Of a stretch of DNA of 64,000 nt, positions 1 to 64,000 are shown one piece after another. The DNA comes from an uncultured Lachnospiraceae bacterium (GTDB lineage: Bacteria > Bacillota > Clostridia > Lachnospirales > Lachnospiraceae). The notes below the pieces were generated by a model. That model did not search any database, had not been told where the DNA came from, and saw only the letters and a program-made list of their open reading frames with translations. How positions within the stretch are numbered: the stretch's first letter is position 1; each line of letters opens with the position of its first letter. The stretch lies in the NCBI GenBank assembly GCA_902781455.1, contig CACZJF010000008.1, positions 62,001 through 126,000 on the forward strand, written 5' to 3'. The position numbers and the translations under genes were made by a program.

Positions 1-254
1 AGAAGCGCGGCAATCTCCGGCCGGATCCGCCAGCCGTCCGTTCCTTTGATACAATGCGAAACCGGCAGGTTCCGGCCTTCCTGTGTCGTCAGGTAGTCCT
101 CTCCATGGGTATCCATCGTCGCGATGACATCCTGCGCGGGATAAGAACGGATCTTCTCACAGACCGCGCCAACGATCGCTTCCGCTTCCTTTGTCCCAAG
201 CGCCCCGTCGATAAAGTCATTCTGCATATCGATCACGATCAATATCTTTCTCAT
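1..254 (-). CDS. Nicotinamidase/isochorismatase-like cysteine hydrolase (partial, 3' end outside window)
   Basis: The first 84 residues are present, beginning MRKILIVIDMQNDFIDG, the N-terminal strand of the isochorismatase-like fold with the catalytic Asp in VIDMQNDF. The region around residues 45-75 (TMDTHGEDY, then SHCIKGTDGW) matches the metal-binding and H-C-x-x-G-T-x-G-W section of nicotinamidases and related amidohydrolases. The catalytic Cys would lie beyond the window. The ATG at 254 has the ribosome site AAAGGAG and lies 12 bases after the stop of the FGGY kinase, so the two are probably one operon. Nicotinamide salvage is the best-known role, but the exact substrate cannot be fixed from this part. 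Confidence 0.85.
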   Translation of the reverse strand, partial: MRKILIVIDMQNDFIDGALGTKEAEAIVGAVCEKIRSYPAQDVIATMDTHGEDYLTTQEGRNLPVSHCIKGTDGWRIRPEIAAL

Positions 255-266
255 GCCTTGCTCCTT

Positions 267-1571
267 TTATCCCATAAGAGCCAGCCGTGCCGCTCCTGTC
301 GCTGTCTCTTCTCTCTGCTCACTCAGCACCGTCCCGCGCCCGAACATCTCTCCGCACAGACGGCGGAGCAGATCGTTGTTTCTCAGCGCGTTGCCGCACA
401 GAAGGAGCCTCGCGTCGTCCGGCAGCGGTTCCATCTTCTGATAAGCCTCATGCAGTTCTCCCAGAACACCCTTGTAGAAGCCAAGCACCAGTCCGCCCAG
501 CGTCAGGTTCGTCATGCTGATATTCGTGACACTGCCGCGCATGGCCGGGTTGGAGCGTGTTCCTCTGAACTTCGTGTCCACTTTCAGGTCCGCGCCACCT
601 TCATATGCTTCCCAGGCGGCTTTTGTCATCACCTGGAACATGTCATCCTTAGACACTTCGTTTCCGCTGCCCTCCACGACAGACCGCAGGAAGCCGTTCA
701 GCATCGCAAAGGACGTGCCGCCGCACAGTCCGGCGCCAAGCAGGAGATACTTTCCTCGTACGTAAGGTCTGCATTCCAGGTCATTTCCTTCCGGTACGCT
801 GTCCGCGATCATCGAGATCTGGCTGGACGTTCCGATGTTGATCACGATATCCTTGTCGTCCTGCACCAGACCCATAATCCCGGCCTGGTTGTCTCCGATC
901 GGAATCATCACTTCCGTCCCGTCGTCCATCGTCCCGACAAACTGTTCTTCGGATGTTGTCTCAGGAAGAATCGAAGGATCGATCCCCGCCTTCTTGCACG
1001 CTTCCCTGTCAAAGTCTTTCCCTGCCAGGTGATACAGGCCGAAGCTTGCCGCATTGCTGGCATGCATCAGCGGACGCGCCTTGCCGCACAGACGCAGGGC
1101 GATATAGTCCATGATCGACACGATGCAGGCAGCTCCCGCCGGAACCAGGCCATTCTTCAGGTTATAGAAATGCGTGGTCAGTCCAAAGCCGGTTGCCATG
1201 GGATAACCTGTCATCTCTTTCAGTTCCTGGACATAGCTCTTCCCGTTCTCCTGCAGCTGATTGCCCCGCTCGTCCTCCCAGGTCGTCAGCGGAGAGACCG
1301 CCCTGCCTTCCTTGTCCACATAAAGCATTCCGTGCATCTGCCCGGTAATGCCGATCCTTTGAATGTCCGGCCACTTTTCCTTGTATTCCTTTACCAGTGA
1401 GAAGCACTTCTCCAGAATCCGGTCCGCGTTCTGCTGCCTGATCCAGGTCTTCTCAGACACAATCGCTGTATCATTGGGGAGCGTTTTGGAAGCCACCTGT
1501 GTGCAACCTTCACTGTCAATGACAACAGAGCTGACCGATGTTGTTCCGATGTCGATTCCAATCACTTTCAT
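267..1571 (-). CDS. FGGY-family carbohydrate kinase, sedoheptulokinase-like
   Basis: 434 residues, starting MKVIGIDIGTTSVSSVV with the N-terminal phosphate-binding loop GIDIGTTS of FGGY kinases. Residues around 95 read ITGQMHGMLYVD, typical of the sedoheptulokinase branch, followed by TTWEDERG. Near the C terminus LLLCGNALRNN and EETATGAARLA form the second ATP-binding part. The ATG at 1571 has an AGGAGGG site 7 bases upstream; an upstream in-frame start at 1610 has no such site. Expected reaction: ATP-dependent phosphorylation of a sugar (sedoheptulose or another ketose). Substrate is inferred only from motif resemblance. A nicotinamidase-like gene follows closely. Confidence 0.85.
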   Translation of the reverse strand: MKVIGIDIGTTSVSSVVIDSEGCTQVASKTLPNDTAIVSEKTWIRQQNADRILEKCFSLVKEYKEKWPDIQRIGITGQMHGMLYVDKEGRAVSPLTTWEDERGNQLQENGKSYVQELKEMTGYPMATGFGLTTHFYNLKNGLVPAGAACIVSIMDYIALRLCGKARPLMHASNAASFGLYHLAGKDFDREACKKAGIDPSILPETTSEEQFVGTMDDGTEVMIPIGDNQAGIMGLVQDDKDIVINIGTSSQISMIADSVPEGNDLECRPYVRGKYLLLGAGLCGGTSFAMLNGFLRSVVEGSGNEVSKDDMFQVMTKAAWEAYEGGADLKVDTKFRGTRSNPAMRGSVTNISMTNLTLGGLVLGFYKGVLGELHEAYQKMEPLPDDARLLLCGNALRNNDLLRRLCGEMFGRGTVLSEQREETATGAARLALMG

Positions 1572-1599
1572 AGCAGACCCTCCTGACAGAACCACAATT

Positions 1600-1616
1600 G
1601 TTATGATCATTATAAC
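1600..1616 (-). promoter_or_regulatory. -10 box and small dyad upstream of the FGGY kinase
   Basis: On the minus strand a perfect TATAAT (plus-strand 1609-1614) lies 38 bases before the kinase ATG. It is inside a short dyad with GTTAT...ATAAC arms (1600-1616). No good -35 box is visible. The dyad could be an operator for a sugar-responsive repressor; this is inference. Confidence 0.4.
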
Positions 1617-1711
1617 ATCAATACGGTGCAGATATGCCCCGATCTGCCATTTTTCTGAACGCTTTTTTCTGAATGCCTTTCTCAGACAGAGGCTGCATTT
1701 TCTGCAAAAGG

Positions 1712-1740
1712 TTGACAGAGCGGTTCAGAAGTGATAGTTT
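1712..1740 (+). promoter_or_regulatory. Candidate promoter of the cation exporter gene
   Basis: A perfect -35 TTGACA (1712-1717) is followed after 17 bases by TAGTTT (1735-1740), a weak -10. It is in the divergent region between the FGGY kinase and the CDF gene and points toward the CDF gene. Confidence 0.35.
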
Positions 1741-1814
1741 TACTCCTTCCGAAAGGAATGTTTCATGGGATCAGTTCCGCCGCCGGCGGATCTTCTGATC
1801 CGGGAGGGCTTGCC

Positions 1815-2702
1815 GTGAAAGAGCAGAATGAAATCATAAAACGACTGTCGCAGGTCGGCATACTGGGCAATGTGTTTCTGTCCGCTTTTAAGCTGTTTGC
1901 GGGAATCTTCGGAAAATCGGGCGCCATGGTCTCGGATGCCGTCCATTCCCTGTCCGATGTCTTCGCGACACTGATTGCCTATATCGGCGTACGGCTGTCC
2001 AGACAGCCGGAGGATGAGGAACATCCTTACGGGCATGAGCGGCTGGAATGCGTGGCTTCCCTGGTCCTTGGGCTGATCCTTGCCGGAACGGGACTCGGGA
2101 TCGGATATTCCGGCATCCAGAAGCTCCTGCACCCGGAATCCATCCAGGTTCCGACGCTGCTTCCGCTGATCGCGGCAATTGTGTCGATCGCCGTCAAGGA
2201 AGGCATGTACCGGTACACCATGCACTACGCAAGGATCATGGATTCCGCCGCGTTCAAGGCAGATGCCTGGCATCATCGCTCCGACGCGCTCTCCTCGGTC
2301 GGTTCCTTTATCGGCATCGGTCTTGCCAGGCTCGGCTATCCTGTCATGGATCCCATTGCCAGCCTGATCATCTGCGCCCTGATTCTGAAGGTTTCTTTTG
2401 ATATCTGCAAGGATGCCCTGGACAAGATGCTGGACACGTCCTGCGATCATGACTTTGAACAGAAGCTTGGCGCCTTTATCGAACAGCAGCCCGGCGTTGA
2501 GCATATTGATCTGCTGCATACCCGCCAGTTCGGCAGCAAGATCTATGTGGATCTGGAATTCACGGTCAGGAAAGGGATCTCTCTGGTCGACGCGCATGCC
2601 ATCGCGGAAGACGTGCACCGCCGTGTAGAGCAGCGTTTCCCCAATGTAAAGCATGTCATGATTCACATGAATCCCGCAGAGGAAAAAGTGCACAGTCACT
2701 GA
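1815..2702 (+). CDS. Cation diffusion facilitator (CDF) family transporter
   Basis: 295 residues from a GTG start. Hydrophobic helices run from about residue 15 to 205. HSLSDVFATL (helix 2) and HHRSDALSSVGSF (helix 5) carry the His/Asp pairs of the CDF metal site; HPYGHERLE is the conserved loop between helices 2 and 3. The C-terminal 85 residues form the cytoplasmic ferredoxin-like domain ending in His-rich VHSH. The protein should export divalent metal (Zn, Fe or Mn) by proton antiport in the cytoplasmic membrane. The GTG is chosen because GGGAGG lies just upstream and the protein then starts at the usual KEQNEIIKRLS point; an ATG at 1758 in the same frame is an alternative. Confidence 0.9.
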   Translation: MKEQNEIIKRLSQVGILGNVFLSAFKLFAGIFGKSGAMVSDAVHSLSDVFATLIAYIGVRLSRQPEDEEHPYGHERLECVASLVLGLILAGTGLGIGYSGIQKLLHPESIQVPTLLPLIAAIVSIAVKEGMYRYTMHYARIMDSAAFKADAWHHRSDALSSVGSFIGIGLARLGYPVMDPIASLIICALILKVSFDICKDALDKMLDTSCDHDFEQKLGAFIEQQPGVEHIDLLHTRQFGSKIYVDLEFTVRKGISLVDAHAIAEDVHRRVEQRFPNVKHVMIHMNPAEEKVHSH

Positions 2703-2711
2703 TCACAGGCC

Positions 2712-2753
2712 GCCGGTGACACACCTGAAAATGCCGGTGACACACCTGAAAAA
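2712..2753. repeat. Two tandem copies of a 21-bp unit
   Basis: GCCGGTGACACACCTGAAAA occurs at 2712-2732 and again, with one base changed at the end, at 2733-2753, between the CDF stop and the terminator. No role is evident. Confidence 0.8.
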
Positions 2754-2755
2754 AC

Positions 2756-2790
2756 AGACTCCGCCATGGGCGTGGCCCGAGGCGGAGTCT
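2756..2790. terminator. Bidirectional rho-independent terminator
   Basis: AGACTCCGCC and GGCGGAGTCT form a perfect 10-bp stem around a 15-base loop. On the minus strand it is followed by GTTTTTTC, so it ends the peptide-binding protein transcript. On the plus strand a weaker T-rich run follows and could end the CDF transcript. Confidence 0.8.
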
Positions 2791-2904
2791 TGCTTTGTTC
2801 AGATGGTTCTTCCGGTTTTTCTGCCGGTTTTTCTTCCGGCTTTTCTTCCGGTTGATTCTGCTGATTCAATCTGCTGGTTGATTCTAATGGTTCATTCTGC
2901 CGGT

Positions 2905-4500
2905 TTACTTCAACACCACATCAGATACATAGAAATCTGTGAAGCCGGCCCAGTGCGGTGTGAAGCTCTCTACACGATCCCCGATGCAGTACAGATGAAG
3001 GCTCTCAAACAGGGGCAGCCATGCAGCATCTTCCCCGATGATCTTCTCCTCCAGAGCCTGGTATTCCGCCTCGCGTTCCTGATCGTCAACAATTGAAGGC
3101 GCTGCGGCGACGCGGTCGATAATTTCCTTGTCCGGATAGTTCAGGCTTCTCTGCTTCGTATTCTTCTCACTTCCGTAGAAGGTATACATAATGTTGGCCG
3201 GGTCATTGTAATCCATGCCCCAGGTCGCGACGAAGGATTCCATCTCACCGCTGCTCCGAAGATCCAGCCAGGCTGCATGTTCGTAAGACTTGAGTTCTGC
3301 ATTGATTCCAACCTTCTTCAGCTGATCACAGATGTTCTGGCACACCAGCTGGATGTTGCCATCCGAAGAAGTGTCCATCGCGAGCTCAAAGGTAACCTCG
3401 TTCTCCTTGTATCCCGCTTCCTCCAGAAGCTTCTTCGCCCCTTCCGGATCGTAAGCGGCCGGCTCCAGCGCATCGTTGTGTCCCCAGATTCCGGTCGGAA
3501 TGATGCCGGCTTCCCGGTTGGCATTGCCGTTGTAGATACCATTGATCATATAGTCGACATCAACTGCCATGCTGATCGCCTTGCGCACGGAAGCATCCTT
3601 CAGGTATTTCTGGTTCTCATTGAATATCATGAAAGTCATGCCAACCTTCGGCGTACTCACGACCTGATCCGCATACATCGTCTTATAGGTGGATTCCACA
3701 ATGGCGGTATCCAGGGACTGCAGATCGATCAGGTCCAGCTCACCATTCTGGAACATCAGGTTCTGGGTGCTTGCGTCCGGAATGACACTGATGATGGCCT
3801 TCTTCACGGTTGGCTCGTCCCCCCAGTACTTCGGGTTGTACTCCAACGTGTAATGGTCATTGGCCACCCATTCCGTCACGACGTAAGGTCCGCTGCCGAT
3901 GGTGTCCGCCGGATCCGTACCGAAGCCCTTCACACTCTCCATCGTCTCCGCGTCAACAATCGACATTGCCGGGGCAGACAATTCTGCGATGAAACCGGCA
4001 TTCGGCTTGCTCAGCGTGATAGAGAAATGCGTATCATCCTTCACCTGGAAGCCCTCCAGAGAATCAGCCTCCCCGCTCTCAACTGCATCCGCTCCGGCAA
4101 CCTCTTCCGGAATATCCATGTTCTCCTGACCCGCCTTCAGAAGGCGTTCAAAGGTGTACTGCACATCGCCTGCAGTCAGCGTATTGCCATTGGAAAACAC
4201 AACATCATCGCGTATCGTGAAATCATAGGTCAGGCCGTCCTCGCTCACTGTATAATCCGTACAGAGGCTTGGAATCTCCTTTGCGGTGCCGTCCACCAGC
4301 CTGGTCTCAAACAGGCGGTCGAACACATTCATGGGTACAAGATAGTTGTCAGTTGTCTTTGCCACATCCATCGTGGACATGTCATAGAGAACCGCAGTGC
4401 GGAGCAGGCCATCCGATGCCGGAGCAGCTCCGGCCGTGATTCCTGCGAGCATGCCGGACGTAAGCGCGGCAGCCATGATGACAGATATTTTTCTTCTCAT
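2905..4500 (-). CDS. ABC transporter substrate-binding protein, family 5 (DppA/OppA type)
   Basis: 531 residues. The start MRRKISVIMAAALTSG begins a Sec signal peptide ending near AGAAPA; there is no lipobox Cys, unusual for a Gram-positive binding protein. The body has the family 5 pattern: LYDMSTMDVAKTTDN at the mature N terminus, DYTVSEDGLTYDFTIRDDVVFSNG around residue 90, and FNENQKYLKDASVRKAISMAVD around residue 300. Expected role: extracellular binding of oligopeptides or similar solutes. No permease or ATPase gene is adjacent, so it must use a transporter encoded elsewhere. The ATG at 4500 has an AAAGGGGA site. A Pro/Glu-coding frame lies just past the stop (see findings). Confidence 0.9.
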   Translation of the reverse strand: MRRKISVIMAAALTSGMLAGITAGAAPASDGLLRTAVLYDMSTMDVAKTTDNYLVPMNVFDRLFETRLVDGTAKEIPSLCTDYTVSEDGLTYDFTIRDDVVFSNGNTLTAGDVQYTFERLLKAGQENMDIPEEVAGADAVESGEADSLEGFQVKDDTHFSITLSKPNAGFIAELSAPAMSIVDAETMESVKGFGTDPADTIGSGPYVVTEWVANDHYTLEYNPKYWGDEPTVKKAIISVIPDASTQNLMFQNGELDLIDLQSLDTAIVESTYKTMYADQVVSTPKVGMTFMIFNENQKYLKDASVRKAISMAVDVDYMINGIYNGNANREAGIIPTGIWGHNDALEPAAYDPEGAKKLLEEAGYKENEVTFELAMDTSSDGNIQLVCQNICDQLKKVGINAELKSYEHAAWLDLRSSGEMESFVATWGMDYNDPANIMYTFYGSEKNTKQRSLNYPDKEIIDRVAAAPSIVDDQEREAEYQALEEKIIGEDAAWLPLFESLHLYCIGDRVESFTPHWAGFTDFYVSDVVLK

Positions 4501-4611
4501 TGTGATCCCCTTTCCAGATTTTGATCCAGTTTCCAAAATCTATTGTGTACTCCGGTTATATTTTCCGATTTCTTCTCCGAAAATGCAAGTGGATGCCGGT
4601 CAAAGATGGTC

Positions 4612-4617
4612 TATAAT
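4612..4617 (+). promoter_or_regulatory. -10 box upstream of the Gfo/Idh/MocA gene
   Basis: Perfect TATAAT 47 bases before the ATG at 4664. No convincing -35 hexamer is seen at 16-18 bases, so it may need an activator. Confidence 0.4.
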
Positions 4618-4663
4618 GTTGTTAATTGACCATACGAATCATTCATCAAAGGGGGCCAATCTC

Positions 4664-5737
4664 ATGAAGATCGCACTTGTTGGGCCAGGATTCATCGCGC
4701 AGGTCCACGCACAGGAACTCGCCGGTATGGGAAAAGAGATTTCTGTTGTGGCAGGAACATCCGAAGAGAAAGCCAGGGCATTTCAAAAAGCCTGGCACAT
4801 CCCGGAATATACCCTTGATTTTGACCGTGTTCTTCAGGACGATATCTCAGTCGTTCATGTCTGCACCCCGCCTGTGCTTCATTATGAGATGGTGAAGAAG
4901 CTGATTCTTGCCGGGAAGCATGTGATCTGTGAGAAGCCCTTGTGCACATCGGCGGAGCAGGCCAGGGAGCTCTGCGAGCTGGCGCGGGAGAAGGGCATTG
5001 TCACCGCCGTCAACTTTAATGTCCGCTATCACGAAGCCTGCCGGCGGTTCCGGAAAAAGATTCAGGCCGGAGAACTCGGAAGGCTGATCCTTCTTCACGG
5101 ATCCTATGAGCAGGAATTCCATGTACTTCCCGCAGAGTATTCGTGGAGGTACCGAGAAGAGACAGCCGGCCCGATGCGCGCGACGACAGAGATCGGCTCT
5201 CACTGGATTGACCTCGCCCGGTTCCTGACAGGCCTTGAGATCACCTCCGTAAGCGCGTCCTACGGCAGATTCACACCGGAACGCTATGTGAAAGACGGCA
5301 TGATGTATGAAGAGGCGCTTCCCGGATCTGAGAAAGTCACAGTGGATTCTGATGACGCAGTTGTCTGCGCGTTCCGGCTTACCAACGGCGCGCTTGGAAG
5401 CCTGTTCCTCTCAGAAGTCACCCACGGCCGCAGCAACGATCTCTCCATCGAGATTACCGGTACGCAGAAGACCATCAGCTGGAACTCGGAAAATCCGTAC
5501 CAGCTGCGGTCCGCAGCCAAATTCGGCGGAACACTGTGTGAAACCAATGCGTTCGGCGGCGGTTTCCCGAATACGTTCTCAGGCTTCTTCCGCGAAGTGT
5601 ACGAGGATATCGACACAGGCAGGCCTTCTCCGGCCCCGGCCTACCCGACCTTCCTGGACGGATATCAGAACGCGGCAGTCTGTGAAGCGATCTGTGAAAG
5701 CGCAGGCAACGGTTCGGTCTGGACGGATGTAAAGTAA
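4664..5737 (+). CDS. Gfo/Idh/MocA-family NAD(P)-dependent oxidoreductase
   Basis: 357 residues. The N terminus MKIALVGPGFIAQVHAQEL is the Rossmann strand with G-x-G-x-x-A. VHVCTPPVLHYEMV and GKHVICEKPLCTS (around residue 90) give the EKP motif with the catalytic Lys. The C-terminal half is the GFO_IDH_MocA C domain, with EIGSHWIDLARFL holding the usual G-x-H-x-x-D active-site His. Expected reaction: oxidation or reduction of a sugar, inositol or their derivatives with a nicotinamide cofactor; substrate unknown. GGGGG at 4651 is the ribosome site. It stands alone on the plus strand, divergent from the peptide-binding protein. Confidence 0.9.
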   Translation: MKIALVGPGFIAQVHAQELAGMGKEISVVAGTSEEKARAFQKAWHIPEYTLDFDRVLQDDISVVHVCTPPVLHYEMVKKLILAGKHVICEKPLCTSAEQARELCELAREKGIVTAVNFNVRYHEACRRFRKKIQAGELGRLILLHGSYEQEFHVLPAEYSWRYREETAGPMRATTEIGSHWIDLARFLTGLEITSVSASYGRFTPERYVKDGMMYEEALPGSEKVTVDSDDAVVCAFRLTNGALGSLFLSEVTHGRSNDLSIEITGTQKTISWNSENPYQLRSAAKFGGTLCETNAFGGGFPNTFSGFFREVYEDIDTGRPSPAPAYPTFLDGYQNAAVCEAICESAGNGSVWTDVK

Positions 5738-5916
5738 GATTCTTCTTATCCACCTGGCAAAGTCTGCGAAAGGCTCCTGACCGCTGCCTGCACAAAAGAG
5801 CGAGCCGCTGCTTTGCAATCACGCTTCAGCAGCTGCCCGCCAGGGATATCAATCTGTTAACTTACGATGACTTTCACTTTTTACTGCGTCCGTTCTGCGC
5901 GAAGCCGGAACGGTCC

Positions 5917-7059
5917 TCAGGCTTCTTCAAAGATCCAGACAAGCACCTGCTCCGGCGTCATTTCCTGAATCCCGTCCGGATCCTTCATCTCACCTTTTTC
6001 AGGATCCCATGTGAACCTGCCGGCTGACTCACCGGTAAAGGAGAAATAGGTTTCCGGATCAGCCAGCTTGACCGGGTATCTTTCATACCATTCCGGATAA
6101 TACGCTGACATATACCGGTCTGCCAGCTGATAAGCCTCACAATCCTCTGACAGGCCGATAGCGCTCAGCTCCACACCTCCTCCCGGCTGTCCTGTCCTGC
6201 TGTCGGCGGGCGTACTGTGAAGTATGACCACACTGCCGTCTTCACAGGTTCCGAGGCTGATCCAGACATGGCCGTCGATACTCATGATGTCGCCCGGTTT
6301 CATCTCAGAATCATGATTGTATACCGGCGCTTCGACCTTCCTGGTATAATCTCCGAATCCCATCTCCGAGAGCATCTTTGCGTACGCGGACGCAAATGTC
6401 ACATACCCTTCTTCACCGCTTTGGGTTTCGAGGGTATTGTACAGGCTCCAGCCGAGAAATCCCGAACAGTCCAGGCCTGCATAATAGTATTCATTGTACC
6501 CGCCATAAGGATAGTAGCTCGATGCGGGATCCGAATTGTTCTCATCCCCGTCTTTGGACTTGTAAGTGAAGTTCTCATCCTGCTCCTCAAAGAACCGCAC
6601 CCAGTCCGGAGAAACTCCAATGGTCACTGCCTGGACGGAAGATCCCACGTCCTGCCAGTCCCAGCCGCCACCGTAGATATACAGTGTACAGCCCACCGGT
6701 TCCATCGCGGTCTTCAGGAAGTTCCCGATTGTCTTTTCCCCGCAGACCCCGCTCACCACAGGGGTGTAGTCTGTGGTCGCCTGTCCCGGCAGCTCTTTGG
6801 CGGACAGAACGGTATCGTCCTCTACCGTGAGCTCAAAGCTGTAGTTTTCCTTCAGCCTGTTCTGAACCGGATAATCATATTCGCCTTCTTCATCGGGAGT
6901 TCCGGGATCAATCCGAAGCAGAATCTCTTTCCCGTCGGTGACGAACCGATATAAAAAATCTTCCTTTGTATCCTTATTGACGTCCTCGCTGCCATATCTG
7001 TCCACGCCCATGTAATCAGCTTCGTACCGGGTTACATCAGCTTCTGTCTGTGCTGTCAT
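5917..7059 (-). CDS. NlpC/P60-like cysteine peptidase domain protein
   Basis: 380 residues. The N-terminal 150 residues are an unknown domain rich in Asp/Glu. From about residue 185 AGLDCSGFLGWSLYNT has the catalytic Cys of the NlpC/P60 fold (D-C-S-G-F), and MSIDGHVWISLG about 75 residues later supplies the His, with VVILHSTPA after it. Members cleave cell-wall peptides. No signal peptide is visible at the ATG at 7059, which has GGAGG upstream, so export or a cytoplasmic role is unresolved. It follows the SH3-domain gene by 63 bases and is probably in the same operon, which fits cell-wall work. Confidence 0.75.
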   Translation of the reverse strand: MTAQTEADVTRYEADYMGVDRYGSEDVNKDTKEDFLYRFVTDGKEILLRIDPGTPDEEGEYDYPVQNRLKENYSFELTVEDDTVLSAKELPGQATTDYTPVVSGVCGEKTIGNFLKTAMEPVGCTLYIYGGGWDWQDVGSSVQAVTIGVSPDWVRFFEEQDENFTYKSKDGDENNSDPASSYYPYGGYNEYYYAGLDCSGFLGWSLYNTLETQSGEEGYVTFASAYAKMLSEMGFGDYTRKVEAPVYNHDSEMKPGDIMSIDGHVWISLGTCEDGSVVILHSTPADSRTGQPGGGVELSAIGLSEDCEAYQLADRYMSAYYPEWYERYPVKLADPETYFSFTGESAGRFTWDPEKGEMKDPDGIQEMTPEQVLVWIFEEA

Positions 7060-7122
7060 ATTGTCCTTTTACCTCCTCAGAATCATACTGCTGCATAAAT
7101 CGGCAGGTACAAACTTTGCGGC

Positions 7123-8184
7123 TCAATATGCCGTCAGATGCTTGTTGCCATCCTTGACCTGGAATTCAGTGTCTGAAAGCTGTACATATTCCGTTCCGCT
7201 GTTATCACGCCAGATGCCATCCGCTCCTTCATAGAGCGTATACGACTGCCCGTTTTCATCCTGCGCATATACGACACCGTCATCATCGTCGTCATCATCG
7301 TCATCATCCTGGTCCGGATAGTATACAGACAGACGTTTGGTACCTTCGTAGACCTGGAACTCCGTATCTGAGATCTCGACATACTGTGTTCCGCTTCTAT
7401 CACGCCAGTAGCCGTCTGTGCATTCATAAAGCGTGTAAGCGTTTCCGTCCTCGTCAAAGACCGTCTTCACATTACCCGAATAGGAGGGGTCTGAAGGGGC
7501 CGGCGTGTCGGACCCGGGATCCTTTTGGGATTCAGGCGGCGTATCGGAAAGGAAGCTGCTGGAAACATAGCCGGTGCCACTTCCGTACGCAACCTGATAC
7601 CAGCCAATATCAGAGCCATTTCTCTGTACGGATCCAAGAACCTGTACCGCAGTCCCGCCTTCAAGTCCACCGATTGTCAGCTCATCCGTCGAGCAGCCCG
7701 TCCGCACGTTCAACCAGTCTGCAGTCACGTACATCGTCTTATCCATCGGAACAATCGAAAATTCGCTGACCTTGACCTCATCCTCCTTGCCGACGGCAAG
7801 CTTTGTATCATACTTCAGGACCTTGGCGGATATGATCGACTGCGCAATCTCCGGAATATTCGCCGCGTCAACAACAGATCCGGTGATAATGAACACCTCA
7901 TTCTGCGTTGAGAAAACGGCCTGATAGACATTGACATAATGGCTGTTTGCAACAGACATGTCCGGAAGCTTCTCGCCGTTTGAGTAATGCTCAACCGTAA
8001 TCACATTGCCGCCGTCACTCAGCGCAATCCACTTCGTCGGATCCACGATCTCTTTCCAGCTCTCACTCGGAAGCTCAATCGAAAACACGCCGTCCTGCGA
8101 GGTAAATGTTTCTGCTGCTGCCGGCATGGCGAAGCACAGAATGAGAATCAAAACAATAGCTGCAAGTGTTGATTTTCTGATCAT
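7123..8184 (-). CDS. Secreted SH3-domain protein with two C-terminal YTLYE repeats
   Basis: 353 residues. MIRKSTLAAIVLILILCFAM is a signal peptide, cleaved near AAAETF. Residues about 27-140 are a domain shared with the plus-strand protein at 56568 (DGVFSIELP, HYSNGEKLP, NEVFIITG, KVLKYDTK). Residues about 165-225 are a bacterial SH3 domain (WLNVRTGCSTDELTIGGLEGG through GYVSSSFLS). The C terminus carries two copies of a roughly 45-residue unit, YTLYECTDGYWRDRSGTQYV and YTLYEGADGIWRDNSGTEYV, separated by ten consecutive Asp residues. Likely located in the cell envelope; function unknown. The ATG at 8184 has a GGGAG site. Confidence 0.85.
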   Translation of the reverse strand: MIRKSTLAAIVLILILCFAMPAAAETFTSQDGVFSIELPSESWKEIVDPTKWIALSDGGNVITVEHYSNGEKLPDMSVANSHYVNVYQAVFSTQNEVFIITGSVVDAANIPEIAQSIISAKVLKYDTKLAVGKEDEVKVSEFSIVPMDKTMYVTADWLNVRTGCSTDELTIGGLEGGTAVQVLGSVQRNGSDIGWYQVAYGSGTGYVSSSFLSDTPPESQKDPGSDTPAPSDPSYSGNVKTVFDEDGNAYTLYECTDGYWRDRSGTQYVEISDTEFQVYEGTKRLSVYYPDQDDDDDDDDDDGVVYAQDENGQSYTLYEGADGIWRDNSGTEYVQLSDTEFQVKDGNKHLTAY

Positions 8185-8230
8185 CTTATACGCTCCCTTC
8201 TGATCATTTGCATTGATTTCCTTTTTCCTG

Positions 8231-8443
8231 TCAGTCAAAGATGATGGTCGGATACCGCTCTGCGGGTGTCTTCCAGTCAATCCCGTACTCATCATGAAGA
8301 ATCCGCTTCTTGGCCTCCCAGTATATATGGCAGTATCCCAGGTAATCCCCCTCACCGATCTCGTCTTTTACCTTCTGGTCGACTTCCTTCTCCAGCCACT
8401 CCGGCAGGTCGTCCTGCCGGTTTTTATCTTGCGTATCCTCCAT
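8231..8443 (-). CDS. Small acidic protein of unknown function
   Basis: 70 residues from the ATG at 8443, chosen because AGGAGG lies 5 bases upstream; an in-frame ATG at 8473 has a poorer site. The sequence is charged and helical (LPEWLEKEVDQKVKDEIGEG) followed by YLGYCHIYWEAKKRILHDEYG and PAERYPTIIFD. No signal peptide or membrane segment. The YLGYCHIYWEAKKRIL stretch suggests a helix packing against a partner. It sits between the TlpA fusion and the SH3 protein in the same direction. I do not recognise the family. Confidence 0.65.
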   Translation of the reverse strand: MEDTQDKNRQDDLPEWLEKEVDQKVKDEIGEGDYLGYCHIYWEAKKRILHDEYGIDWKTPAERYPTIIFD

Positions 8444-8522
8444 CCTGTCCTCCTGTTCTCCGGTCAGAGTCATTTTCCTTTGGCAGAGCCCGTACGCTCA
8501 GGCTGCAGCTTCCGCTCATGCA

Positions 8523-10226
8523 TCAGTCTGCCTTGTCTGCCTCCTGATACAGCGCTTCCAGCATCTCAGGCGTGACAGACTTTACCTGATTGTAGATCAC
8601 CTCACCGCGGCGGTTCAGCACAATCGTCTGCGGCAAAGTTGATCCGCCGTTGACGATCTTGAAGAGACTGCCGTCAGGATCCGTCGCAAAATTCATGGCA
8701 TAATCGAAGTCGGAGAGGAATTCCACCGGATCCTTTGTGATAAAGAAATTGTGAATGCACAGGATGGAAACCTCGCCTTCGTGTTCTTTATACAGTTCAT
8801 TGAAGTATGGCAGCTCTGCCACACATGGCGCGCAGTAGACCGCCCACAGATTGATGAATGTAACCTTCCCCCGTGTATCAGCCAGGTGGAATGTAGAACC
8901 GTCAAGGCATTCAGCCGTGAAGTCCTCCAGCTGCTGCCCGACTTCAAAGCCAACCGGCGCGTCACTGGTGTAATCCTGCTGCGCAGAGGCTTCTGCCCTG
9001 GCTGCAGCTTCTGTTTCCGGTTCTGTCTTCGCAGCTGCTTCCGTTTCTTCCTCAGCCTCTGTCTCCACAGCCGCCGCTTCCGACTCAGCGTTCTTCACGG
9101 CCGTGCCTGTCGCAGCAACTTCTTCCCCGGCAGCTTCCGTACCAACATCAATGTTCTCTGCTGTCTGGCTGACCACCGGGCGGGAATCCACGCCCTCTTT
9201 CTTTTCTTCTGCTTCCGTCCGGTCCGGGAGGTTGTACCAGATCAGGGCAGCACACAGCAGAAGGATGGCTGCGCTCCAGATGATCCTGCCCAGCCGTTTT
9301 CTCTTTTCAGGCGCGTCCGGTCCGTCGCCCGCACAGCCGCCCTTCGGTACCTTCAGGGTGATGCTGCCGGCCTTGATGGAGATCGCATCCTGACTGCAGA
9401 ACTCCATACACTTGCCGCAGTTGATGCACTCATGGTCACCGACGTGCCGCACGTCCATTCCGCAGTTTCTCACGCAGGCCCCGCAGTGACTACACCGGCT
9501 CTGGTCCACCTTGACGCCGATGACATTGAACCGGTTGAACAGTCCGTAGATGGCGCCGAGCGGACAGAGAAAGCGGCAGAAAGAGCGGTACAGGAACACA
9601 CAGGATGCTCCGATGATCAGCATGATGATAAACTTCCGCGTAAACAGAATCCCAAGCATGCCAAGCTTCGGGGCATTCACCGGATTCGACAGAAGCCCGA
9701 TCGCCCCTTCGAACGTTCCCGCCGGACAGATATACTTGCAGAATCCCGGTACCGGGATACCGGACTTCAGGCCATACCACAGAGGGATCGCCACAGCGAA
9801 GACAGCAAGGATCACATATTTGAGCCGGGAAAGCACCCGTGTGACGCAGGACTTTCTGATCTTCGGCGTCGGGATCTTGTGAAGCAGCTCCTGGATCAGT
9901 CCCATCGGACAGAGCCAGCCGCAGATTGTCCGCCCGAGCACAACGCCGAACAAAAGGATCATGCCGAGCACATACCACCCGGTCCGGTGGCCGGCGGAAG
10001 CGAGCGCATTCTGAATAGCCCCCAGCGGACACGCACCCACTGCGCCGGGGCAGGAATAACAGTTGAGGCCGGGGACACACAGATACTTCGTCTTTCCCTG
10101 ATAGATCTCACCCTTGAGAAAGCCTTTCAGATGCGCATTGTACAAAAGCGCGCTGTAGAGCTGGATCAGACGCCGCGCGGCGGGACGTTGCACCTGCCGC
10201 CATGAAGATTTTCCCTGATTATCCAA
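8523..10226 (-). CDS. Membrane polyferredoxin (NapH-like) fused to a TlpA-type thioredoxin domain
   Basis: About 567 residues. The first half has four or five membrane helices and several ferredoxin-type Cys clusters: CYSCPGAVGACPLG, CGWLCPMG, CKYICPAG, CRFLCPLG, then two 4Fe-4S sites (CSHCGACVRNC and CINCGKCMEFC). Another helix (IWSAAILLLCAALIWYN) leads into a long Glu/Ala/Thr linker and a C-terminal TlpA thioredoxin domain with active site WAVYCAPCVAELP. It likely moves electrons across the membrane to extracellular thiols. The start is unclear: no ATG lies between 10271 and the first cluster, so a TTG at 10226 overlapping the upstream CXXC gene by 8 bases is preferred; ATGs at 10271 and 10304 are alternatives. 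Confidence 0.85.
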   Translation of the reverse strand: MDNQGKSSWRQVQRPAARRLIQLYSALLYNAHLKGFLKGEIYQGKTKYLCVPGLNCYSCPGAVGACPLGAIQNALASAGHRTGWYVLGMILLFGVVLGRTICGWLCPMGLIQELLHKIPTPKIRKSCVTRVLSRLKYVILAVFAVAIPLWYGLKSGIPVPGFCKYICPAGTFEGAIGLLSNPVNAPKLGMLGILFTRKFIIMLIIGASCVFLYRSFCRFLCPLGAIYGLFNRFNVIGVKVDQSRCSHCGACVRNCGMDVRHVGDHECINCGKCMEFCSQDAISIKAGSITLKVPKGGCAGDGPDAPEKRKRLGRIIWSAAILLLCAALIWYNLPDRTEAEEKKEGVDSRPVVSQTAENIDVGTEAAGEEVAATGTAVKNAESEAAAVETEAEEETEAAAKTEPETEAAARAEASAQQDYTSDAPVGFEVGQQLEDFTAECLDGSTFHLADTRGKVTFINLWAVYCAPCVAELPYFNELYKEHEGEVSILCIHNFFITKDPVEFLSDFDYAMNFATDPDGSLFKIVNGGSTLPQTIVLNRRGEVIYNQVKSVTPEMLEALYQEADKAD

Positions 10227-10740
10227 GGCCGATACACTCCGTACAGATATTGGCTGCTTTGACAAATACATCGTGGGCACTGCCGTTCGCAGCACCCATG
10301 ACAATCAGCACGGCCGCAGCGGCCGCGATGACAAGCCGCAGCGTTCTTTTGCTCTTTGTGCCCGGGCCGTTCCCTGCTGCAGATATCTCCCCGGCAGCAG
10401 CGCCTCCGGCCTTTGGCGTTGCTGCCTGATCCTGCGCCGCCAGATGAGCGGCGCTCAGATCCCGTGTGGTACAGGCATCCTGCACCGGTTTCTCCGCATG
10501 CTCATCTTTCACGCCGAGCACAAGCCCTGCGGCTGTCATCCCGACGGCGATGAAAAAGAGCGGAAGAATCGGTGCGGCTTTCCGGGCCACGTCCTCCGTT
10601 GTGTAGATGGATTCCAGCGGATTCTCTGCCTTTCTGGCTGTTCCCTCCCGGCAGATGTCAATGGCTGATACACAAAGCAGAACCACCAGCAGCAGCCATA
10701 ATATTGCCTGTATGGCAAGATATACTCTTACACGTGACAT
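10219..10740 (-). CDS. Membrane protein with CD1871A-type CXXC C terminus
   Basis: 173 residues with helices at about 5-25, 60-80 and 140-157, and an Ala-rich linker between. The last 22 residues, with HDVFVKAANICTECIGLG, match the CD1871A family of short clostridial proteins that end in a single C-x-x-C. The family is normally found beside polyferredoxin/TlpA genes, as here; the usual member is much shorter, so this one has a long N-terminal addition. The cysteines may exchange electrons with the fusion protein encoded immediately downstream (8-base overlap). ATG at 10740 with GGAGGAG. Confidence 0.75.
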   Translation of the reverse strand: MSRVRVYLAIQAILWLLLVVLLCVSAIDICREGTARKAENPLESIYTTEDVARKAAPILPLFFIAVGMTAAGLVLGVKDEHAEKPVQDACTTRDLSAAHLAAQDQAATPKAGGAAAGEISAAGNGPGTKSKRTLRLVIAAAAAVLIVMGAANGSAHDVFVKAANICTECIGLG

Positions 10741-10798
10741 AGAAATCTCCTCCCTGCCCGGCAGCATGGCAGAGTGCGCTTACCGGCACAGGTTCGAT

Positions 10799-12478
10799 TC
10801 ATTCTTCCCCGACGATTTTGATTCTGCCCTGTCCGGCAGGGTCGGCATACTCGTCCGAAACCTCCCCGCCAAGCGGTCCGGTCAGGTAATTGATCACCAG
10901 CTGGTTATCAAGCTGTACTTTGTCCTGAAGTACCTTGCAGCCATCGAACATGGCGAATCCGTCTCCTTTCTCCTGCAAAATGTAATTGTTGGAGGCCAGC
11001 GAATACATTTTTTCCAGATCAAGCGCTTCCCCGCCAACCATTACATTCTGCACACGGTAATCCCCGTCCACACCGGTAAACATACTGTTCTCATCCTCTG
11101 TGCAGGAAGACTCCACGTCCGCATGAATCTCATACGTGATACCGGCGACCTGCTGGAATCCGCCGGATTCTTCCGGATAATCCTTTGCGCCCCACTCAAG
11201 GGCATCCAGGAGCTGCTGTCCTGTCACCTCGAGCACACACAGCTGATTGCCGAAAGGCTGCAGATTCAGAATGGTGCCATAAGTGATGTCTCCTGCCGGA
11301 ATCTGAACCCGGACCGCACCGCCGTTCACGATCGCAGCATCCGCGCCGGAAGCCGACAGATACGCATCCGCAACCAGATCCCCCAGATTGGTCTCCTCCT
11401 TCCGGACAATCCGGACCGGAGCTCCATTCTCATCAACCTCTTCCGGATCATAGATCACCAGATCATACGGAGTGGCAGCGATTACCTTCTCCATCTCCTG
11501 CCCGAGTTCTCCTATCTCCCCGTCCAGAGGATCCGTCATATCGTTCTCGATGCCGGTCAGCGAAGGAAGGGAAGGCGTATTGTTCCAGACATAGAACTCA
11601 TGGCTGACGCTCCCGTCCTCAGCGCTGATCCTGACGCAGCCGATTCCGTTCATCTTCGTCCCAAGTCCCATGCGGGGAACTTCATTTCCTTCCTTGTCAC
11701 TTACGGTGACCTGGTCGGTATCATGGCTGTGGCCGTCAAGCACGAGATCGATCCCCGTTGTGTGGGAAATGACATCCTCATACGTCCAGGGTCCTCCTTC
11801 TCCGGGTCCTCCCAGGTGAGACAGCAGGAACACATACGCCGCGCCTTCTGCACGGGCAGCATCCACGGAAGCCTGGACGGCATCATAAACCTTCTGTCCG
11901 GTTTCATCTTCCTGCATGAAGGAGTATATATAGTTTCCTTCTCCGTCCTGGAAATAAGCCGGGGTGGACTGTATCACTGTTTTCGGCGTTGTGACTCCGA
12001 CAAAACCGATCTTTGTCCCGTTTACCTCCTGCACCAGATACGGATCAAAGACCAGCTCACCCTCTTTGTTGAAATTACAGGAGATATAGGGGAATTCCGC
12101 CTTCTCAGTCAGCTTCAGGAACGTCTCCATGCCATAGTCGAACTCGTGATTTCCCGGAATCGCGATGTCATAAGCCATTTCATTCATCAGATCGATGATC
12201 GAATCTCCCTTGGAAAGTGTCCCGATGGGTTCTCCCTGAATGGAATCCCCGCAGTCCGCCAGGATCGTATCGCAGCCATCCGCTTCGAGTACTTTACGGA
12301 TCTGCTCCAGTCCCTCATACCCGAAGTTTTGATCGACACCGCAATGGACGTCGCTGGTCGCCAGAATCACGATATCATGCTTCTCCTCAGGCTCCGCCTC
12401 GGTTTCTGCAGCGAAGGATGCTGCGGCCATTCCCGCAGACAATACAGCAGTCCATACAAAAAACAGCGCTTTCTTCAT
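10799..12478 (-). CDS. Secreted 5'-nucleotidase / 2',3'-cyclic phosphodiesterase family protein
   Basis: 559 residues. MKKALFFVWTAVLSAGMAAA is a signal peptide. The metallophosphatase domain shows ILATSDVHCG, ILADCGDSIQGEP, GNHEFDYG, LSHLGG and DGHSHD, the residues that bind two metal ions. The C-terminal 5'-nucleotidase domain starts near ETNLGDLVADA and has AIVNGGAVR and QPFGNQL, which bind the nucleoside. It should hydrolyse extracellular nucleotides to nucleosides and phosphate. There is no sortase signal or lipobox, so it is probably released or held non-covalently. The ATG at 12478 has GGAGGG. A repeat hairpin lies in its leader. Confidence 0.92.
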   Translation of the reverse strand: MKKALFFVWTAVLSAGMAAASFAAETEAEPEEKHDIVILATSDVHCGVDQNFGYEGLEQIRKVLEADGCDTILADCGDSIQGEPIGTLSKGDSIIDLMNEMAYDIAIPGNHEFDYGMETFLKLTEKAEFPYISCNFNKEGELVFDPYLVQEVNGTKIGFVGVTTPKTVIQSTPAYFQDGEGNYIYSFMQEDETGQKVYDAVQASVDAARAEGAAYVFLLSHLGGPGEGGPWTYEDVISHTTGIDLVLDGHSHDTDQVTVSDKEGNEVPRMGLGTKMNGIGCVRISAEDGSVSHEFYVWNNTPSLPSLTGIENDMTDPLDGEIGELGQEMEKVIAATPYDLVIYDPEEVDENGAPVRIVRKEETNLGDLVADAYLSASGADAAIVNGGAVRVQIPAGDITYGTILNLQPFGNQLCVLEVTGQQLLDALEWGAKDYPEESGGFQQVAGITYEIHADVESSCTEDENSMFTGVDGDYRVQNVMVGGEALDLEKMYSLASNNYILQEKGDGFAMFDGCKVLQDKVQLDNQLVINYLTGPLGGEVSDEYADPAGQGRIKIVGEE

Positions 12479-12505
12479 ATGCGATTCCCTCCTTTTCCAT
12501 ATTGA

Positions 12506-12545
12506 GATGTTGGGGTCAAAAGTACCTTTTGCCCCCAACTATGAT
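12506..12545. repeat. Solo hairpin end of the MITE family (copy A)
   Basis: Forty bases identical to the left end of the 149-bp element at 31761. The arms TTGGGG/CAAAAG and CTTTTG/CCCCAA fold on each other around GTAC. Only this end is present, so it is a solo or decayed copy. Confidence 0.8.
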
Positions 12546-12551
12546 ACCTCC

Positions 12552-12557
12552 TTTATA
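12552..12557 (-). promoter_or_regulatory. Extended -10 promoter of the 5'-nucleotidase gene
   Basis: On the minus strand TGGTATAAA gives an extended -10 (TGn plus TATAAA) about 75 bases before the ATG. Transcription would start near 12545, so the MITE hairpin would form the 5' end of the mRNA. Confidence 0.4.
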
Positions 12558-12619
12558 CCACAGCCCTGCATGTTTAAACAGTATTTGATTACAACGCACA
12601 GCACGGAACCCGTAATCGA

Positions 12620-15022
12620 CTATGATCTGACAACAGAAATCACATTCCCGCTCAGATAATTCCGGTATTTGTCATCACAGGTGACAAAGATCACCTGATT
12701 GTTCCGGGCAAACCGTTCAATCAGGCTGCAGGACTGCCGGACCCGCTTTGGATCCATATCCGTGAAGGGATCATCGAAAACAGCCAGCCCGCCTCCTTCC
12801 GGATACAGATGCTCCAGCATGGCCAGTCTGAAGGCCAGAGAGACGGTATCCTTTGTTCCATCCGAAAGGATGTCATAGGTCAGTGCAGACGGGCCGCTGG
12901 CAAGCTGTACTGACATCTGCTCGTCCATTGCGTGCAGCTGAAGGGATCCGTCCGTGATCTCTTCCAGATACGCGCGGAACCTTGTCTCGATATCCTCGAC
13001 GGGGTTGTCTTTGCTCTGTTCCTTCAGCCTGCAGAAAACACCATAGATGTTCTTCCAGTGCCCATATTCCGCCTTCCGTTCCCCCAGGACAGCTTCTTTT
13101 TCCTGCAGGTCATCGGAATACTCTTCCGCCGTTTTTTCTCCAAGGTTTCTTTCTGCCGCGCGCAGTCTTTCACTGTGTGTCTGTATCTGACTCTCAAAGT
13201 CTTCCGATTCTTTCCTGAGGTCTGCGTCATACTGGTCCGGATCATCGATCCCCCGGTATTCCTCCGGAATCTCTTCCATGGATTCCAGCTGCTTCTTCTC
13301 CTTGTCTTTCTTTTCCTTCAGCTTTTCCATGGACGCCTTTAATTCGTCCGGACTTCCGTATCTTCCTTCATAATCAGCCAGAGTGGATTCCAGACCGCCG
13401 ATCATCGCGTCAACCGTCCTGTGTCCGCACAGATCCGCAATCTGCCGCAGAATCTCGCTCTCTGTCTCAATCCCGGCAGGAACACTGTCATTGGCTGCCT
13501 TGATCTCTTCCCAGCTGCTCTCACCGAGAATTCGCTCGAGATGCATGTTCCGTTTCTCTGCTTCCTGCTCTGCCGCAGTATAAGAGGCGGACATCGTCTG
13601 CAATTCCTCCACACTTCCGGCACCATACTTCCGGTAAATGGACTGCAGATCCGATTCTATGGACGCCAGCTTCTGCCTGACGGTTTCAACATCGACCCCC
13701 ATCGGCATCAGCTGCATATCCAGAATGCCCGGAATCCGGATGTCTGCCGCTTCTGTGATCTGTATCTCCCCTCCGGCCGGCTCCAGCGCCTTCCCGGATA
13801 CTGCTGAAGTGACCGTCAATTCTGCAGGCCATGGTTCCCTGATCTTCACCGCCACGTTCATGCCGGCCAGCCTGCTTTCCTCCCGCTGTCTGCTTCTGAT
13901 CAGTTCTTCCGCCAGCTTCAGGTCAGCAGCATCAACCGCCCTGTACTTTTCAAGTTCAGCCTGTATCTGAAGGCAGGACCGGCGGGCCGGCTCTGCTTTC
14001 AGGTACAGATCGTGAATCTGTGCCTGTCTGCGCTTCGTCTGAAGCTCCCTGGCTTTCGCGATGTCACTGCTAAGCCCCGGCCACCTCTGATAAGCCGCAG
14101 CCTGCTCCCTGATTTTTTCTTCCGTCTCCTGAATGGACCTTTCCAGATAGGAAAGCTGCCCCAGCAGTCCCCGGTACTGCTGAAATGTATGCCACTTTGT
14201 TTCCGCCTCTTTCTTCCTGCCCTGGAGTACCTTGATCTGTTCCCTTTCTTCTTCTGCTGCCTGTTCTGCTTTCAGCGCATCAGCCTGCCTGCTGCGCACT
14301 TCATCCAGCTCATAATATGCTTTTACAATCTCTCCCGCTTCTTTCAGCCATGGGTTCCTGTAAGTTGCCCGCTTCGGCCCGCCCTCCGGTGCGTCCGCGT
14401 TCCAGTCCCAGCGTCCGATCAGCGCGTTCATCTGTTCCTTGATGGCCTTCTCCATCAGATCCAGGGAAACACCGCCTGTTTCCAGGGCCGCGCGCTCCAG
14501 GGTGGAGGTCAGATCCTCCCTCGTATCTGACAGAGCATCCGCCTTCTTCCCCAGTGCCCGCATAATGCTCTCAACGGCAGCCTGGTCTCTCTTCCGGGAA
14601 GCAAACACGATCTCACCGTACACGCCGGCGCGGTATTTCAGCTCTTCTTTCAGTATTTCATTGATCTTATCATTCCCCTTGATCGAGGTCCCGTCCGGAA
14701 CTGTGAGCCTGCAGCTTCCCGTTCCCTTCTCCCATTCCTTTTTCAGCTGGAATGTGCCGGAAGGTGTTTCAAAGACGAGCGCGCCGTCAATGAAATCTCC
14801 CTGGGGCCCGCTTACCTTCTTCGGAAAATACTGATCGATGAAATCCACATCTTTCCGGCCATCAAGCCTGACGTCCTTGAACAGCAGCAGATAGATCAGG
14901 TCAATGAGCGTACTCTTGCCGCTTTCATTTTCCCCGATGACAAGATTCAGGCCCTGCTCCAGTTCCAGTGCTTTTCCCGTCAGGCCGGCAAACTGTTCGC
15001 ATGCGATCCGCTTGATTCTCAT
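12620..15022 (-). CDS. SbcC/YhaN-type AAA ATPase (nuclease complex subunit)
   Basis: 800 residues. The N terminus has NLVIGENESGKSTLIDLIY (Walker A GENESGKS). The middle 500 residues are mostly coiled coil (long runs of Glu/Lys/Arg/Ala such as EQAAEEEREQIKVLQGRKKE). The C terminus has the signature region SDGTKDTVSLAFRLAMLEHL and Walker B LAVFDDPFTDMD. This is the ABC-ATPase head arrangement of the SbcC/Rad50 group, closest in size to YhaN. It should pair with the nuclease encoded just upstream, whose stop overlaps its ATG (ATGA). Expected role: ATP-driven processing of DNA ends or hairpins in the cytoplasm. Confidence 0.88.
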   Translation of the reverse strand: MRIKRIACEQFAGLTGKALELEQGLNLVIGENESGKSTLIDLIYLLLFKDVRLDGRKDVDFIDQYFPKKVSGPQGDFIDGALVFETPSGTFQLKKEWEKGTGSCRLTVPDGTSIKGNDKINEILKEELKYRAGVYGEIVFASRKRDQAAVESIMRALGKKADALSDTREDLTSTLERAALETGGVSLDLMEKAIKEQMNALIGRWDWNADAPEGGPKRATYRNPWLKEAGEIVKAYYELDEVRSRQADALKAEQAAEEEREQIKVLQGRKKEAETKWHTFQQYRGLLGQLSYLERSIQETEEKIREQAAAYQRWPGLSSDIAKARELQTKRRQAQIHDLYLKAEPARRSCLQIQAELEKYRAVDAADLKLAEELIRSRQREESRLAGMNVAVKIREPWPAELTVTSAVSGKALEPAGGEIQITEAADIRIPGILDMQLMPMGVDVETVRQKLASIESDLQSIYRKYGAGSVEELQTMSASYTAAEQEAEKRNMHLERILGESSWEEIKAANDSVPAGIETESEILRQIADLCGHRTVDAMIGGLESTLADYEGRYGSPDELKASMEKLKEKKDKEKKQLESMEEIPEEYRGIDDPDQYDADLRKESEDFESQIQTHSERLRAAERNLGEKTAEEYSDDLQEKEAVLGERKAEYGHWKNIYGVFCRLKEQSKDNPVEDIETRFRAYLEEITDGSLQLHAMDEQMSVQLASGPSALTYDILSDGTKDTVSLAFRLAMLEHLYPEGGGLAVFDDPFTDMDPKRVRQSCSLIERFARNNQVIFVTCDDKYRNYLSGNVISVVRS

Positions 15023-16182
15023 CCTGATGATCTCCTCTCATTCTCCCTGCAGCGCTGTATCAGCTCATATACCATCTGCAGTTCTTTCGGCTGATCGATG
15101 AACGCCTCCAGGAGCTGCGCCGCAAAGCTGGTCTGGGCAAACTCTTCGCGGATCCTGTCAACCGTGATCTCCTCGCTCAGTTCGCGATCCTCTGTCTCAT
15201 AAGTGAGAAATGAGCCGAGCAGCTCTCTGTAGATTCTGTCCTTCTCCTGATACTCCGCCTGTCTGACAGAGCCCGACACCCGGATCCGGACAACTGCGTT
15301 CCGGTCTTTGCCGTTGACCGCCGCCTTGACGGCATCCGCAAGTGCCGTATCGCTGTCAGGTTTTACCGGGATATCAAGATCATAATAATGCACTTTGCCG
15401 CTCACGTACTTTCTTGCACATACGCTGGCTGCGGATCCCTGCTTTTCTATGGACAGGATGAATCCGTTTCCATCCGTGTGATTGTGAAGATCCGTCTGCT
15501 CGTGTGTCCCGGCATTAAAGATCTTATAGCCCGGTGTATCGGCGTCTTCTGATAAATGATCCGGATAGGGGATATGCGTATGTCCGATCAGCCAGACGTC
15601 CACCGGAATATGTGACAGTTCTTCCTCCGTCATGAGGAAATAGATTCCCTCCATGTCCGGCGTTACGCCCTTGATTGCCCCATGGGCAAGGCCGATGTTG
15701 ATGATCCCTTCTGCCTGAATCTGTGCTTCCCTGATCCAGCCAAGATTGTTTTCCCTGGAATGCCTGGACTGACAAAACGCCGGGTACACTGCAATCTTCT
15801 CCTCACCGGCATCAAAAAAGTACGGCCTGAACTCTTTGATCAGCGTAATGTTGTGGTCTCTGGAGAAGAGCGCATGCTCAAAATCCTTCCAGACTTTTTC
15901 CTCCCCTGTGTAATAATCATGATTCCCGGGAAGCACAATCACGCTGCCTGTAAAAGAAGCCAGAATATCCGCGGCCTTCTTCACGTCAGAGACTTTTACC
16001 GTGCTTACGCTGTCGAAGAGATCGCCTGTCACAACGAACAGATCGCAGCCTTCCGCCTCTGCCTTCTGAACCATGTTCTGCAGTACGTCAAACCGGCTCT
16101 GAATCAGTTTCTCTTTCACTTCCGGATAGCGGTCATATTTCTTTCCCAAATGATTGTCTCCGGTAACAAACAGCCTTACCAT
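15019..16182 (-). CDS. SbcD/YhaO-type metallophosphoesterase nuclease
   Basis: 387 residues. MVRLFVTGDNHLGKK holds the first metal ligands (D-x-H), followed by FVVTGDLFDS, LPGNHDYYTGE and GHTHIPYP, the complete calcineurin-like motif set of Mre11/SbcD nucleases. The C-terminal 130 residues are the capping domain. The ATG at 16182 has AGGAGA. It is translated in overlap with the YhaN-like ATPase, so the two should form a complex. Confidence 0.88.
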   Translation of the reverse strand: MVRLFVTGDNHLGKKYDRYPEVKEKLIQSRFDVLQNMVQKAEAEGCDLFVVTGDLFDSVSTVKVSDVKKAADILASFTGSVIVLPGNHDYYTGEEKVWKDFEHALFSRDHNITLIKEFRPYFFDAGEEKIAVYPAFCQSRHSRENNLGWIREAQIQAEGIINIGLAHGAIKGVTPDMEGIYFLMTEEELSHIPVDVWLIGHTHIPYPDHLSEDADTPGYKIFNAGTHEQTDLHNHTDGNGFILSIEKQGSAASVCARKYVSGKVHYYDLDIPVKPDSDTALADAVKAAVNGKDRNAVVRIRVSGSVRQAEYQEKDRIYRELLGSFLTYETEDRELSEEITVDRIREEFAQTSFAAQLLEAFIDQPKELQMVYELIQRCRENERRSSG

Positions 16183-16287
16183 CTCTTCTCCTCTCAGCTT
16201 CTTCTGCGCAGCAACCGAATTGCCTTTAACATCATGATAGCAAAATGAAAACCGGTATTTCAATACACGAAGCTGCAAAACCGGGAG

Positions 16288-16320
16288 CAAAAAAAGAAGG
16301 AACCATTGAAGTGGTTCCTT
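16288..16320 (-). terminator. Rho-independent terminator after the PepSY gene
   Basis: AAGGAACCA and TGGTTCCTT form a 9-bp stem with a 6-base loop at 16297-16320, followed on the minus strand by CTTTTTTT. It separates the PepSY gene from the yhaO-like gene. Confidence 0.9.
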
Positions 16321-16382
16321 CCGTTATCCGTGATTCTCTGAAGCAGTGCTCTGAATGAAAATCCTGATGCTGTCCGAACGGT

Positions 16383-16955
16383 TCAATCGTCAAAATCAAC
16401 GTCCTTGTCCAGGATACTTCCATCCGCAGCCTTGATCTCGTAATCATATTCCGTTCCGTCCGCGGTCTTCAGTTCAATCTCAAACTGCCATACACCGTCA
16501 TCGAGATCTCTCTTGCACTTCACGTTCACTTCATCTGCCTTAAACCCGGCGTCCTTCAGCGCGATCATCTTAGCCTGAAGCTCTGAGATCTCACCTGCAA
16601 CCGCCTCAGCTTCCGTTTCGAGTGTGCCTGCCGCCGCTTTAATCAGATCCGCATACTCTGCATCATCATCTGCTTCCCACAGGTCGATATCCTGCTCGAC
16701 AATCTCGCCGGTGTTGACATCGATATCAAACTCATACTTGGTCTCGCCCGGAACAAAGAAGTCAACATCGTAGATCTCTCTTCCGTCATCCAGATCCTTC
16801 TCTGCCGGCTTGAAGATCACCTGTTCTTCCTTGACCCCGACTGCTTCCAGCGCTTTCTTCTGGGCGTCTTCCAGACTGATCGGTGCTGCGCTGACTGTCA
16901 TTGATGCTGCCATAACTCCTGCGATTGCTGCCATAGTGATCATTGCTTTCTTCAT
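16383..16955 (-). CDS. Secreted protein with two PepSY domains
   Basis: 190 residues. MKKAMITMAAIAGVMAASMT is a signal peptide, cleaved near VSAAP. Two PepSY units follow: residues about 25-95 (ISLEDAQKKALEAVGV, YDVDFFVPGETKYEFDIDV, NTGEIVEQDIDLWE) and 120-190 (AKMIALKDAGFKADEVNV, VWQFEIELKTADGTEYDYEI, GSILDKDVDFDD). PepSY domains are thought to inhibit peptidases or to act at the cell surface. The ATG at 16955 has AAAGGA. It is a single-gene unit bounded by terminators. Confidence 0.88.
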   Translation of the reverse strand: MKKAMITMAAIAGVMAASMTVSAAPISLEDAQKKALEAVGVKEEQVIFKPAEKDLDDGREIYDVDFFVPGETKYEFDIDVNTGEIVEQDIDLWEADDDAEYADLIKAAAGTLETEAEAVAGEISELQAKMIALKDAGFKADEVNVKCKRDLDDGVWQFEIELKTADGTEYDYEIKAADGSILDKDVDFDD

Positions 16956-17223
16956 AATTGTGTCCTTTCTTCTCGATATACGAGCTGTTTTCAAATCACT
17001 GTTTATTTTCTTTTCCTTTACAAGCCAGCCATGTTGACATGTTCTGTTCTTGTACCTCTTAATACGCGTCAGCCGCATCCATGGCTACTCATTCTCCGCA
17101 AAACACAGATCTTTCGGACAGAAACAAAATGATCATAAATATTACAGCTCAGCAGGGCTTTTTCATAATGTTTTGACACCACAGCCAGTCACATGATTCA
17201 CCCGCCAAAGCCGATTTCGGCAA
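16956..17223. other. Intergenic stretch upstream of the PepSY gene
   Basis: No coding potential with a ribosome site is seen between the PepSY start and the terminator at 17224. The PepSY promoter should lie here, but no -35/-10 pair with correct spacing could be chosen. Confidence 0.5.
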
Positions 17224-17259
17224 GAAAAGAACTCCGGCTGACCGGCCGGAGTTCTTTTC
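17224..17259. terminator. Rho-independent terminator after the PheC-like gene
   Basis: GAAAAGAACTCCGGC and GCCGGAGTTCTTTTC form a 15-bp stem with a short loop. The A/T-rich outer arms give a U-run on either strand. It lies just past the stop of the PheC-like gene on the minus strand. Confidence 0.85.
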
Positions 17260-17295
17260 TTCACAGACGATTCCCTGAAAAACCGGAATCCTTAT

Positions 17296-18186
17296 TCAGG
17301 CCGCCGGTTCCATCTCGGTCTCATCCTGTATGTACCTATAGATATATTCGTCCGCCAGGTCATCAAGCCTGCCGCTTTTTTTCTCTTCTGCCAGAAACCC
17401 GTTCACGTAATTCAGCAGATCCTCAGCTCCCTTCGGCATGAGGACGCCAAGCTCGCCATGTGTGAAGGGTTCATAGATGAGCGGTGCAGCCAGACGGCTG
17501 TCCTGCCCGACATAATAGCCGGCTTCCATGACCTCGGTGATCATGACATCTGCTTCGCCATCAGCAACCAGTCCCGGAATCTCCTGGTTTACATTATGGA
17601 TGATCAGCTCTGCGTCCGGCAGGTTCTCCCTGGCAAACTTCTCGTTCAGCCCACCCGGGTTTTCCATCACGCGAACCTCCGGCTGGTTGACCGCATCAAG
17701 GCTGATATATTGATCCGCGTCTTCCGCGCGGCACAGAACAGTCTTTCCATTTTCAAGGTATCCGTCCGACATCAGCGCCTGCTCTTTGCGGGCATCGGTG
17801 ATGGTGATGCCGCAGATAGCAAGGTCAAACTTTCCTGCAAGCGTATCCTCCATCAGCGTCGGCCATGATGTCTTCACATACTCGATATCGACGCCCAGAT
17901 CCAGAGCCATGTCCTGCGCAAGCGCCGCGTCAAAGCCTACGTATGTGCCTGTGTCCGGATCCAGGTAAGACATGGGCTGATAGTCCCCTGCAGTGCCGAC
18001 CTTAATGACGCCGCGCTCTTTGATGCCGGCCACAGTTCCGGTCTTCCCGCCTGTGTTGTCCTCTTTTTCAGTCTCTGTGCTGACCTGCGCAGCTGTGCCA
18101 ACTGCTTCTTCAGCCGCTGCAGCATAGCCGCACCAGACCAGCATCATCGCTGCCATCAACAGCATCGACAGATATCTTTTCATCAT
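17296..18186 (-). CDS. Secreted PheC-like (cyclohexadienyl dehydratase-type) solute-binding-fold protein
   Basis: 296 residues. A signal peptide (KRYLSMLLMAAMMLVWCGYA) is followed by a Thr/Glu linker and a family 3 binding-protein fold. The motif order is that of periplasmic cyclohexadienyl dehydratase PheC rather than an amino-acid binder: VGTAGDYQPMSYL, TSWPTLMEDTLAGKFDLA, YLENGKTVLCRAED, RVMENPGGLNEKFARENLP and DVMITEVMEAGYYV with an acidic residue in the catalytic region. PheC converts prephenate or arogenate to phenylpyruvate or phenylalanine outside the cytoplasm. A binding protein derived from PheC is the alternative. Start at 18186 with AGGAG upstream; an adjacent ATG at 18183 is also possible. 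Confidence 0.75.
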   Translation of the reverse strand: MMKRYLSMLLMAAMMLVWCGYAAAAEEAVGTAAQVSTETEKEDNTGGKTGTVAGIKERGVIKVGTAGDYQPMSYLDPDTGTYVGFDAALAQDMALDLGVDIEYVKTSWPTLMEDTLAGKFDLAICGITITDARKEQALMSDGYLENGKTVLCRAEDADQYISLDAVNQPEVRVMENPGGLNEKFARENLPDAELIIHNVNQEIPGLVADGEADVMITEVMEAGYYVGQDSRLAAPLIYEPFTHGELGVLMPKGAEDLLNYVNGFLAEEKKSGRLDDLADEYIYRYIQDETEMEPAA

Positions 18187-18306
18187 CTCGTTCTCTTCTC
18201 CTGTTCTGAAAGAATCAATGGCTGTAATTACAATCCCATTATACGCCGGATCATTCCGTTTTTCTTCCTGTACTGTCATTTCTCCACACACGCAACGAAA
18301 AGATAC

Positions 18307-18341
18307 AAAAAAAGGCCGGCCGGCATCCAGCTCGGCTGACC
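18307..18341 (-). terminator. Rho-independent terminator after the 249-residue secreted protein gene
   Basis: On the minus strand GGTCAGCCG and CGGCCGGCC form a 9-bp stem with one mismatch (18314-18341), followed by seven T. Confidence 0.75.
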
Positions 18342-18429
18342 TGTCTTGATGATTCTATAAGTCATGGTTTTTTCCTGCAGGACGAAACGATGAAAAAGCT
18401 GTTATCTGAAACCCCTGTCTCTGCAAGGA

Positions 18430-19179
18430 TCAAGTCACACCGGCCTGCTCTTGCGTATATCCGGGAATGATTCTTGCTTCGACCGCGGAGGTCTCGCAGG
18501 CCTCCCCATTCAGCGTGATCACAACACGGAGCGGGTTTTCACCGATCATCTCATAGGAAAAAGAATATACGCCTTCTTCCTGATCCGCTGCCTGGCCTGT
18601 CAGTACCCCATTTCCACTGTCCGTAATATCAAGTGAAAATTCTGTTCTGTACAGAGATTCCTCTTCCGGCGTGTAAAATGCAAAGATCAGGTCTGTACAG
18701 TCAGGAGATATGCCATACGTATATGCGTCTCCTTCTTCCGACAAACCTGCATACCAGGCGTACTCGCTGACAGAATCCACCATCTCCGGATCTGCTTTCA
18801 CAAGCGTGACTTCCACTTCCTGCCCTGACAGCAGATCGACTCCTGACACAGTGTTCTGGCAGGCAGATACCGGTGATGCTTTCCACGACACTTCGCTCCC
18901 GTCCTGAGAAGTAATAACAAGCGTACCCTCCTCGTCTATGGCATAGGTTCCGGCAAAGGACGACAATGCGCCATCCGATGATGTTTCACTGACAGACGCG
19001 GTCTGGCTTTCTGCATCCAGGAAAAATGTGTAAGAAACAGAGTCAAGATATCCCTGCCAGATACTCACGGACGAGGATTCCTGACCGGCAGTATCCTCTG
19101 TCTCCTGCGCATATACCATACCCGTCAGTCCAAGTGTTGCAATTGAAAGATATAAAAGAGCCGACAGTTTTCTGATCAT
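18430..19179 (-). CDS. Secreted protein of unknown function
   Basis: 249 residues. A signal peptide (MIRKLSALLYLSIATLGLTG, cleavage near VYAQE) is followed by an acidic, Ser/Thr-rich, beta-strand-like body: IWQGYLDSVSYTFFLDAE, GTYAIDEEGTLVITSQDGSE, SLYRTEFSLDITDSGNGVLTG, GVYSFSYEMIGENPLRVVIT. The pattern of short strands with Gly turns resembles lipocalin-like secreted proteins, but no family is recognised. There is no lipobox. The ATG at 19179 has AAGGAGAG. It follows the pentad-repeat protein by 114 bases and may share its promoter. Confidence 0.8.
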   Translation of the reverse strand: MIRKLSALLYLSIATLGLTGMVYAQETEDTAGQESSSVSIWQGYLDSVSYTFFLDAESQTASVSETSSDGALSSFAGTYAIDEEGTLVITSQDGSEVSWKASPVSACQNTVSGVDLLSGQEVEVTLVKADPEMVDSVSEYAWYAGLSEEGDAYTYGISPDCTDLIFAFYTPEEESLYRTEFSLDITDSGNGVLTGQAADQEEGVYSFSYEMIGENPLRVVITLNGEACETSAVEARIIPGYTQEQAGVT

Positions 19180-19293
19180 TTTGCAATCTCTCCTTTCCTG
19201 CTGATATTAGAAGGATCCCCTGTCCTCACAGGGAAGACATGGGGATCACTGCAGTTTCTTACTGAATTGTGTATGGTTCCATTCTCCGGAAGG

Positions 19294-20094
19294 TCAGTGC
19301 TCACCCGGTCCCTGTGGTCCACCCTGCGGCGCTCCACCCTGCGGTGCCTCGCCCTGCGGTGCTTCACCCTGGAACTGTCCGCCCTGCGGCGCTTCACCCT
19401 GGAACTGCTCACCCTGCGGTGCCTCGCCCTGCGGTGCCTCGCCCTGGAACTGCTCGCCCTGCGGTGCTTCACCCTGCGGTGCCTCGCCCTGGAACTGCTC
19501 GCCCTGCGGTGCCTCGCCCTGGAACTGCTCACCCTGCGGTGCCTCGCCCTGCGGCGGCTGACCATTCTCATTCTGCATCGCCTGGCGATCGTCCTTCATC
19601 GCCTCACCGTTCGCAGGATCATGTTCCGCGTCATACGGATCCTTGTCCGTGGTCCCCCACGGATCACGCGCATCTCTGGCTGCTTTCTCCGCACACGGCT
19701 TTGTCTGGGGCTTCTCATTCGGCTTAAAGAATCTCGATGTTGCTTTTGATCCGGTCGCGCCATTCTCATTCGGTGTCTTTCCATCCGGAAGGGCAGGCTT
19801 TCCGCTCTCGTCCGCCTTCGGCTGATTTTCGTTTCCGGCATTGCCTGATTTCTGCTGATCCGTATTGTTCTGCTGATTTTCCTTCGGCGGCTGCATCGAA
19901 CGGTCTCTCAGACGGAACGCAGGCGGCATCCCTTTACCCGGCGTTTCTTTGTTTTCCGCATTCTCAGTGGTTTCTTCCGCAGCAACCGTCAGAGCTGCGT
20001 TTCCCTCTTCCGCTCTCGCGGTCATCGCGCTCCCCATGGTCAGCATCATGCTTCCCGAAAGGATTCCTGCCAGTATCAAAGTTTTCTTTTTCAT
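19294..20094 (-). CDS. Secreted low-complexity protein with Gly-Glu-Ala-Pro-Gln pentad repeats
   Basis: 266 residues. MKKKTLILAGILSGSMMLTM is a signal peptide, cleaved near ARAEEG. The middle is disordered, rich in Asn, Gln, Lys and Pro. The C-terminal third is 15 tandem pentads, mostly GEAPQ alternating with GEQFQ, ending GGPQGPGEH. There is no sortase motif, so attachment to the wall is unproven. It follows the histidine kinase gene and has what looks like a response-regulator-controlled promoter (20170-20222). Possible roles are a surface or matrix protein or a cation/water-binding polymer; none is proven. The ATG at 20094 has AAAGGAGG. Confidence 0.82.
   Translation of the reverse strand: MKKKTLILAGILSGSMMLTMGSAMTARAEEGNAALTVAAEETTENAENKETPGKGMPPAFRLRDRSMQPPKENQQNNTDQQKSGNAGNENQPKADESGKPALPDGKTPNENGATGSKATSRFFKPNEKPQTKPCAEKAARDARDPWGTTDKDPYDAEHDPANGEAMKDDRQAMQNENGQPPQGEAPQGEQFQGEAPQGEQFQGEAPQGEAPQGEQFQGEAPQGEAPQGEQFQGEAPQGGQFQGEAPQGEAPQGGAPQGGPQGPGEH
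19324..19548 (-). repeat. 15 tandem 15-bp units inside the pentad-repeat gene
   Basis: The DNA alternates units for GEAPQ and GEQFQ with very few silent changes. Near-identity at the DNA level points to recent slippage expansion, and copy number may vary between strains. Confidence 0.85.
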
Positions 20095-20169
20095 AATAAA
20101 TACCTCCTTTATATGGTCCTGTGTCTGTTCCAGCTGGCGGAAGCACTGCTGCGCTTCCTGACAGTGACC

Positions 20170-20222
20170 AATATAAAGGAGGTTTGTAAGACGAACGTTA
20201 GCCGTATATTAGCTGAACGTTA
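20170..20222 (-). promoter_or_regulatory. Promoter with OmpR-type direct repeats upstream of the pentad-repeat gene
   Basis: GAACGTTA occurs at 20193-20200 and 20215-20222, exactly 22 bases apart (two helical turns). On the minus strand the proximal copy covers the -35 position, 17 bases before the -10 TATATT (20170-20175). This is the layout of promoters activated by OmpR-family response regulators. It lies between the histidine kinase stop and the pentad-repeat gene. Confidence 0.55.
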
Positions 20223-20234
20223 AATTTCGATATT

Positions 20235-21653
20235 TCATAGTTTCTTTGGCAGCTCTATCACAAACTCGATGATCTGGTCCGGAAGATACTTCGCCTGCGC
20301 GCTGCCTCCGCCCTGCTGCGCGATCGCGCGCACAACCGCAAGGCCAATTCCGGATCCTCCTGTGTTCCGGCTTCTGGAAGAGTCCGGACGATAGAAGCGG
20401 TCAAACAGCTGATCCGGATCTGCCTCCGGCAGCATGTCGCAGTCATTTCGGAAGGTAAGCTGCACCATCTTCCGCTCTGCGCTAAGCGCGACGGAAAGAA
20501 ATCCATTCTCTTTGCCGTATTTCACAGCATTGTCCAGCATCAGCTCCAGCAGCTGCTGGTACTGATCCTTCGGAAAATGCATCTGCACGCCTGCTTCGAT
20601 CCGGGTCTGTATGCGGATGCCGCGAAGGGACGCGCTCTCGCGAAAGACACCGATCGTATCTTCCAGAATCTGTGAAGCGTCAAACGTGGTCGACGTAAAT
20701 GCAAAAGTGCCGGATTCGTCCATCTTTGCCAGCGTCAGCATCTGTTTTGTCAGCTCAGACAGACGAAGCGCCTGCGCGCGGATGTTGTCAAGCCACTTTG
20801 TCTTGCCGCCATGCAGTTCCTGCACATCCACATTAGAGACAATCACCGACAGAGGTGTCTTGAACTCATGTCCCGCATTCGTAATGAACAGCCGCTGCTT
20901 TTCCATGTTCTCCGCAATCGGAGCGATCGCCTTCTTCGAAAGGAAGACAACCAGCACCAGGATCAGGAGCCACAGAGCCACACCCAGCATGACTGTGATC
21001 AGTCCGATGCGGATCAGCGACGCTGTTTCCTGGCTGATATCCAGAAAGGCGTAGGAAACAGATCCGTCCGGATCCTGGGATGCGTAATAAAGATAGCCGT
21101 CCACGGATCCTCTTTCTTCCTGCAGACGAATCGCAGCTTCTCCATCAGATAACGTCTCCCCTGCAGGTTCCTTCCCCGGTTTCTCGCCCGGGCCTGACGG
21201 CGGTTCGTTCCCGGGCCTGCCCTCTCCTTCCGGAGGAAGTGCCTCACCAAGGGAAACCTGCGCCGGTTCCACTTCCGTCTCACCTGTCGCCTCCGGAGCA
21301 AATGCCACGTCCGCTTTGTTGATCAGGGCAATCATCTGATCAAACTCCAGATCAGAAGCATGCGTCAGATCGCTGAACGTAACCGTGCCGGCAGCATCAA
21401 CACGCACTATGAAGTAGGCTCCGAATCCCCGGCCGCGGTCGTCCGGAATCTCTTCCGGCCCCCGCATACCGCCCGCTCCGCTGCCCGGTACCGCTCTCAG
21501 ATTCTGCTCCACGATCTGGTTCAGCCTGGAACGGCTCTCATTCCTTGTCACCGCATCATTGATGATGTTGACAGACGCAAGAAAGACAGCCAGCAGAATG
21601 GTTACCACCAGCATAGTCGTCATAATAAACTTTCTCTTCAGTTCATTTACCAT
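20235..21653 (-). CDS. Sensor histidine kinase (no adjacent response regulator)
   Basis: 472 residues. Helix 1 (about 10-30), an extracellular domain with a Pro/Gly/Glu-rich loop (GEGRPGNEPPSGPGEKPG), and helix 2 (about 215-238). The HisKA box NAGHEFKTPLSVI carries the phosphorylated His; the HATPase part has LMLDNAVKYG (N box), DQLFDRFYRPD (F box) and TGGSGIGLAVVRAI (G box). It should sense an external signal at the membrane. It is flanked by an FNT channel gene upstream (45-base gap) and the pentad-repeat gene downstream. The partner regulator must be encoded elsewhere. The ATG at 21653 has a GGAAGGA site. Confidence 0.92.
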   Translation of the reverse strand: MVNELKRKFIMTTMLVVTILLAVFLASVNIINDAVTRNESRSRLNQIVEQNLRAVPGSGAGGMRGPEEIPDDRGRGFGAYFIVRVDAAGTVTFSDLTHASDLEFDQMIALINKADVAFAPEATGETEVEPAQVSLGEALPPEGEGRPGNEPPSGPGEKPGKEPAGETLSDGEAAIRLQEERGSVDGYLYYASQDPDGSVSYAFLDISQETASLIRIGLITVMLGVALWLLILVLVVFLSKKAIAPIAENMEKQRLFITNAGHEFKTPLSVIVSNVDVQELHGGKTKWLDNIRAQALRLSELTKQMLTLAKMDESGTFAFTSTTFDASQILEDTIGVFRESASLRGIRIQTRIEAGVQMHFPKDQYQQLLELMLDNAVKYGKENGFLSVALSAERKMVQLTFRNDCDMLPEADPDQLFDRFYRPDSSRSRNTGGSGIGLAVVRAIAQQGGGSAQAKYLPDQIIEFVIELPKKL

Positions 21654-21698
21654 GACATCATCCTTCCTGCACGGATGCCCTTGTTCTGTCTTCCCGGA

Positions 21699-22304
21699 TC
21701 AGGCAGCCTTTCTCAGAAGCGGGATCAGTACACCGCCGGCTGCATTTCCTGCTGTCATGACCAGCAGATACAGAACGGCCGTGCCGCTCCAGGCCTTCCC
21801 GACCGTGAAATAATACATGTTAGCCACACAATGCTCGAAACCGCACAGGACAAAAAAAGTTACACCAAAGAAAACCGCGAGATACTTCCCGGTCTCATGC
21901 GGTATGTTCCTGTATCCTTCCACTGCGATATAGATCATGATGTCGCAGAAAACAGCCAGAATAAACGCGCTGAGCAGCCCCTGCCCAAGCTTTGCCTGAG
22001 AGATACTGCCAGCCTTTTCTGTCAGCTGGGGCGCCAGTCTGGTCTGCAGCTCCAGAAAAGCAGTGAGCAAAGAACCGATCAGATTGCCCACCCAGATCAG
22101 AGGAAGCTTCATTGCGTAGGACCGGTCCTGGTCGAATACATAACATACTCTTCCGGTGAACAGACTGAATCCGAACACACAGACCGAAAACAGGCCGACG
22201 GAAAAGAAGACTGCTCCTGCTAATTTGGAATCGCACAGCAAGTATACGGTTCCGCCGATTGAAATACTGATTCCCGCAAGAATGCCGCTTATGACTGTTT
22301 TCAT
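21699..22304 (-). CDS. Formate/nitrite transporter (FNT) family channel
   Basis: 201 residues, shorter than FocA/NirC (about 270-285). It has about six hydrophobic segments. GFEHCVANMYYFTVGKAW near residue 155 is the FNT signature containing the central His; GISISIGGTVYLLC near the start matches the first half-helix pair. Short FNT proteins of this size occur in Clostridia. It should pass small monovalent anions such as formate, nitrite or hydrosulfide. The ATG at 22304 has GAGGA, 19 bases after the HD/kinase fusion. Confidence 0.85.
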   Translation of the reverse strand: MKTVISGILAGISISIGGTVYLLCDSKLAGAVFFSVGLFSVCVFGFSLFTGRVCYVFDQDRSYAMKLPLIWVGNLIGSLLTAFLELQTRLAPQLTEKAGSISQAKLGQGLLSAFILAVFCDIMIYIAVEGYRNIPHETGKYLAVFFGVTFFVLCGFEHCVANMYYFTVGKAWSGTAVLYLLVMTAGNAAGGVLIPLLRKAA

Positions 22305-22323
22305 ATCCTCACACCTTATATCA

Positions 22324-23802
22324 TCAAAACTCCAGCGAATCCACCTGATCGGTCAACTCTTTGATTCTGTCCAGACACTGCCTGATCTTTTCCCTGTCCT
22401 GCCTTGTCTGGGGGCTCTTGTCACGAAGCTTACAGATCTTCCTGCTGTAACTGAGGATGGAAGCCTTCTTAACCACTTCCCTGATTCTGTCTGTATCCTC
22501 TGTTTCCAGGTACTGCACCATAAAGGAGCGGAAAAACGCTTTGGCCGTCTGATAGGAATAGCCCATGAAATCTTCCACAACCTTCGGATCGTCTTCCCCC
22601 CGAACCACGTAGAAATAATAGAGGTCGCCGATCTCCATGATCGGATGGCCTTTTGCGACCCTGTCCATATCGATCAGGAGAGGCTCTCCGTTCAGCAGGA
22701 ATATGTTATTCGTATGAAAATCCCCATGGACCAGATGCGTGGAGACCGGAAGCGCAGACACCAGTTTTCTGCACTTTGAAGCCAGTTCTTCATCTTCGCA
22801 TCCTATCCCGAAATCAATATAGTCCATCAGCCGTTCGGAAGCGTCCGGGAATCCATCGGCATCAGAGACGGCGGTATTATGAATTCTGTGCGCGAAATCC
22901 GCCATAATCCCGGCATAATGTTCCACATGCCTCGGGGACCTTGCAATCAGCCTCGAGATGGTTTTCGCGTCCACCAGCTCATACATGGCCCCATACCGGT
23001 CTTTGACAGAAACAATTCCGAAAGAAATCGCTGTGGGAATCCCGAGGATAAAGGCCTTGCGGCTGAGCGCAATCTCCTGCTCCACATCATGGTAGGTATT
23101 CTTTTCGTTGAATACCTTTATGATCAGTTCATCGTTATAGCGGTATACTTCTCCCTTGGCGCCGCGTCCGATCACTTCACAATCGTCTATGGAAACCTCA
23201 CGGTATTTCCGGTACCGACCTTTTTCGGAGTCAAATGTGCCGGGCCAGATAAAATTAATATGCTTGATATATTCTTTGAACGCTCCGGTCTTGTTCAGGG
23301 AAAGCTCCACCATCTCAGCAATGGATTTGTAATACCACAGCTGCATGGCAGAATCACTCTGATTCAGATCCTGCCATAACTCATCTCCTTTTTCGGAATA
23401 GATTGCCGACAGGGAGCGTATGTTCGCAAGCTTTTCCGCGAGCCAGAGCATCTTCACACCGATATCCTCGCTGTTTCTCAGAACACGCAGCGACTCTTCC
23501 TTCCGCTGATTCCAAGACTCTTTCCAGTCTACTCCGGGAACATCCGTCTCCGATTCTGATGACACCAGATCCGCGACTCTTTTTCCGAAACGCTTCTCGA
23601 TCTCTTCAAGGGTTCCGTCTGTATCCTCCACAATATCATGCAGGATGCCTGCCGTAATAACTTCCTTATCATCTGTCATACCGGACAGAATCTGTGCCAC
23701 TTCCAGCGGGTGGAAAATATATGGCGTATTCCCGAATTTGCGGACCTTTCCCTGATGCATGATCGTTGCATAGATGATGGCCTCTTCCAGAATATTCATC
23801 AT
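22324..23802 (-). CDS. HD-type (p)ppGpp-hydrolase-like domain fused to an APH-type small-molecule kinase
   Basis: 492 residues. Residues 1-150 resemble the hydrolase half of RelA/SpoT (MESH1 type): HQGKVRKFGNTPYIFHPLEV, ILHDIVEDTDG (the H-D pair and E-D), and VKMLWLAEKLANIRSL in the place of K-L-A-D-R-L-H-N. Residues 205-480 are a choline/aminoglycoside kinase fold: VIGRGAKGEVYRY (glycine loop), LIIKVFNE (Lys), LVHGDFHTNNIFL (catalytic loop), LLIDMDRVAKGHP (metal Asp), close to the TIGR02172 group. The substrate is unknown. The start is ATG 23802 with GGAGG 11 bases upstream; a TTG at 23835 without a site is the alternative. Confidence 0.85.
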   Translation of the reverse strand: MMNILEEAIIYATIMHQGKVRKFGNTPYIFHPLEVAQILSGMTDDKEVITAGILHDIVEDTDGTLEEIEKRFGKRVADLVSSESETDVPGVDWKESWNQRKEESLRVLRNSEDIGVKMLWLAEKLANIRSLSAIYSEKGDELWQDLNQSDSAMQLWYYKSIAEMVELSLNKTGAFKEYIKHINFIWPGTFDSEKGRYRKYREVSIDDCEVIGRGAKGEVYRYNDELIIKVFNEKNTYHDVEQEIALSRKAFILGIPTAISFGIVSVKDRYGAMYELVDAKTISRLIARSPRHVEHYAGIMADFAHRIHNTAVSDADGFPDASERLMDYIDFGIGCEDEELASKCRKLVSALPVSTHLVHGDFHTNNIFLLNGEPLLIDMDRVAKGHPIMEIGDLYYFYVVRGEDDPKVVEDFMGYSYQTAKAFFRSFMVQYLETEDTDRIREVVKKASILSYSRKICKLRDKSPQTRQDREKIRQCLDRIKELTDQVDSLEF

Positions 23803-23911
23803 AGCGGTCTGTGCCTCCGACGAAACAAACGACAAAAGAAATCGTCTTTTGCCGTTTCCTGTTATTCCAATATGGATACATTCTCATTTTCCGGAAGGTC
23901 TGTCAATGGTT

Positions 23912-25141
23912 TCATGCCAGGATGCGTACGCCGTCCTTGAACACCTCCCGCACACTGAGATCCTCCTGATCCAGCAGCACGCAGTCTGCGTGTTTTCCCA
24001 CTTCAATGGTTCCATACTGGTTCAGGATCCCGATTGCGCGCGCCGGATTGTATGTCGCGCACCGCAGCGCCTTCTCCAGCGGAATACCCATCTGTCTGAC
24101 AGCAGTCTGCAGGCACCGGGTCAGACTGCAGACAGCGCCGGCGAGCGTCTCTGTGCCCGCCAGTGTGGCCCTGGTTCCGTGAACCTCGACCGCCTGCCCG
24201 CCCAGTATCATGGTTCCGTCCCCCATACCGCAGGCACGCAGGGAATCACTGATCAGAATGATCCGCTCCTCCCCGAGCATGTCGAAGGCAGCCCGTACCA
24301 CAGCCGGATGGACATGGTTGCCGTCACAGATCAGTTCCGCCATCACCTGGTCCGAATCTCTGACCGCCCCGACAACGCCGGGCGAGCGGTGGGACATGGG
24401 AGGCATCGCGTTGAACAGATGGACCGCGTGACAGGCCCCTGCCTCAAACGCCGCCATGGCAGTCTCATAATCCGCGTTTGTGTGGGCAAGCGACACCCTG
24501 ACCCGGTCCTTCACCGATGCAATATCTTGCCGGAAGTTGGGATTCTCCTCCGGCGCCAGGCCTATGATCTTAACCAGTCCGCGCGATGCTTCCAGAAACG
24601 ATTCGCAGACAGACACATCACACGGTATGATGTAGTCTTCATTCTGCGCGCCCTTCTTCACACGGCTGATAAATGGGCCCTCCATATTGATGCCGACCAG
24701 ATCCGCTTCCTGCGGGTCATGCTGCTCTTGTGCATAATCCGCAGCGCAGCGCAGAATATCGCGCAGCGTCTCCACCGGAAGCGTGAGCGTTGCCGGGCAG
24801 ATCGCCGTCACACCCTGCGATGCTTCATAGCGCGCCAGCGTCCTGACAGCTTCCGCGGTTCCGTCACAGATATCTTCCCCCATGCATCCATGAAAGTGAA
24901 TATCAATCAGCCCCGGGACGACATAGCACCCCGAGGCATCGATGATTTCTTCATCATTGTTCTTCTCTTCTGCTGACGGTTTTGAGACGCAGTCCGCTTC
25001 TGTCAGCGGTTTCAAAGCGCCCTCCGCCTCAGGACTGTTTTCTTCATCAGACAATCCCTGAAAGCGGCCGTTCCTGATCGTTATGCGCTTCTTCTCAAAT
25101 CTGAACTCAGGTGTGTATACGCTGCCGTGAATGATCTTCAT
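23912..25141 (-). CDS. nagA: N-acetylglucosamine-6-phosphate deacetylase
   Basis: 409 residues. VVPGLIDIHFHGCMGED holds the first metal-binding H-x-H, NMEGPFISRVKKGAQN the metal Glu (E-G-P-F), LAHTNADYE and HAVHLFNAMPP the His ligands and substrate His, and ILISDSLRACGMGDG the catalytic Asp. It removes the acetyl group from GlcNAc-6-phosphate in amino-sugar catabolism. The N-terminal strand domain carries an acidic insert of about 30 residues. Its ATG overlaps the stop of the AraC-type gene (ATGA). No nagB is adjacent. Confidence 0.93.
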   Translation of the reverse strand: MKIIHGSVYTPEFRFEKKRITIRNGRFQGLSDEENSPEAEGALKPLTEADCVSKPSAEEKNNDEEIIDASGCYVVPGLIDIHFHGCMGEDICDGTAEAVRTLARYEASQGVTAICPATLTLPVETLRDILRCAADYAQEQHDPQEADLVGINMEGPFISRVKKGAQNEDYIIPCDVSVCESFLEASRGLVKIIGLAPEENPNFRQDIASVKDRVRVSLAHTNADYETAMAAFEAGACHAVHLFNAMPPMSHRSPGVVGAVRDSDQVMAELICDGNHVHPAVVRAAFDMLGEERIILISDSLRACGMGDGTMILGGQAVEVHGTRATLAGTETLAGAVCSLTRCLQTAVRQMGIPLEKALRCATYNPARAIGILNQYGTIEVGKHADCVLLDQEDLSVREVFKDGVRILA

Positions 25142-25503
25142 ATATGCTGGTTCCTCACATCTTTGCTGTTCCGGTATTCCTTCGGCAAGCAGCCGACATA
25201 GCTTTTGAATATCCTTGAAAAATGCGCGACATCCTGGAAGCCAACTTCTTCAGAGATATCCTGTATCTTTCTTCCGTTGTCCTCTAACAGTTCCATCGCC
25301 CTGTCGAGGCGGATCCGGTTGATAATCTCAAAAAACCCTCTTCCCGTATATTGGTTGAGCAGCTTGCTGAGGTGCCAGCTGCTGACATAGCAATGCTGTG
25401 CCACATCGCTCAGGCTCAGTTTCCGGGTGTAGCTTTCCGTCATGAAGATCAGCGCATTTTTCAGGACATAGCTGTTCGCCTCAGCGCCCTTTTTCAGTCG
25501 CAT
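25138..25503 (-). CDS. AraC-family DNA-binding domain protein (no sensor domain)
   Basis: 121 residues, essentially only the two helix-turn-helix units of AraC regulators: SLSDVAQHCYVSSWHLSKLL and IQDISEEVGFQDVAHFSRIFKSYVGCLPKEYR. An effector domain is absent, so it either binds DNA constitutively, works with another protein or is a remnant of a longer regulator. No strong ribosome site precedes the ATG at 25503. Its stop overlaps the nagA start, so it likely regulates this sugar cluster. Confidence 0.82.
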   Translation of the reverse strand: MRLKKGAEANSYVLKNALIFMTESYTRKLSLSDVAQHCYVSSWHLSKLLNQYTGRGFFEIINRIRLDRAMELLEDNGRKIQDISEEVGFQDVAHFSRIFKSYVGCLPKEYRNSKDVRNQHI

Positions 25504-25566
25504 TTCACAATTTTCGTTAACACATTTTCACCGAATCATACAACTGCCGGATTCCCTTTTGTTTTT

Positions 25567-26478
25567 TCATTTTGCCAGATAAGCTCTGGTATATTCTGCC
25601 GCAGCCCGGACAGCGGTGATGACATCCGCGCCGGACGCGATGCCGTTGAGAAACGCAGCGTCAAAGCAGTCACCTGCTCCGATTGTTGATACGCTTTCCA
25701 CCCGCTTAACCGGAATATACTGATCCAGGCCTTCTCCAAGAACCAGTATCTGATTGCCTCCATCCCGGGCAATCACACATTTTGCCCCGTCATGAAGCAA
25801 AGATTCGGCAGCATCCCTGATTTCCGGCCTGCCTGTCACCTGCCGGAATTCCTCTGTTCCGGACCCCAGCAGGATGTCGCTCAGCGCAATCATCTTCTCC
25901 ATCGAAGCTTTCCGCTCACCTTCATATCCGTAGGATTCCGCGCGCACATTGAGGTCAAAGACAATCATCGCGCCTGATTCCTTCTGCTTCGTGAAGTATT
26001 CCAGGACAGCTGCGTTGTTCTGCGCGTCATCCAGAAAAGCCATCCCGCTTGTAAAAAGAATCTGCCCGGAACCGCGCGGGATCTGGTCAAAGCTGTGCCT
26101 GTCAAATCTTGGATAGTCCGCCCACGGCGGAACAAAGCAGAACATCGTGCGTTCGCCTGTCTGATCCAGAACCGCGACACAGTACATATTTGATCTTTGG
26201 GAGTCACAGGTCCAGCGCATATCCACGCCTGCCTGCTCCATCTGATCCGTCAGATAATCCCCGAGGGGATCCCTGCAGACCGGTGTGACAAAGACCGGCT
26301 GTGCCTTCAGGCGACCAAGATGCCTGGCGACATTCCCGACAGAACCGCCGCACTGCATGCGTACCTGCAGTTGATCCGCCGTCTCCTTCCTGATATCGCC
26401 GCATGCAAGAGCCTCCTGCATCTTTCCGTATGGGACGATCAGATCACAGCATAAGTCCCCGACACATATAATCTGCAT
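25567..26478 (-). CDS. PfkB-family carbohydrate kinase
   Basis: 303 residues. IICVGDLCCDLIVP opens the ribokinase fold; QCGGSVGNVARHLGRL is the first PfkB signature region, and STIGAGDCFDAAFLNGI near residue 245 is the second, with the catalytic Asp in G-A-G-D. It should phosphorylate a sugar or nucleoside with ATP. The ATG at 26478 follows the TrpF-like stop by 11 bases; a TTG at 26487 is the less likely start. Its neighbours suggest the substrate enters amino-sugar or sugar-phosphate metabolism. Confidence 0.88.
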   Translation of the reverse strand: MQIICVGDLCCDLIVPYGKMQEALACGDIRKETADQLQVRMQCGGSVGNVARHLGRLKAQPVFVTPVCRDPLGDYLTDQMEQAGVDMRWTCDSQRSNMYCVAVLDQTGERTMFCFVPPWADYPRFDRHSFDQIPRGSGQILFTSGMAFLDDAQNNAAVLEYFTKQKESGAMIVFDLNVRAESYGYEGERKASMEKMIALSDILLGSGTEEFRQVTGRPEIRDAAESLLHDGAKCVIARDGGNQILVLGEGLDQYIPVKRVESVSTIGAGDCFDAAFLNGIASGADVITAVRAAAEYTRAYLAK

Positions 26479-26489
26479 ACCCGCCAACC

Positions 26490-27158
26490 TCAGTACGTAT
26501 GCGCGATCCGGCAGAATTCCCGCACCTTCTCAATATTCTTGCGCACAAGCTCTCCGTTTTCTTTATCCGATGTCTTGGTCAGTGAATCTACCCCGTCGGG
26601 GTGAACTGCCTCGATCGCCTGCGCTACATTGTCGGGGCCAAGGCCTCCCGCAAGGATCACCGGAACATTTACCATGTCCACGATTTGCCTGTCTATGTTC
26701 CAGTCATTCACTTCTCCCGCGGCGCCGACACCGGGCACGGTCTTCGACACGGTATCCAGAATAATGATATCCGCGTAAGAAGCTTTGATCCTCGCGTCTT
26801 CGATGCTCTCCGGACCGGTAATGCCTACCGCCTCCATCAGCTTCACACCCGGGATCTCCCTGCGCAGGCGCTCAGCGAATTCTGCGTTTCCTTCATAATT
26901 CGCGCAAAGATGGAGCACATCCGGCATCAGTGCTTTTGTCTGGGCAAGTACAGCGTCCGCGGTATACTCCACGGAGATCAGCACCTTGACCGCCTTGTTC
27001 CCGATTGCGTCAAAGATTTCCTTTGCCTTCTCCTGTGTGATCGCGCACGGGAATTTGCCCCCGTGGACGCCGACCAGAAGGCCGATGCGGTCCGCGCCTG
27101 CGTCAATGCAGGCCAATGCTTCTTCCGCAGTCTGAATCGAATAAATCTGTGTAATCAT
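26490..27158 (-). CDS. Phosphoribosylanthranilate-isomerase-like (TrpF-like) TIM-barrel protein
   Basis: 222 residues. IYSIQTAEEALACIDAGADRIGLLVG resembles the first TrpF strand and helix, though the usual catalytic Cys position reads IYSIQT. VLHLCANYEG, IIILDTVSK and PVILAGGLGPDNVAQAIE match the later TrpF strands, with the phosphate-binding L-A-G-G-L motif and the catalytic Asp strand (D-T). No other trp genes are near. The setting (PfkB, NagA) suggests an isomerase for another phosphosugar. The ATG at 27158 with AAGGAGAAAAG is preferred over 27173. Confidence 0.72.
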   Translation of the reverse strand: MITQIYSIQTAEEALACIDAGADRIGLLVGVHGGKFPCAITQEKAKEIFDAIGNKAVKVLISVEYTADAVLAQTKALMPDVLHLCANYEGNAEFAERLRREIPGVKLMEAVGITGPESIEDARIKASYADIIILDTVSKTVPGVGAAGEVNDWNIDRQIVDMVNVPVILAGGLGPDNVAQAIEAVHPDGVDSLTKTSDKENGELVRKNIEKVREFCRIAHTY

Positions 27159-27169
27159 CTTTTCTCCTT

Positions 27170-28807
27170 TCAAGGTCCATCCGCGCCATCTGCCATGGAG
27201 AATACCGTGTAATATGCTTTCGGAGAGAGCGTAATGGGGACGGGAGGAAGAACACGTTCTTCCCCGGTCAGTTCATTGGTTTCCGGATTCCTGGCCAGTT
27301 TCAGGGTATTGGAATTAAAATTCAGGAACCACAGATCCGTATTCAGCATGCTCTGCGCGTCAGCAAATGCGTTCTGCTGCAGATAATTGCAGTAGTTTGT
27401 CATACCGGAAGCAGCGTATTCCGGATCTGTCTCAAGCAGTCCGGCGATGGTCTTAAGGACGGCCGGAACGGCTGACATCATCCCCTCTTCCGCCTGCTTC
27501 CAGTAATCTGCGACAGGTTCCCCATATACCTTCGGCTCCAGGATTCCGATGGTATTCAGGCACTTCAGGGCATACCAGGCATAATGCGCGGTGTCGAAGG
27601 ACTGGCCGGCACTGTCCGGCTGATCAGCACCGTACGGCTCACTGACTTCTGTGCACAGATTGGAAAGGGGAACAAAAACACCATAGACAGCCGGCGCGAG
27701 GCTTTCCCAGGTTATGACGGACATCTTCGCCGGCAGATCCGGATAAATCTGAAGGACATGAACACTGAGCGCAGTGTCTGTTCCGATGACGCGCATATCG
27801 ATGCGCCCGGTCTCGTCCGGACTGTACGGCGTTCCCTCAAAGCGGTTGCGCATGATGCTGAATACGTCGGACAGGGAGACCTTCCTGTCAGGGTCAAACA
27901 GCAGCGGATAGAACTCTGACTGATCATAATCTCCGTAGACAGAGGGAGCCAGTAACTGATGGCCGATCCAGGTTCTCATATGACTGTACTCTTCGCGCAT
28001 CTCATCCCCGGAATAGGTTTCATACAGATTCAGCTCTCCGTTTTCCCCGTATTTCGCAAATCCCTTTTCCTCCGGAAGCGTCAGCAGATCCTCTGATGTG
28101 ACAGACTCTTCGAACGCAGAAAGATATTCCATACAGAATTCATTGCCGAAAGCCGCGACCTTATCCGGCGGCAGCTTGACGGCAGCATACTGGTGTCCGG
28201 TATAGATCTCGATATACCAGGCTTCCTTCTGGTCAGCGATGGTCGCGATGTTGACGCCGTTGCTCCCATAGGTATCAACCAGACCAAGCAGTATATCCAC
28301 TGCCTCCCTCGCTGTGCGGCTCTGGCAGATGACGAGATCATCCGCGGTATCCTCTGTCAGACCGTCTGTCAAAAGCGGATCTGCCGCAAGTGCTCTGTCA
28401 TTGGAAAATGCCGTCACGGACATCGTCATGGAAACACCATATTCATTCGCGCAGACAGCAGCATCACGCTCTATGTTCATGCGGTCGGTGGAATTCGTCA
28501 TCCATGGTGTTGATGTATAGTGAAAGGTCGTCTCCGGGATGTCAGCACGGACATCTCCGGCATCGTTGACCGGCATCGTCCGGCCAGGCGCGTGCTCCAC
28601 CCGCGCTGTTACGCACAGGCGCGTAGCCATAATCTGCTGCCAGTCATTTGACCGCGCGATAATCACAGTTCCGTCCGCGCTGACCTCCGGTCCGACATAA
28701 ACTTCCGTACAGGCATAGGACGGCAGCACCGTCATCAGCGAAAGAACGATGGCTGTCATTGCCAGTCGAATGACTGCTTTTCTTCCGCAATGGCTTCTGT
28801 TTCTCAT
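27170..28807 (-). CDS. Secreted C69-family dipeptidase
   Basis: 545 residues. A signal peptide (about 1-32) ends just before Cys33 in YACTEVYVGPEVSADGTVI; this Cys is the nucleophile of the Ntn-hydrolase family C69 and is normally exposed as the mature N terminus. IARSNDW, ANEYGVSMTMS and TIADQKEAWYIEI are family features. It should cleave dipeptides outside the membrane. A GGAG site precedes the ATG at 28807. It follows the 68-residue protein and precedes the TrpF-like gene by 11 bases, so peptide and sugar use may be co-expressed. Confidence 0.9.
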   Translation of the reverse strand: MRNRSHCGRKAVIRLAMTAIVLSLMTVLPSYACTEVYVGPEVSADGTVIIARSNDWQQIMATRLCVTARVEHAPGRTMPVNDAGDVRADIPETTFHYTSTPWMTNSTDRMNIERDAAVCANEYGVSMTMSVTAFSNDRALAADPLLTDGLTEDTADDLVICQSRTAREAVDILLGLVDTYGSNGVNIATIADQKEAWYIEIYTGHQYAAVKLPPDKVAAFGNEFCMEYLSAFEESVTSEDLLTLPEEKGFAKYGENGELNLYETYSGDEMREEYSHMRTWIGHQLLAPSVYGDYDQSEFYPLLFDPDRKVSLSDVFSIMRNRFEGTPYSPDETGRIDMRVIGTDTALSVHVLQIYPDLPAKMSVITWESLAPAVYGVFVPLSNLCTEVSEPYGADQPDSAGQSFDTAHYAWYALKCLNTIGILEPKVYGEPVADYWKQAEEGMMSAVPAVLKTIAGLLETDPEYAASGMTNYCNYLQQNAFADAQSMLNTDLWFLNFNSNTLKLARNPETNELTGEERVLPPVPITLSPKAYYTVFSMADGADGP

Positions 28808-28861
28808 AAGACCCCTTCTCCTTATTCACCCGCACCGGCTTTCTCCCGGTCCCGGCGTTGA

Positions 28862-29068
28862 TTACTTTCCTTCCGCCACAGCCTGAACCATCGTTACAAG
28901 GTCTGATGTGTCTTTGTGCTTTTTCAGATATTCTTTCAGGATATTCTGCAGATACATCTGCTGCATGACGCCGCGGCCCCCAGTCAGAATGATAAACAGC
29001 TCCGTACTTGTCATTTCCGTAAACGGCGTTATCTCATCCATGTTCAATTTGAATTCCTTTTTTTCCAT
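28862..29068 (-). CDS. Small protein of unknown function, first gene of the sugar/peptidase operon
   Basis: 68 residues: MEKKEFKLNMDEITPFTEM, a hydrophobic stretch TELFIILTGGRGVMQ, then a basic helix YLQNILKEYLKKHKD. GGGAGGG precedes the ATG. No signal peptide or transmembrane helix. A promoter lies 60 bases upstream. The Gly-Gly-Arg-Gly turn between two helices recalls a small regulatory or peptide-like protein, but no family is recognised. Confidence 0.7.
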   Translation of the reverse strand: MEKKEFKLNMDEITPFTEMTSTELFIILTGGRGVMQQMYLQNILKEYLKKHKDTSDLVTMVQAVAEGK

Positions 29069-29128
29069 ATTGCCCTCCCGCTGTTTTATTGCCTTTGCCT
29101 TAACAGTGCATTGTCAGATGATATCTTG

Positions 29129-29158
29129 ATTATACTTCACGTATCGATGCTCTGTCAC
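29129..29158 (-). promoter_or_regulatory. Promoter of the small-protein/C69/TrpF-like/PfkB/AraC/nagA operon
   Basis: On the minus strand GTGACA (29153-29158) is followed after 18 bases by a perfect TATAAT (29129-29134), about 60 bases before the small-protein ATG. This is the only good promoter seen for the run of genes down to nagA. Confidence 0.6.
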
Positions 29159-29287
29159 GTCCCGCTCCGGATTCATACTCCTTCCACTGTTGCTCCTGCG
29201 CGCAATCGGATATACTCAAAGAGCGCCGTATACAGCATGGCCGGTCTGCCGGCGGCAGACTTGCATTTTACCGGAGGGATTCATCAC

Positions 29288-30040
29288 ATGAACCAGGATC
29301 AGCAGATATTTGTAAAGAGGATCCGCCAGCTCGAAGAAGCTTCCTGGCAGGAATCCAGATTTGTGTTTACAGACTTTTTGAATGAGGCAGAGTACTCGGA
29401 TGTGCTTTCGCTTGGTGTGCCGGCCTGCGGCATGCAGGCATAAGGAGGCTTTGAAGGAGCGTCCCGCGTCATGGTCCGCTTCGGGGATCCGGAGATACTC
29501 GGATACGAAGAAGCATTTCCCATCACTGTCCTGCGCGTCAGTCCGCTCATGGAGAAGTTTGCAGATGTGCTGACACACCGGGATTTCCTCGGAGCGATTC
29601 TGAACCTTGGAATTGAACGCAGAGTCATCGGGGACATCCTGATCGACGGGTCGACCGGCTATGTCATGTGTGAATCCCTGATGGCGGAATATCTGTCAGA
29701 GAATCTGACCCGGGTAAAGCATACGAGTGTGCACACTACAGCGGCCGCCTCACTTCCTAACGGACTGAAGCCAAAACTGGTCACGCAGGAGATCCAGACA
29801 GGCTCCAACCGTCTGGATGCTGTGATCGCCCAGGCGCACCGGCTTTCCCGGTCGAAGGCGCAGGAGCTGATTCAGAGCGGGCAGGTATTCATCGGCGGCC
29901 GGATGGTCCAGAGTGTATCCGTCCAGCTGCATGAGGGCGAAGAGGTATCTGTGCGGCACCATGGAAAGCTCCGCTACATCGGCCCTGTCAGAAAGACCCG
30001 GAAAGGGAACCTGCTCATTCAGATCGAGCGTTATGTCTGA
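29288..30040 (+). pseudogene. ylmH: YlmH-like S4 RNA-binding protein, interrupted by an in-frame TAA
   Basis: The reading frame runs from the ATG at 29288 (GGAGGG upstream) through LGVPACGMQA, meets TAA at 29441-29443, and continues in the same frame with GGFEGASRVMVRFGDPEILGY, HRDFLGAILNLGIERRVIGDIL and an S4 domain (NRLDAVIAQAHRLSRSKAQELIQSGQVFIGG). In YlmH proteins the stop position normally holds an aromatic residue, often Tyr, before G-G-(Y/F)-E-G-A, so one base change (TAT or TAC to TAA) explains it. The second part could be translated from the ATG at 29471, which has AAGGAG upstream. Whether it is inactive, split or a sequencing error is open. YlmH works in ribosome quality control and division in Firmicutes. 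Confidence 0.85.
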
Positions 30041-30092
30041 GCGTTCCGGCGGAAGGCTCCCCTGGGCCGTCTTGCCTGAAAGCAGAGAATAA

Positions 30093-30599
30093 TCACAGCA
30101 CTCCCATGCCTTTCAGCACGGACAGGGTTTCTTCCGCGCTCCTGTGCAGCACCCCTGTCCCGCCGTATAGTTCCCACGCCTGGATATTTTTGCCCAGGTC
30201 ATCGATCAGGATACAGTCTTTCCCGGTACAGTACTCCGGCTTCTGTTCTCTGAATACGATGTTGACAACAATGTCTGGTGACAGCAGCCGCCTGACCCAG
30301 TTGGTTTTATCTTCGCCTGAGGTTGTGATGCCACGCCCCGGTTTTGGAATGCCTGTCAGGATCTCGCACCTGTCGCCGAATTTTCCATAGACCGTATCGA
30401 ACAACTCTTTCGCGCCGGGCATGAACTCCAGCTTATCATAGAAGTGTCCGACTTCCCGGATTGCATCCCACATCACACGGTCTTCTCCCGGAGCCCTCCG
30501 GTCCTGCGGTTTGGCTTCCATGCCGCACAGTTCCTGTACACCCCGGTCAAAATCTGCGAGAACGCCGTCCATATCAAAATAAATTTTCTTTACATCCAT
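30093..30599 (-). CDS. HAD-superfamily 5'(3')-deoxyribonucleotidase-like protein
   Basis: 168 residues. MDVKKIYFDMDGVLADFDRG has the nucleophile and acid Asp (D-x-D-G-V), CEILTGIPKP the second HAD motif Thr, and DCILIDDLGKNIQAWE the metal Asp pair. The size and motifs match NT5C-type nucleotidases. It probably dephosphorylates nucleotides or another small phosphate. The ATG at 30599 follows TAGGGA. It converges on ylmH with a 52-base gap. Confidence 0.82.
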   Translation of the reverse strand: MDVKKIYFDMDGVLADFDRGVQELCGMEAKPQDRRAPGEDRVMWDAIREVGHFYDKLEFMPGAKELFDTVYGKFGDRCEILTGIPKPGRGITTSGEDKTNWVRRLLSPDIVVNIVFREQKPEYCTGKDCILIDDLGKNIQAWELYGGTGVLHRSAEETLSVLKGMGVL

Positions 30600-30717
30600 A
30601 GTGTCCCTACGCTGTTTTGCCAAACCTGCCGTTCCTGCGTCAGGTTTGGCATTCATACCCTTTTGATCTCAGATATTCTTCTGTTCTTTCCAATGACGTC
30701 CGGGTTTTCTCCATTCA

Positions 30718-31713
30718 TCATGAATAGTTCGCCACGTTGCTGGCAGAAATCGAAATGACAATGATCATAATCATCGTGAAGATCACTTCTTCGGCGATCA
30801 GCTGAGAGACAACCGTGGATGCCTCTGTCTGGAGCGGAACCGCACTCTGCGATTCATGCAGCTGCAGTGCCAGCGTTGCCGCCATCACCCGTCTGACATC
30901 AGAGGATGACAGGAAGCCATAGCCTTTCTGATGTTTCAGCCAATCATCCACCTCGCCAATCTCTTCTACAAGCTGCTCCCTTGGTACGGCAAGATCTGTG
31001 AAAGCAGCATAGACAGACATCGCCTTCGCCTTTGAGGTCGCATGTTTTACCTTTTTCAAAGCTTCATAAAGGCCGATAAAACTTTCTACCTTCTGATCCA
31101 CCGGCTTTCTGCTCATGGAAAGAACCAGAGCGGCGGACTGTGCTGTATCAGACGGCATGCGGAAACGCTCTTTCAGGGCCGTATACAGCGTCTCTACCTC
31201 CTCCAGTGTCTGATCCACATCCTTCCCTGACAGTACCATCAGCGCGATGAAGGAGATATCGTTTTCATCAGTAAGAAACTTATGTTTCTGCTTGATTCTC
31301 GCATAGGATTCTTTGACTTCGGCAATCACCAGATCCACATCCCCGCCTTGTGACTGATCATATATGGTCATCGCAGCCATCGCAAGAATCTCACCCGGCA
31401 GGATCCTGCCTTCTGCCAGTTTTTTGTAGATCGCAAGAACAGCGTCCAGATATGCTTCCGGATCAGGACTGACCGACATCTTCACCTGGATCGCAAACAT
31501 GAGAAGACCACGGAAGTTCGAGAAGAATCCGGTCTTCCTCTTCAGGATCTCCTTGCACGCACGGATCTTCTCTGCGTCCGGTGTCATTCTCTTCGCCGTA
31601 TAGAACAGGGCTCCGACTTTGATCACATCGTCGAATTCCAGGAAAGAAGCCTTTCTGACAGCCTTTTCATTTTCAATCTGAAGCTCGCACAATTCCTGCA
31701 GTAATTCTGTCAT
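30718..31713 (-). CDS. DUF4003-family protein
   Basis: 331 residues, all-helical and repetitive. GALFYTAKRMTPDAEKIRA, KRKTGFFSNFRG, YLDAVLAIYKKL and FLSSSDVRRVMAATLAL are the recurring features of DUF4003 proteins in Firmicutes. The last 25 residues (FTMIMIIVISISASNVANYS) are hydrophobic and may be a tail anchor. Function unknown. GAGGAA precedes the ATG at 31713. The downstream flank of the family MITE lies just upstream of this gene. Confidence 0.8.
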   Translation of the reverse strand: MTELLQELCELQIENEKAVRKASFLEFDDVIKVGALFYTAKRMTPDAEKIRACKEILKRKTGFFSNFRGLLMFAIQVKMSVSPDPEAYLDAVLAIYKKLAEGRILPGEILAMAAMTIYDQSQGGDVDLVIAEVKESYARIKQKHKFLTDENDISFIALMVLSGKDVDQTLEEVETLYTALKERFRMPSDTAQSAALVLSMSRKPVDQKVESFIGLYEALKKVKHATSKAKAMSVYAAFTDLAVPREQLVEEIGEVDDWLKHQKGYGFLSSSDVRRVMAATLALQLHESQSAVPLQTEASTVVSQLIAEEVIFTMIMIIVISISASNVANYS

Positions 31714-31760
31714 AGTGTATTCCTCAGCTTTCTTTTTTATGATTTATGACATACCTGTTG

Positions 31761-31909
31761 TAATATTATGATGTTGGGGTCAAAAGTACCTTTTGCCCCC
31801 AACTATGATGTACGGATCGCTCCGTTGCTTCGCAACTCCCGCGCTCCTCGGCCACTCCGCACAAGCTTGCCTCGGCTTCAGGGCTTTTGACCCTTACATC
31901 ATATTATTA
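31761..31909. mobile_element. 149-bp MITE-like element with 26-bp terminal inverted repeats (copy B)
   Basis: The left end at 31761 reads TAATATTATGATGTTGGGGT and continues CAAAAG; the right end (31884-31909) is its reverse complement at 23 of 26 positions. Inside the left end a hairpin folds CAAAAG on CTTTTG. There is no ORF. The left end recurs at 12506 and the right end at 59214. It sits between dinB and the DUF4003 gene. The transposase that mobilised it is not in the window. Confidence 0.75.
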
Positions 31910-31927
31910 CATGTTGCTGCTTCGTTC

Positions 31928-33178
31928 TCAGTGTTTCTGTGGTCCTGCCTGATTTCCGTGAAGAATAACCGCCCCTTCACCGTACTGCGCGCGGATCTTC
32001 CGGACCATCTCGTCCAGCTTTTCCTTCTTCTCTTTCTTCCGCTGGTTCTGTTCGTTCACCTGCAGCCAGTCTTCCATTCCCATCTGCCGGTACTCGCCAT
32101 GGTCCAGATCAGACATGCCGACGCCGATGAGACGCAGAACCTCTCCCTCGTCAAACAGGCCTTCTGTCAGTTCTTTCATTAAGGCACAGGCCGTCTCATA
32201 GATTATCCGGGCGTCATTTGTTGAATTTCTGAGCCTGGTCTGCCTGGAATGGCGCTGGAATCCGCCGGTCTTCACCTGTACAAAGCAGGTCGCCCCAAAA
32301 ACACCATCCTTCTTCATCCGCCCGGAAACTTTTTCACTCAGCTGACGAAGAATGGGAAGGGCGGTATTGTTATAATTCCGGCGGCCGATATCTTCCGCTG
32401 TCGTCGTTTCATTTGAACAGCTCTTCGCTTCCTGCCGGACGGTTTCCACCAAAGAGGAATCAATCCCTCTCACTCTTTGGTATATATATTCGCCACGCTT
32501 CTCACCCAGAATGGTTTTCAGCATCTGTTCGCTGCACGCAGCCAGGTCACCGATCGTCCGGAAGCCCATTTCATTCAGCTGCTGCGCAGTCGCCGCCCCG
32601 CAGCCATAAAGGTCCCGCACCGGAAGCGGCCACATCTTCTGGCGAATTTCATCCGAAAAAAGCGTATGCACTTTGTCCGGCTTCTCAAAATCACTGGCCA
32701 TCTTCGCCAGGAATTTGTTCTCGGAGATACCGACATTTACAGTAAACCCCAGCCTGCCGCGCACGGTGTTTTTGATTCTGTCTGCCAGTGTGATGGCATC
32801 TTCCCGGGAAGAGACCAGATCGCTTACGTCCATGTATGCTTCATCAATCGACGCCTGCTGAACCTGATCCGTGTATTCTTTCAGGATGGAAATAAACCGG
32901 GACGAATACATGCGGTATGTCTTGAAATCAGACCGGACAAGGACAAGCTGCGGGCACTTCTCCAGTGCCCTCACAACCGGCTCTCCCGTCTGGACATGAT
33001 ACGCTTTCGCCGGTATGGACTTCGCGGTGATGATGCCATGACGTGTCCGGATGTCCCCGCCGACCGCAGACGGGATCGTGCGAAGGTCAACGCTTCCCGG
33101 ATCCTCCTGCAGCTGTTTCAGCGCTGACCAGGACAGAAACGCGGAATTCACGTCTACATGAAAAACAAACCTTTTCAC
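31928..33178 (-). CDS. dinB: Y-family DNA polymerase IV
   Basis: 416 residues. VFHVDVNSAFLSWSAL has the first catalytic Asp, VQQASIDEAYMDVS the Asp-Glu pair, and FTVNVGISENKFLAKMASDFEKPD the conserved palm region. CGAATAQQLNEMGFRTIGDLA is the helix-hairpin-helix DNA-binding part, and residues about 240-350 are the little-finger domain. It performs translesion DNA synthesis. The C terminus has a Lys/Glu-rich tail. The GTG at 33178 with AGAGG upstream is preferred over a TTG six bases earlier. No LexA-type box was identified. Confidence 0.9.
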   Translation of the reverse strand: MKRFVFHVDVNSAFLSWSALKQLQEDPGSVDLRTIPSAVGGDIRTRHGIITAKSIPAKAYHVQTGEPVVRALEKCPQLVLVRSDFKTYRMYSSRFISILKEYTDQVQQASIDEAYMDVSDLVSSREDAITLADRIKNTVRGRLGFTVNVGISENKFLAKMASDFEKPDKVHTLFSDEIRQKMWPLPVRDLYGCGAATAQQLNEMGFRTIGDLAACSEQMLKTILGEKRGEYIYQRVRGIDSSLVETVRQEAKSCSNETTTAEDIGRRNYNNTALPILRQLSEKVSGRMKKDGVFGATCFVQVKTGGFQRHSRQTRLRNSTNDARIIYETACALMKELTEGLFDEGEVLRLIGVGMSDLDHGEYRQMGMEDWLQVNEQNQRKKEKKEKLDEMVRKIRAQYGEGAVILHGNQAGPQKH

Positions 33179-33211
33179 AGTCAAACCTCTTCCACCATTC
33201 CGCAGTTACGA

Positions 33212-33601
33212 TCATCTGTCAGCTGCATGGGCGTTATAGTATTCCTGCATTTTTATGGCATCCTCTTCTGCAAGTGTTCCTTTGCTGTACAGCCCGGCTC
33301 TGGTCTCCAGATGATGCAGGAATTCATGCCTGACGGTTTCCCGGATTTTTTCCCGGTAAGCGGATTCGGGTGAATCTCCAAGCACTGCCGCAAAGGATCC
33401 ATAATACAGAACGATCTGCTTTCCGAAGACCGGATCTGCAGAGTATGTTCCAAAAATATACAGATCGTCCGCCACTCTTCCCGGATGGAGATAAACACTT
33501 GAATCTGCCAGAACACCTCCGTTCAGTTTTTCATGAACATATTCCGGCAGAGCCTCAACTTCCTCATTCAGAATTCCGGTAAAGTCTTCAAAACTTAACA
33601 T
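33212..33601 (-). CDS. Zincin-like metallopeptidase family protein
   Basis: 129 residues from the ATG at 33601, which starts at the family's usual MxSFEDF point; in-frame ATGs upstream to 33652 lack good sites. ETVRHEFLHHLETRAG near residue 100 contains H-E-F-L-H, the zinc-binding and catalytic H-E-x-x-H. Length and layout match the minimal zincin-like family (DUF1025 type), with an acidic N-terminal half (ILNEEVEALPEYVHEKL). The substrate is unknown. It lies upstream of dinB by 33 bases and may share its transcript. Confidence 0.82.
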   Translation of the reverse strand: MLSFEDFTGILNEEVEALPEYVHEKLNGGVLADSSVYLHPGRVADDLYIFGTYSADPVFGKQIVLYYGSFAAVLGDSPESAYREKIRETVRHEFLHHLETRAGLYSKGTLAEEDAIKMQEYYNAHAADR

Positions 33602-33759
33602 CTTTCCATCCATCATACGGCTGCGTCCGTCTTTCCGCAGCCTGTTTTTCATATGGTATACTGTAGTATGATTCCTGCAGATACGATGCTATCTGTTATC
33701 GTAGCACTTATGAAACATTTTAGCACACACCAGATCTGATCATAAAGAAGAGGTTCGGA

Positions 33760-34548
33760 ATGAAAGTGTTCAAGCTGCCTGATCTTACCGCCGCTGCAAA
33801 GAATTATATCGAAGGTCTGGATATCCGTCAGATCATTCACCATGCCATTCAGGTCCCGGGCGTAAAGATCGACAGAGCCTCCTTCCTTCGCAAGGAACTG
33901 ATCAAATACTACAGCGAGGATACAGTGGAAGAAGCGATCCGGTACAACCCTGCAAGGGCCGGCATTCCCAGAATCGCAGTCGATACCCTTGCCAAACATG
34001 CGATCGATTATGAGACCAACAAGGTGACCGCTCTTTCCGCGCTTGCCAGTCTGCCCGGCGGTATCGCTGCGATTGGCTCTGTAAGTGCCGATCTGGTTTC
34101 GTATTATGCCCATATCCTGCGAATCGTGCAGAAACTTGCGTATCTGTATGGTTTCCCCGAATTCCAGTTAAATGAGAATTCCATTGACGAGGAAACCCTG
34201 AATTACATCCTTGTGTTTGTCGGGATCATGTTCGGTGTCCACGGCGCGTCCGAAACAGCAAACAGGATTGCCGCAAAGATGGCGGACAATATAGCCAGAA
34301 AGCTTCCGCAGAAAGCATTGAATAAAAGTGTGATCAACCCTCTCTTTGGAAAGATTCTCTCAAAGATCGGATCCAAAGCCTCTGCGCAGAGCTTTGCAGA
34401 TCTGTTCGCCTCCGCGGTCCCGGTTCTGGGTGCCGCCTTTTCCGGCGGGCTGACCTATGTCACATTTATGCCCCGCTGTTATAAACTGAGGAACACGCTT
34501 AGGAAGTACAGGCTTTGCGATCCGGATTTCTATAAAAAAGAAAGTTAA
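33760..34548 (+). CDS. EcsC-like membrane-associated protein
   Basis: 262 residues. The middle has ALSALASLPGGIAAIGSVSADLV (a hydrophobic, Gly-rich stretch), ILVFVGIMFGVHGASETANR, a Lys/Ala-rich amphipathic segment, and FADLFASAVPVLGAAFSGGL near the end. The pattern matches EcsC-family proteins, which associate with membranes; function is unclear. GAGG lies 6 bases before the ATG at 33760. It is a lone plus-strand gene. Confidence 0.65.
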   Translation: MKVFKLPDLTAAAKNYIEGLDIRQIIHHAIQVPGVKIDRASFLRKELIKYYSEDTVEEAIRYNPARAGIPRIAVDTLAKHAIDYETNKVTALSALASLPGGIAAIGSVSADLVSYYAHILRIVQKLAYLYGFPEFQLNENSIDEETLNYILVFVGIMFGVHGASETANRIAAKMADNIARKLPQKALNKSVINPLFGKILSKIGSKASAQSFADLFASAVPVLGAAFSGGLTYVTFMPRCYKLRNTLRKYRLCDPDFYKKES

Positions 34549-34709
34549 AAATAAAAGATATCCTCAAACTTCTTTTCCAGCGCAATGCAAAGCACCAGCG
34601 CCAGTTTCGCGGTAGGATTGAACTGTCCTGTCTCAATCGAACTGATCGTTTTGCAACGTTTTCCTGGCATTTTCTTTCGGGCCTCTTCGAACAGTTGATG
34701 AAACAGCCG
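34545..34709 (-). pseudogene. Remnant of an XRE-family DNA-binding protein
   Basis: A 54-codon open stretch without a start codon encodes LFEEARKKMPGKRCKTISS, then IETGQFNPTAKLALVLCIAL and KKFEDIFYF. This is the recognition helix and C-terminal end of a Cro/CI-type (HTH_3) regulator, where E-x-G-x-x-N-P and E-x-I-F are typical. A TAG lies just upstream and the first helix-turn-helix half is missing. It overlaps the 3' end of the EcsC-like gene by four bases. Confidence 0.7.
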
Positions 34710-34714
34710 CTATG

Positions 34715-34751
34715 AAGACGGGGCTGCCGCATCATACGACAGCCCCGTCTT
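34715..34751. terminator. Hairpin, probable terminator of the small membrane-protein operon
   Basis: AAGACGGGGCTG and CAGCCCCGTCTT form a perfect 12-bp stem with a 13-base loop. There is no strong T-run on either side, so termination is likely but unproven. Confidence 0.5.
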
Positions 34752-34792
34752 GTCAGATCAGACCGAAGGGATTGCTTCAGACCCCTGCCGGT

Positions 34793-35068
34793 TCATTCGT
34801 CTCTCTGACGTCTCCTCATCATTTTCTTTATAAACAATGTAATCGCAATACAGCATGGAAAGAACGGTGTAAACGGGCCTGCCCAGAACACCAGGTAAGC
34901 AGACGCCGCCGCAAAACACCATTTCCATCGGAAGATGGCATACAGCAGATATCCGCCCCATACCGGGCAGTACATGGCAGCAACTACCATTCCAAACAGA
35001 ATCACCGTTTCCCTGCTGCCGCACTCTGCTTTTATCCGTTCTATAAAACGAATCGCTTTTTTCTTCAT
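34793..35068 (-). CDS. Small membrane protein of unknown function
   Basis: 91 residues with two membrane helices (TVILFGMVVAAMYCPVWGGY and FAAASAYLVFWAGPF..ITLFI) and positive residues at both ends (MKKKAIRFIERIK, KKMMRRRQRDE). No family recognised. Its ATG overlaps the stop of the upstream 53-residue gene (ATGA), so the two are translationally coupled. Confidence 0.6.
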   Translation of the reverse strand: MKKKAIRFIERIKAECGSRETVILFGMVVAAMYCPVWGGYLLYAIFRWKWCFAAASAYLVFWAGPFTPFFPCCIAITLFIKKMMRRRQRDE

Positions 35069-35226
35069 GATGCCATCGTTCTCAGTCTCATATACTCCGG
35101 TATCATGTCCTTATAGGACGCGCCCAGCCATTCCAGCAGTTTCAGCACATCCGGCGCTACGCCATAAAGATTGATGTATGTCTGAAAGCACATCCGTATC
35201 TCCTGCAGCTTGTCTTTTTTCTCCAT
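35065..35226 (-). CDS. Small soluble protein of unknown function
   Basis: 53 residues: MEKKDKLQEIRMCFQTYINL, then YGVAPDVLKLLEWLG and SYKDMIPEYMRLR. GGGGG precedes the ATG at 35226. It is helical with no signal peptide. It is coupled to the downstream membrane protein, so the two probably act together. Confidence 0.55.
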   Translation of the reverse strand: MEKKDKLQEIRMCFQTYINLYGVAPDVLKLLEWLGASYKDMIPEYMRLRTMAS

Positions 35227-35384
35227 GCGGGCACACCCCCTTTTTCCGATTTTACTGCCTGACCGCTTATAGATTAATTGCAGCATGTGTCAGTTCTGTG
35301 GAACAATCATGAAACGCCGTTCACAATTCCTATACGAATGGAGAAACAGAAAAGGACACCCCTGACAGAAAAAACATTTCCGGA

Positions 35385-35574
35385 TCAGCCCAGCGCTACG
35401 TCCAGCGCCATCATCAGGCTGAATCCGACTGCAGAGGACACAACTCCGATATTGGAATGTTCCCCTGCTGACATTTCCGGAATCAGTTCTTCGACAACTA
35501 CATACAGCATGGCGCCGGCCGCGAACGACAGAAGGTATGGCATAGCCGGTACAACCAGGCCGGCGATCACCACT
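35385..35574 (-). pseudogene. 3' fragment of a ZIP-family metal transporter
   Basis: Only the last 60 residues remain: AGLVVPAMPYLLSFAAGAML, then YVVVEELIPEMSAGEHSNIG and FSLMMALDVALG. This is the end of a GufA-like ZIP transporter, including the H-x-x-x-E-region helix end (V-V-E-E-L-I-P-E). The homology begins right at the right end of the TnpB element, and the 5' part is not found on the far side of the element. Confidence 0.8.
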
Positions 35575-35690
35575 GTGAAGTCTCACACGACTGAAGTCGC
35601 GTGCTTCCATACCCCTTTATCATAGAGCATGGACTCACTGACTACAGATACAGTTCTGATACCGACTCTTTACACCGCAGCATAAAGTTC
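35575..35690 (-). ncRNA. Putative omega RNA (TnpB guide RNA) at the element's right end
   Basis: TnpB elements make a guide RNA from the end of tnpB through the right-end hairpin into flanking DNA. Here the interval holds the last tnpB codons, about 70 noncoding bases and the hairpin at 35584-35603. The guide part would then copy the ZIP fragment (starting AGTGGTGATCGCCGG on the minus strand). This is by analogy only. Confidence 0.35.
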
Positions 35691-37013
35691 TGCATTCAGA
35701 CTAATTAGAGTAGACAGTGTGCAGGTACTTCTCTTCACGCATGCAGGTACTTTAGCCTGCATGCGCTGCCCTTCCTTCACAGGAAGGGACTTTATGATTT
35801 CCCGGATATAATACCGGGCACCTATATTGTAACTTGCATTCAGATCGCAATTATAGATCTTTCCACTTGTGAATTCACATACACTGTAACTGCCGCCGGT
35901 CTTTTCTGATTCCCTGCCCCGTTTCACAGGACCGGAACCATCATAGGCCAACCGTGATGTATTCCACGCATTCACCCGGCTGATGCGTATTCCTGACCTG
36001 TGCGCTTTTCCTTTAACCATCTCCTGTACACAGCGGGCTTTCCATAAATGCAGACGCATCTTCCTTGATCCCCGTTTCTTCCCTCCGACACCAAGATGCT
36101 CAAACACTATAACGTCCGCATTGTATAAAACCGCTGTTTCGATAATGAAAGCTGCAGTTTTTGCCGCGATGTCGTCCGCTGCATTACGAGCCAGATCCCA
36201 CAGCCTGCTGCACCCTCTTGCTCCATGGCATTGTGCCCGCCTGATCCTGTTCGTCCTGCGGTTCAGACAGTCGTTTTCTTGCGGCAGACGCATGAAACGT
36301 CTACCGATGACCGTGCCGTCTGACAGCATGGCGCAGCAGGTACACGCTGAATGGATCCCCAGATCTACCGCCAGAACTGTTGTATGAAATACCTCCGTCT
36401 TTGGCAGGGATTCAACATTCTCTTCAAAGCTGAAATCGAGATACCAGGTTTTCTTTCTCCTGCGGAGAGTCGGAACGCACTCCTTTCTTCCCGTGCAATG
36501 GCGCGTTATGTAGTCCACGTCGCTTTTCCGAAAAGTAACGGTTACCCAGTCCCATGTGTTTCGGATAAATACCTTGATTCTTGCTGTGTAATCATCGATT
36601 CGGACATAGCAGTTCCCCCGGTACATTGCAGGATATACATAACCGGCTTTCGGCAGGGACGGCATGCCTTTTCTTTCCACAGGAGACAGGCTGTTCCATG
36701 CGGCAAGATTACTCATGTAGGACGATACTTTTCCAATTGCTTCGTTGATTGCCGCTCTCCGCAGGTAAGACGGGAACTTATAGAATGCCTTACTGAAGTT
36801 ATTGGATACACTCGGATGCTTCTTTGTTGGAATCGAAATGGTTTCCAGATATGTTAACTGTTGCTTTGACCCGTTCATGAGAATAAGAGCATCCCATTCT
36901 TTCAGACTCAATGAAATATACCAGTCTACAGCTTCACGATAAACCTTTGCTGTATCCTGAAAAACCTTGTTGAAACCATGAATCTGAACTTTATAACAGC
37001 TATACGTCCTCAT
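35670..37013 (-). CDS. tnpB: TnpB-family RuvC nuclease lacking the usual zinc-ribbon cysteines
   Basis: 447 residues. RuvC residues are all present: Asp in TVLAVDLGIHSACTCC, Glu in VIVFEHLGVGGKKRG and Asp in YNCDLNASYNIGARYY. The zinc ribbon normally reads T-S-x-x-C-x-x-C-G; here it is NTSRLAYDGSGPVKRGR, and the second C-x-x-C is replaced by VCEFTSGKIYNC. The C terminus (VKRSTCTLSTLISL) is shared by a clostridial TnpB subgroup as far as I remember. TnpB is an RNA-guided DNA nuclease that keeps its element in place. A TATACT box overlaps the start region. Confidence 0.82.
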   Translation of the reverse strand: MRTYSCYKVQIHGFNKVFQDTAKVYREAVDWYISLSLKEWDALILMNGSKQQLTYLETISIPTKKHPSVSNNFSKAFYKFPSYLRRAAINEAIGKVSSYMSNLAAWNSLSPVERKGMPSLPKAGYVYPAMYRGNCYVRIDDYTARIKVFIRNTWDWVTVTFRKSDVDYITRHCTGRKECVPTLRRRKKTWYLDFSFEENVESLPKTEVFHTTVLAVDLGIHSACTCCAMLSDGTVIGRRFMRLPQENDCLNRRTNRIRRAQCHGARGCSRLWDLARNAADDIAAKTAAFIIETAVLYNADVIVFEHLGVGGKKRGSRKMRLHLWKARCVQEMVKGKAHRSGIRISRVNAWNTSRLAYDGSGPVKRGRESEKTGGSYSVCEFTSGKIYNCDLNASYNIGARYYIREIIKSLPVKEGQRMQAKVPACVKRSTCTLSTLISLNAELYAAV

Positions 37014-37126
37014 ATGATAAGTATAACATTATCCCTGGAAAAAGGGAACATATTTTCGGAACATACTTTCGTTTTTCTGCTTTTCTATATTTTGTTTTAG
37101 CCGCCTTACTCACGACTAGTCACGAG

Positions 37127-37701
37127 CATGCGGCGGCAAATCGGTCAACCAGCGCAAAGCGCTGGGCGCACCGTTGGCACATCAAAGCCTGGTGGGCGGG
37201 GCATGGCTGGAATTCAAGGAAAAGATGCGGAACTGGCCGCTGGAAAAACAGGCTACGGTCTATCGCGGCATGGTGTTTTTGCAGACAATGGACGAACGGG
37301 TGCTGGAGGGTATGACCTACATCAACCGGAACACGCGGCGTCTTTTGTCGATAGACTCCGATGAAGCGCGGGCCGCCGAGGCAAAAAAGAACAGTGATGA
37401 TCTGAAGCGTGCGCTGACTGCCACGGTCAGCTATGTTGGCCAGGGTAATATGGGAGACGCGGAACAGTATATACGGGACTTTCATGCGTGGGCAAATGCC
37501 ATGAACGAGAATATCCTGATTGAGGTTTCCGCGATCAACGGACGCTTTATACTCGATTTCAGCCAGAATTTCTCAAGCCCCATCTACTGGAAAGCGTTCC
37601 TTGGCCAACCTGAAGAAAACGGCATCCCCTATGAGACTCAGCCGGCCGTGCCCCTCAGGCTCCCGGAAATCCATCTTCCCTGGATCAGAAAGAGAACATA
37701 A
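37127..37701 (+). pseudogene. C-terminal fragment of a condensation/acyltransferase-like protein
   Basis: An open frame runs from the element end with no normal start (a TTG at 37174 is the first candidate). It encodes ALGAPLAHQSLVGGAWLEF, NWPLEKQATVYRGMVFLQTM, TATVSYVGQGNMGDAEQYIR, LIEVSAINGRFILDF and NFSSPIYWKAFL. The late part resembles the end of condensation or alcohol-acyltransferase-like domains (V-S-Y-V-G, then I-E-V-S-x-x-N-G, D-F-x-Q-N-F). The N-terminal catalytic part is missing at the TnpB boundary. The family call is tentative. Confidence 0.5.
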
Positions 37702-37714
37702 CAGGATGCCGGCG

Positions 37715-38539
37715 TCACACGGAAAAGCAGGATCTGTATTTCCTCAGATATCCTGCCGCGTCAAACCGGTATGTTTTTTCGAGCATCTCTTCCGTCAGGA
37801 CATCTTTCTTTTCACCAAAAGCCAGCAGTCTTCCGTCCGAGAGCATGGCCATATCATCAGCTATGCAGGCAGCTATGTTGATATCGTGGAACACGCCGAT
37901 GATGGTGGGCTGATATTCCTTTCCCCAGTCCGTCTTCACAGGCTTTTCACGCCACCGGAAAATGTAATCGATAAACTCTGACTGAATCTTCATGTCGAGA
38001 TAATTCAAGGGTTCGTCCAGTATCATGACAGGACTTTCCTGCGCGATGCACCTTGCAAGCATGACTCTCTGAATCTGTCCTCCCGACAGCGTGGTGATCT
38101 GCCTGTGCGATAAATCCTGCAGGCCAAGGCTTTCCAGCGTTTCCTCGACGACCTCCCTGTCTCTTGAAGCCGTTTGGGAGAAAAATGAGCCTCCATGCAC
38201 ATATCTGCCCTGCATGACAGTCTCATATACGCTGAAGGAATAGTAAACCCGGGACATCTGCGACAGGAAAGACAGATAGGACGCGATTTCCTTTCGCTTG
38301 ATTTCCCTGAGATTTTTGCCATCCACCAGGATCTCCCCGTATGCAGGAAGCATTCCTGCGATCGCGCGAAGAAGCGTGGTTTTTCCGCTCCCGTTCGGAC
38401 CGACAAGGCAGACACTGCGCCCCTGCCCGATCTCAAAAGACACATCTTTTACCACGAGCGCTTCTTCCGCAGGTTTTCCCGCCCTGTACTTTCCATATCC
38501 GACGGACACATGTTTTAAAATGATCATACGTTCCGGCAT
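37715..38539 (-). CDS. ABC transporter ATP-binding protein, FecE/FepC type
   Basis: 274 residues. Walker A GPNGSGKTTLLRAIAG, Q-loop FLSQMSRVYYSF, signature TTLSGGQIQRVMLARC, Walker B VMILDEPLNYLD and switch His VFHDINIAACIADD are complete. It energises uptake of an iron, heme, cobalamin or other chelate through the permease encoded upstream. The ATG at 38539 directly follows the permease stop. A 24-residue insert (KPVKTDWGKEYQ) precedes the switch region. Confidence 0.92.
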   Translation of the reverse strand: MPERMIILKHVSVGYGKYRAGKPAEEALVVKDVSFEIGQGRSVCLVGPNGSGKTTLLRAIAGMLPAYGEILVDGKNLREIKRKEIASYLSFLSQMSRVYYSFSVYETVMQGRYVHGGSFFSQTASRDREVVEETLESLGLQDLSHRQITTLSGGQIQRVMLARCIAQESPVMILDEPLNYLDMKIQSEFIDYIFRWREKPVKTDWGKEYQPTIIGVFHDINIAACIADDMAMLSDGRLLAFGEKKDVLTEEMLEKTYRFDAAGYLRKYRSCFSV

Positions 38540-39601
38540 CTATACTCTCCCCTTGTAATAGACCCACAGGAAAAACGGCGCGCCGATAAAGGCCGTGATG
38601 GCTCCGATCGGAATCTCCTGCGGTGCCATGAGTGTCCGTGCGAGAAGATCGCAGAGTGTCATGAACGCTCCCCCAAAAAGGAAGCTCATTGGAATCACAA
38701 CCTTATGCGTGGAGCCGTATATCTTTCTGACAATATGCGGGATCGTCAGGTCCACAAACCCGATGACGCCGGTAAAGCACACCGAAACACCGGTTAAAAA
38801 TGAGGACAGGACCAGCAGCAGGATCTTGATTCTCTTCCGGTCAACGCCCACCGCGGCTGCCTCTTCGTCTCCGAAAGAAAGAATGTCCAGTTCCCGGTGA
38901 AAAAACACAGTCAAGACTGTCCCTGCCAGCACACAGGCAAAAATCACCGCTGCATGTGAGAAGCGTCTCCCTGAGAAGCTTCCCATCTGCCACAGGATCA
39001 GTCTCTGCATATGGCTCTCATTCAGCGCGCTCAGCATGGTCATGACTGCATTGACAAAGAGCGAAACAATCATTCCGAACAGAATAATCGTATGATTCTG
39101 AAATCCCGAGTCGAACCTTGACGCGATCACAATCACAAGAAGAACCGTTCCCAGTCCGCAGCCAAAGCCTGCTGCCGGCAGCAGAAAATACCCGATGGAA
39201 GCACTCCCCGCTCCGGTTATGATGATGAGTGCCGTACCAAGGCATGCCCCGGAAGATACCCCCAGCGTATAAGAAGAGGCAAGCGGATTCTGAAGGATGG
39301 ACTGAATGACCGCCCCGCTTACAGCCAGGGCGCCTCCGACCAGAAAGGCGCACAGTGTCCTCGGGATTCTGATTTCCCACAGAATGGAAACAAGCGAAGC
39401 ATCGATGGAGTCTTTTACAGCCCCGCCGGTCAGCTTCGCAAGTATGATTGACACAGTATCGGAGAGAGCGATGTTCACGCTCCCGATGCAGATTCCAAGG
39501 ATCAGTGCTGCCAGTCCGGCAAGGATGGCTGCACCGATCTGCAATGTAAAAGTTGACTGTGAAGCCTGATTACGCGGCTTCTTCCTCGGAAAATTCTTCA
39601 T
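38540..39601 (-). CDS. FecCD-type ABC transporter permease
   Basis: 353 residues with about ten helices. RIPRTLCAFLVGGALAVSGA and FTGVIGFVDLTIPHIVRKIYG are hallmark FecCD segments; GDEEAAAVGVDRKRIK is the cytoplasmic coupling loop. The ATG at 39601 lies inside the end of the binding-protein gene (32-base overlap); no strong ribosome site is visible, so translation is likely coupled. Confidence 0.9.
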   Translation of the reverse strand: MKNFPRKKPRNQASQSTFTLQIGAAILAGLAALILGICIGSVNIALSDTVSIILAKLTGGAVKDSIDASLVSILWEIRIPRTLCAFLVGGALAVSGAVIQSILQNPLASSYTLGVSSGACLGTALIIITGAGSASIGYFLLPAAGFGCGLGTVLLVIVIASRFDSGFQNHTIILFGMIVSLFVNAVMTMLSALNESHMQRLILWQMGSFSGRRFSHAAVIFACVLAGTVLTVFFHRELDILSFGDEEAAAVGVDRKRIKILLLVLSSFLTGVSVCFTGVIGFVDLTIPHIVRKIYGSTHKVVIPMSFLFGGAFMTLCDLLARTLMAPQEIPIGAITAFIGAPFFLWVYYKGRV

Positions 39602-40529
39602 ATTGATCAGGATAAACAGACTGCGCCATCTCAATCATGGCATCCACGACATGCTGATTTGGCTGGTTGACCGCGTCACTGCTGAGCTGATATACCTGTG
39701 CATTTTCAACTGCCTTGACATGCTCCCATCCGGACATGTGCAGGATCGTGTTGATGACGTCCGGTGTGTACATGTCCGCTGTCAGAATCACATCAGGATC
39801 TGCCGCGATCGCTGCCTCTTCCGACAGGGCAGGCCACTGATCTGCTTCTGTGGCGGCGACATTCACGGCGCCGATCAGCTCCAGCATCTCATTGATATAG
39901 GTATCCTTTCCTGCCGTGTAGATCATCGGGTTATCCGCCGAAGGTGTATACAGCTCAAAAAGAACCTGCTTCCTCTCCTCTTCAGGAATGCTGCTTCCGA
40001 TCTCTGACAGCGCTTCGATCTTCTTCTGCATATCATCTGCGATCGCTCCGGCTTCTTCGCTCTTGCCGACGCATGCGCCGATGAATCTGATATCCTCCTC
40101 GATATCCTTCAGGGAAGCACTGCTTGGAATGTCTGCCGTGCATACGCCCGATTCACGGACCGCTTCGAACACGTCTGTTCCCTGGCTTGCGCTCATCCCT
40201 GTCGTAAATATGATATTCGCGCCAAGCGCGATGATCTGTTCCTGATCCGGCGCCATCATGTCAAACTGGGGAATATCCTCCGGAAGCTCCGCTCCATAGC
40301 TTGCGTAGGAATAGGTATCGCAGGCGACGATCTGATCAGAAAGGCCAAGGTCAATCAGAACCCTTGTCGTAGAGGGCGCCATGGAGATGATGCGCTCCAC
40401 CTTGTCCGGAAGGGAGATGGGATTTCCGCTTCGGTCTGTCGTAATGTCTGCTTCCGTTTCTGCTCCGTACCCTGCTGCTGAAATCGATAGAATACATCCC
40501 ATCAGAATCATTGCCAGTCTCTTTCTCAT
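39570..40529 (-). CDS. Metal-chelate/cobalamin-type substrate-binding protein (FecB/BtuF)
   Basis: 319 residues. A signal peptide (MRKRLAMILMGCILSISAAG) lacks a lipobox, although Cys12 is present in the hydrophobic core. RIISMAPSTTRVLIDLGLSD, IFTTGMSASQGTDVFEAVRE, DPDVILTADMYTPD and VYQLSSDAVNQPNQHVVDAM are features of the periplasmic-binding fold II (peripla_BP_2). It binds an iron-siderophore, heme or corrinoid. GGAGGA precedes the ATG. No cobalamin riboswitch core or Fur box was found in the 145 bases upstream. Confidence 0.88.
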   Translation of the reverse strand: MRKRLAMILMGCILSISAAGYGAETEADITTDRSGNPISLPDKVERIISMAPSTTRVLIDLGLSDQIVACDTYSYASYGAELPEDIPQFDMMAPDQEQIIALGANIIFTTGMSASQGTDVFEAVRESGVCTADIPSSASLKDIEEDIRFIGACVGKSEEAGAIADDMQKKIEALSEIGSSIPEEERKQVLFELYTPSADNPMIYTAGKDTYINEMLELIGAVNVAATEADQWPALSEEAAIAADPDVILTADMYTPDVINTILHMSGWEHVKAVENAQVYQLSSDAVNQPNQHVVDAMIEMAQSVYPDQYEEFSEEEAA

Positions 40530-40674
40530 TTTCTTCCTCCTTCATTCGTTTGACTTTATGTCTGCAGGAGCAGGAGCAATTGTTTTCACAAAAAAGCCAC
40601 TCCCGGTAACTGTCTTGCCTCAGCAGCCCCCAAGGCACGGAAGCTGTCCGATCCATGAACAGCATTCCTCTTAT

Positions 40675-41043
40675 TTATGGCGCAATTCTATATCCTTCTG
40701 CTTCCAGTACGCTTAATGCACGCTCAAAGTTTTCTTCTTTCACCAGAATATAATCTGTATTGTATGTGGATACTGCAAAGATTCCTATGTTGTGCTTTGC
40801 GAGAATTCCGGACAGTTTTGACAATATCCCGATCAGAGAAAAATCAAGAACGCCCTGAATACGAAACCCTCTCCAGCCATCATCGCGTTCTATTGTCCCT
40901 GACGGCGTATCTTCCGTCTTACACACCAGTGACAGCTCTTCATCCGTCTTCCCGATGAAATAAAATTCTGCGGACAAGTCTGTTTCAGACAGGTCTGCCA
41001 CTTTACAGACCGTCAGTTTATGCCTGATCTTCTTCAGCTCCAT
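40675..41043 (-). CDS. ACT-domain protein (CASTOR/GATS-like)
   Basis: 122 residues: two ACT-like halves, with LTVCKVADLSETDLSAEFYF near the start and IQGVLDFSLIGILSKLSGIL then IGIFAVSTYNTDYILVKEEN at the end. This matches the small bacterial ACT_7 family related to amino-acid sensors. It may bind an amino acid. The ATG at 41043 overlaps the upstream Nim-like gene. Confidence 0.82.
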   Translation of the reverse strand: MELKKIRHKLTVCKVADLSETDLSAEFYFIGKTDEELSLVCKTEDTPSGTIERDDGWRGFRIQGVLDFSLIGILSKLSGILAKHNIGIFAVSTYNTDYILVKEENFERALSVLEAEGYRIAP

Positions 41044-41543
41044 TCTCCTGTCCTCTTTTTGCGCATAACCTCTTTCCCGCACTTTCCTGTCATGTGATCA
41101 ACCGTAATCTCCACGCAATACATCCTGCCCGCCGCGATCACTTCATCCGTTTCCTTCCGGCATTCTTCCGGATAGTCTGCCGAGAATTTCTCACCGATCA
41201 GCCCGGCTATGCGGCGCATTCCGGCTTCGTCGTCTATGATTCTTGCCCGGCCGAACGCGATGACACTGATATAAGCTGTCGTTCGTTCCTTCGGCATCAC
41301 TTTATCCTGCGCGACAACACAGAATGAGACCTTTTCATTTCTGCGGATCGCGTCAATCTTATGCCCTTCTTTTGCGCAGTGAAACGCAATCTTTCCATCG
41401 CAGAAGACATGGCTGACCGGAACGGTATATGGATAGCCGTCATCCCCGAAAACACCAAGAATTCCGGAAGTCGCATGATTCAGGATATCCACACACTCGG
41501 CTTCTGTCATCTGCTGGGCTTTCCGTCTCATCTCTCTGAACAT
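41034..41543 (-). CDS. Pyridoxamine 5'-phosphate oxidase-like flavoprotein (NimA-type)
   Basis: 169 residues. MFREMRRKAQQMTEAECVDI opens a split-barrel flavin-binding domain; TSGILGVFGDDGYPYTVPV and GKIAFHCAKEGHKIDAIRRN contain the family's conserved His and binding residues, which in NimA lie near a pyruvate cofactor. It probably reduces or binds small aromatic or flavin compounds. GGAGG precedes the ATG at 41543. It is coupled to the ACT-domain gene by a 10-base overlap. Confidence 0.85.
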   Translation of the reverse strand: MFREMRRKAQQMTEAECVDILNHATSGILGVFGDDGYPYTVPVSHVFCDGKIAFHCAKEGHKIDAIRRNEKVSFCVVAQDKVMPKERTTAYISVIAFGRARIIDDEAGMRRIAGLIGEKFSADYPEECRKETDEVIAAGRMYCVEITVDHMTGKCGKEVMRKKRTGEWS

Positions 41544-41687
41544 TCGTATTCCTCCGTTGTCTCTGTCAGGCTCCCTTTCCTCGCTGTGATACACCGCCCG
41601 CTGAAGTCTGTCTGCGGCAGATCGCAGCCGTTTGCGCCAGGAGAGGAAGAGATTATAGCGTTTTTACCGAAGTAATCGCATGCCATT

Positions 41688-42146
41688 TCATCCCCATACG
41701 ATGACTTCTTCCATCACCCGTACAAATGCCTCCAGACCCTGTCTGTCCTCCCCGGAAAACCGGTTTTCGACAGGGCTGTCAATGTCCAGAACCGCGGCAA
41801 TCTTCCCATCAGAACGGATGGGTATGACAATCTCTGAACGGGACGCACTGTCACACGCAATATGCCCCGGAAATGCATGCACGTCCTCCACCACCAGGGT
41901 TTCTTCTTTCTCCCAGGCGGTTCCGCAGACGCCTTTGCCCCTGCCAATCAGAACACACGCCGGCCTTCCCTGGAACGGGCCGACTTTCAGCATGCCATCC
42001 TTCACAAGGTAAAACCCGGCCCAGTTCACCTGCTCCATCGTCTGCATGAGAAGCGCCGAGGCGTTTGCCATGATGCTGACAGCGTTCCGGTCAATCTCCG
42101 CCAGCTCTTTCAGCTGCGCCGCGAGTATGGAATAGTTTGTCTCCAT
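41688..42146 (-). CDS. msrC: Free methionine-(R)-sulfoxide reductase (GAF domain)
   Basis: 152 residues, a single GAF domain. NWAGFYLVKDGMLKVGPFQG, CVLIGRGKGVCGTAWEKEET and HIACDSASRSEIVIPI contain the three Cys of the fRMsr active site, in the positions of YebR/MsrC. It reduces free Met-R-sulfoxide with thioredoxin. GGGAGA precedes the ATG. It fits with the thiol-redox genes elsewhere in the window. Confidence 0.9.
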   Translation of the reverse strand: METNYSILAAQLKELAEIDRNAVSIMANASALLMQTMEQVNWAGFYLVKDGMLKVGPFQGRPACVLIGRGKGVCGTAWEKEETLVVEDVHAFPGHIACDSASRSEIVIPIRSDGKIAAVLDIDSPVENRFSGEDRQGLEAFVRVMEEVIVWG

Positions 42147-42203
42147 GATGAATCTCCCTGCTATGATGCATCTTCCTGCTGCTCTTGGCTGCTGTCTTGG
42201 GCA

Positions 42204-43169
42204 TCACACGGAAGGCAGCAGCCTTCTTAATGCCTCCTGACTGCGAAAGCTTTCCATCGTCAGGCCTCTTTCCCCCAGCTCTCTGGAATTCCTGACTCCC
42301 TTCTTCCAGTCCGCATGATAATCCGAACCGCCGGAGAGAATCCTTATGCTGTCAGCATACCGTTCCCGGACCTGCGCCTCTATCTCTTCCGGAGTCAGTG
42401 TGCCTCCATAGCTGGTCTTGTCGTATGGATAGGAAACCTCAATCCCGTCAAGGCCGGCTTGGATCAGGCGGTCAATGTACGCGAAGCGGGACATCGTCCC
42501 GGCTGAGACATGAACCGGCTCATAAACCAGATACGGGTGCGCCATGATTGCGATTCCGCCGGTTCTGTGCACCTTTCGGATGACTTCCACCGGATCCGGC
42601 TTCTCCCTGAGAATCTGATACGCCGGCGTATTCTTTACCATGAGCTTGGCCTGCGCCCAGTCCTTCGCGAACCCCCGCCGGGCAAGCAATTCAAAGATCA
42701 TTTTCTTCTGCACACGATCCTCTGCGACAGGGGTTCCTCCATTGTCGAGAACCTCTTCCCAGGTGATGCTCATGCCATCAGCGCTGAGGCGCTTCACCAG
42801 TTCCCGGTAGCTGCTGATCCTGGACCGGGAAACGAAGGCCTCGAGCCAGTCAAAAAACGGATCTTCCCAGTTGCAGCCGAAGCAGACGATATGACAGTCC
42901 TCCGCAGTCGTCTCACAGGAAATCTCGATCCCGCGGATCAATGCGACTCCCTTCGCGGCAGCATACGCCACGGCGTCAGCAGTTTCCCCCGTGGAAAGTG
43001 AAATCGTCTGCGGCGGGCGGATGTCATGATCCGTCAGTCCCAGAACACGCACACCGGCAGCGGCCGCGTGGTCGATCAGCTCCTGCGGCGAATCTGATCC
43101 GTCTGACCTTGTGGAATGACTGTGCAGATCTACCGGATAACGGGCTGTGTATACCGCTTCTTCCTTCAT
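42204..43169 (-). CDS. PHP-domain phosphoesterase (YciV/RNase AM type)
   Basis: 321 residues. VDLHSHSTRSDGSDSPQELI and GLTDHDI supply the first metal-binding His/Asp; IRGIEISCE the Glu; IAIMAHPYL and SGGSDYHADWKKG the later His/Asp ligands. The family hydrolyses nucleotides or RNA ends. AGGAGG precedes the ATG. It is preceded by a 35-bp tandem repeat and a 12-codon upstream ORF whose stop overlaps its start. Confidence 0.88.
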   Translation of the reverse strand: MKEEAVYTARYPVDLHSHSTRSDGSDSPQELIDHAAAAGVRVLGLTDHDIRPPQTISLSTGETADAVAYAAAKGVALIRGIEISCETTAEDCHIVCFGCNWEDPFFDWLEAFVSRSRISSYRELVKRLSADGMSITWEEVLDNGGTPVAEDRVQKKMIFELLARRGFAKDWAQAKLMVKNTPAYQILREKPDPVEVIRKVHRTGGIAIMAHPYLVYEPVHVSAGTMSRFAYIDRLIQAGLDGIEVSYPYDKTSYGGTLTPEEIEAQVRERYADSIRILSGGSDYHADWKKGVRNSRELGERGLTMESFRSQEALRRLLPSV

Positions 43170-43204
43170 CGTTTCTGCCTCCTGTATGAATCAGGCACTT
43201 CCAT
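43166..43204 (-). CDS. 12-codon upstream ORF coupled to the PHP gene
   Basis: ATG at 43204 with AGAGACAGACAAG upstream encodes MEVPDSYRRQKR and ends at TGA 43168-43166, overlapping the PHP start as ATGA. It lies inside the 35-bp repeat. The site is weak, so translation is only possible, not shown. The peptide has no recognisable function; coupling is the likely role. Confidence 0.4.
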   Translation of the reverse strand: MEVPDSYRRQKR

Positions 43205-43272
43205 CTTGTCTGTCTCTGTGTGAATCAGGCACTTTCCATCTTGTCTGTCTCCTGTGTGAATCAGGCACTTTC
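43181..43272. repeat. Two and a half tandem copies of a 35-bp unit
   Basis: Copies at 43181-43215, 43216-43250 and 43251-43272 (partial) differ by one to three bases. On the minus strand each unit contains a ribosome-site-like AGGAGACAG or GAGACAG followed by ATGGAA, so the leader of the PHP gene is duplicated. Confidence 0.85.
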
Positions 43273-43286
43273 TCCCAACGCTGTCT

Positions 43287-44126
43287 CTACCCGCGTCTTC
43301 GGCTGAGCGCACCGGCCACATTGTAGAACAGAACCCCGCTGATCACGACTGCGGCGCCGAGCAAAGACAGCCTTCCCAATCTCTCCCCGTAAAACACCGC
43401 GACCAGGATCGGATTCAGGATCGGTTCGATCGCATTGATGATGGACGCGGTAACCGGATCGGTATATCTGGTCCCGATGGAAAACAGGATATAGGCCAGG
43501 CCAACCTGAACTGTTCCCAGAACAAAGACTGCCGTCAGGATCATCGGCGTGAACTGCGTTTCTTTCAGCACAAACGGGGAGAGGAATACGCCGCACATCA
43601 TCTGTCCGAAAAACATGGAGGACAGAGCGTCTCCCTTCTCAAACTGATTGAGCATAAAAACGCCGGCATAGAAAAGGCCGGACAGAAGCGCAATCACATC
43701 GCCCGGGATATTTCCTGTGGTCATACCCTCGAAGAAAAAACATACAATCCCGGCCAGAACGATCAGGATCGCTGTGATTTCTATCCTGTCCGGCTTCTTC
43801 TGAAAAATCAGGACCATCAGCAGGATAATCCAGACCGGAGCCGTATACTGCAGCACGATCGCATTGCCTGCAGAGGTCAGCTTGTTCGCAATCGTATAGA
43901 ACGTCGTGACACCCGCCATGCTCACCGCCCCGATCAGAACCGTGGCATTCCACTTTATCCTGTGGCGCGTGATCAGGATATACGCGCCGATCACACCGCA
44001 GGCAATCAGATTTCTTACGCCGTTAATCGCCAGCGGGTTCCACGGGATCAGCTTGATCAGAAGGCCGCCTGTCGAAAAACACACAGACGCGCCAAGCATG
44101 GCCAGTATTCCTGTCATACCCGTCAT
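43287..44126 (-). CDS. EamA/DMT-family transporter
   Basis: 279 residues with ten predicted helices in two EamA halves (about 5-135 and 147-275). GGLLIKLIPWNPLAINGVRN and IVLQYTAPVWIILLMVLIF are first-half motifs; AIEPILNPILVAVFYGERL is the second-half signature. Likely a metabolite exporter of the drug/metabolite superfamily. Its ATG overlaps the stop of the J-domain gene (ATGA), so the two are coupled. Confidence 0.9.
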   Translation of the reverse strand: MTGMTGILAMLGASVCFSTGGLLIKLIPWNPLAINGVRNLIACGVIGAYILITRHRIKWNATVLIGAVSMAGVTTFYTIANKLTSAGNAIVLQYTAPVWIILLMVLIFQKKPDRIEITAILIVLAGIVCFFFEGMTTGNIPGDVIALLSGLFYAGVFMLNQFEKGDALSSMFFGQMMCGVFLSPFVLKETQFTPMILTAVFVLGTVQVGLAYILFSIGTRYTDPVTASIINAIEPILNPILVAVFYGERLGRLSLLGAAVVISGVLFYNVAGALSRRRG

Positions 44127-44626
44127 CGCGAAGCTCTCCCGTCCGGTTTTGAACGCATACTCCTCGCGAAACGATAGTATGATTCCATCAGATCATCCTC
44201 TCCGTCCTCCGCGTACGCGCCGTATCCGTCTTCCCAGAGATCTTCTGCGTCTGTTCTCTTCTTCCTTCCGCTCTTCTGCTCTCTCTCCCAGGCATCACGC
44301 GCCTGCTGCTCTTCCTCTCCGAACATCTCATTCCAAAGATTCCACGCAGACTCCATCGTCCCGGAATACGGGGCCATTTCACCCGGGACCGGTGCTTCGC
44401 GAAGATGTCTCTTCTGTGCTCCTTCCCGAAAATGCATCAGCTTGTCGTATTCCTCCCTCGACTGTGGATCCGACAGCACATAGAAAGCGATTCCGATCTG
44501 TTTGAAAAGTTCTTCATCCCCGCCCTCGTCCGGATGATGACGTTTGGCCAGCGTGCGGAATGCCCTCCGGATCTCACTTGCATCCGCGTCCGGTTCCAGC
44601 CCGAGAATCTTGTAATAATTCAGCAC
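44123..44626 (-). CDS. J-domain (DnaJ-like) protein
   Basis: 167 residues. The N-terminal 70 residues are a J domain: YYKILGLEPDADASEIRRAF and LAKRHHPDEGG, with the essential H-P-D, then EYDKLMHFREG. The rest is acidic and Glu/Arg-rich (EEEQQARDAWEREQKSG), with no zinc domain or substrate-binding domain, so it is a short co-chaperone that should recruit an Hsp70. GTG start at 44626; AAGGG lies in the end of the upstream gene. Confidence 0.82.
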   Translation of the reverse strand: MLNYYKILGLEPDADASEIRRAFRTLAKRHHPDEGGDEELFKQIGIAFYVLSDPQSREEYDKLMHFREGAQKRHLREAPVPGEMAPYSGTMESAWNLWNEMFGEEEQQARDAWEREQKSGRKKRTDAEDLWEDGYGAYAEDGEDDLMESYYRFARSMRSKPDGRASR

Positions 44627-44632
44627 TTCTGA

Positions 44633-45508
44633 TTAACCCTTTGTTATCTTTTTGTGTATCGTGTTCAATACCTTCTTTTTGTTCCTGACCCAGTCAGGCG
44701 CGACCAGCAGATTCCCCGGCCCATCCCCGGTCATACGATGGAGAATCATCTCTTCCGGAAGCAGCCGGATGCTTTCGGCCACGAGGTCCGTATACTCCTC
44801 CATCGAAAGAAGCGGAAAAGGATGCTCTTCATACTGCTGCGCCAGCAAGGTTCCTTTCAGGATATTCAGCATCTGCAGCTTGATACCGTCCGGTGCAGGA
44901 TCCAGACCGGCAAGGTAACGAATGGTCTGCAGCATGTCGTCCCTGGTCTCTCCCGGCAGACCGAAAATCACATGAACGACCACCTGGATGCCGGCGGACC
45001 TCAGCTTTCCGAGCGCCTCCTCAAATATGGTCCGTGAATAGCCCCTGTTCATCCGGGCGGCGGTTTCATCATGCATCGTCTGAAGTCCCAGTTCCACCCA
45101 GACCGGCTTGATCTGATTCAGGCGCCGCAGCATGTTCATCACATCCTCCCCCAGACAGTCCGGCCTTGTTCCGATGGAGAGGATCACGATGTCGTCACGA
45201 CGGATCACCTTCTCATACAGTTTCGTCAGACGGTCAACGTCCCCGTAGGTGTTGGTAAAGGACTGGAAATAGGCGATAAACCTCTTTGCGCTGACTTTCT
45301 TCCGGATGCGCTCCTTCGCCTCCTCCATCTGTACCTCGATCTCATCTGCAGAAGCTGCGAATTCGCCCGATCCTCCTTCCGAGCAAAATGCGCACCCGCC
45401 ACGTCCAACCGTTCCATCCCGGTTCGGGCAGGTACAGCCGGAAGTGAGGGAGAGCTTATAGATCTTCTCTCCGTATTGTTGTTTCAGGGCATTAGAGAGC
45501 ATCCGCAT
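44633..45508 (-). CDS. TIGR01212-family radical SAM protein (YhcC-like)
   Basis: 291 residues. The unusual Cys cluster SGCTCPNRDGTVGRGGCAFC is characteristic of TIGR01212, followed by FIAYFQSFTNTYGDVDRLTK and PVWVELGLQTMHDETA. Radical SAM enzymes use an iron-sulfur cluster to generate a 5'-deoxyadenosyl radical; the substrate of this family is not known to me. The start is ATG 45508, overlapping the lipase end by 17 bases; ATG 45502 and 45541 are alternatives. Confidence 0.88.
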   Translation of the reverse strand: MRMLSNALKQQYGEKIYKLSLTSGCTCPNRDGTVGRGGCAFCSEGGSGEFAASADEIEVQMEEAKERIRKKVSAKRFIAYFQSFTNTYGDVDRLTKLYEKVIRRDDIVILSIGTRPDCLGEDVMNMLRRLNQIKPVWVELGLQTMHDETAARMNRGYSRTIFEEALGKLRSAGIQVVVHVIFGLPGETRDDMLQTIRYLAGLDPAPDGIKLQMLNILKGTLLAQQYEEHPFPLLSMEEYTDLVAESIRLLPEEMILHRMTGDGPGNLLVAPDWVRNKKKVLNTIHKKITKG

Positions 45509-46721
45509 AGGCCAGATATATCTCCATACGATGAGCGTCATTGATCTTCTGATGCAGCCCTCCGTCTTTCACAAAAATGGAGGTCATATCAAAGTATACT
45601 TTATCACTTTCCGCGTATCTCAACATGTTTTTTACACCGTCTCCCTCATAAAGAATGTGCTTTGTCATGGCCAGCGCAAGCCCTTTCTGAAAGTATTCCT
45701 GCGGAGAAACCGATGTTTTTTTCTTTTCATGCCTGGGCGTAAAAAAGCCTTCTTTTTCGTAGCTGCAGGACTTCCGGAATAGATCGATCAGCTTGTTCCG
45801 CTTATTCACGGTGTATCCCGCAAATCTCTTCTGCCCTGTATAGTTCTTAAATTTATCCGCCATCAGATGGTTGATATCAAAAGTAACAGTCACTCCATTC
45901 TTTCCGTAATTCCAGTCATCGCATTCATTTCCCGGCGGAATACATGGAACAAAATCACCATTGTTCGAGATATTTACAATTCTTGGGGTTTCAACGCAGA
46001 CATCGGAATAAGCCACATTAGGGACAGCAAAACCGTACGCAAACACTTTACACGCGCCTTTGTCAATATAATGTCGGGCAACAAGATTTGTCAGCGCGCC
46101 TCCTCTGCTGTGCCCTGTAACCCACAGCAGATCGCCGGTTCCCGGAGCATAAGTCTGATCCAGATACTGAACCACTTCTGCAAAGGCCAGTTGAAATCCT
46201 TCATGTGTTTCACCATGCCCGAGATTGAAATTACTGATCCATTCAAGGCCGCCTTTACTGTATCCGCTGATGATAACAGCAATGATTCTGCTATGATCAG
46301 AGACCCTTTTCACCCCGGTGTAAACCAGACAGTGATCATTATCTTCCAGAGTGCTTTCTTTTCCCTTGCCCGTATAGTGCTGCTCAACTCTGCCAAAACC
46401 CGCATCTTTCAGATATTTCTCTGTAGAATCCCCATAGGTGGATGCGGACGCCAGGGCCGATGCCTTCAGCAAGCCTGCATTATCCCGGACATTATCCTGA
46501 TCAAAGTAATGATCGGAGTACCATTCGCCTGCTGCTCTTTTTTCCGGGTTAATAACAGAAGAAATCATTATCTCATCTGCAATATAAGTTCCTTCTGATG
46601 AGGCGGCATCAGCCCGTAAAAATGAATTGCTGATCAGGGCCGCTGTCATAATCAAAACGAGCAGTCCATGCCAGCTGCGGCGGCATGGATCTGTGCTTTT
46701 TTTCGTCCTGCCGACTGTCAT
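45492..46721 (-). CDS. Secreted class-3-type lipase
   Basis: 409 residues. A signal peptide (GLLVLIMTAALISNSFLRAD) is followed by an alpha/beta-hydrolase domain: SEKYLKDAGF near 90, VIISGYSKGG and the nucleophile motif WVTGHSRGGALTNLVARHY (G-H-S-R-G). RIVNISNNGDFVPCIPPGNE and VTVTFDINHLM would hold the Asp and His of the triad. It should hydrolyse acylglycerols or related esters outside the cell. The ATG at 46721 with GAGGGTG is preferred over 46772 (weak site). Confidence 0.85.
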   Translation of the reverse strand: MTVGRTKKSTDPCRRSWHGLLVLIMTAALISNSFLRADAASSEGTYIADEIMISSVINPEKRAAGEWYSDHYFDQDNVRDNAGLLKASALASASTYGDSTEKYLKDAGFGRVEQHYTGKGKESTLEDNDHCLVYTGVKRVSDHSRIIAVIISGYSKGGLEWISNFNLGHGETHEGFQLAFAEVVQYLDQTYAPGTGDLLWVTGHSRGGALTNLVARHYIDKGACKVFAYGFAVPNVAYSDVCVETPRIVNISNNGDFVPCIPPGNECDDWNYGKNGVTVTFDINHLMADKFKNYTGQKRFAGYTVNKRNKLIDLFRKSCSYEKEGFFTPRHEKKKTSVSPQEYFQKGLALAMTKHILYEGDGVKNMLRYAESDKVYFDMTSIFVKDGGLHQKINDAHRMEIYLAYADAL

Positions 46722-46774
46722 CGTTTCACCCTCAGTACTCACACTGCGCTTCTTTGGCGTTGCTGCTTCCATGA

Positions 46775-48034
46775 TCACCCTTTTGTCTCCACCCGGACTC
46801 TTCCTTTCTGGATTCTGTCCAGAAAGAATTCTTTGACGGAGCACCCTGCCCGGCCGGAGGAAGCGCAGGCGCAGGCACAGGCACAGCTCGAGGCGCAGGC
46901 GCAGCTGGAAGCACAGGAAGACGCGCACGAAGAGTGTGACCTGCCGGAGCCTGAGGAATGCCGGCGTCCGGAAGAAATGTGTACGGGCACCGGGATCACG
47001 TTGACGTGTATGTATGTGTTCGGGGAGTTCCCGTACCTGTAGGTTCCTGCTTTCCTGTAGGCAGACGGCTGTTCCAGATCCTTCTCTTCGACGATTTCCT
47101 TGCTTTTGATCATACTGCGTCCGCAGTACGGACAATTGTCCTTTCCCTCTTGCCTGCCGGCACCGCAGCCGGGGCAGGTTTCATAATATACGATCTTGGT
47201 GCGGACGATCTTTTTCCCGGCGGAGCCGGAGGAGGAACTGCCGAAACCAAGCCCGCTGGCGATCCAGCGGATGAACTTTACGATCACCATGATGGGGACC
47301 ACGACAAAGAAGAACAGTACAACCAGAGCGCCGATGAGCATCGAAAAACTGAAACCATCGCCGGTGCTTCTTTGCTTCGTGCCGCCCGCCTGCCGGTCCG
47401 CGGAGAAGGCAAATGCATCATTGGGATAAGTGACGGAGATGGTGAAGCGGCCGCCCGGCACAAGGGCATCGGAAAAGACAAGGTAACTGCCGTCGATCAG
47501 GCAGTCCGGCTGCCAGGCACCGGCCTTGTCCGCGTTCCACCGGATGGTCAGATCCTTGACGGCAATCCCGTCAAACCATGCCGGAGTAAAGGCAAACACC
47601 GTCTCCCCCTCGACATAGCGGTCAATCTGGTACATGTGGTCCTGGACAAAGGAAAATTCGAAGCTGGCCACCTCGTTTTTGTAATAATCGCGGTCCAGGT
47701 AGACAGCCAGAGAATTCCCCTTGTCTTCGATCCGGCTGATGCTGCTTCCAAGCGCAGTGACGCCGGAATGGTGGCTGTTGGGCAGACCGATGTCAACCCA
47801 TGTCAGAGGACCGTAGCGTTCATCGTCCAGCACCTTCCAGTCAATCTGATAGGTCATCCGGAGAGAAGCATCCTCCTGTACGTCTACGGTAATATGAAAA
47901 TGCTCGATCTCATCAGTGGGATCCGCGGCCATCGCTGACACTGTGCCGAAGCACAGAATGCCCAATCCAAGCATCAGCCAAAGCACCGCAGTCAGAATCG
48001 CGGGAGGTGTTATCGTTTTTGTATTCCGTGTCAT
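46775..48034 (-). CDS. DUF2207-like membrane protein with zinc ribbon and Cys-Ala-Ser-rich tail
   Basis: 419 residues. A signal peptide (about 1-37), a beta-rich extracellular domain (about 38-200: IEHFHITVDVQEDASLRMTY, YVEGETVFAFTPAWFDGI), one membrane helix (IGALVVLFFFVVVPIMVIVK), a cytoplasmic zinc ribbon (CPGCGAGRQEGKDNCPYCG) and a tail. The tail (about 368-398) runs SSCASSCASSC, then ACASSCACACAC and ASSGRAGCS, with nine Cys, before SVKEFFLDR. The ATG overlaps the stop of the radical SAM gene by one base (TGATG) with AGGAGG upstream. The tail is a likely substrate for that enzyme. I recall tails ending in GRAGCS in other Clostridia but have not verified it. Confidence 0.82.
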   Translation of the reverse strand: MTRNTKTITPPAILTAVLWLMLGLGILCFGTVSAMAADPTDEIEHFHITVDVQEDASLRMTYQIDWKVLDDERYGPLTWVDIGLPNSHHSGVTALGSSISRIEDKGNSLAVYLDRDYYKNEVASFEFSFVQDHMYQIDRYVEGETVFAFTPAWFDGIAVKDLTIRWNADKAGAWQPDCLIDGSYLVFSDALVPGGRFTISVTYPNDAFAFSADRQAGGTKQRSTGDGFSFSMLIGALVVLFFFVVVPIMVIVKFIRWIASGLGFGSSSSGSAGKKIVRTKIVYYETCPGCGAGRQEGKDNCPYCGRSMIKSKEIVEEKDLEQPSAYRKAGTYRYGNSPNTYIHVNVIPVPVHISSGRRHSSGSGRSHSSCASSCASSCACASSCACACACASSGRAGCSVKEFFLDRIQKGRVRVETKG

Positions 48035-49431
48035 CAGCAATACCTCCTGAGGGGACATTCTCCGGTCATCAGCGCAGAAAAGGCACGGCGTTCTTTGCAC
48101 GGCGCGCTTTCCCAGATTCTGTTCCAGTCATCCTGAAGCATGTTTCCGAGCGGCTGGCCGGAGAGCCAGCTCTGGCAGGGAATCACATTTCCCCCGGGCG
48201 AAACCGCCATATTGGAGAGGCAGGCACCGCAGGAAGGGGAAGGAATGTTCAGCTCTTCAAACACCTGCCCGTCCAGCCAGCCGGGGGACGTGAATGCGAT
48301 CTCCATACCGTTCTGATGGCAGAAGGAAACCGCCCGGCGAAGAATGTCCTCCATCTCCTCCTTCTTCAGCTGCAGCGCCTCGGAAGCGGGGGTGGCCGCG
48401 CTTCCTGTCGTGATCAGGCCGGAACATGTCACATAGACCACGCCGAGCCGGTGCAGGAGCTCCAGCGTTTTTTCATACTCCCGGTTGAGTGTGCACAAAG
48501 GCGTATTGATGCTCACTGACAGATTCTGCGCCAGCGCGTTCTGAATCCCGGCAAAGGTTTCCTCATAACGATCTGCACCCACCAGGCGGTTATGCACCGC
48601 GGGGTCAGCAGAGTAGAAGGTGATCTGTACACTGTCCAGCTCCGCTTCTCGAAGCTTCCTGCAGTAGTCAGGCGTCAGCCGGATTCCGTTGGTGTTCAGG
48701 CGGGAGATAAACCAGCGGGCATGCGCGATGAGCTCGATCAGGTCCTCGCGCATCGTCGGCTCTCCGCCTGTGAAGGTCACCTGCGGAATGCCGGCACTGC
48801 GGCAGCGATCCAGAATCTTCTTCCAGTCATCGGCAGACAGTTCCTCCTCGCCGGACAGCGTCTGCCCCGCGGCATAGCAGTGCACGCATCTTTGGTTGCA
48901 GTGCCAGGCGCCATCCTTTGTCATGGCACTGACCATCAGATCCATCCTGTGAGGCGCCCTCATGAACGGCGCGTAATCCCCGATGCTCATGTACTGCACT
49001 TTGGTGGTGACTTCCTCGCGGTAAGCGATCTGCCGGATCGTCGTATAGATCGTCTGAATATCCTTCTGTATCCGTTTCAGGGAAAGGACCGGTATGATCC
49101 GGTGCACATTGCCGGCGGTCCGGTCCAGGATCTTCTGAATGTCTGTCTGGTCAATCTGCATGCCGTCATAATGGTTGGTCTCACGAATAAGTTCTGCCAG
49201 GATGACTGCCCAGATAAAATTGACCGGCAGGATATCCGTGCCGTTGATAATAGCAACGCTTGGGCCGAATGCATGATCCTCTGTCTTCGGGGGAATCAGG
49301 TGGACACGGATAGCGCCGGGGCCGTCCGGGTTCAGAGTCGTGTGAAGCACTTCGCTGAAAGCAGAGTCCATGTAGGCTTTCAGGCTGCGAACCGTCCTGG
49401 TGCTGCGAAATAAAACGGGTATGTTGGTCAT
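48034..49431 (-). CDS. Radical SAM/SPASM-domain enzyme
   Basis: 465 residues. Residues 1-160 are an N-terminal domain without Cys clusters (possible substrate-recognition part, RiPP-recognition-like by analogy only). The radical SAM cluster is C178-C182-C185 in AWHCNQRCVHCYAAGQ, followed by VTFTGGEPTMREDLIEL. The C-terminal SPASM-like region has CGACLSNMAVSPGGNVIPCQSW and ends CPLRRYC, room for one or two auxiliary clusters. Such enzymes modify peptides or proteins. It is coupled to the ribokinase-like gene (ATGA) and, by a one-base overlap, to the Cys-Ala-Ser tail protein. Confidence 0.88.
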   Translation of the reverse strand: MTNIPVLFRSTRTVRSLKAYMDSAFSEVLHTTLNPDGPGAIRVHLIPPKTEDHAFGPSVAIINGTDILPVNFIWAVILAELIRETNHYDGMQIDQTDIQKILDRTAGNVHRIIPVLSLKRIQKDIQTIYTTIRQIAYREEVTTKVQYMSIGDYAPFMRAPHRMDLMVSAMTKDGAWHCNQRCVHCYAAGQTLSGEEELSADDWKKILDRCRSAGIPQVTFTGGEPTMREDLIELIAHARWFISRLNTNGIRLTPDYCRKLREAELDSVQITFYSADPAVHNRLVGADRYEETFAGIQNALAQNLSVSINTPLCTLNREYEKTLELLHRLGVVYVTCSGLITTGSAATPASEALQLKKEEMEDILRRAVSFCHQNGMEIAFTSPGWLDGQVFEELNIPSPSCGACLSNMAVSPGGNVIPCQSWLSGQPLGNMLQDDWNRIWESAPCKERRAFSALMTGECPLRRYC

Positions 49432-50411
49432 TGCATCCTTTCTGCACCATAGACGGTGCTGTCTGCTGTTGATACATCAATCTGATGCTCTCTGAGAAAC
49501 GAGAGAACTGTCTCCAATGGCTGAATAGAATTCTGGGCCCCCATCGTCAGGGTGGAAAGCCCTCCGCAGGCATTGCCAATCTGAAGCGTCTTTTCCATGG
49601 AAAGATTGTTCAGGATCCCGTAGACCAGACCTCCGTGAAAGGCATCCCCTGCAGCTGTCGTATCCACAGGCTTTACCGAAAATGCCGGCACAGACAGAGC
49701 TCCTTCCTCACTGGCAAAGTACGAGCCCTCTTTCCCCATCGTAATACACAGGTTTCTGATTCCACGTGCATGAAACCATGCATAGGTCTTTTCCTGCCAT
49801 TCCTCAGCAGGCATGCCGGATCGGAGGATACCGGTATAGCCCTCACACTCGGTCTCGTTGGGAGTAAGGTAGTCGACAAACTGATACGCCTCTTCCGGAA
49901 ATGGAATCGCCGGCGCCGGATTCAGGATCGTGGTGACACCTGCATTATGTGCCATTTTCAGCGCATAGACCACGGCATCTGTATTGACTTCCAGCTGTGT
50001 GATGAAAACCGAAGCCGACTCGATGACACCGCGGCTTTTTTCAAGCAGTTCTTTTGTGATCTGCCTGTTGGCGCCCGGCGCGTATACCAGCGTATTGTCT
50101 CCGTTTTTATCGACATAGATGGAACAGCACCCTGTGCGGTATTCTTTGGAGATTTCAACAGAATCGATATTGACACCGCTCTTTATAAGGCTTTCGCGGA
50201 CAAATGCGCCCTGCATGTCGTCACCTGTCATGCCGATCACCCGGGTATCCAGCCCCAGCCGGGCACATTGAATGGACTGATTGGCCCCTTTTCCTCCTCC
50301 GAACATATCGACAGAATATCCTTCGACCGTTTCGCCCTTTCTCGGCAGGCGGCTGGCCGATGCCGTAATATCTGTATTGATGCTCGCAAGGATCGATACG
50401 TGCTTTTCCAT
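49428..50411 (-). CDS. Ribokinase-like PfkB-family sugar kinase
   Basis: 327 residues. MFGGGKGANQSIQCARLG, TTILNPAPAIPFP, YLTPNETECEGYTG and VDTTAAGDAFHGGLVYG are in ribokinase order, including the catalytic Asp in A-A-G-D. It likely phosphorylates ribose or a nucleoside. The ATG at 50411 with AGGAAAAGAG is 19 bases after the MBL stop. Its coupling to the radical SAM gene (ATGA) makes it part of that operon, though a metabolic link is not obvious. Confidence 0.88.
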   Translation of the reverse strand: MEKHVSILASINTDITASASRLPRKGETVEGYSVDMFGGGKGANQSIQCARLGLDTRVIGMTGDDMQGAFVRESLIKSGVNIDSVEISKEYRTGCCSIYVDKNGDNTLVYAPGANRQITKELLEKSRGVIESASVFITQLEVNTDAVVYALKMAHNAGVTTILNPAPAIPFPEEAYQFVDYLTPNETECEGYTGILRSGMPAEEWQEKTYAWFHARGIRNLCITMGKEGSYFASEEGALSVPAFSVKPVDTTAAGDAFHGGLVYGILNNLSMEKTLQIGNACGGLSTLTMGAQNSIQPLETVLSFLREHQIDVSTADSTVYGAERMQ

Positions 50412-50430
50412 AGTCTCTTTTCCTGTCTGA

Positions 50431-51255
50431 TCAGAAGCAGTATGAAAAACCGGACGCGAACTGCTCGATCCGCCCGCCAAGCCGGGCTTTCAGTACATGG
50501 AATGCATGGTCTCCCGTACAATGGCCTGTAAAGATATGACCGATGGAGGTTTGTATGATTTCCTCACACAGAACGTCCAGCTCTTCGTCCGTCAGGTTGT
50601 AAAGATGCAGTCCTCCCACATACGCATAGATGTCATTCCTGCCAAGCATCTCCTGAATATCCGCAAGGATATTCGTCATACCGGTGTGGGAGCAGCTGTT
50701 CAGGACGATCAGTCCTTTTTCGGTGTCAAGAACCAGGCTCTGCTCGTGCGAGAAATCATCCGGACAACACGTTCCATCCCGGATGGTATAGAGATGATTC
50801 CTCAGCGCGACCGCTGAGTAGTCCGCCTTCCGGTGGGGAATCAGCCAGATTCCCTCCGCGATCTCACAGACCCCCTTCACATACCGAATCCGGTTCTCAT
50901 ATGCAGCAAGAATCCCTCTGCGGATCCCGATATATTTCTGCACCCCTTCCTTTATGCCGAAGCAGTTCTCACAGGCTCCCTCCCGCACGAAAAACGGCGC
51001 TTTCCGGTTCCGTTCAAAGAAAGTATCCATCCCATCCGCATGGTCATAATGTGCATGGGAAAGGACACCGGCCTCAACCTCTGAAAGATCGATTCCAAGG
51101 CTTTCCGCGTTTTGCGCAAAGAGAGAGCCTGCTCCGGTATCCAGCAGGATTTTCCTGTGATCGGCACTGATCAGGATGCTGAGCCCCCATTCTCCAGGCA
51201 ATGCTTCGGTTGCAACGTTATCGATCAGAACTGTCATTTCTACTTTTCTCAGCAT
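50431..51255 (-). CDS. MBL-fold metallohydrolase (RFAP-synthase-like)
   Basis: 274 residues. ILLDTGAGSLFAQNAESLGI and VEAGVLSHAHYDHADGMDTF give the H-x-H-x-D-H motif; LIVLNSCSHTGMTNIL holds another metal His, and HIFTGHCTGDHAFHVLKARL near the end matches the group that includes the beta-ribofuranosylaminobenzene 5'-phosphate synthase-like proteins. The substrate is unknown. The ATG at 51255 with GGAGAG is preferred over 51237. It is the probable first gene of the ribokinase/radical SAM operon. Confidence 0.85.
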   Translation of the reverse strand: MLRKVEMTVLIDNVATEALPGEWGLSILISADHRKILLDTGAGSLFAQNAESLGIDLSEVEAGVLSHAHYDHADGMDTFFERNRKAPFFVREGACENCFGIKEGVQKYIGIRRGILAAYENRIRYVKGVCEIAEGIWLIPHRKADYSAVALRNHLYTIRDGTCCPDDFSHEQSLVLDTEKGLIVLNSCSHTGMTNILADIQEMLGRNDIYAYVGGLHLYNLTDEELDVLCEEIIQTSIGHIFTGHCTGDHAFHVLKARLGGRIEQFASGFSYCF

Positions 51256-51318
51256 GGCTCTCTCCGTTTGATTCCGGTGGTCTTTCATCTCTTAATCAGA
51301 TTCGTATCCGTTCCACCA

Positions 51319-52764
51319 TCAGGCCCCTTCTTCCTCCGTCTCTGCATCACTCTGGCCGCCGACCCATGCCAGGATCTGTTCCTGGATGCTGGACCAGTTG
51401 ACCGGCGCGTAATAGCTGTCTCCACTGACCATGACGAAACCGCTGAGGGTCTTGGACGCACTGCCGATATCTCCGATCTTCTCCATGGTCTTTGCGTCAT
51501 ACAGGGCAATGCTGGACACGCTGTCATAGATCTTAATTCCGTTGTTCATGCCCGAATAGATCCAGGAAGAATCCACATAGATAATCTGATCCGCTTCCTC
51601 CGGTGTCCCGGGCAGGTTCTCCGTCGGCAGAACGCTCTCCATACTGTAGCTGATCGTTCCTTCCTCATGATCCTCATCATGCGTCACCACCAGGATCTTT
51701 TTGTCCGCCTGATACATTCCGTCTTCCTTTTCCGGAAGAGGCCCTGTATACGGCTCGGATGACACCGCGCTGATCCCATTCCACGTCCAGCCTTCCACTC
51801 CGGCCATCGCCTGTCCGGTCAGATCCCGTACCTTTATGATCAGTTCACATGGATCCGGATATTCCTCCTCATGCTCTCTTACGTATGCATTGACAAGTTC
51901 ATCTGCGGAGATATAGGAATTATGGGAATACGCCGGCCCGCTGACCAGCTCTTTTCCCATCTGCACATAAGTATCATCCGTGGCCGCTGCCGCTGTAAGC
52001 GCTTTCTCCGCGCCGAAATCATATCCTGCCTCTTCCATGATTGCCTCATACGCGTCCGCGTCGTAGAGCACCTGCGAAATCTCTCCCGTCAGACCCACCT
52101 CGGACAGTTTCTGCGACAGGTACGTCTCGTCCACCGTTGGAAGCACCGTATGGTCACTCATCAAAAATACCGCGCCATACTGCCTTTCTTCCTGAGGCGC
52201 GTCCTGCGGGCTTACAATCATCGTCAGGGAGATGTGCCTGTCATAGAAAAGCAGGACAACCGCCGCTGTAATCCCCTCAGCGTCCGAATAAGTGTAGTCT
52301 CCGCTCTGATACAGGCTGTCCGCCAGCTTGGCGTAATCCTCACTGAACTGGCTGTTGATCGCGCTGGCCATCGGTCTGACTGCCTCGACACTGCTGTTCA
52401 TGAACACCTGGCTGATCTGCGCGCGCTGCTCCTCAGACGGAAATGCAATGAGCGCCAGTTTTGGCGACGCGAATTGCACTGTCCTGAAATCCCAGCCATT
52501 CTCCCCCTCTGTCAGGAATACATTCTCCTGAATCGCGCGGGCAACCATCTGTGTCGTTGCGTCTGCCGCACATCTCAGGTACCCGGCATAGGTGGTATCC
52601 GGCGTTTCCTCCTGCGCCGCAGCAGTTTCCGGTTCATCCGCAGCATTCTCTGCCATCACTATAAAGGTCATACTGCAGCAAAGCATCAGGCAGAGTAAAC
52701 CTGCCAGAACAGCATCAAGCCTTACGATTTTTCTTCTGCTACTTGTTTCGGATCTCTTCATCAT
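51319..52764 (-). CDS. Large secreted protein of unknown function
   Basis: 481 residues. A basic start (MMKRSETSSRRKIVRLD) and a hydrophobic stretch (AVLAGLLCLMLCCSMTFIVM) form a signal peptide ending near AEN. The body has no Cys motif or repeats that I recognise: FRTVQFASPKLALIAFPSEE, AAVVLLFYDRHISLTMIVSP, SDHTVLPTVDETYLSQKLSE, IIYVDSSWIYSGMNNGIKIY. It ends in an acidic run. The ATG at 52764 has GGGAGG. It is separated from the MBL operon by a 63-base gap and may be independent. Confidence 0.78.
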   Translation of the reverse strand: MMKRSETSSRRKIVRLDAVLAGLLCLMLCCSMTFIVMAENAADEPETAAAQEETPDTTYAGYLRCAADATTQMVARAIQENVFLTEGENGWDFRTVQFASPKLALIAFPSEEQRAQISQVFMNSSVEAVRPMASAINSQFSEDYAKLADSLYQSGDYTYSDAEGITAAVVLLFYDRHISLTMIVSPQDAPQEERQYGAVFLMSDHTVLPTVDETYLSQKLSEVGLTGEISQVLYDADAYEAIMEEAGYDFGAEKALTAAAATDDTYVQMGKELVSGPAYSHNSYISADELVNAYVREHEEEYPDPCELIIKVRDLTGQAMAGVEGWTWNGISAVSSEPYTGPLPEKEDGMYQADKKILVVTHDEDHEEGTISYSMESVLPTENLPGTPEEADQIIYVDSSWIYSGMNNGIKIYDSVSSIALYDAKTMEKIGDIGSASKTLSGFVMVSGDSYYAPVNWSSIQEQILAWVGGQSDAETEEEGA

Positions 52765-52910
52765 AGTCCTCCCTTCTCAACATCAACGGAATCTGTATTC
52801 AGGTCATCTCCATGGTGTAAAAGACTTCCGCAAGCTCACTTTTTATTTTTTCTGGTTCGATCATCCTTTCAGAATCTTATGCACCTGCTTCTGTAAGCCT
52901 CTGACTCTGC

Positions 52911-53330
52911 TCATGTTATGTCCTCTACGTCCATCACCTTGAAACCATGCTCCATCAGCAGCTGCGCTGTCACACCGGATCCATTCACCAATGTTCCGGA
53001 AAAAGTTCCGTCGTACCGCTGCCTTACTCCGCAGCTTGGACTTCGAGACTGCAAGATGATCAAGTCCGGCTGTTCTCTTTCGGCAATCTCAAGGCATCTT
53101 ACTGCGCCAAGACGGAATTCCCTGTCAACAATCCTTCCGTCCTTTGCTGTGACAACACCGTTACAGATTTCGGAAGGAACCCTCGGTGTCGGCAGACCAC
53201 CCAACTGCTCCGGACACACTGTTATCACTTCATTTCCGGCTATCAACTGAAGAACCTTTTCGTTCCGGTTGTTTCCTCCATTATACTTGCAGTTCTCGCC
53301 TGCCAGACAGGCACTGACCATAATCTTCAT
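52911..53330 (-). CDS. DUF523-family protein
   Basis: 139 residues. SACLAGENCKYNGGNNRNEKV and CPEQLGGLPTPRVPSE and LQSRSPSCGVRQRYDGTFSG are the DUF523 signatures, with conserved Cys in SACL and SPSCG. Function is unknown. GGAGTAG lies upstream of the ATG at 53330. Confidence 0.88.
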   Translation of the reverse strand: MKIMVSACLAGENCKYNGGNNRNEKVLQLIAGNEVITVCPEQLGGLPTPRVPSEICNGVVTAKDGRIVDREFRLGAVRCLEIAEREQPDLIILQSRSPSCGVRQRYDGTFSGTLVNGSGVTAQLLMEHGFKVMDVEDIT

Positions 53331-53433
53331 TCGCGCAACTACTCCTGCCCCACGTCCGAAAGACGCCGCTCACATCTGCTTCTTCACTACCCGATACTCA
53401 TCTCCGTCCCGATCATACGGACACTGCCGGTAA

Positions 53434-54054
53434 TTACTCCGGAGTATGACAGGCGCAATCCTTTGTGATCACCGCAATGGCGCAGGGCATACGTCCATCC
53501 ACCACATGGTATTCCACATCGTTATAACCCATGTCTGCAAAAAAAGCTTTGTACGATTCCAGGTCAAACTGTCTCTTGAAATCTGCTCCGAGCAGGGTGA
53601 TGAACTTCACCGCAACAGTGCCAGTGTTCCTGGACATATTGATGTAAGTCGGGATGACGATCTTTCCGCCCGGCTTTACAACTCGCACCAATTCGTTCAA
53701 CGCTTTCTCCGGCTCGGGGAGCAGATGGATCACATTTCCTGCCACAACCTGATCAAAACGATTGTCCGGGCACCTAAGATCTGTGATATCAGCTTTCCGA
53801 AAAGAAACATTTTCATATTTCCGGCACTTCTTTGAAGCCTGACGCAGCATGCCGATCGAATAATCCGTAGCGAGCAGCTTTTTGCACTTCTGCGCAATAT
53901 ACTGCGTGATTGCCCCGGTTCCGCAGGCACATTCCAGAACAATATCAGAGGGATCTGTCAATTCTGCGACCTTTTCACCGGTTCCGTTGTAGACCTTCCC
54001 GTTATATACAGTTTCAAACAGATCATATAATGGTGAAACCTTATCCCAGAACAC
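53434..54054 (-). CDS. Class I SAM-dependent methyltransferase
   Basis: 206 residues. VLECACGTGAITQYIAQKCK is the SAM-binding glycine loop (C-G-T-G) and LATDYSIGMLRQASKK the second motif; VAGNVIHLLPEPEKALNELV and RVVKPGGKIVIPTYI complete the fold. The family is of the UbiE/MenG or Met_11 type; the substrate cannot be told. GTG start at 54054 with AAAGGAG. Confidence 0.88.
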   Translation of the reverse strand: MFWDKVSPLYDLFETVYNGKVYNGTGEKVAELTDPSDIVLECACGTGAITQYIAQKCKKLLATDYSIGMLRQASKKCRKYENVSFRKADITDLRCPDNRFDQVVAGNVIHLLPEPEKALNELVRVVKPGGKIVIPTYINMSRNTGTVAVKFITLLGADFKRQFDLESYKAFFADMGYNDVEYHVVDGRMPCAIAVITKDCACHTPE

Positions 54055-54102
54055 TCTGTCACTCCTTTTCTGACCGGCTCATCATGTACTTCCTCAACGC
54101 TC

Positions 54103-56409
54103 TCAATCCACCAGCCGGCACATCAGGCTTCCGGTCTCCTCTCGCAGCATCTGATTCGCCTCGTCAAACAACGGTTTTGCCTCTTCGTTATACTGGCCGG
54201 CTCTTGTGTCTGTCTCCATATTCCGGTAGATGACCTCCTCCTGGCTTAGCGGCGTGCCATCGGACCAGGCCGGGATATGCCCTTTTGAGATTGTGTCAAA
54301 CCAGACACGGTATTTCCCGTCTTCTCCGCGTTCATACAGAAGCACCGGACAGGACGCGGAAAGATCCCTGCCCATCTCCTCCACCTTCTGGTCCGGGGCA
54401 GGCGAAACGCCTTCCACAGGAAAATGCACCATGGATGCACCGATGATGTTCCCCGGGAAAAACGCTGCCGTCTTCTCTGAAAGGGGAGGCAGTGCGCAGC
54501 GGTCGTACGGCTGGTGCAGAAAATCATACTCCTCCAGGTTGAACAGATATCCGTCATGCGCGATCATGTTCCAGCTGTGCGCGCGTTCATCGTTCTCTGG
54601 CGGATTGGCCACCTGCATGCTGGGAAGCCCTGCAAGGTACATCAGATAGCAGAAATAGCTCGCATTGTAGGAACACATGCCCCGCTTCCTGAGAAGCAGC
54701 ATCATCCAGTCCGTCTTCCCTGCCTCCACAGCACTGACAAATCCTTCAAACAGACTGTTCTTGCTGAAGTATTCCGCGCCGTAATTCAGGATGGCTGTCA
54801 GCGCTGCCTCCGTCGGGTCAGCGATTTCCGCCTGGCAGGGCTCCAGATATTGCTCAAGAAACACCTTCAGATCCGGCTGGGTCAGGCAGAGAGCACGCTC
54901 CGTCTCCAGAGGCAGCTCCCCCGGCTGATAGCAGCTGCCCTGATAATAGAAATGCTGGTCAATATCCGTCAGATAGAGGCCGTCCGTTTCGGGAAGGACA
55001 TAAAGAAAAATACTGTATTCGTCCTCTTTATATTCAGGTGCTCCTGAAATGTCCGCTTCAATCAGCACCTCTCCTTTCTGATGCGCTGTCAGCATTCCGT
55101 TCTCATCAATCGACAGTACCTCCGGATCACTGCTTTTGTAGGTCACCTGCAGCTGTGGATAAGCAGAATAAGGCGTCCATCTGTGCGTCTGCCCCACGTG
55201 AATCGATCCGATGTCATAGCTGTAATCCACCTCCGGTACTTCCTCTGTTTCTGCCTCCGCCTCTTCTCTCTCCGCCTCCGTTTCTTCCTCCGCTTCTTCC
55301 ACCTCCCCAGACTGCGCAAGTGCAGCGTCCAGTGCCGGAAGATATTCCTCTACATGGGCACCACGGATCGGTTCGACGATCGTCCGGCCATTGCTGTCAA
55401 AGAAGAACGAGGTCGGGTAGGTATCGGTAGGAAGCACCTGATCCAGGTCTTCAGGCGGTACAAGATTCAGGTAGCCGACACCGTTTTCTTCCAGAATCTC
55501 TTTGGCCAGCGCATCCTTTCCCTCCTGATTCGCGTCCAGACAGACGCCGACAATCTGACAGCCCTTCTGCCCGAATTCCTTCGAGAGTTCAGCGAGCTGA
55601 GGCATCTCCTTCTTGCAGGGATAGCACCAGGTCGCCCAAAGGTTGATCATCGTAACCTTGCTTCCGGCAAAAAGATCCTTACTGCTCACCGGATTGCCGT
55701 CCAGATCGGTCGTCTCAAAAGAAACCAGATCATCGGTGTCGGTCTGATCCGCTTCAGATTCTTCCTCGGGAGCGTGGAACGTCAGAGCCTGAAGGATGGT
55801 TTCGCGGTCGGACGCGAATTCTTCGAACTCCCTGAAGTACTCCTCACCCATCACTTCGCGGTACTCTTCCATGTTTTTCTCCAGCTCTGCGTACTGGCCG
55901 CCGAAGAAATTGTATTCCCCGTCACTTCCAAGCTTTTCAAGCCAGGCAAAGTCATCTTCGCGGGCACCGTTGCACTTCTTTAGTTCCGCGCGCAGTTCCT
56001 CCTCTCCGCGGCCTGCGTTGATGCTGAAGAAATCATAGAGATAGGCACTTTCCCGGTCGGTCATCCAGCTGGGATCGGGGGATGCAGGAGGTTCTTCCCC
56101 TGACATCAACGCTTCGTAAAACTTCTCAGAGTAATCATTGTAAGCGTCAAAGTTTTCCTCCGAAACAGCATAGTAAGATATCGTGAACTGAAAGACACCA
56201 TCTTCAAGGTCGTTCGCTCTTATGTCCAGGGTCCCCTTGAGATTCCGGTACTTCTCAGGAATCACAAAGTGGAAGCCATACTCCGGATTGTCAATCACGA
56301 AAGAATCGGCCTGCTTGGCTTCTTTCTCCGCTGCCGGGACAGATGTGCTGATCAAGGCCAGCAGCAGAATAGCCGTCAGTATGCAGAATGTTTTTTTCTT
56401 CATTATCAT
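54103..56409 (-). CDS. Secreted TlpA-thioredoxin / Big-like / transglutaminase-like fusion
   Basis: 768 residues. A signal peptide (FCILTAILLLALISTSVPAA) is followed by about 200 residues of unknown fold. Residues about 235-370 are a TlpA domain (MINLWATWCYPCKKEMPQLA, Cys-x-x-Cys active site). A Glu/Ala linker leads to a Big-2-like domain (YKSSDPEVLSIDENGMLTAH). The C-terminal part has a transglutaminase-like core: RKRGMCSYNASYFCYLMYLA (Cys), AHSWNMIAHDGYLFNLEEYD (His and acidic). Together this suggests thiol chemistry and peptide crosslinking or cleavage at the cell surface. AAAGGAG precedes the ATG. Confidence 0.82.
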   Translation of the reverse strand: MIMKKKTFCILTAILLLALISTSVPAAEKEAKQADSFVIDNPEYGFHFVIPEKYRNLKGTLDIRANDLEDGVFQFTISYYAVSEENFDAYNDYSEKFYEALMSGEEPPASPDPSWMTDRESAYLYDFFSINAGRGEEELRAELKKCNGAREDDFAWLEKLGSDGEYNFFGGQYAELEKNMEEYREVMGEEYFREFEEFASDRETILQALTFHAPEEESEADQTDTDDLVSFETTDLDGNPVSSKDLFAGSKVTMINLWATWCYPCKKEMPQLAELSKEFGQKGCQIVGVCLDANQEGKDALAKEILEENGVGYLNLVPPEDLDQVLPTDTYPTSFFFDSNGRTIVEPIRGAHVEEYLPALDAALAQSGEVEEAEEETEAEREEAEAETEEVPEVDYSYDIGSIHVGQTHRWTPYSAYPQLQVTYKSSDPEVLSIDENGMLTAHQKGEVLIEADISGAPEYKEDEYSIFLYVLPETDGLYLTDIDQHFYYQGSCYQPGELPLETERALCLTQPDLKVFLEQYLEPCQAEIADPTEAALTAILNYGAEYFSKNSLFEGFVSAVEAGKTDWMMLLLRKRGMCSYNASYFCYLMYLAGLPSMQVANPPENDERAHSWNMIAHDGYLFNLEEYDFLHQPYDRCALPPLSEKTAAFFPGNIIGASMVHFPVEGVSPAPDQKVEEMGRDLSASCPVLLYERGEDGKYRVWFDTISKGHIPAWSDGTPLSQEEVIYRNMETDTRAGQYNEEAKPLFDEANQMLREETGSLMCRLVD

Positions 56410-56461
56410 ATTTCACTCCTTTTAGACATAACGCATTTCCTATCGTATACCTACCATAACC

Positions 56462-56500
56462 TTGACGAAAATGAAACCTTTGTGCTACATTTTTCGTCAA
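56462..56500. promoter_or_regulatory. Promoter and inverted repeat between the TlpA fusion and the SH3/C2H2 gene
   Basis: On the plus strand TTGACG (56462-56467) and TACATT (56486-56491) are spaced 18 bases, pointing to the SH3/C2H2 gene. The arms TTGACGAAAATG (56462-56473) and CATTTTTCGTCAA (56488-56500) are inverted copies. A dyad centred in the spacer is a likely repressor or activator site for the divergent pair. Confidence 0.5.
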
Positions 56501-56567
56501 TAAGGGTTATTTGTTTTACTGGAGTTATGGTACTGAAACCATTCCAATTCATTCAAGGAGGAGTATT

Positions 56568-57620
56568 ATGAAAAAAAGTCTGCTGTTATTGTCTCTTGCC
56601 GCCGGAGCGCTCCTGTTCGCTCCTGTCACCGCCTGTGCTGAAACCATCACCTCCGGCGACGGCGTAGTCTCGATTGAAACTCCGGATGATTCCTGGGCAC
56701 TGACCACAGATCCGAATTACTGGTTTGTCATTTCCGACGGAAAAAGCATCATCACCCTTGACCATCTGAGCAACGGCGAGAGCCTTCCTGCCGTTGAAGT
56801 CGCCAATGAACACTATAAGGCGATTTCGCAGAGTTTTGTCTCTACGCTGAATGAAGTCTTTGTCGTGAAGGGGATGGCCGCCGAGCAGGCAGATCTTGAA
56901 AGCCTGATGAAAGCGATGGGTTCCATCAAGATCCTGAAATACGATACCAAAACCGCGCTTGCTCCTGCTCCGGAAGCGAAAGAACCCGAATTCGGGCTGC
57001 GTGACATCAACGAGGATTATTACATTACCGCTTCTGAACTGATGGTCAGGACCGACTTCTCCATCGACGCCAGTATTATCGGAACGCTTTACAGAGGAGA
57101 GCAGGTAAGGGTACTCGGAGAAGTGACAAAGGGCGGCCAGGATTATGGCTGGTGCAAGATTCAGTATCAGGGAAGCACCGCGTACGTCTCTGATCAGTAT
57201 CTTTCCAAGACAGAGCCTTCCACTTCTGCCGCCGGCAGCAGTAATAATCAGAGCCCTTCCAATTCCGGAAATGGCGAGAATGAACTGGTCCGGTGCGAAT
57301 TCTGCGGCGAATACTTCAGCCCCGGCAATGATTACAGAAATCACGTCATGGCCGCGCATCCCAACGCTTATGCCGATGACGATGATTACGATGACGATGA
57401 TATGGTTCAGTGCGATTACTGCGGCGGATGGTTCCACGAAGGCAGCGACTTCAGGAACCACGTGCTGGCAGCACATCCTGAGGTTTCCCAGGGTGACGGC
57501 GAAGGCGAGTTGATTCAGTGCGATTACTGCGGCCAATGGTTCAGCGCCGGCGACGACTTCAGAAACCACATGCTGGCAGCACATCCTGAGGTTTCCCAGG
57601 GCGACGGCGAAGGCGACTGA
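56568..57620 (+). CDS. Secreted SH3-domain protein with three C2H2 zinc-finger-like modules
   Basis: 350 residues. MKKSLLLLSLAAGALLFAPV is a signal peptide, cleaved near ACAET. Residues about 25-140 are the domain shared with the protein at 7123 (DGVVSIETP, HLSNGESLP, NEVFVVKG, KILKYDTK). Residues about 155-215 are an SH3 domain (ELMVRTDFSIDASIIGTLYRGEQ to AYVSDQYLS). Three units follow with C-x2-C-x12-H-x4-H: C243/C246/H259/H264, C282/C285/H298/H303 and C318/C321/H334/H339, separated by Asp-rich or Gly-Glu-Gly linkers. C2H2 fingers are rare in bacteria and rarer still in secreted proteins. ATG 56568 with AAGGAGGAG. Confidence 0.88.
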   Translation: MKKSLLLLSLAAGALLFAPVTACAETITSGDGVVSIETPDDSWALTTDPNYWFVISDGKSIITLDHLSNGESLPAVEVANEHYKAISQSFVSTLNEVFVVKGMAAEQADLESLMKAMGSIKILKYDTKTALAPAPEAKEPEFGLRDINEDYYITASELMVRTDFSIDASIIGTLYRGEQVRVLGEVTKGGQDYGWCKIQYQGSTAYVSDQYLSKTEPSTSAAGSSNNQSPSNSGNGENELVRCEFCGEYFSPGNDYRNHVMAAHPNAYADDDDYDDDDMVQCDYCGGWFHEGSDFRNHVLAAHPEVSQGDGEGELIQCDYCGQWFSAGDDFRNHMLAAHPEVSQGDGEGD

Positions 57621-57674
57621 TGACCGCTGATTGAAGCAGGGAACCCTGCGGCAGCGTTCTGATCTGCTTTCAAA

Positions 57675-57708
57675 AGGGGCGTGTGAAAAAATCACACGCC
57701 TCTTTTTC
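57675..57708. terminator. Bidirectional rho-independent terminator
   Basis: GGCGTGTGA and TCACACGCC pair around five A, with AGGG/CTCT extending the stem; T-runs follow on both strands (CTTTTTC on plus, CCCCTTTTG on minus). It separates the plus-strand SH3/C2H2 gene from the convergent binding-protein gene. Confidence 0.85.
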
Positions 57709-57726
57709 AGTCCCTTTTCCGGCTTC

Positions 57727-59199
57727 TCAGTGCCCGCTGGCAAACCATTCGTTGATCTGATCCTGCACGTCCGCAAGCAGCTCCTCAAACCCGGCTGCCT
57801 CCATACGCGCGCGCATCTTCGGGATCACCACATCCGGATCGCTGGTTCCGGTCCTGAGCTCCGTGGAATAGTCGCCGAAAATCGCCTGCAGGGCTGTGAT
57901 AATGCTCTCCTTCCGGCTTTCGCTGTAGTGGAATCCATGTGTCTTACTGTAGATGCCTTCCGTGTCGTACTCTTCAAATACCTTTTCCCATTGATCCGGA
58001 TCCGCGAGAATGTCCCTGCTGATGGAAGCCACGGATGCATTGACGAAGGAGCCGGTCTGGTACAGACGTGTCGCGTACCGGTCGGCGCCGGTCCTGGTTG
58101 TCAGGACCGTTCCGTTGTCCAGATATTCAAAATGCTTCCCTTCGATCCCATACGCAAGGATATCCCGGAATTTGCGGTCAGTGCTGAGCAGTTCGATATA
58201 TTTCAGGCATTCGATGACACGCTCCTCGCTGCACGCGGCGCAGATCCCGAACATGGCTCCCTGTTCACTCTGCCTGGAGATGAACGGCCCTTCATACGTC
58301 GGGGTTTTTACGTGGAATCCCCAGTCTGCCGGATTCGAGTATCCCATATATCCTTTCCAGGCAACGCCGAAGCGGACAGGGAACGATTTGTCGGCCGCTG
58401 TGGAATCAATCGTTGCTGCGTCAGGATGAATGTAACCTGCCTTGTACCAGCGGTGCAGTGTGCGATAGCGGTCCATCACTTTCTCACAGTCCCACAGCGC
58501 CATGGCCTGCGGAATCTCTGACTCCTGGTCATATGGAATCACTATGATTCCTCCGGCGATCTGCTCCACGAAATTCATGTATCCGGGAGGTCCGCCTCTG
58601 TCCATCGCAATCGGATACTTCGCCGGAAAGTCCTCTTTGTATGCTTTCAGGTAGGGTTCCAGAGCCTCCAGTCCGTCCATTTCCTCCGGAATTTCCATGC
58701 CTTTCTGTCCCTCAAAATAATCCGCGTTGAGCCGGAACATATTCTGCGCACCCATATTCTTCAGGATCGGAATTCCCATGATCCGCCCATTGATTTTCGC
58801 GCAGTCCCAGTACTTCCCGATGGACTGATACAGCGCCGGTGTCTCTTTCTGCACAAGATCCGTAATGTCGTAGTACAGGCCGGCTTCCGCGTTTTTATCG
58901 AAATCGTTGGTCCAGGCGCAGGTAAACACGATGTCATAGTATTCCCCGGAGGCCATCATCAGATTGATCTTATCGGGCGGCTGAAACTCAAGGTTTACCG
59001 TAACACCGATCTTCTCTTCGGAAACGGCATTTGCCGCCGCGATAACTTCTTTCGCGTCCAGAGGCGCGCCGGTCTCCGAATAGGTGACCCAGCGAAGGCG
59101 GGAGTCCCTGTGCGCGCTGCACCCTGTCAAAGAGAGCATGAGCAGCAAGAAAAGGCACAAACGCAGCAGTCTGTATTTACAGCAGATTGGTCTGTTCAT
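57727..59199 (-). CDS. Extracellular solute-binding lipoprotein, family 1 type
   Basis: 490 residues. A signal peptide with lipobox LMLSLTGC (Cys near residue 27) makes it a lipoprotein. VTYSETGAPLDAKEVIAAAN and GEYYDIVFTCAWTNDFDKNA match the large carbohydrate-binding family found with DUF3502 C-terminal domains. The late region (GAMFGICAACSEERVIECLK) carries several Cys. No permease genes are adjacent. The ATG at 59199 with AAAGGAG is preferred over a GTG nine bases upstream. It probably binds an oligosaccharide; the substrate cannot be told. Confidence 0.85.
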   Translation of the reverse strand: MNRPICCKYRLLRLCLFLLLMLSLTGCSAHRDSRLRWVTYSETGAPLDAKEVIAAANAVSEEKIGVTVNLEFQPPDKINLMMASGEYYDIVFTCAWTNDFDKNAEAGLYYDITDLVQKETPALYQSIGKYWDCAKINGRIMGIPILKNMGAQNMFRLNADYFEGQKGMEIPEEMDGLEALEPYLKAYKEDFPAKYPIAMDRGGPPGYMNFVEQIAGGIIVIPYDQESEIPQAMALWDCEKVMDRYRTLHRWYKAGYIHPDAATIDSTAADKSFPVRFGVAWKGYMGYSNPADWGFHVKTPTYEGPFISRQSEQGAMFGICAACSEERVIECLKYIELLSTDRKFRDILAYGIEGKHFEYLDNGTVLTTRTGADRYATRLYQTGSFVNASVASISRDILADPDQWEKVFEEYDTEGIYSKTHGFHYSESRKESIITALQAIFGDYSTELRTGTSDPDVVIPKMRARMEAAGFEELLADVQDQINEWFASGH

Positions 59200-59213
59200 T
59201 CCGCTCACTCCTT

Positions 59214-59297
59214 TCCCGCTTCGGCAAGCCCTGAAGGACTGGCTTCGCGTCGCAGGCCTGCCCCGGCTTCATGGCTTTTGACCCTAACATCATGCTA
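59214..59297. repeat. Right half of the MITE family (copy C)
   Basis: CTTTTGACCCTAACATCATG at 59274-59293 matches the right end of the element at 31761 with one change, and the preceding CGGCTTCATGG and TGCCCCGG match its inside. The left end is missing, so this is a partial copy. Confidence 0.7.
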
Positions 59298-59359
59298 TCA
59301 GAATGGAGCAGAATTGCAATGTAAAATCATTCCTTCCATGAACTCGTTTTCCGGAAATG

Positions 59360-59382
59360 AAAAAAAGGAGCCCACAGGCTCC
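59360..59382 (-). terminator. Rho-independent terminator of the sstT gene
   Basis: GGAGCC and GGCTCC pair around four bases (59367-59382), followed on the minus strand by seven T. A second, nearly perfect 18-bp hairpin (59400-59443, CAATGGCCTT and AAGGCCATTG arms) lies between it and the gene. Confidence 0.8.
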
Positions 59383-59449
59383 GATGACGCAGTCGACAGC
59401 GCAATGGCCTTCTATGCGGCAGCCGCATAAAAGGCCATTGTGTGATACA

Positions 59450-60706
59450 TCAGATATCCACTTTTGTCGTACCGCCCAGGAAAGTCGGAAGGCTCTTCCC
59501 TGTTTTTTTCCAGTAACGGTATTCTGCGGTCGCCGTAAAAAGAACATCTCCGGACGAATTCAACGCCGTCTCAAAGGAATCCTGGATCACATTGATGATG
59601 TAGCCTACGCCAACCATTGCCATAGCTGTATCCTGTGGGATGCCGAAAAGAGAGCATGCCATCGGAATCAGCAGCAGAGAACCCCCTGCCACGCCGGAAG
59701 TGCCGCAGGCTGCCAGTGTGGCAAGCAGCGAAAGCACAATGGCGGAAGGAATGTCCACATGAATCCCGACCGTATTGGCCGCCGTCATCGTCATAATCGT
59801 GATTACGACCGCCGCACCGTCCATATTGATCGTCGAGCCCAGAGGGATGGAGACCGAATAGATATCCCTGTCCAGGCCAAGCTTCTCACACAGTGCCATG
59901 TTCACCGGAATGTTGGCTGCGGAAGACCGCATGAAGAATGCCATAAACGCACTCTCCCGCAGGCAGCGGAACACCAGCGGATAAGGATTCGTATGGAGGG
60001 CAAGAAATACAAGAATCGGATTCAGGATCAGAGACACAACCAGCATCGTTCCCACCAGAAGGAGCAGAAGCTTTCCATAATCGATAAAGATCGACAGACC
60101 ACTCTCTGAGATGGTTTCATAAATCAAGCCCATGATTCCGAAAGGCGCAAGTGCAATAATCCAGCTCACCAGCATGGAGACTGCATCCGCCAGATCCGCG
60201 ATGACCTGTCTGGTTTCTTTCGCGGCAATCTTCTTAAAGATGATGCCCAGGAGTACCGCCCAGAACAGAATGCTGATATAATTGGCGCTTCCTATAGAAG
60301 CCACCGGGTTACCTACCATGGAAACGATCAGGTTCTGAAGAACCTCGCCTACGCCGGAGGGAGCAGCACTCACATCTACACTCCCCGCGAGCTTTACAGT
60401 AAGCGGAAAAAGAAAGCTTGCCGCTACCGCGACAACACCTGCCAGCAGCGTGGACAGCAGGTACAGGAAAATAACAAACCCGAAGCGGTTGTCAAAACCC
60501 GTGTTTCCCTGTGTAAGAGATGAAATGACCAGAACGAAAACAAGGATGGGCGCAACCGCTTTGAGCGCTCCTACAAAGATGGTTCCAAACAAAGGAATCA
60601 CCGGCAGGCCCGGTATGATCAGCCCAAGTACCGTTCCAATCACAAGACCGATGATGATGCGAAGAATCAGGCTGGTCTCATTGTACTTCCGTATAACTTT
60701 TCCCAT
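59450..60706 (-). CDS. sstT: Serine/threonine:Na+ symporter (DAACS family)
   Basis: 418 residues with eight or more helices. VFVLVISSLTQGNTGFDNRF, MRSSAANIPVNMALCEKLGL, GSTINMDGAAVVITIMTMTA and ACGTSGVAGGSLLLIPMACS are the SstT-type hairpin and unwound-helix motifs. It takes up serine and threonine with sodium. The ATG at 60706 with GAGGACAG is preferred over 60796. It has its own promoter and terminator. Confidence 0.92.
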   Translation of the reverse strand: MGKVIRKYNETSLILRIIIGLVIGTVLGLIIPGLPVIPLFGTIFVGALKAVAPILVFVLVISSLTQGNTGFDNRFGFVIFLYLLSTLLAGVVAVAASFLFPLTVKLAGSVDVSAAPSGVGEVLQNLIVSMVGNPVASIGSANYISILFWAVLLGIIFKKIAAKETRQVIADLADAVSMLVSWIIALAPFGIMGLIYETISESGLSIFIDYGKLLLLLVGTMLVVSLILNPILVFLALHTNPYPLVFRCLRESAFMAFFMRSSAANIPVNMALCEKLGLDRDIYSVSIPLGSTINMDGAAVVITIMTMTAANTVGIHVDIPSAIVLSLLATLAACGTSGVAGGSLLLIPMACSLFGIPQDTAMAMVGVGYIINVIQDSFETALNSSGDVLFTATAEYRYWKKTGKSLPTFLGGTTKVDI

Positions 60707-60826
60707 AAACTGTCCTCTTTTCTTTCCTGCTTCGTCTGTCTGCTTTCCGCCCTGCGGGCTGAAAAGCACTGTGAACGGTTGACGGAAACTCTGCACATGA
60801 CCCTGGCCAAGCCTCCCTACCCAATC

Positions 60827-60855
60827 ATTATATTCGTTAAAACAAGTTAATTCAA
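60827..60855 (-). promoter_or_regulatory. Strong promoter of the sstT gene
   Basis: On the minus strand TTGAAT (60850-60855) is followed after exactly 17 bases by a perfect TATAAT (60827-60832), 121 bases before the ATG. The -35 box overlaps the stop of the NRPS-like gene. Confidence 0.75.
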
Positions 60856-63827
60856 GGTGCTGCTATACGTGTCAGGCAGTCCGACAGCATAATCTGATCC
60901 GGTTTCTCCGCCTTCAGGATGGTATCCACCAGGCCGGAGAAGACATCCACCATCCGGTTCATCTTCTGCTCAGAGAAAATCGTCTGATTCATCACCAGAT
61001 ATGTGCTGATTCCATCCGGGTTCTCGATCATCTGAATGGCCATGGTAAACGTGTTGAACCTTGCATGGCTCCCCACGTTCAGCCTTGTCCCTCCGATGGA
61101 TCCGATGTCATTCGAGCTCATGATTTCCGCTGTCTCGTAGACGATAAACAATGCGTCATGATCATACACATTGTTTCTTTTCAGGCTCCATTCATAGGAG
61201 CAATGGGCGAGGCTCTCATTGGACCGTTCCGATACCGCTTTCAGGAATCCGCCAAGTGTCATGTCCTTCGTAATCTCCACCCCGACCGTCACATAGCGGA
61301 AGACACAGCCAAATGCGTTCTTTCGTACCTCATCTGTCCTGTCATGGTAAACCCAGTTCAGCATCACCCTGTTCTTCTTCTCAACAGCCGCCATTCCAAG
61401 CAGCGCTGCTGCGGTAAACAGGCGGTTTCTGGATACATGATGCTTTTCCTCAAACGTTTTTATTTCTTCCAGGCCAACCACCCGCTTCAGCGGAAGAATC
61501 ATCCGGCCGGACGGACGCAGCTCCACATCCGGAGAAAACTGGAAGCACCAGTCACCCTGTCCATAGGCTTTTTCAAGGAACGCCCGGTCATCTCTGTACT
61601 TTTTGCTTTCGCGCAGCTCCTCCTGATGAAAGAGATATGCGTAATAGGTATCCAGCGGGAGCGCTTCCCCGTGAAATGCCCGTACAATATCTTCATTGAG
61701 AAGATGCATCCCGGTTCCATCTGTCATAATATGATGCACTTCAAAGAACAGATAGACCGCTTCTTCCGTCTGACAGATGCCCGCGTGAATCAAAGGTTCG
61801 CCAACCATCGTGAACGGCTGCTGCAGGTCTTCTGACCGGGCCTGAAATTCAGCTTCGCTGATTCTCTCAACGGAAATCTTCGGCATCTTTTCCGGCGCGA
61901 TCCGCTGCACCAGCGTACATTCTTCATTGAATTCAAATATCGTATACAGGGCAGGCCTGTTCGCGACTGCCCTGTTGAAAGCGTCGCACAGACGCTGCGC
62001 GTCCAGATCCGCGGGGAAGCGGTACAGACGGGGCAGATTCCAGGAGATTGCCTTTGCCGCAAAGATGGTATAGTCAAACATCTCAATCTGGTTCGGCGTC
62101 AGGGGATGTGCTTTCTTTCTCTCCCGTTCCTCTGTCACAGCAACTGTTTCCTGCGAAGGCCCGGCCTGCCGGCGCTCATACAGATCAGCGATCCGCTCCG
62201 GGGTGCACCCTTCAAAGATGTCATCTGCAAGGAGTCCCTCCAGATTCGCCAGTGACAGTACGCGCATCGTTCCCAGCGAATCCCCGCCGAGATGATAGAA
62301 ATTGTCGTGAATGCCGACCCTGTCCACCTGGAGCGCTTTCTCAAATGCCTCACACAGAATTCGTTCTGTTTCCGTCCGCGGTGCGGCGTAATCCTCCTGC
62401 TTGGGCCTTGTCTCCGGCTTTGGAAGTGCTCTCCGGTTCATCTTGCCGTTCGCAAGCATCGGAACTTCATCCACTTTGATGAAATATGCCGGAATCATAT
62501 AATAGGGCAGATACTGCTCCATCTGACGGCGGACTTCCATCTCGTCAAAGGATATGTCTTCGGTATAGTACAGACATACAAAGGCATGGACCGGATCCTC
62601 AAACCCTCTTGCCGCGCACCAGTCCACGCCAAGGACCTTTTTCCCGACAGCCTCAATCTCCGCCGGCTCGATCCGGTTCCCGTTGATCTTGATCATGTCT
62701 GTGCTGCGGCCGATCAGGACCAGATTGTCATCTTCCAGTTTCTTTCCGATATCTCCCGTATGGTAGACGCCATCCTGAAGGACCTTCCTGGTCTGTTCCT
62801 GCAGATTGATATAGCCGCGGAAAAACGGATCTTCCACCGTGATCTCTCCCGGTGTTCCGGGGGGAACTTCCTTTCCTTCCTCGTCCACAACCCGGACATG
62901 AATCTGTTCCACATTTGGTTTTCCGACAGGGCACTCATCATAAAGCTTGTCGATGATGAATTCTGCCACCGGAAAGCCGCTTTCACTCATCGCGTACGCA
63001 TTCACCAGCTCCGGTCCTTCGAAGAAGAGACCGTTTGCCGGTTCACTGCTGATCTGAATCTGGCGGACGTACGGACCCGGATCCTGAATCATGCGCAGCA
63101 GCGAAGGCGACGCACACATGACTGTAATGCGGTTGTCCAGAATGTACTGACGAAGCTGCGGCGGATTCTTTATGATGCTGTAGGGCACAATATGCAGATT
63201 GCATCCGGCGTACAGCGCATTGATATAACGCCTGATCGACGCATTGAAATTAAGCGGCGTGATCAGGGACAGCCGGTCTGATTCCTCAAGCCTGGGGTTT
63301 CCTGTCCTCCGGTCGACGGCGGCAGCCTGAATCATTTTGATACTGCCATATTCATGGAGCACTCCCTTGGGATTTCCCGTTGTCCCGGACGTATAAATCG
63401 CCAGCGCCGCGTCGTGCATACCGGGCTTCTCATAACCGGAAAGCACTTTCGCTTTCAGGATTTCATCATTCCAGACGTGAATGTCAATCACTGCCCTGCA
63501 GCTGCAGTCTTTTTTGATATAGGCGATTCGTTCCGGCGGATAATTGTCTTCTACCATGGTGAAGGCAGCCCCTGCTTTCCACACACCAAGCATGCTGATC
63601 AGAGCAGCAGCCCCTCTGGGCAGACACAGAAGCACGAAGTCCTCCCTGCCGATCTGTTTTTCTTTCAGCCATGCATAGACACGTCCGGACAGATCATCCA
63701 CATCACGCCGGCTAAGACCGTGCGGATGGCGCTCGTCTGTAAGCATGCGGGCGGAAGGATTGTCTGCTGCTTTTTTTGACCATACATCAAGAAGATATTC
63801 TGTCTGATTCAGGAATGTCAGATCCAT
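60852..63827 (-). CDS. Single-module NRPS-like protein: adenylation - carrier - condensation
   Basis: 991 residues. Adenylation domain 1-470: YTSGTTGNPKGVLHE (A3, around 145), NAYAMSESG (A5), YHTGDIGKK (A7), LIGRSTDMIKINGNRIEPAE (A8) and NGKMNRRAL (A10, catalytic Lys). Carrier protein: NFYHLGGDSLGTM, with the phosphopantetheine Ser near 517. Condensation-type domain about 575-991: FFEVHHIMTDGTGMHLL contains an intact H-H-x-x-x-D-G near 698-704. There is no thioesterase, reductase or second adenylation domain. It probably links an activated acid to an amine. The start is ATG 63827 with GGTGGG; it closely follows a GGDEF gene. Confidence 0.88.
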   Translation of the reverse strand: MDLTFLNQTEYLLDVWSKKAADNPSARMLTDERHPHGLSRRDVDDLSGRVYAWLKEKQIGREDFVLLCLPRGAAALISMLGVWKAGAAFTMVEDNYPPERIAYIKKDCSCRAVIDIHVWNDEILKAKVLSGYEKPGMHDAALAIYTSGTTGNPKGVLHEYGSIKMIQAAAVDRRTGNPRLEESDRLSLITPLNFNASIRRYINALYAGCNLHIVPYSIIKNPPQLRQYILDNRITVMCASPSLLRMIQDPGPYVRQIQISSEPANGLFFEGPELVNAYAMSESGFPVAEFIIDKLYDECPVGKPNVEQIHVRVVDEEGKEVPPGTPGEITVEDPFFRGYINLQEQTRKVLQDGVYHTGDIGKKLEDDNLVLIGRSTDMIKINGNRIEPAEIEAVGKKVLGVDWCAARGFEDPVHAFVCLYYTEDISFDEMEVRRQMEQYLPYYMIPAYFIKVDEVPMLANGKMNRRALPKPETRPKQEDYAAPRTETERILCEAFEKALQVDRVGIHDNFYHLGGDSLGTMRVLSLANLEGLLADDIFEGCTPERIADLYERRQAGPSQETVAVTEERERKKAHPLTPNQIEMFDYTIFAAKAISWNLPRLYRFPADLDAQRLCDAFNRAVANRPALYTIFEFNEECTLVQRIAPEKMPKISVERISEAEFQARSEDLQQPFTMVGEPLIHAGICQTEEAVYLFFEVHHIMTDGTGMHLLNEDIVRAFHGEALPLDTYYAYLFHQEELRESKKYRDDRAFLEKAYGQGDWCFQFSPDVELRPSGRMILPLKRVVGLEEIKTFEEKHHVSRNRLFTAAALLGMAAVEKKNRVMLNWVYHDRTDEVRKNAFGCVFRYVTVGVEITKDMTLGGFLKAVSERSNESLAHCSYEWSLKRNNVYDHDALFIVYETAEIMSSNDIGSIGGTRLNVGSHARFNTFTMAIQMIENPDGISTYLVMNQTIFSEQKMNRMVDVFSGLVDTILKAEKPDQIMLSDCLTRIAAP

Positions 63828-63847
63828 TTTTCCCACCATTCTGTCTG

Positions 63848-64000
63848 TTACTGCCTGTGCCGTCTGTCGTTGCCGGAAGTAATGTAGAAGTTTCTCTTGA
63901 ACGCATACATTCTTTGATCCGCCGCTTTCAGCATGGAATCAAAATCATCGAACTCTTTGTCTGCGGCAAACCCATAGGAGACAGAGATGCCGCTGACATA
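63848..64000 (-). CDS. GGDEF diguanylate cyclase domain, C-terminal end (5' part outside window)
   Basis: The last 50 residues are visible: VSGISVSYGFAADKEFDDFD, SMLKAADQRMYAFKRNF, ending GNDRRHRQ. S-x-G-x-A followed by A-D-x-x-M-Y-x-x-K is the C-terminal end of GGDEF domains, which make cyclic di-GMP. The active-site G-G-D-E-F lies beyond the window. Its stop is 20 bases before the NRPS-like gene, so the two are co-transcribed. Confidence 0.8.
   Translation of the reverse strand, partial: YVSGISVSYGFAADKEFDDFDSMLKAADQRMYAFKRNFYITSGNDRRHRQ

Follow-up and report, generated by a model that had tools for sequence, protein, structure and literature searches.

The window analyzed in this study, a stretch of 64,000 nucleotides from an uncultured Lachnospiraceae bacterium, carries two overlapping genes on its minus strand. 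The first (positions 48034..49431) encodes a 465-amino-acid radical SAM/SPASM (Twitch-like) enzyme, identified by Pfam and AlphaFold, which we propose to be a tail maturase. The second (46775..48034) encodes a 419-amino-acid tailed membrane protein, the proposed substrate, identified by its domain order and a remote match to DUF2207. The stop and start codons of the two genes overlap in the sequence TGATG (48032..48036, minus strand), in which, as the initial annotation had read it, one base is common to the TGA of the enzyme gene and the ATG of the tail gene. Given this ATG within TGATGA and an AGGAGG sequence just upstream of it, the tail gene can be set to 46775..48034, with a product of 419 amino acids.

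The enzyme scores above the Pfam cut-offs for both Radical_SAM (PF04055; 84.4 bits versus 29.5) and SPASM (PF13186; 25.8 bits versus 21.5), and its CX3CX2C radical SAM cluster motif, CNQRCVHC, supplies C178, C182, and C185; the earlier description of a SPASM-type enzyme with these three residues is thus borne out. Cysteines 178, 182, 185, 313, 401, and 419 are kept in 33 of 33 sequences, Cys 459 in 32 of 33, and Cys 404 and 445 in 29 of 33. This reduced set of cysteines would hold one radical SAM cluster and probably one auxiliary cluster. It is of note that the enzymes of two genomes of the survey described below (G259 and G333) have no Cys at the place of Cys 313, which is therefore not universal. 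Among the best 25 of 66 NCBIfam matches, there was no radical SAM family whose curated cut-off the enzyme exceeded. The best of them, NirJ2, scored 103.6 against a cut-off of 500, and the top scores mix families with different reactions (NirJ2, heme b synthase, MoaA, and PqqE), all far below their cut-offs. By profile, the closest relative in the PDB is the sactisynthase SkfB (6efn; E = 3e-21), which, as merely the nearest solved sequence, says little about the chemistry of the enzyme.

The AlphaFold model of the enzyme (mean pLDDT, 91.4; pTM, 0.89) places an N-terminal domain at approximately residues 1 to 165 (48937..49431, minus strand, as delimited by the predicted secondary structure), with the elements H12-24, E29-33, E41-46, E58-62, E66-70, H72-86, H95-112, and H118-136, that is, a sheet followed by three helices. 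The same order is given for the RRE of SkfB in the available part of the SkfB paper (PMC6231123). Going by element order alone, the domain is perhaps RRE-like. No convincing Pfam match to it was found in five proteins (best E = 0.07), and a comparison by hhalign with 27 PqqD-family rows gave a weak profile match (Prob 4%, E = 0.0097). A PDB profile search with an alignment of the domain returned strong matches to radical SAM enzymes only, and these fell on the radical SAM core because the alignment contained one full-length row.

The tailed membrane protein

The tailed protein of the window, P0001, for which the residue numbers given here run one higher than in the true protein, has two hydrophobic segments, a signal peptide (13-31) and a transmembrane segment (235-253). 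Two such segments precede the tail in 40 of 40 aligned proteins, which range in length from 309 to 457 amino acids, and this supports the earlier view that the substrate is a large membrane protein. With two hydrophobic segments, the first of them a signal peptide or anchor, the tail is probably located on the cytoplasmic side of the membrane, where the enzyme would also be expected to reside. In the AlphaFold model (mean pLDDT, 80.2; pTM, 0.53), a helix corresponding to the signal peptide (12-31) is followed by a domain rich in beta structure (42-205), a single long helix (231-260), and a small ordered domain with a zinc-ribbon pattern (about 274-350), while tail residues 360-418 have a pLDDT of <50 and are thus predicted to be disordered. 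The signal peptide, single membrane helix, and zinc ribbon named in the initial annotation are matched by these two hydrophobic segments and by a CPxCG..CPYCG pattern, which is also present in 24 of the 40 aligned relatives; Pfam zinc ribbons match 8 of the 40 at E <= 0.01, and P0001 is not among them. The extracytoplasmic domain matches DUF2207 (PF09972) at E <= 0.01 in 7 of 40 members, and P0001 itself scores 18.5, below the Pfam gathering cut-off of 24.4. A profile search of the PDB revealed no convincing relative of the tailed protein (best E = 0.21).

The protein ends in a tail with nine Cys residues, SSCASSCASSCACASSCACACACASSGRAGCS..., which in P0001 reads SSCASSCASSCACASSCACACACASSGRAGCSVKEFF...; the nine Cys counted earlier are made up of eight in the repeat and one in GRAGC. 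Its Cys-Ala core, SSCASSCASSCACASSCACACACASSGRAGC, contains all nine and, as placed from the translation, is encoded by 46841..46933 on the minus strand. Past the last Cys lies a conserved segment, [ST]xK[DE][FY]... (46808..46840, minus strand), which was recognized from the aligned proteins and tails.

The residues of the tail have been kept while its codons changed. In a congener (G010), the enzyme is 72% identical to that of the window, and the tail protein is 63% identical over the matched part. All 31 residues of the tail core agree between the two, yet 16 of the 31 codons differ; outside the core, identity falls to 211 of 374 aligned residues (56%), with a different codon at 111 of these 211. 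Silent change has thus been about equally frequent within the tail (16/31) and elsewhere (111/211), with the tail residues unchanged. The tail is under purifying selection. The possibility that it is a product of chance or of misreading was considered and rejected for the same reason.

A wider comparison drew on the loci L028-L146 and L156-L165, which provided 116 tails with 81 distinct strings, duplicates being kept. The number of Cys per tail in this set ranges from 4 to 10. The 803 repeat Cys are followed by Ala in 777 cases, Val in 21, Phe in 3, and Gly in 2; since the filter itself imposes three Cys-Ala units per tail, the more telling figure is that Ala comes next after 429 of the 455 repeat Cys that the filter does not force. 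The segments between Cys residues are A (526), ASS (79), AHSS (44), and a few others. The listed tails therefore vary in the number and spacing of their Cys residues, with Ala retained behind most of them. Past the last Cys, xK[DEN] following [ST] is kept in 115 of these 116 tails, the [ST] itself being set by the filter, and across the 40 aligned proteins K402 is invariant. This segment may serve as a docking (follower) segment.

Co-occurrence of enzyme and tail

A DNA-pattern scan, in which genome contigs were searched for CACAxxGRAGC, yielded at least 119 stretches. Among the 119 matches listed, 13 are chance matches (in GC-rich genomes or other reading frames) and 106 are real tails. The initial annotation had suggested tabulating tail proteins against adjacent SPASM genes and had counted widespread tails with no such neighbor against its reading. 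Within the matches listed, this was not the case: the SPASM family is present in 85 of the 106 real-tail loci, with a lowest best score of 120.7 bits; of the rest, 20 end no more than 300 bases upstream of the tail open reading frame (ORF) and are thus cut at the edge, and one (L062) has no enzyme. The 85 listed loci with an enzyme contain 87 tail ORFs, 78 of which overlap the SPASM gene or sit directly downstream of it. In three (L036, L071, and L131), the enzyme gene is downstream of the tail ORF, one (L035) is divergent from the enzyme gene, and five lie 690 to 1281 bases away, namely, the short ORFs L028, L066, L124, and L128 and the second tandem copy L123.

For the 21 loci that have no enzyme within the locus, a profile search found the enzyme elsewhere in the assembly in 17 genomes. 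Three others (L068, L127, and L133) come from genomes in which the search showed no enzyme, but here the tail ORF runs into the contig end. This leaves L062 as the single real exception to the pairing among the matches listed: the profile search detected no enzyme in the 3.5 kb upstream or in its 1.7-Mb genome. The L062 ORF starts inside the extracytoplasmic domain, without a signal-peptide end, and so it may be a remnant. In reading these data, it should be borne in mind that CACAxxGRAGC is forced by the pattern and that a third CA and the [ST] are forced by the filter. The invariance of these letters is therefore no evidence, and what counts instead are CA runs that exceed the forced length, the conserved xK[DEN] end, and a common ectodomain, which is found on 86 of the 89 listed tail ORFs that are not cut at an edge, the other three being short ORFs. 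Furthermore, the loci do not represent independent species; L049 and L054, for instance, come from one contig. The carriers among the matches listed include Lachnospiraceae, Oscillospiraceae, other Clostridia, Eggerthellaceae, Bacilli, and Anaeroplasma, with Gemmiger formicilis ATCC 27749 (L048) and Hungatella hathewayi (L114) as named examples.

The pairing was also followed in the opposite direction, starting from the enzyme, in 393 genomes of the class, of which 381 have a completeness of >=90% and a contamination of <=5%. The sequences for both profiles came from the window and the pattern-scan loci, and a maximum of four candidates was scored per genome. The enzyme was found at E <= 1e-50 in 9 of the 393 genomes, at least one of which (G338, which appears to be the source of L044) also belongs to the profile sources. 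The tail-protein profile at E <= 1e-5 matched 14 genomes, the same 9 and five with weak partial matches (G065, G110, G133, G351, and G413; E values from 2e-9 to 1e-5), and no tail-like string was present in the loci of these five (L175-L179). Of the 393 genomes, the tailed protein was thus found only in the 9 that have the enzyme, an overlap with chance odds of 1 in 5.6e17, uncorrected for kinship. In the 61 nearest genomes, both proteins were found in the same 3. The two genes are adjacent in G000, G172, G315, G357, G338, and G265, the last of which has two tail genes ahead of the enzyme gene. A contig end cuts the tail-protein gene beside the enzyme in G228 and G259; a complete tailed protein (G228) or a tail end (G259) is found on another contig, and the enzyme frame of G259 contains a stop. 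The tail gene of G333 is interrupted by genes that, judged by eye, look like transposase genes. DUF2207 is present in 150 of the 393 genomes, of which just 4 are among the nine enzyme carriers and 146 have no enzyme, which indicates that the enzyme tracks the tail and not the ectodomain family. The distances between SPASM enzymes and those between tail proteins are correlated (r = 0.88; 0 of 1,000 shuffles reach it; 25 pairs), a result expected of any co-inherited pair.

No third gene family accompanies the pair in most loci when ORFs of at least 90 amino acids are clustered across the 116 loci listed. The commonest neighbor family, judged by eye to be an ABC transporter, is represented in 10 of these 116 loci and lies variously upstream and downstream and on both strands. 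No protease or exporter gene common to most of the 116 listed loci was detected among ORFs of this size, and no small precursor peptide gene common to the loci, although a tiny gene could escape this size limit. Over 12 kb, the congener G010 has only the two pair genes in common with the window and differs in its flanks, while another genome, G016, has flanks in common with the window. Taken together, these observations strongly support the pairing of the enzyme with the tailed protein. For the enzyme-substrate relationship proposed in the initial annotation, this means that the pairing stands on the 85 of 106 listed loci and the same 9 of 393 genomes, while the action of the enzyme on the tail, the docking site, the thioether chemistry, the fate of the tail, and the biological role are what we infer beyond it.

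Proposed modification of the tail

The strict co-occurrence of the two proteins makes it very probable that the enzyme alters the tail chemically. At a probability of about 0.6, we favor the view that the genes form a two-gene posttranslational modification cassette in which the enzyme repeatedly modifies the Cys residues of the tail, probably by forming thioethers, and the tail stays attached to its protein. The enzyme and the membrane protein would be produced from the overlapping genes, and the membrane protein would dock on the enzyme by its C-terminal end, perhaps via the RRE-like N-terminal domain of the enzyme. From the cytoplasmic side, the enzyme would then process the flexible (Cys-Ala)n tail unit by unit. 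In every unit, a 5'-deoxyadenosyl radical would remove a hydrogen, most likely from the alpha carbon of Ala (or others), and bonding of the Cys sulfur at that carbon would give rise to repeated thioethers. As the tail would not be released, the product would be an extracytoplasmic beta domain linked to a tail that is crosslinked through sulfur and anchored in the membrane.

In its most far-reaching form, this proposal would have every Cys of the tail S-bonded to the alpha carbon of the adjacent Ala, and the resulting run of six-membered thiomorpholinone rings would constitute a rigid, membrane-anchored poly-thioether rod. We consider so regular a structure distinctly unlikely. To our knowledge, no other protein backbone of this (Cys-Ala)n poly-thioether type is known. 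A precedent for a single ring between neighboring residues is provided by enteropeptin, in which the acceptor and the Cys are adjacent.

The enzyme could also act on the tail and leave a product other than a thioether, such as epimerized Ala, C-C crosslinks, oxidized Cys, or dehydro residues. SPASM enzymes catalyze many reactions, and the mixed NCBIfam scores, all far below the cut-offs, fit any of several chemistries; however, the nearest solved sequence is that of a thioether maker, SkfB, and in the listed tails the number and spacing of Cys vary while Ala is retained behind most of them, so that we regard a non-thioether product as unlikely, if well conceivable. Alternatively, the tail might be a metallothionein-like module for metal or Fe-S binding or for redox reactions, with the enzyme providing a cofactor or serving another step. 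Runs of Cys-x-Cys can bind soft metals, (CA)n could do so without any bond being made, and a zinc-ribbon pattern lies ahead of the tail in 24 of 40 proteins. What makes this reading very unlikely in our view is that it gives no reason why a radical SAM enzyme, alone among the genes clustered, travels with the tail or why xK[DEN], which metal binding does not need, follows the last Cys in 115 of the 116 tails listed.

Cleavage and release of the tail as a small modified peptide, with the membrane protein acting as the leader of a ribosomally synthesized and modified peptide (RiPP), would bring the pair closer to its relatives, as the related enzymes with studied structures, SkfB, CteB, and SuiB, take small precursor peptides as their substrates (PMC6231123, in the part available), and an ABC transporter, assigned by eye, is the commonest neighbor family. 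Yet 10 of the 116 listed loci are few, the placement of the transporter varies, and the tail belongs to a membrane protein and is predicted to face the cytoplasm, all of which renders release highly improbable. That the two genes are adjacent but functionally unlinked is scarcely credible: the one tail without an enzyme (L062) stands against the finding of both in an identical set of 9 genomes among 393, 85 of 106 listed loci with the enzyme and 20 others cut at the edge, and the different flanks in G010.

Relation to known radical SAM systems

Several known systems resemble the cassette in part. SkfB, the sporulation killing factor sactisynthase (6efn), likewise has a radical SAM core and a C-terminal Twitch/SPASM domain, and both enzymes have an N-terminal sheet followed by three helices, as modeled by AlphaFold here and as given for SkfB in the available part of PMC6231123. 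However, the substrate of SkfB is a small precursor peptide and not a 419-amino-acid membrane protein, and the N-terminal domain of our enzyme has no convincing RRE sequence match. Ala as an acceptor has a precedent in ruminococcin C1, whose Cys-to-alpha-carbon thioethers include one at Ala12, and neighbor rings have one in enteropeptin, with its six-membered thiomorpholine between N-methylornithine and the neighboring Cys (both PMC12395415, in excerpt), but both are released antibacterial peptides. QhpD, the non-RiPP radical SAM enzyme of quinohemoprotein amine dehydrogenase, which forms thioethers in a protein (PMC8326336, in excerpt), is a parallel in concept; its bonds are Cys-Asp and Cys-Glu, whereas here a Cys-Ala-rich membrane tail would be modified. 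In TvgB and an Asp-Cys repeat cluster, radical SAM enzymes are likewise combined with precursors in which a short motif recurs. These, as far as the available text of PMC9062424 goes, are small precursor peptides, and TvgB differs further in its TVGG motif, its cyclopropylglycine product, and its peptidase and transporter genes.

The extracytoplasmic domain remotely resembles DUF2207 proteins (PF09972), such as SMU.243 of Streptococcus mutans, with the differences that P0001 falls below the Pfam cut-off and that the enzyme is missing from 146 of the 150 genomes in which DUF2207 occurs. S. mutans requires a DUF2207 protein for acid tolerance, peroxide tolerance, and biofilm formation (PMC10457818, in excerpt). 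The effect of this protein on acid and peroxide tolerance leads us to guess at an envelope or stress function for the cassette. Searches of the open-access literature, with most subscription papers outside their scope, revealed no description of the pair or motif; among the papers listed, the matches to motif strings came down to a DNA-like string and a PCR primer.

By analogy, the pair resembles a radical SAM peptide maturase system but lacks the small precursor. As far as is known, the chemistry of such systems has been established mostly on small released peptides. The pair described here is widespread in gut and rumen Clostridia, and its apparent target of modification is a membrane protein tail with up to ten Cys residues. 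If this is true, it would provide a substrate, and hence a route to function, for a group of enzymes that lies outside the NCBIfam families (among the best 25 of 66 matches), and two genes suffice for a test. Radical SAM peptide chemistry would then extend to proteins of the cell envelope.

Genes around the pair in the window

The gene directly downstream of the pair (window positions 45495 to 46775, minus strand) encodes a product in which a lipase-like GHSRGG motif was recognized by eye and for which no NCBIfam match was obtained at 1e-5. This gene is retained in genome G016 and was not found next to the pair in G010, a genome from the same genus as the window. Elsewhere on the minus strand, positions 54103 to 56409 encode a 768-amino-acid protein with a TlpA/ResA-like thioredoxin region, which fell below the NCBIfam cutoff for every family among the matches listed. 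An open reading frame with QAQAQAQLEAQ-type repeats (positions 46668 to 47042, plus strand) is antisense to the coding sequence of the Cys-Ala tail, and very probably does not represent a true gene.

Disrupted pairs and a solitary tail gene

At locus L162 (663 to 4953; genome G333), the enzyme gene is an open frame, and the adjoining tail gene is split by what look like transposase genes. The tail at this locus ends in VGGRVGCSERG in place of GGGRAGCSxKD; a similar variant, GGGRVGCSERG, occurs in genome G259 (locus L185), where the enzyme frame is interrupted by a stop. Locus L062 carries a tail gene (3631 to 4446) without an enzyme gene, and a search of its whole genome for the enzyme gave no match. 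This tail gene lacks the signal-peptide end and is possibly a remnant.

Tailed proteins and their number per enzyme

In an alignment of 40 tailed membrane proteins, the zinc-ribbon pattern is present in the 24 that are closest to the window protein, and a short linker takes its place in the remaining 16, with the rows for L030, L065, and L080 serving as examples of this observation. At four loci, L123 (1629 to 5851), L033 (3843 to 6495), L035 (2004 to 6117), and L159 (1267 to 3206), one enzyme gene is adjoined by two or three genes, or gene pieces, for tailed membrane proteins, as if a single enzyme served several substrates.
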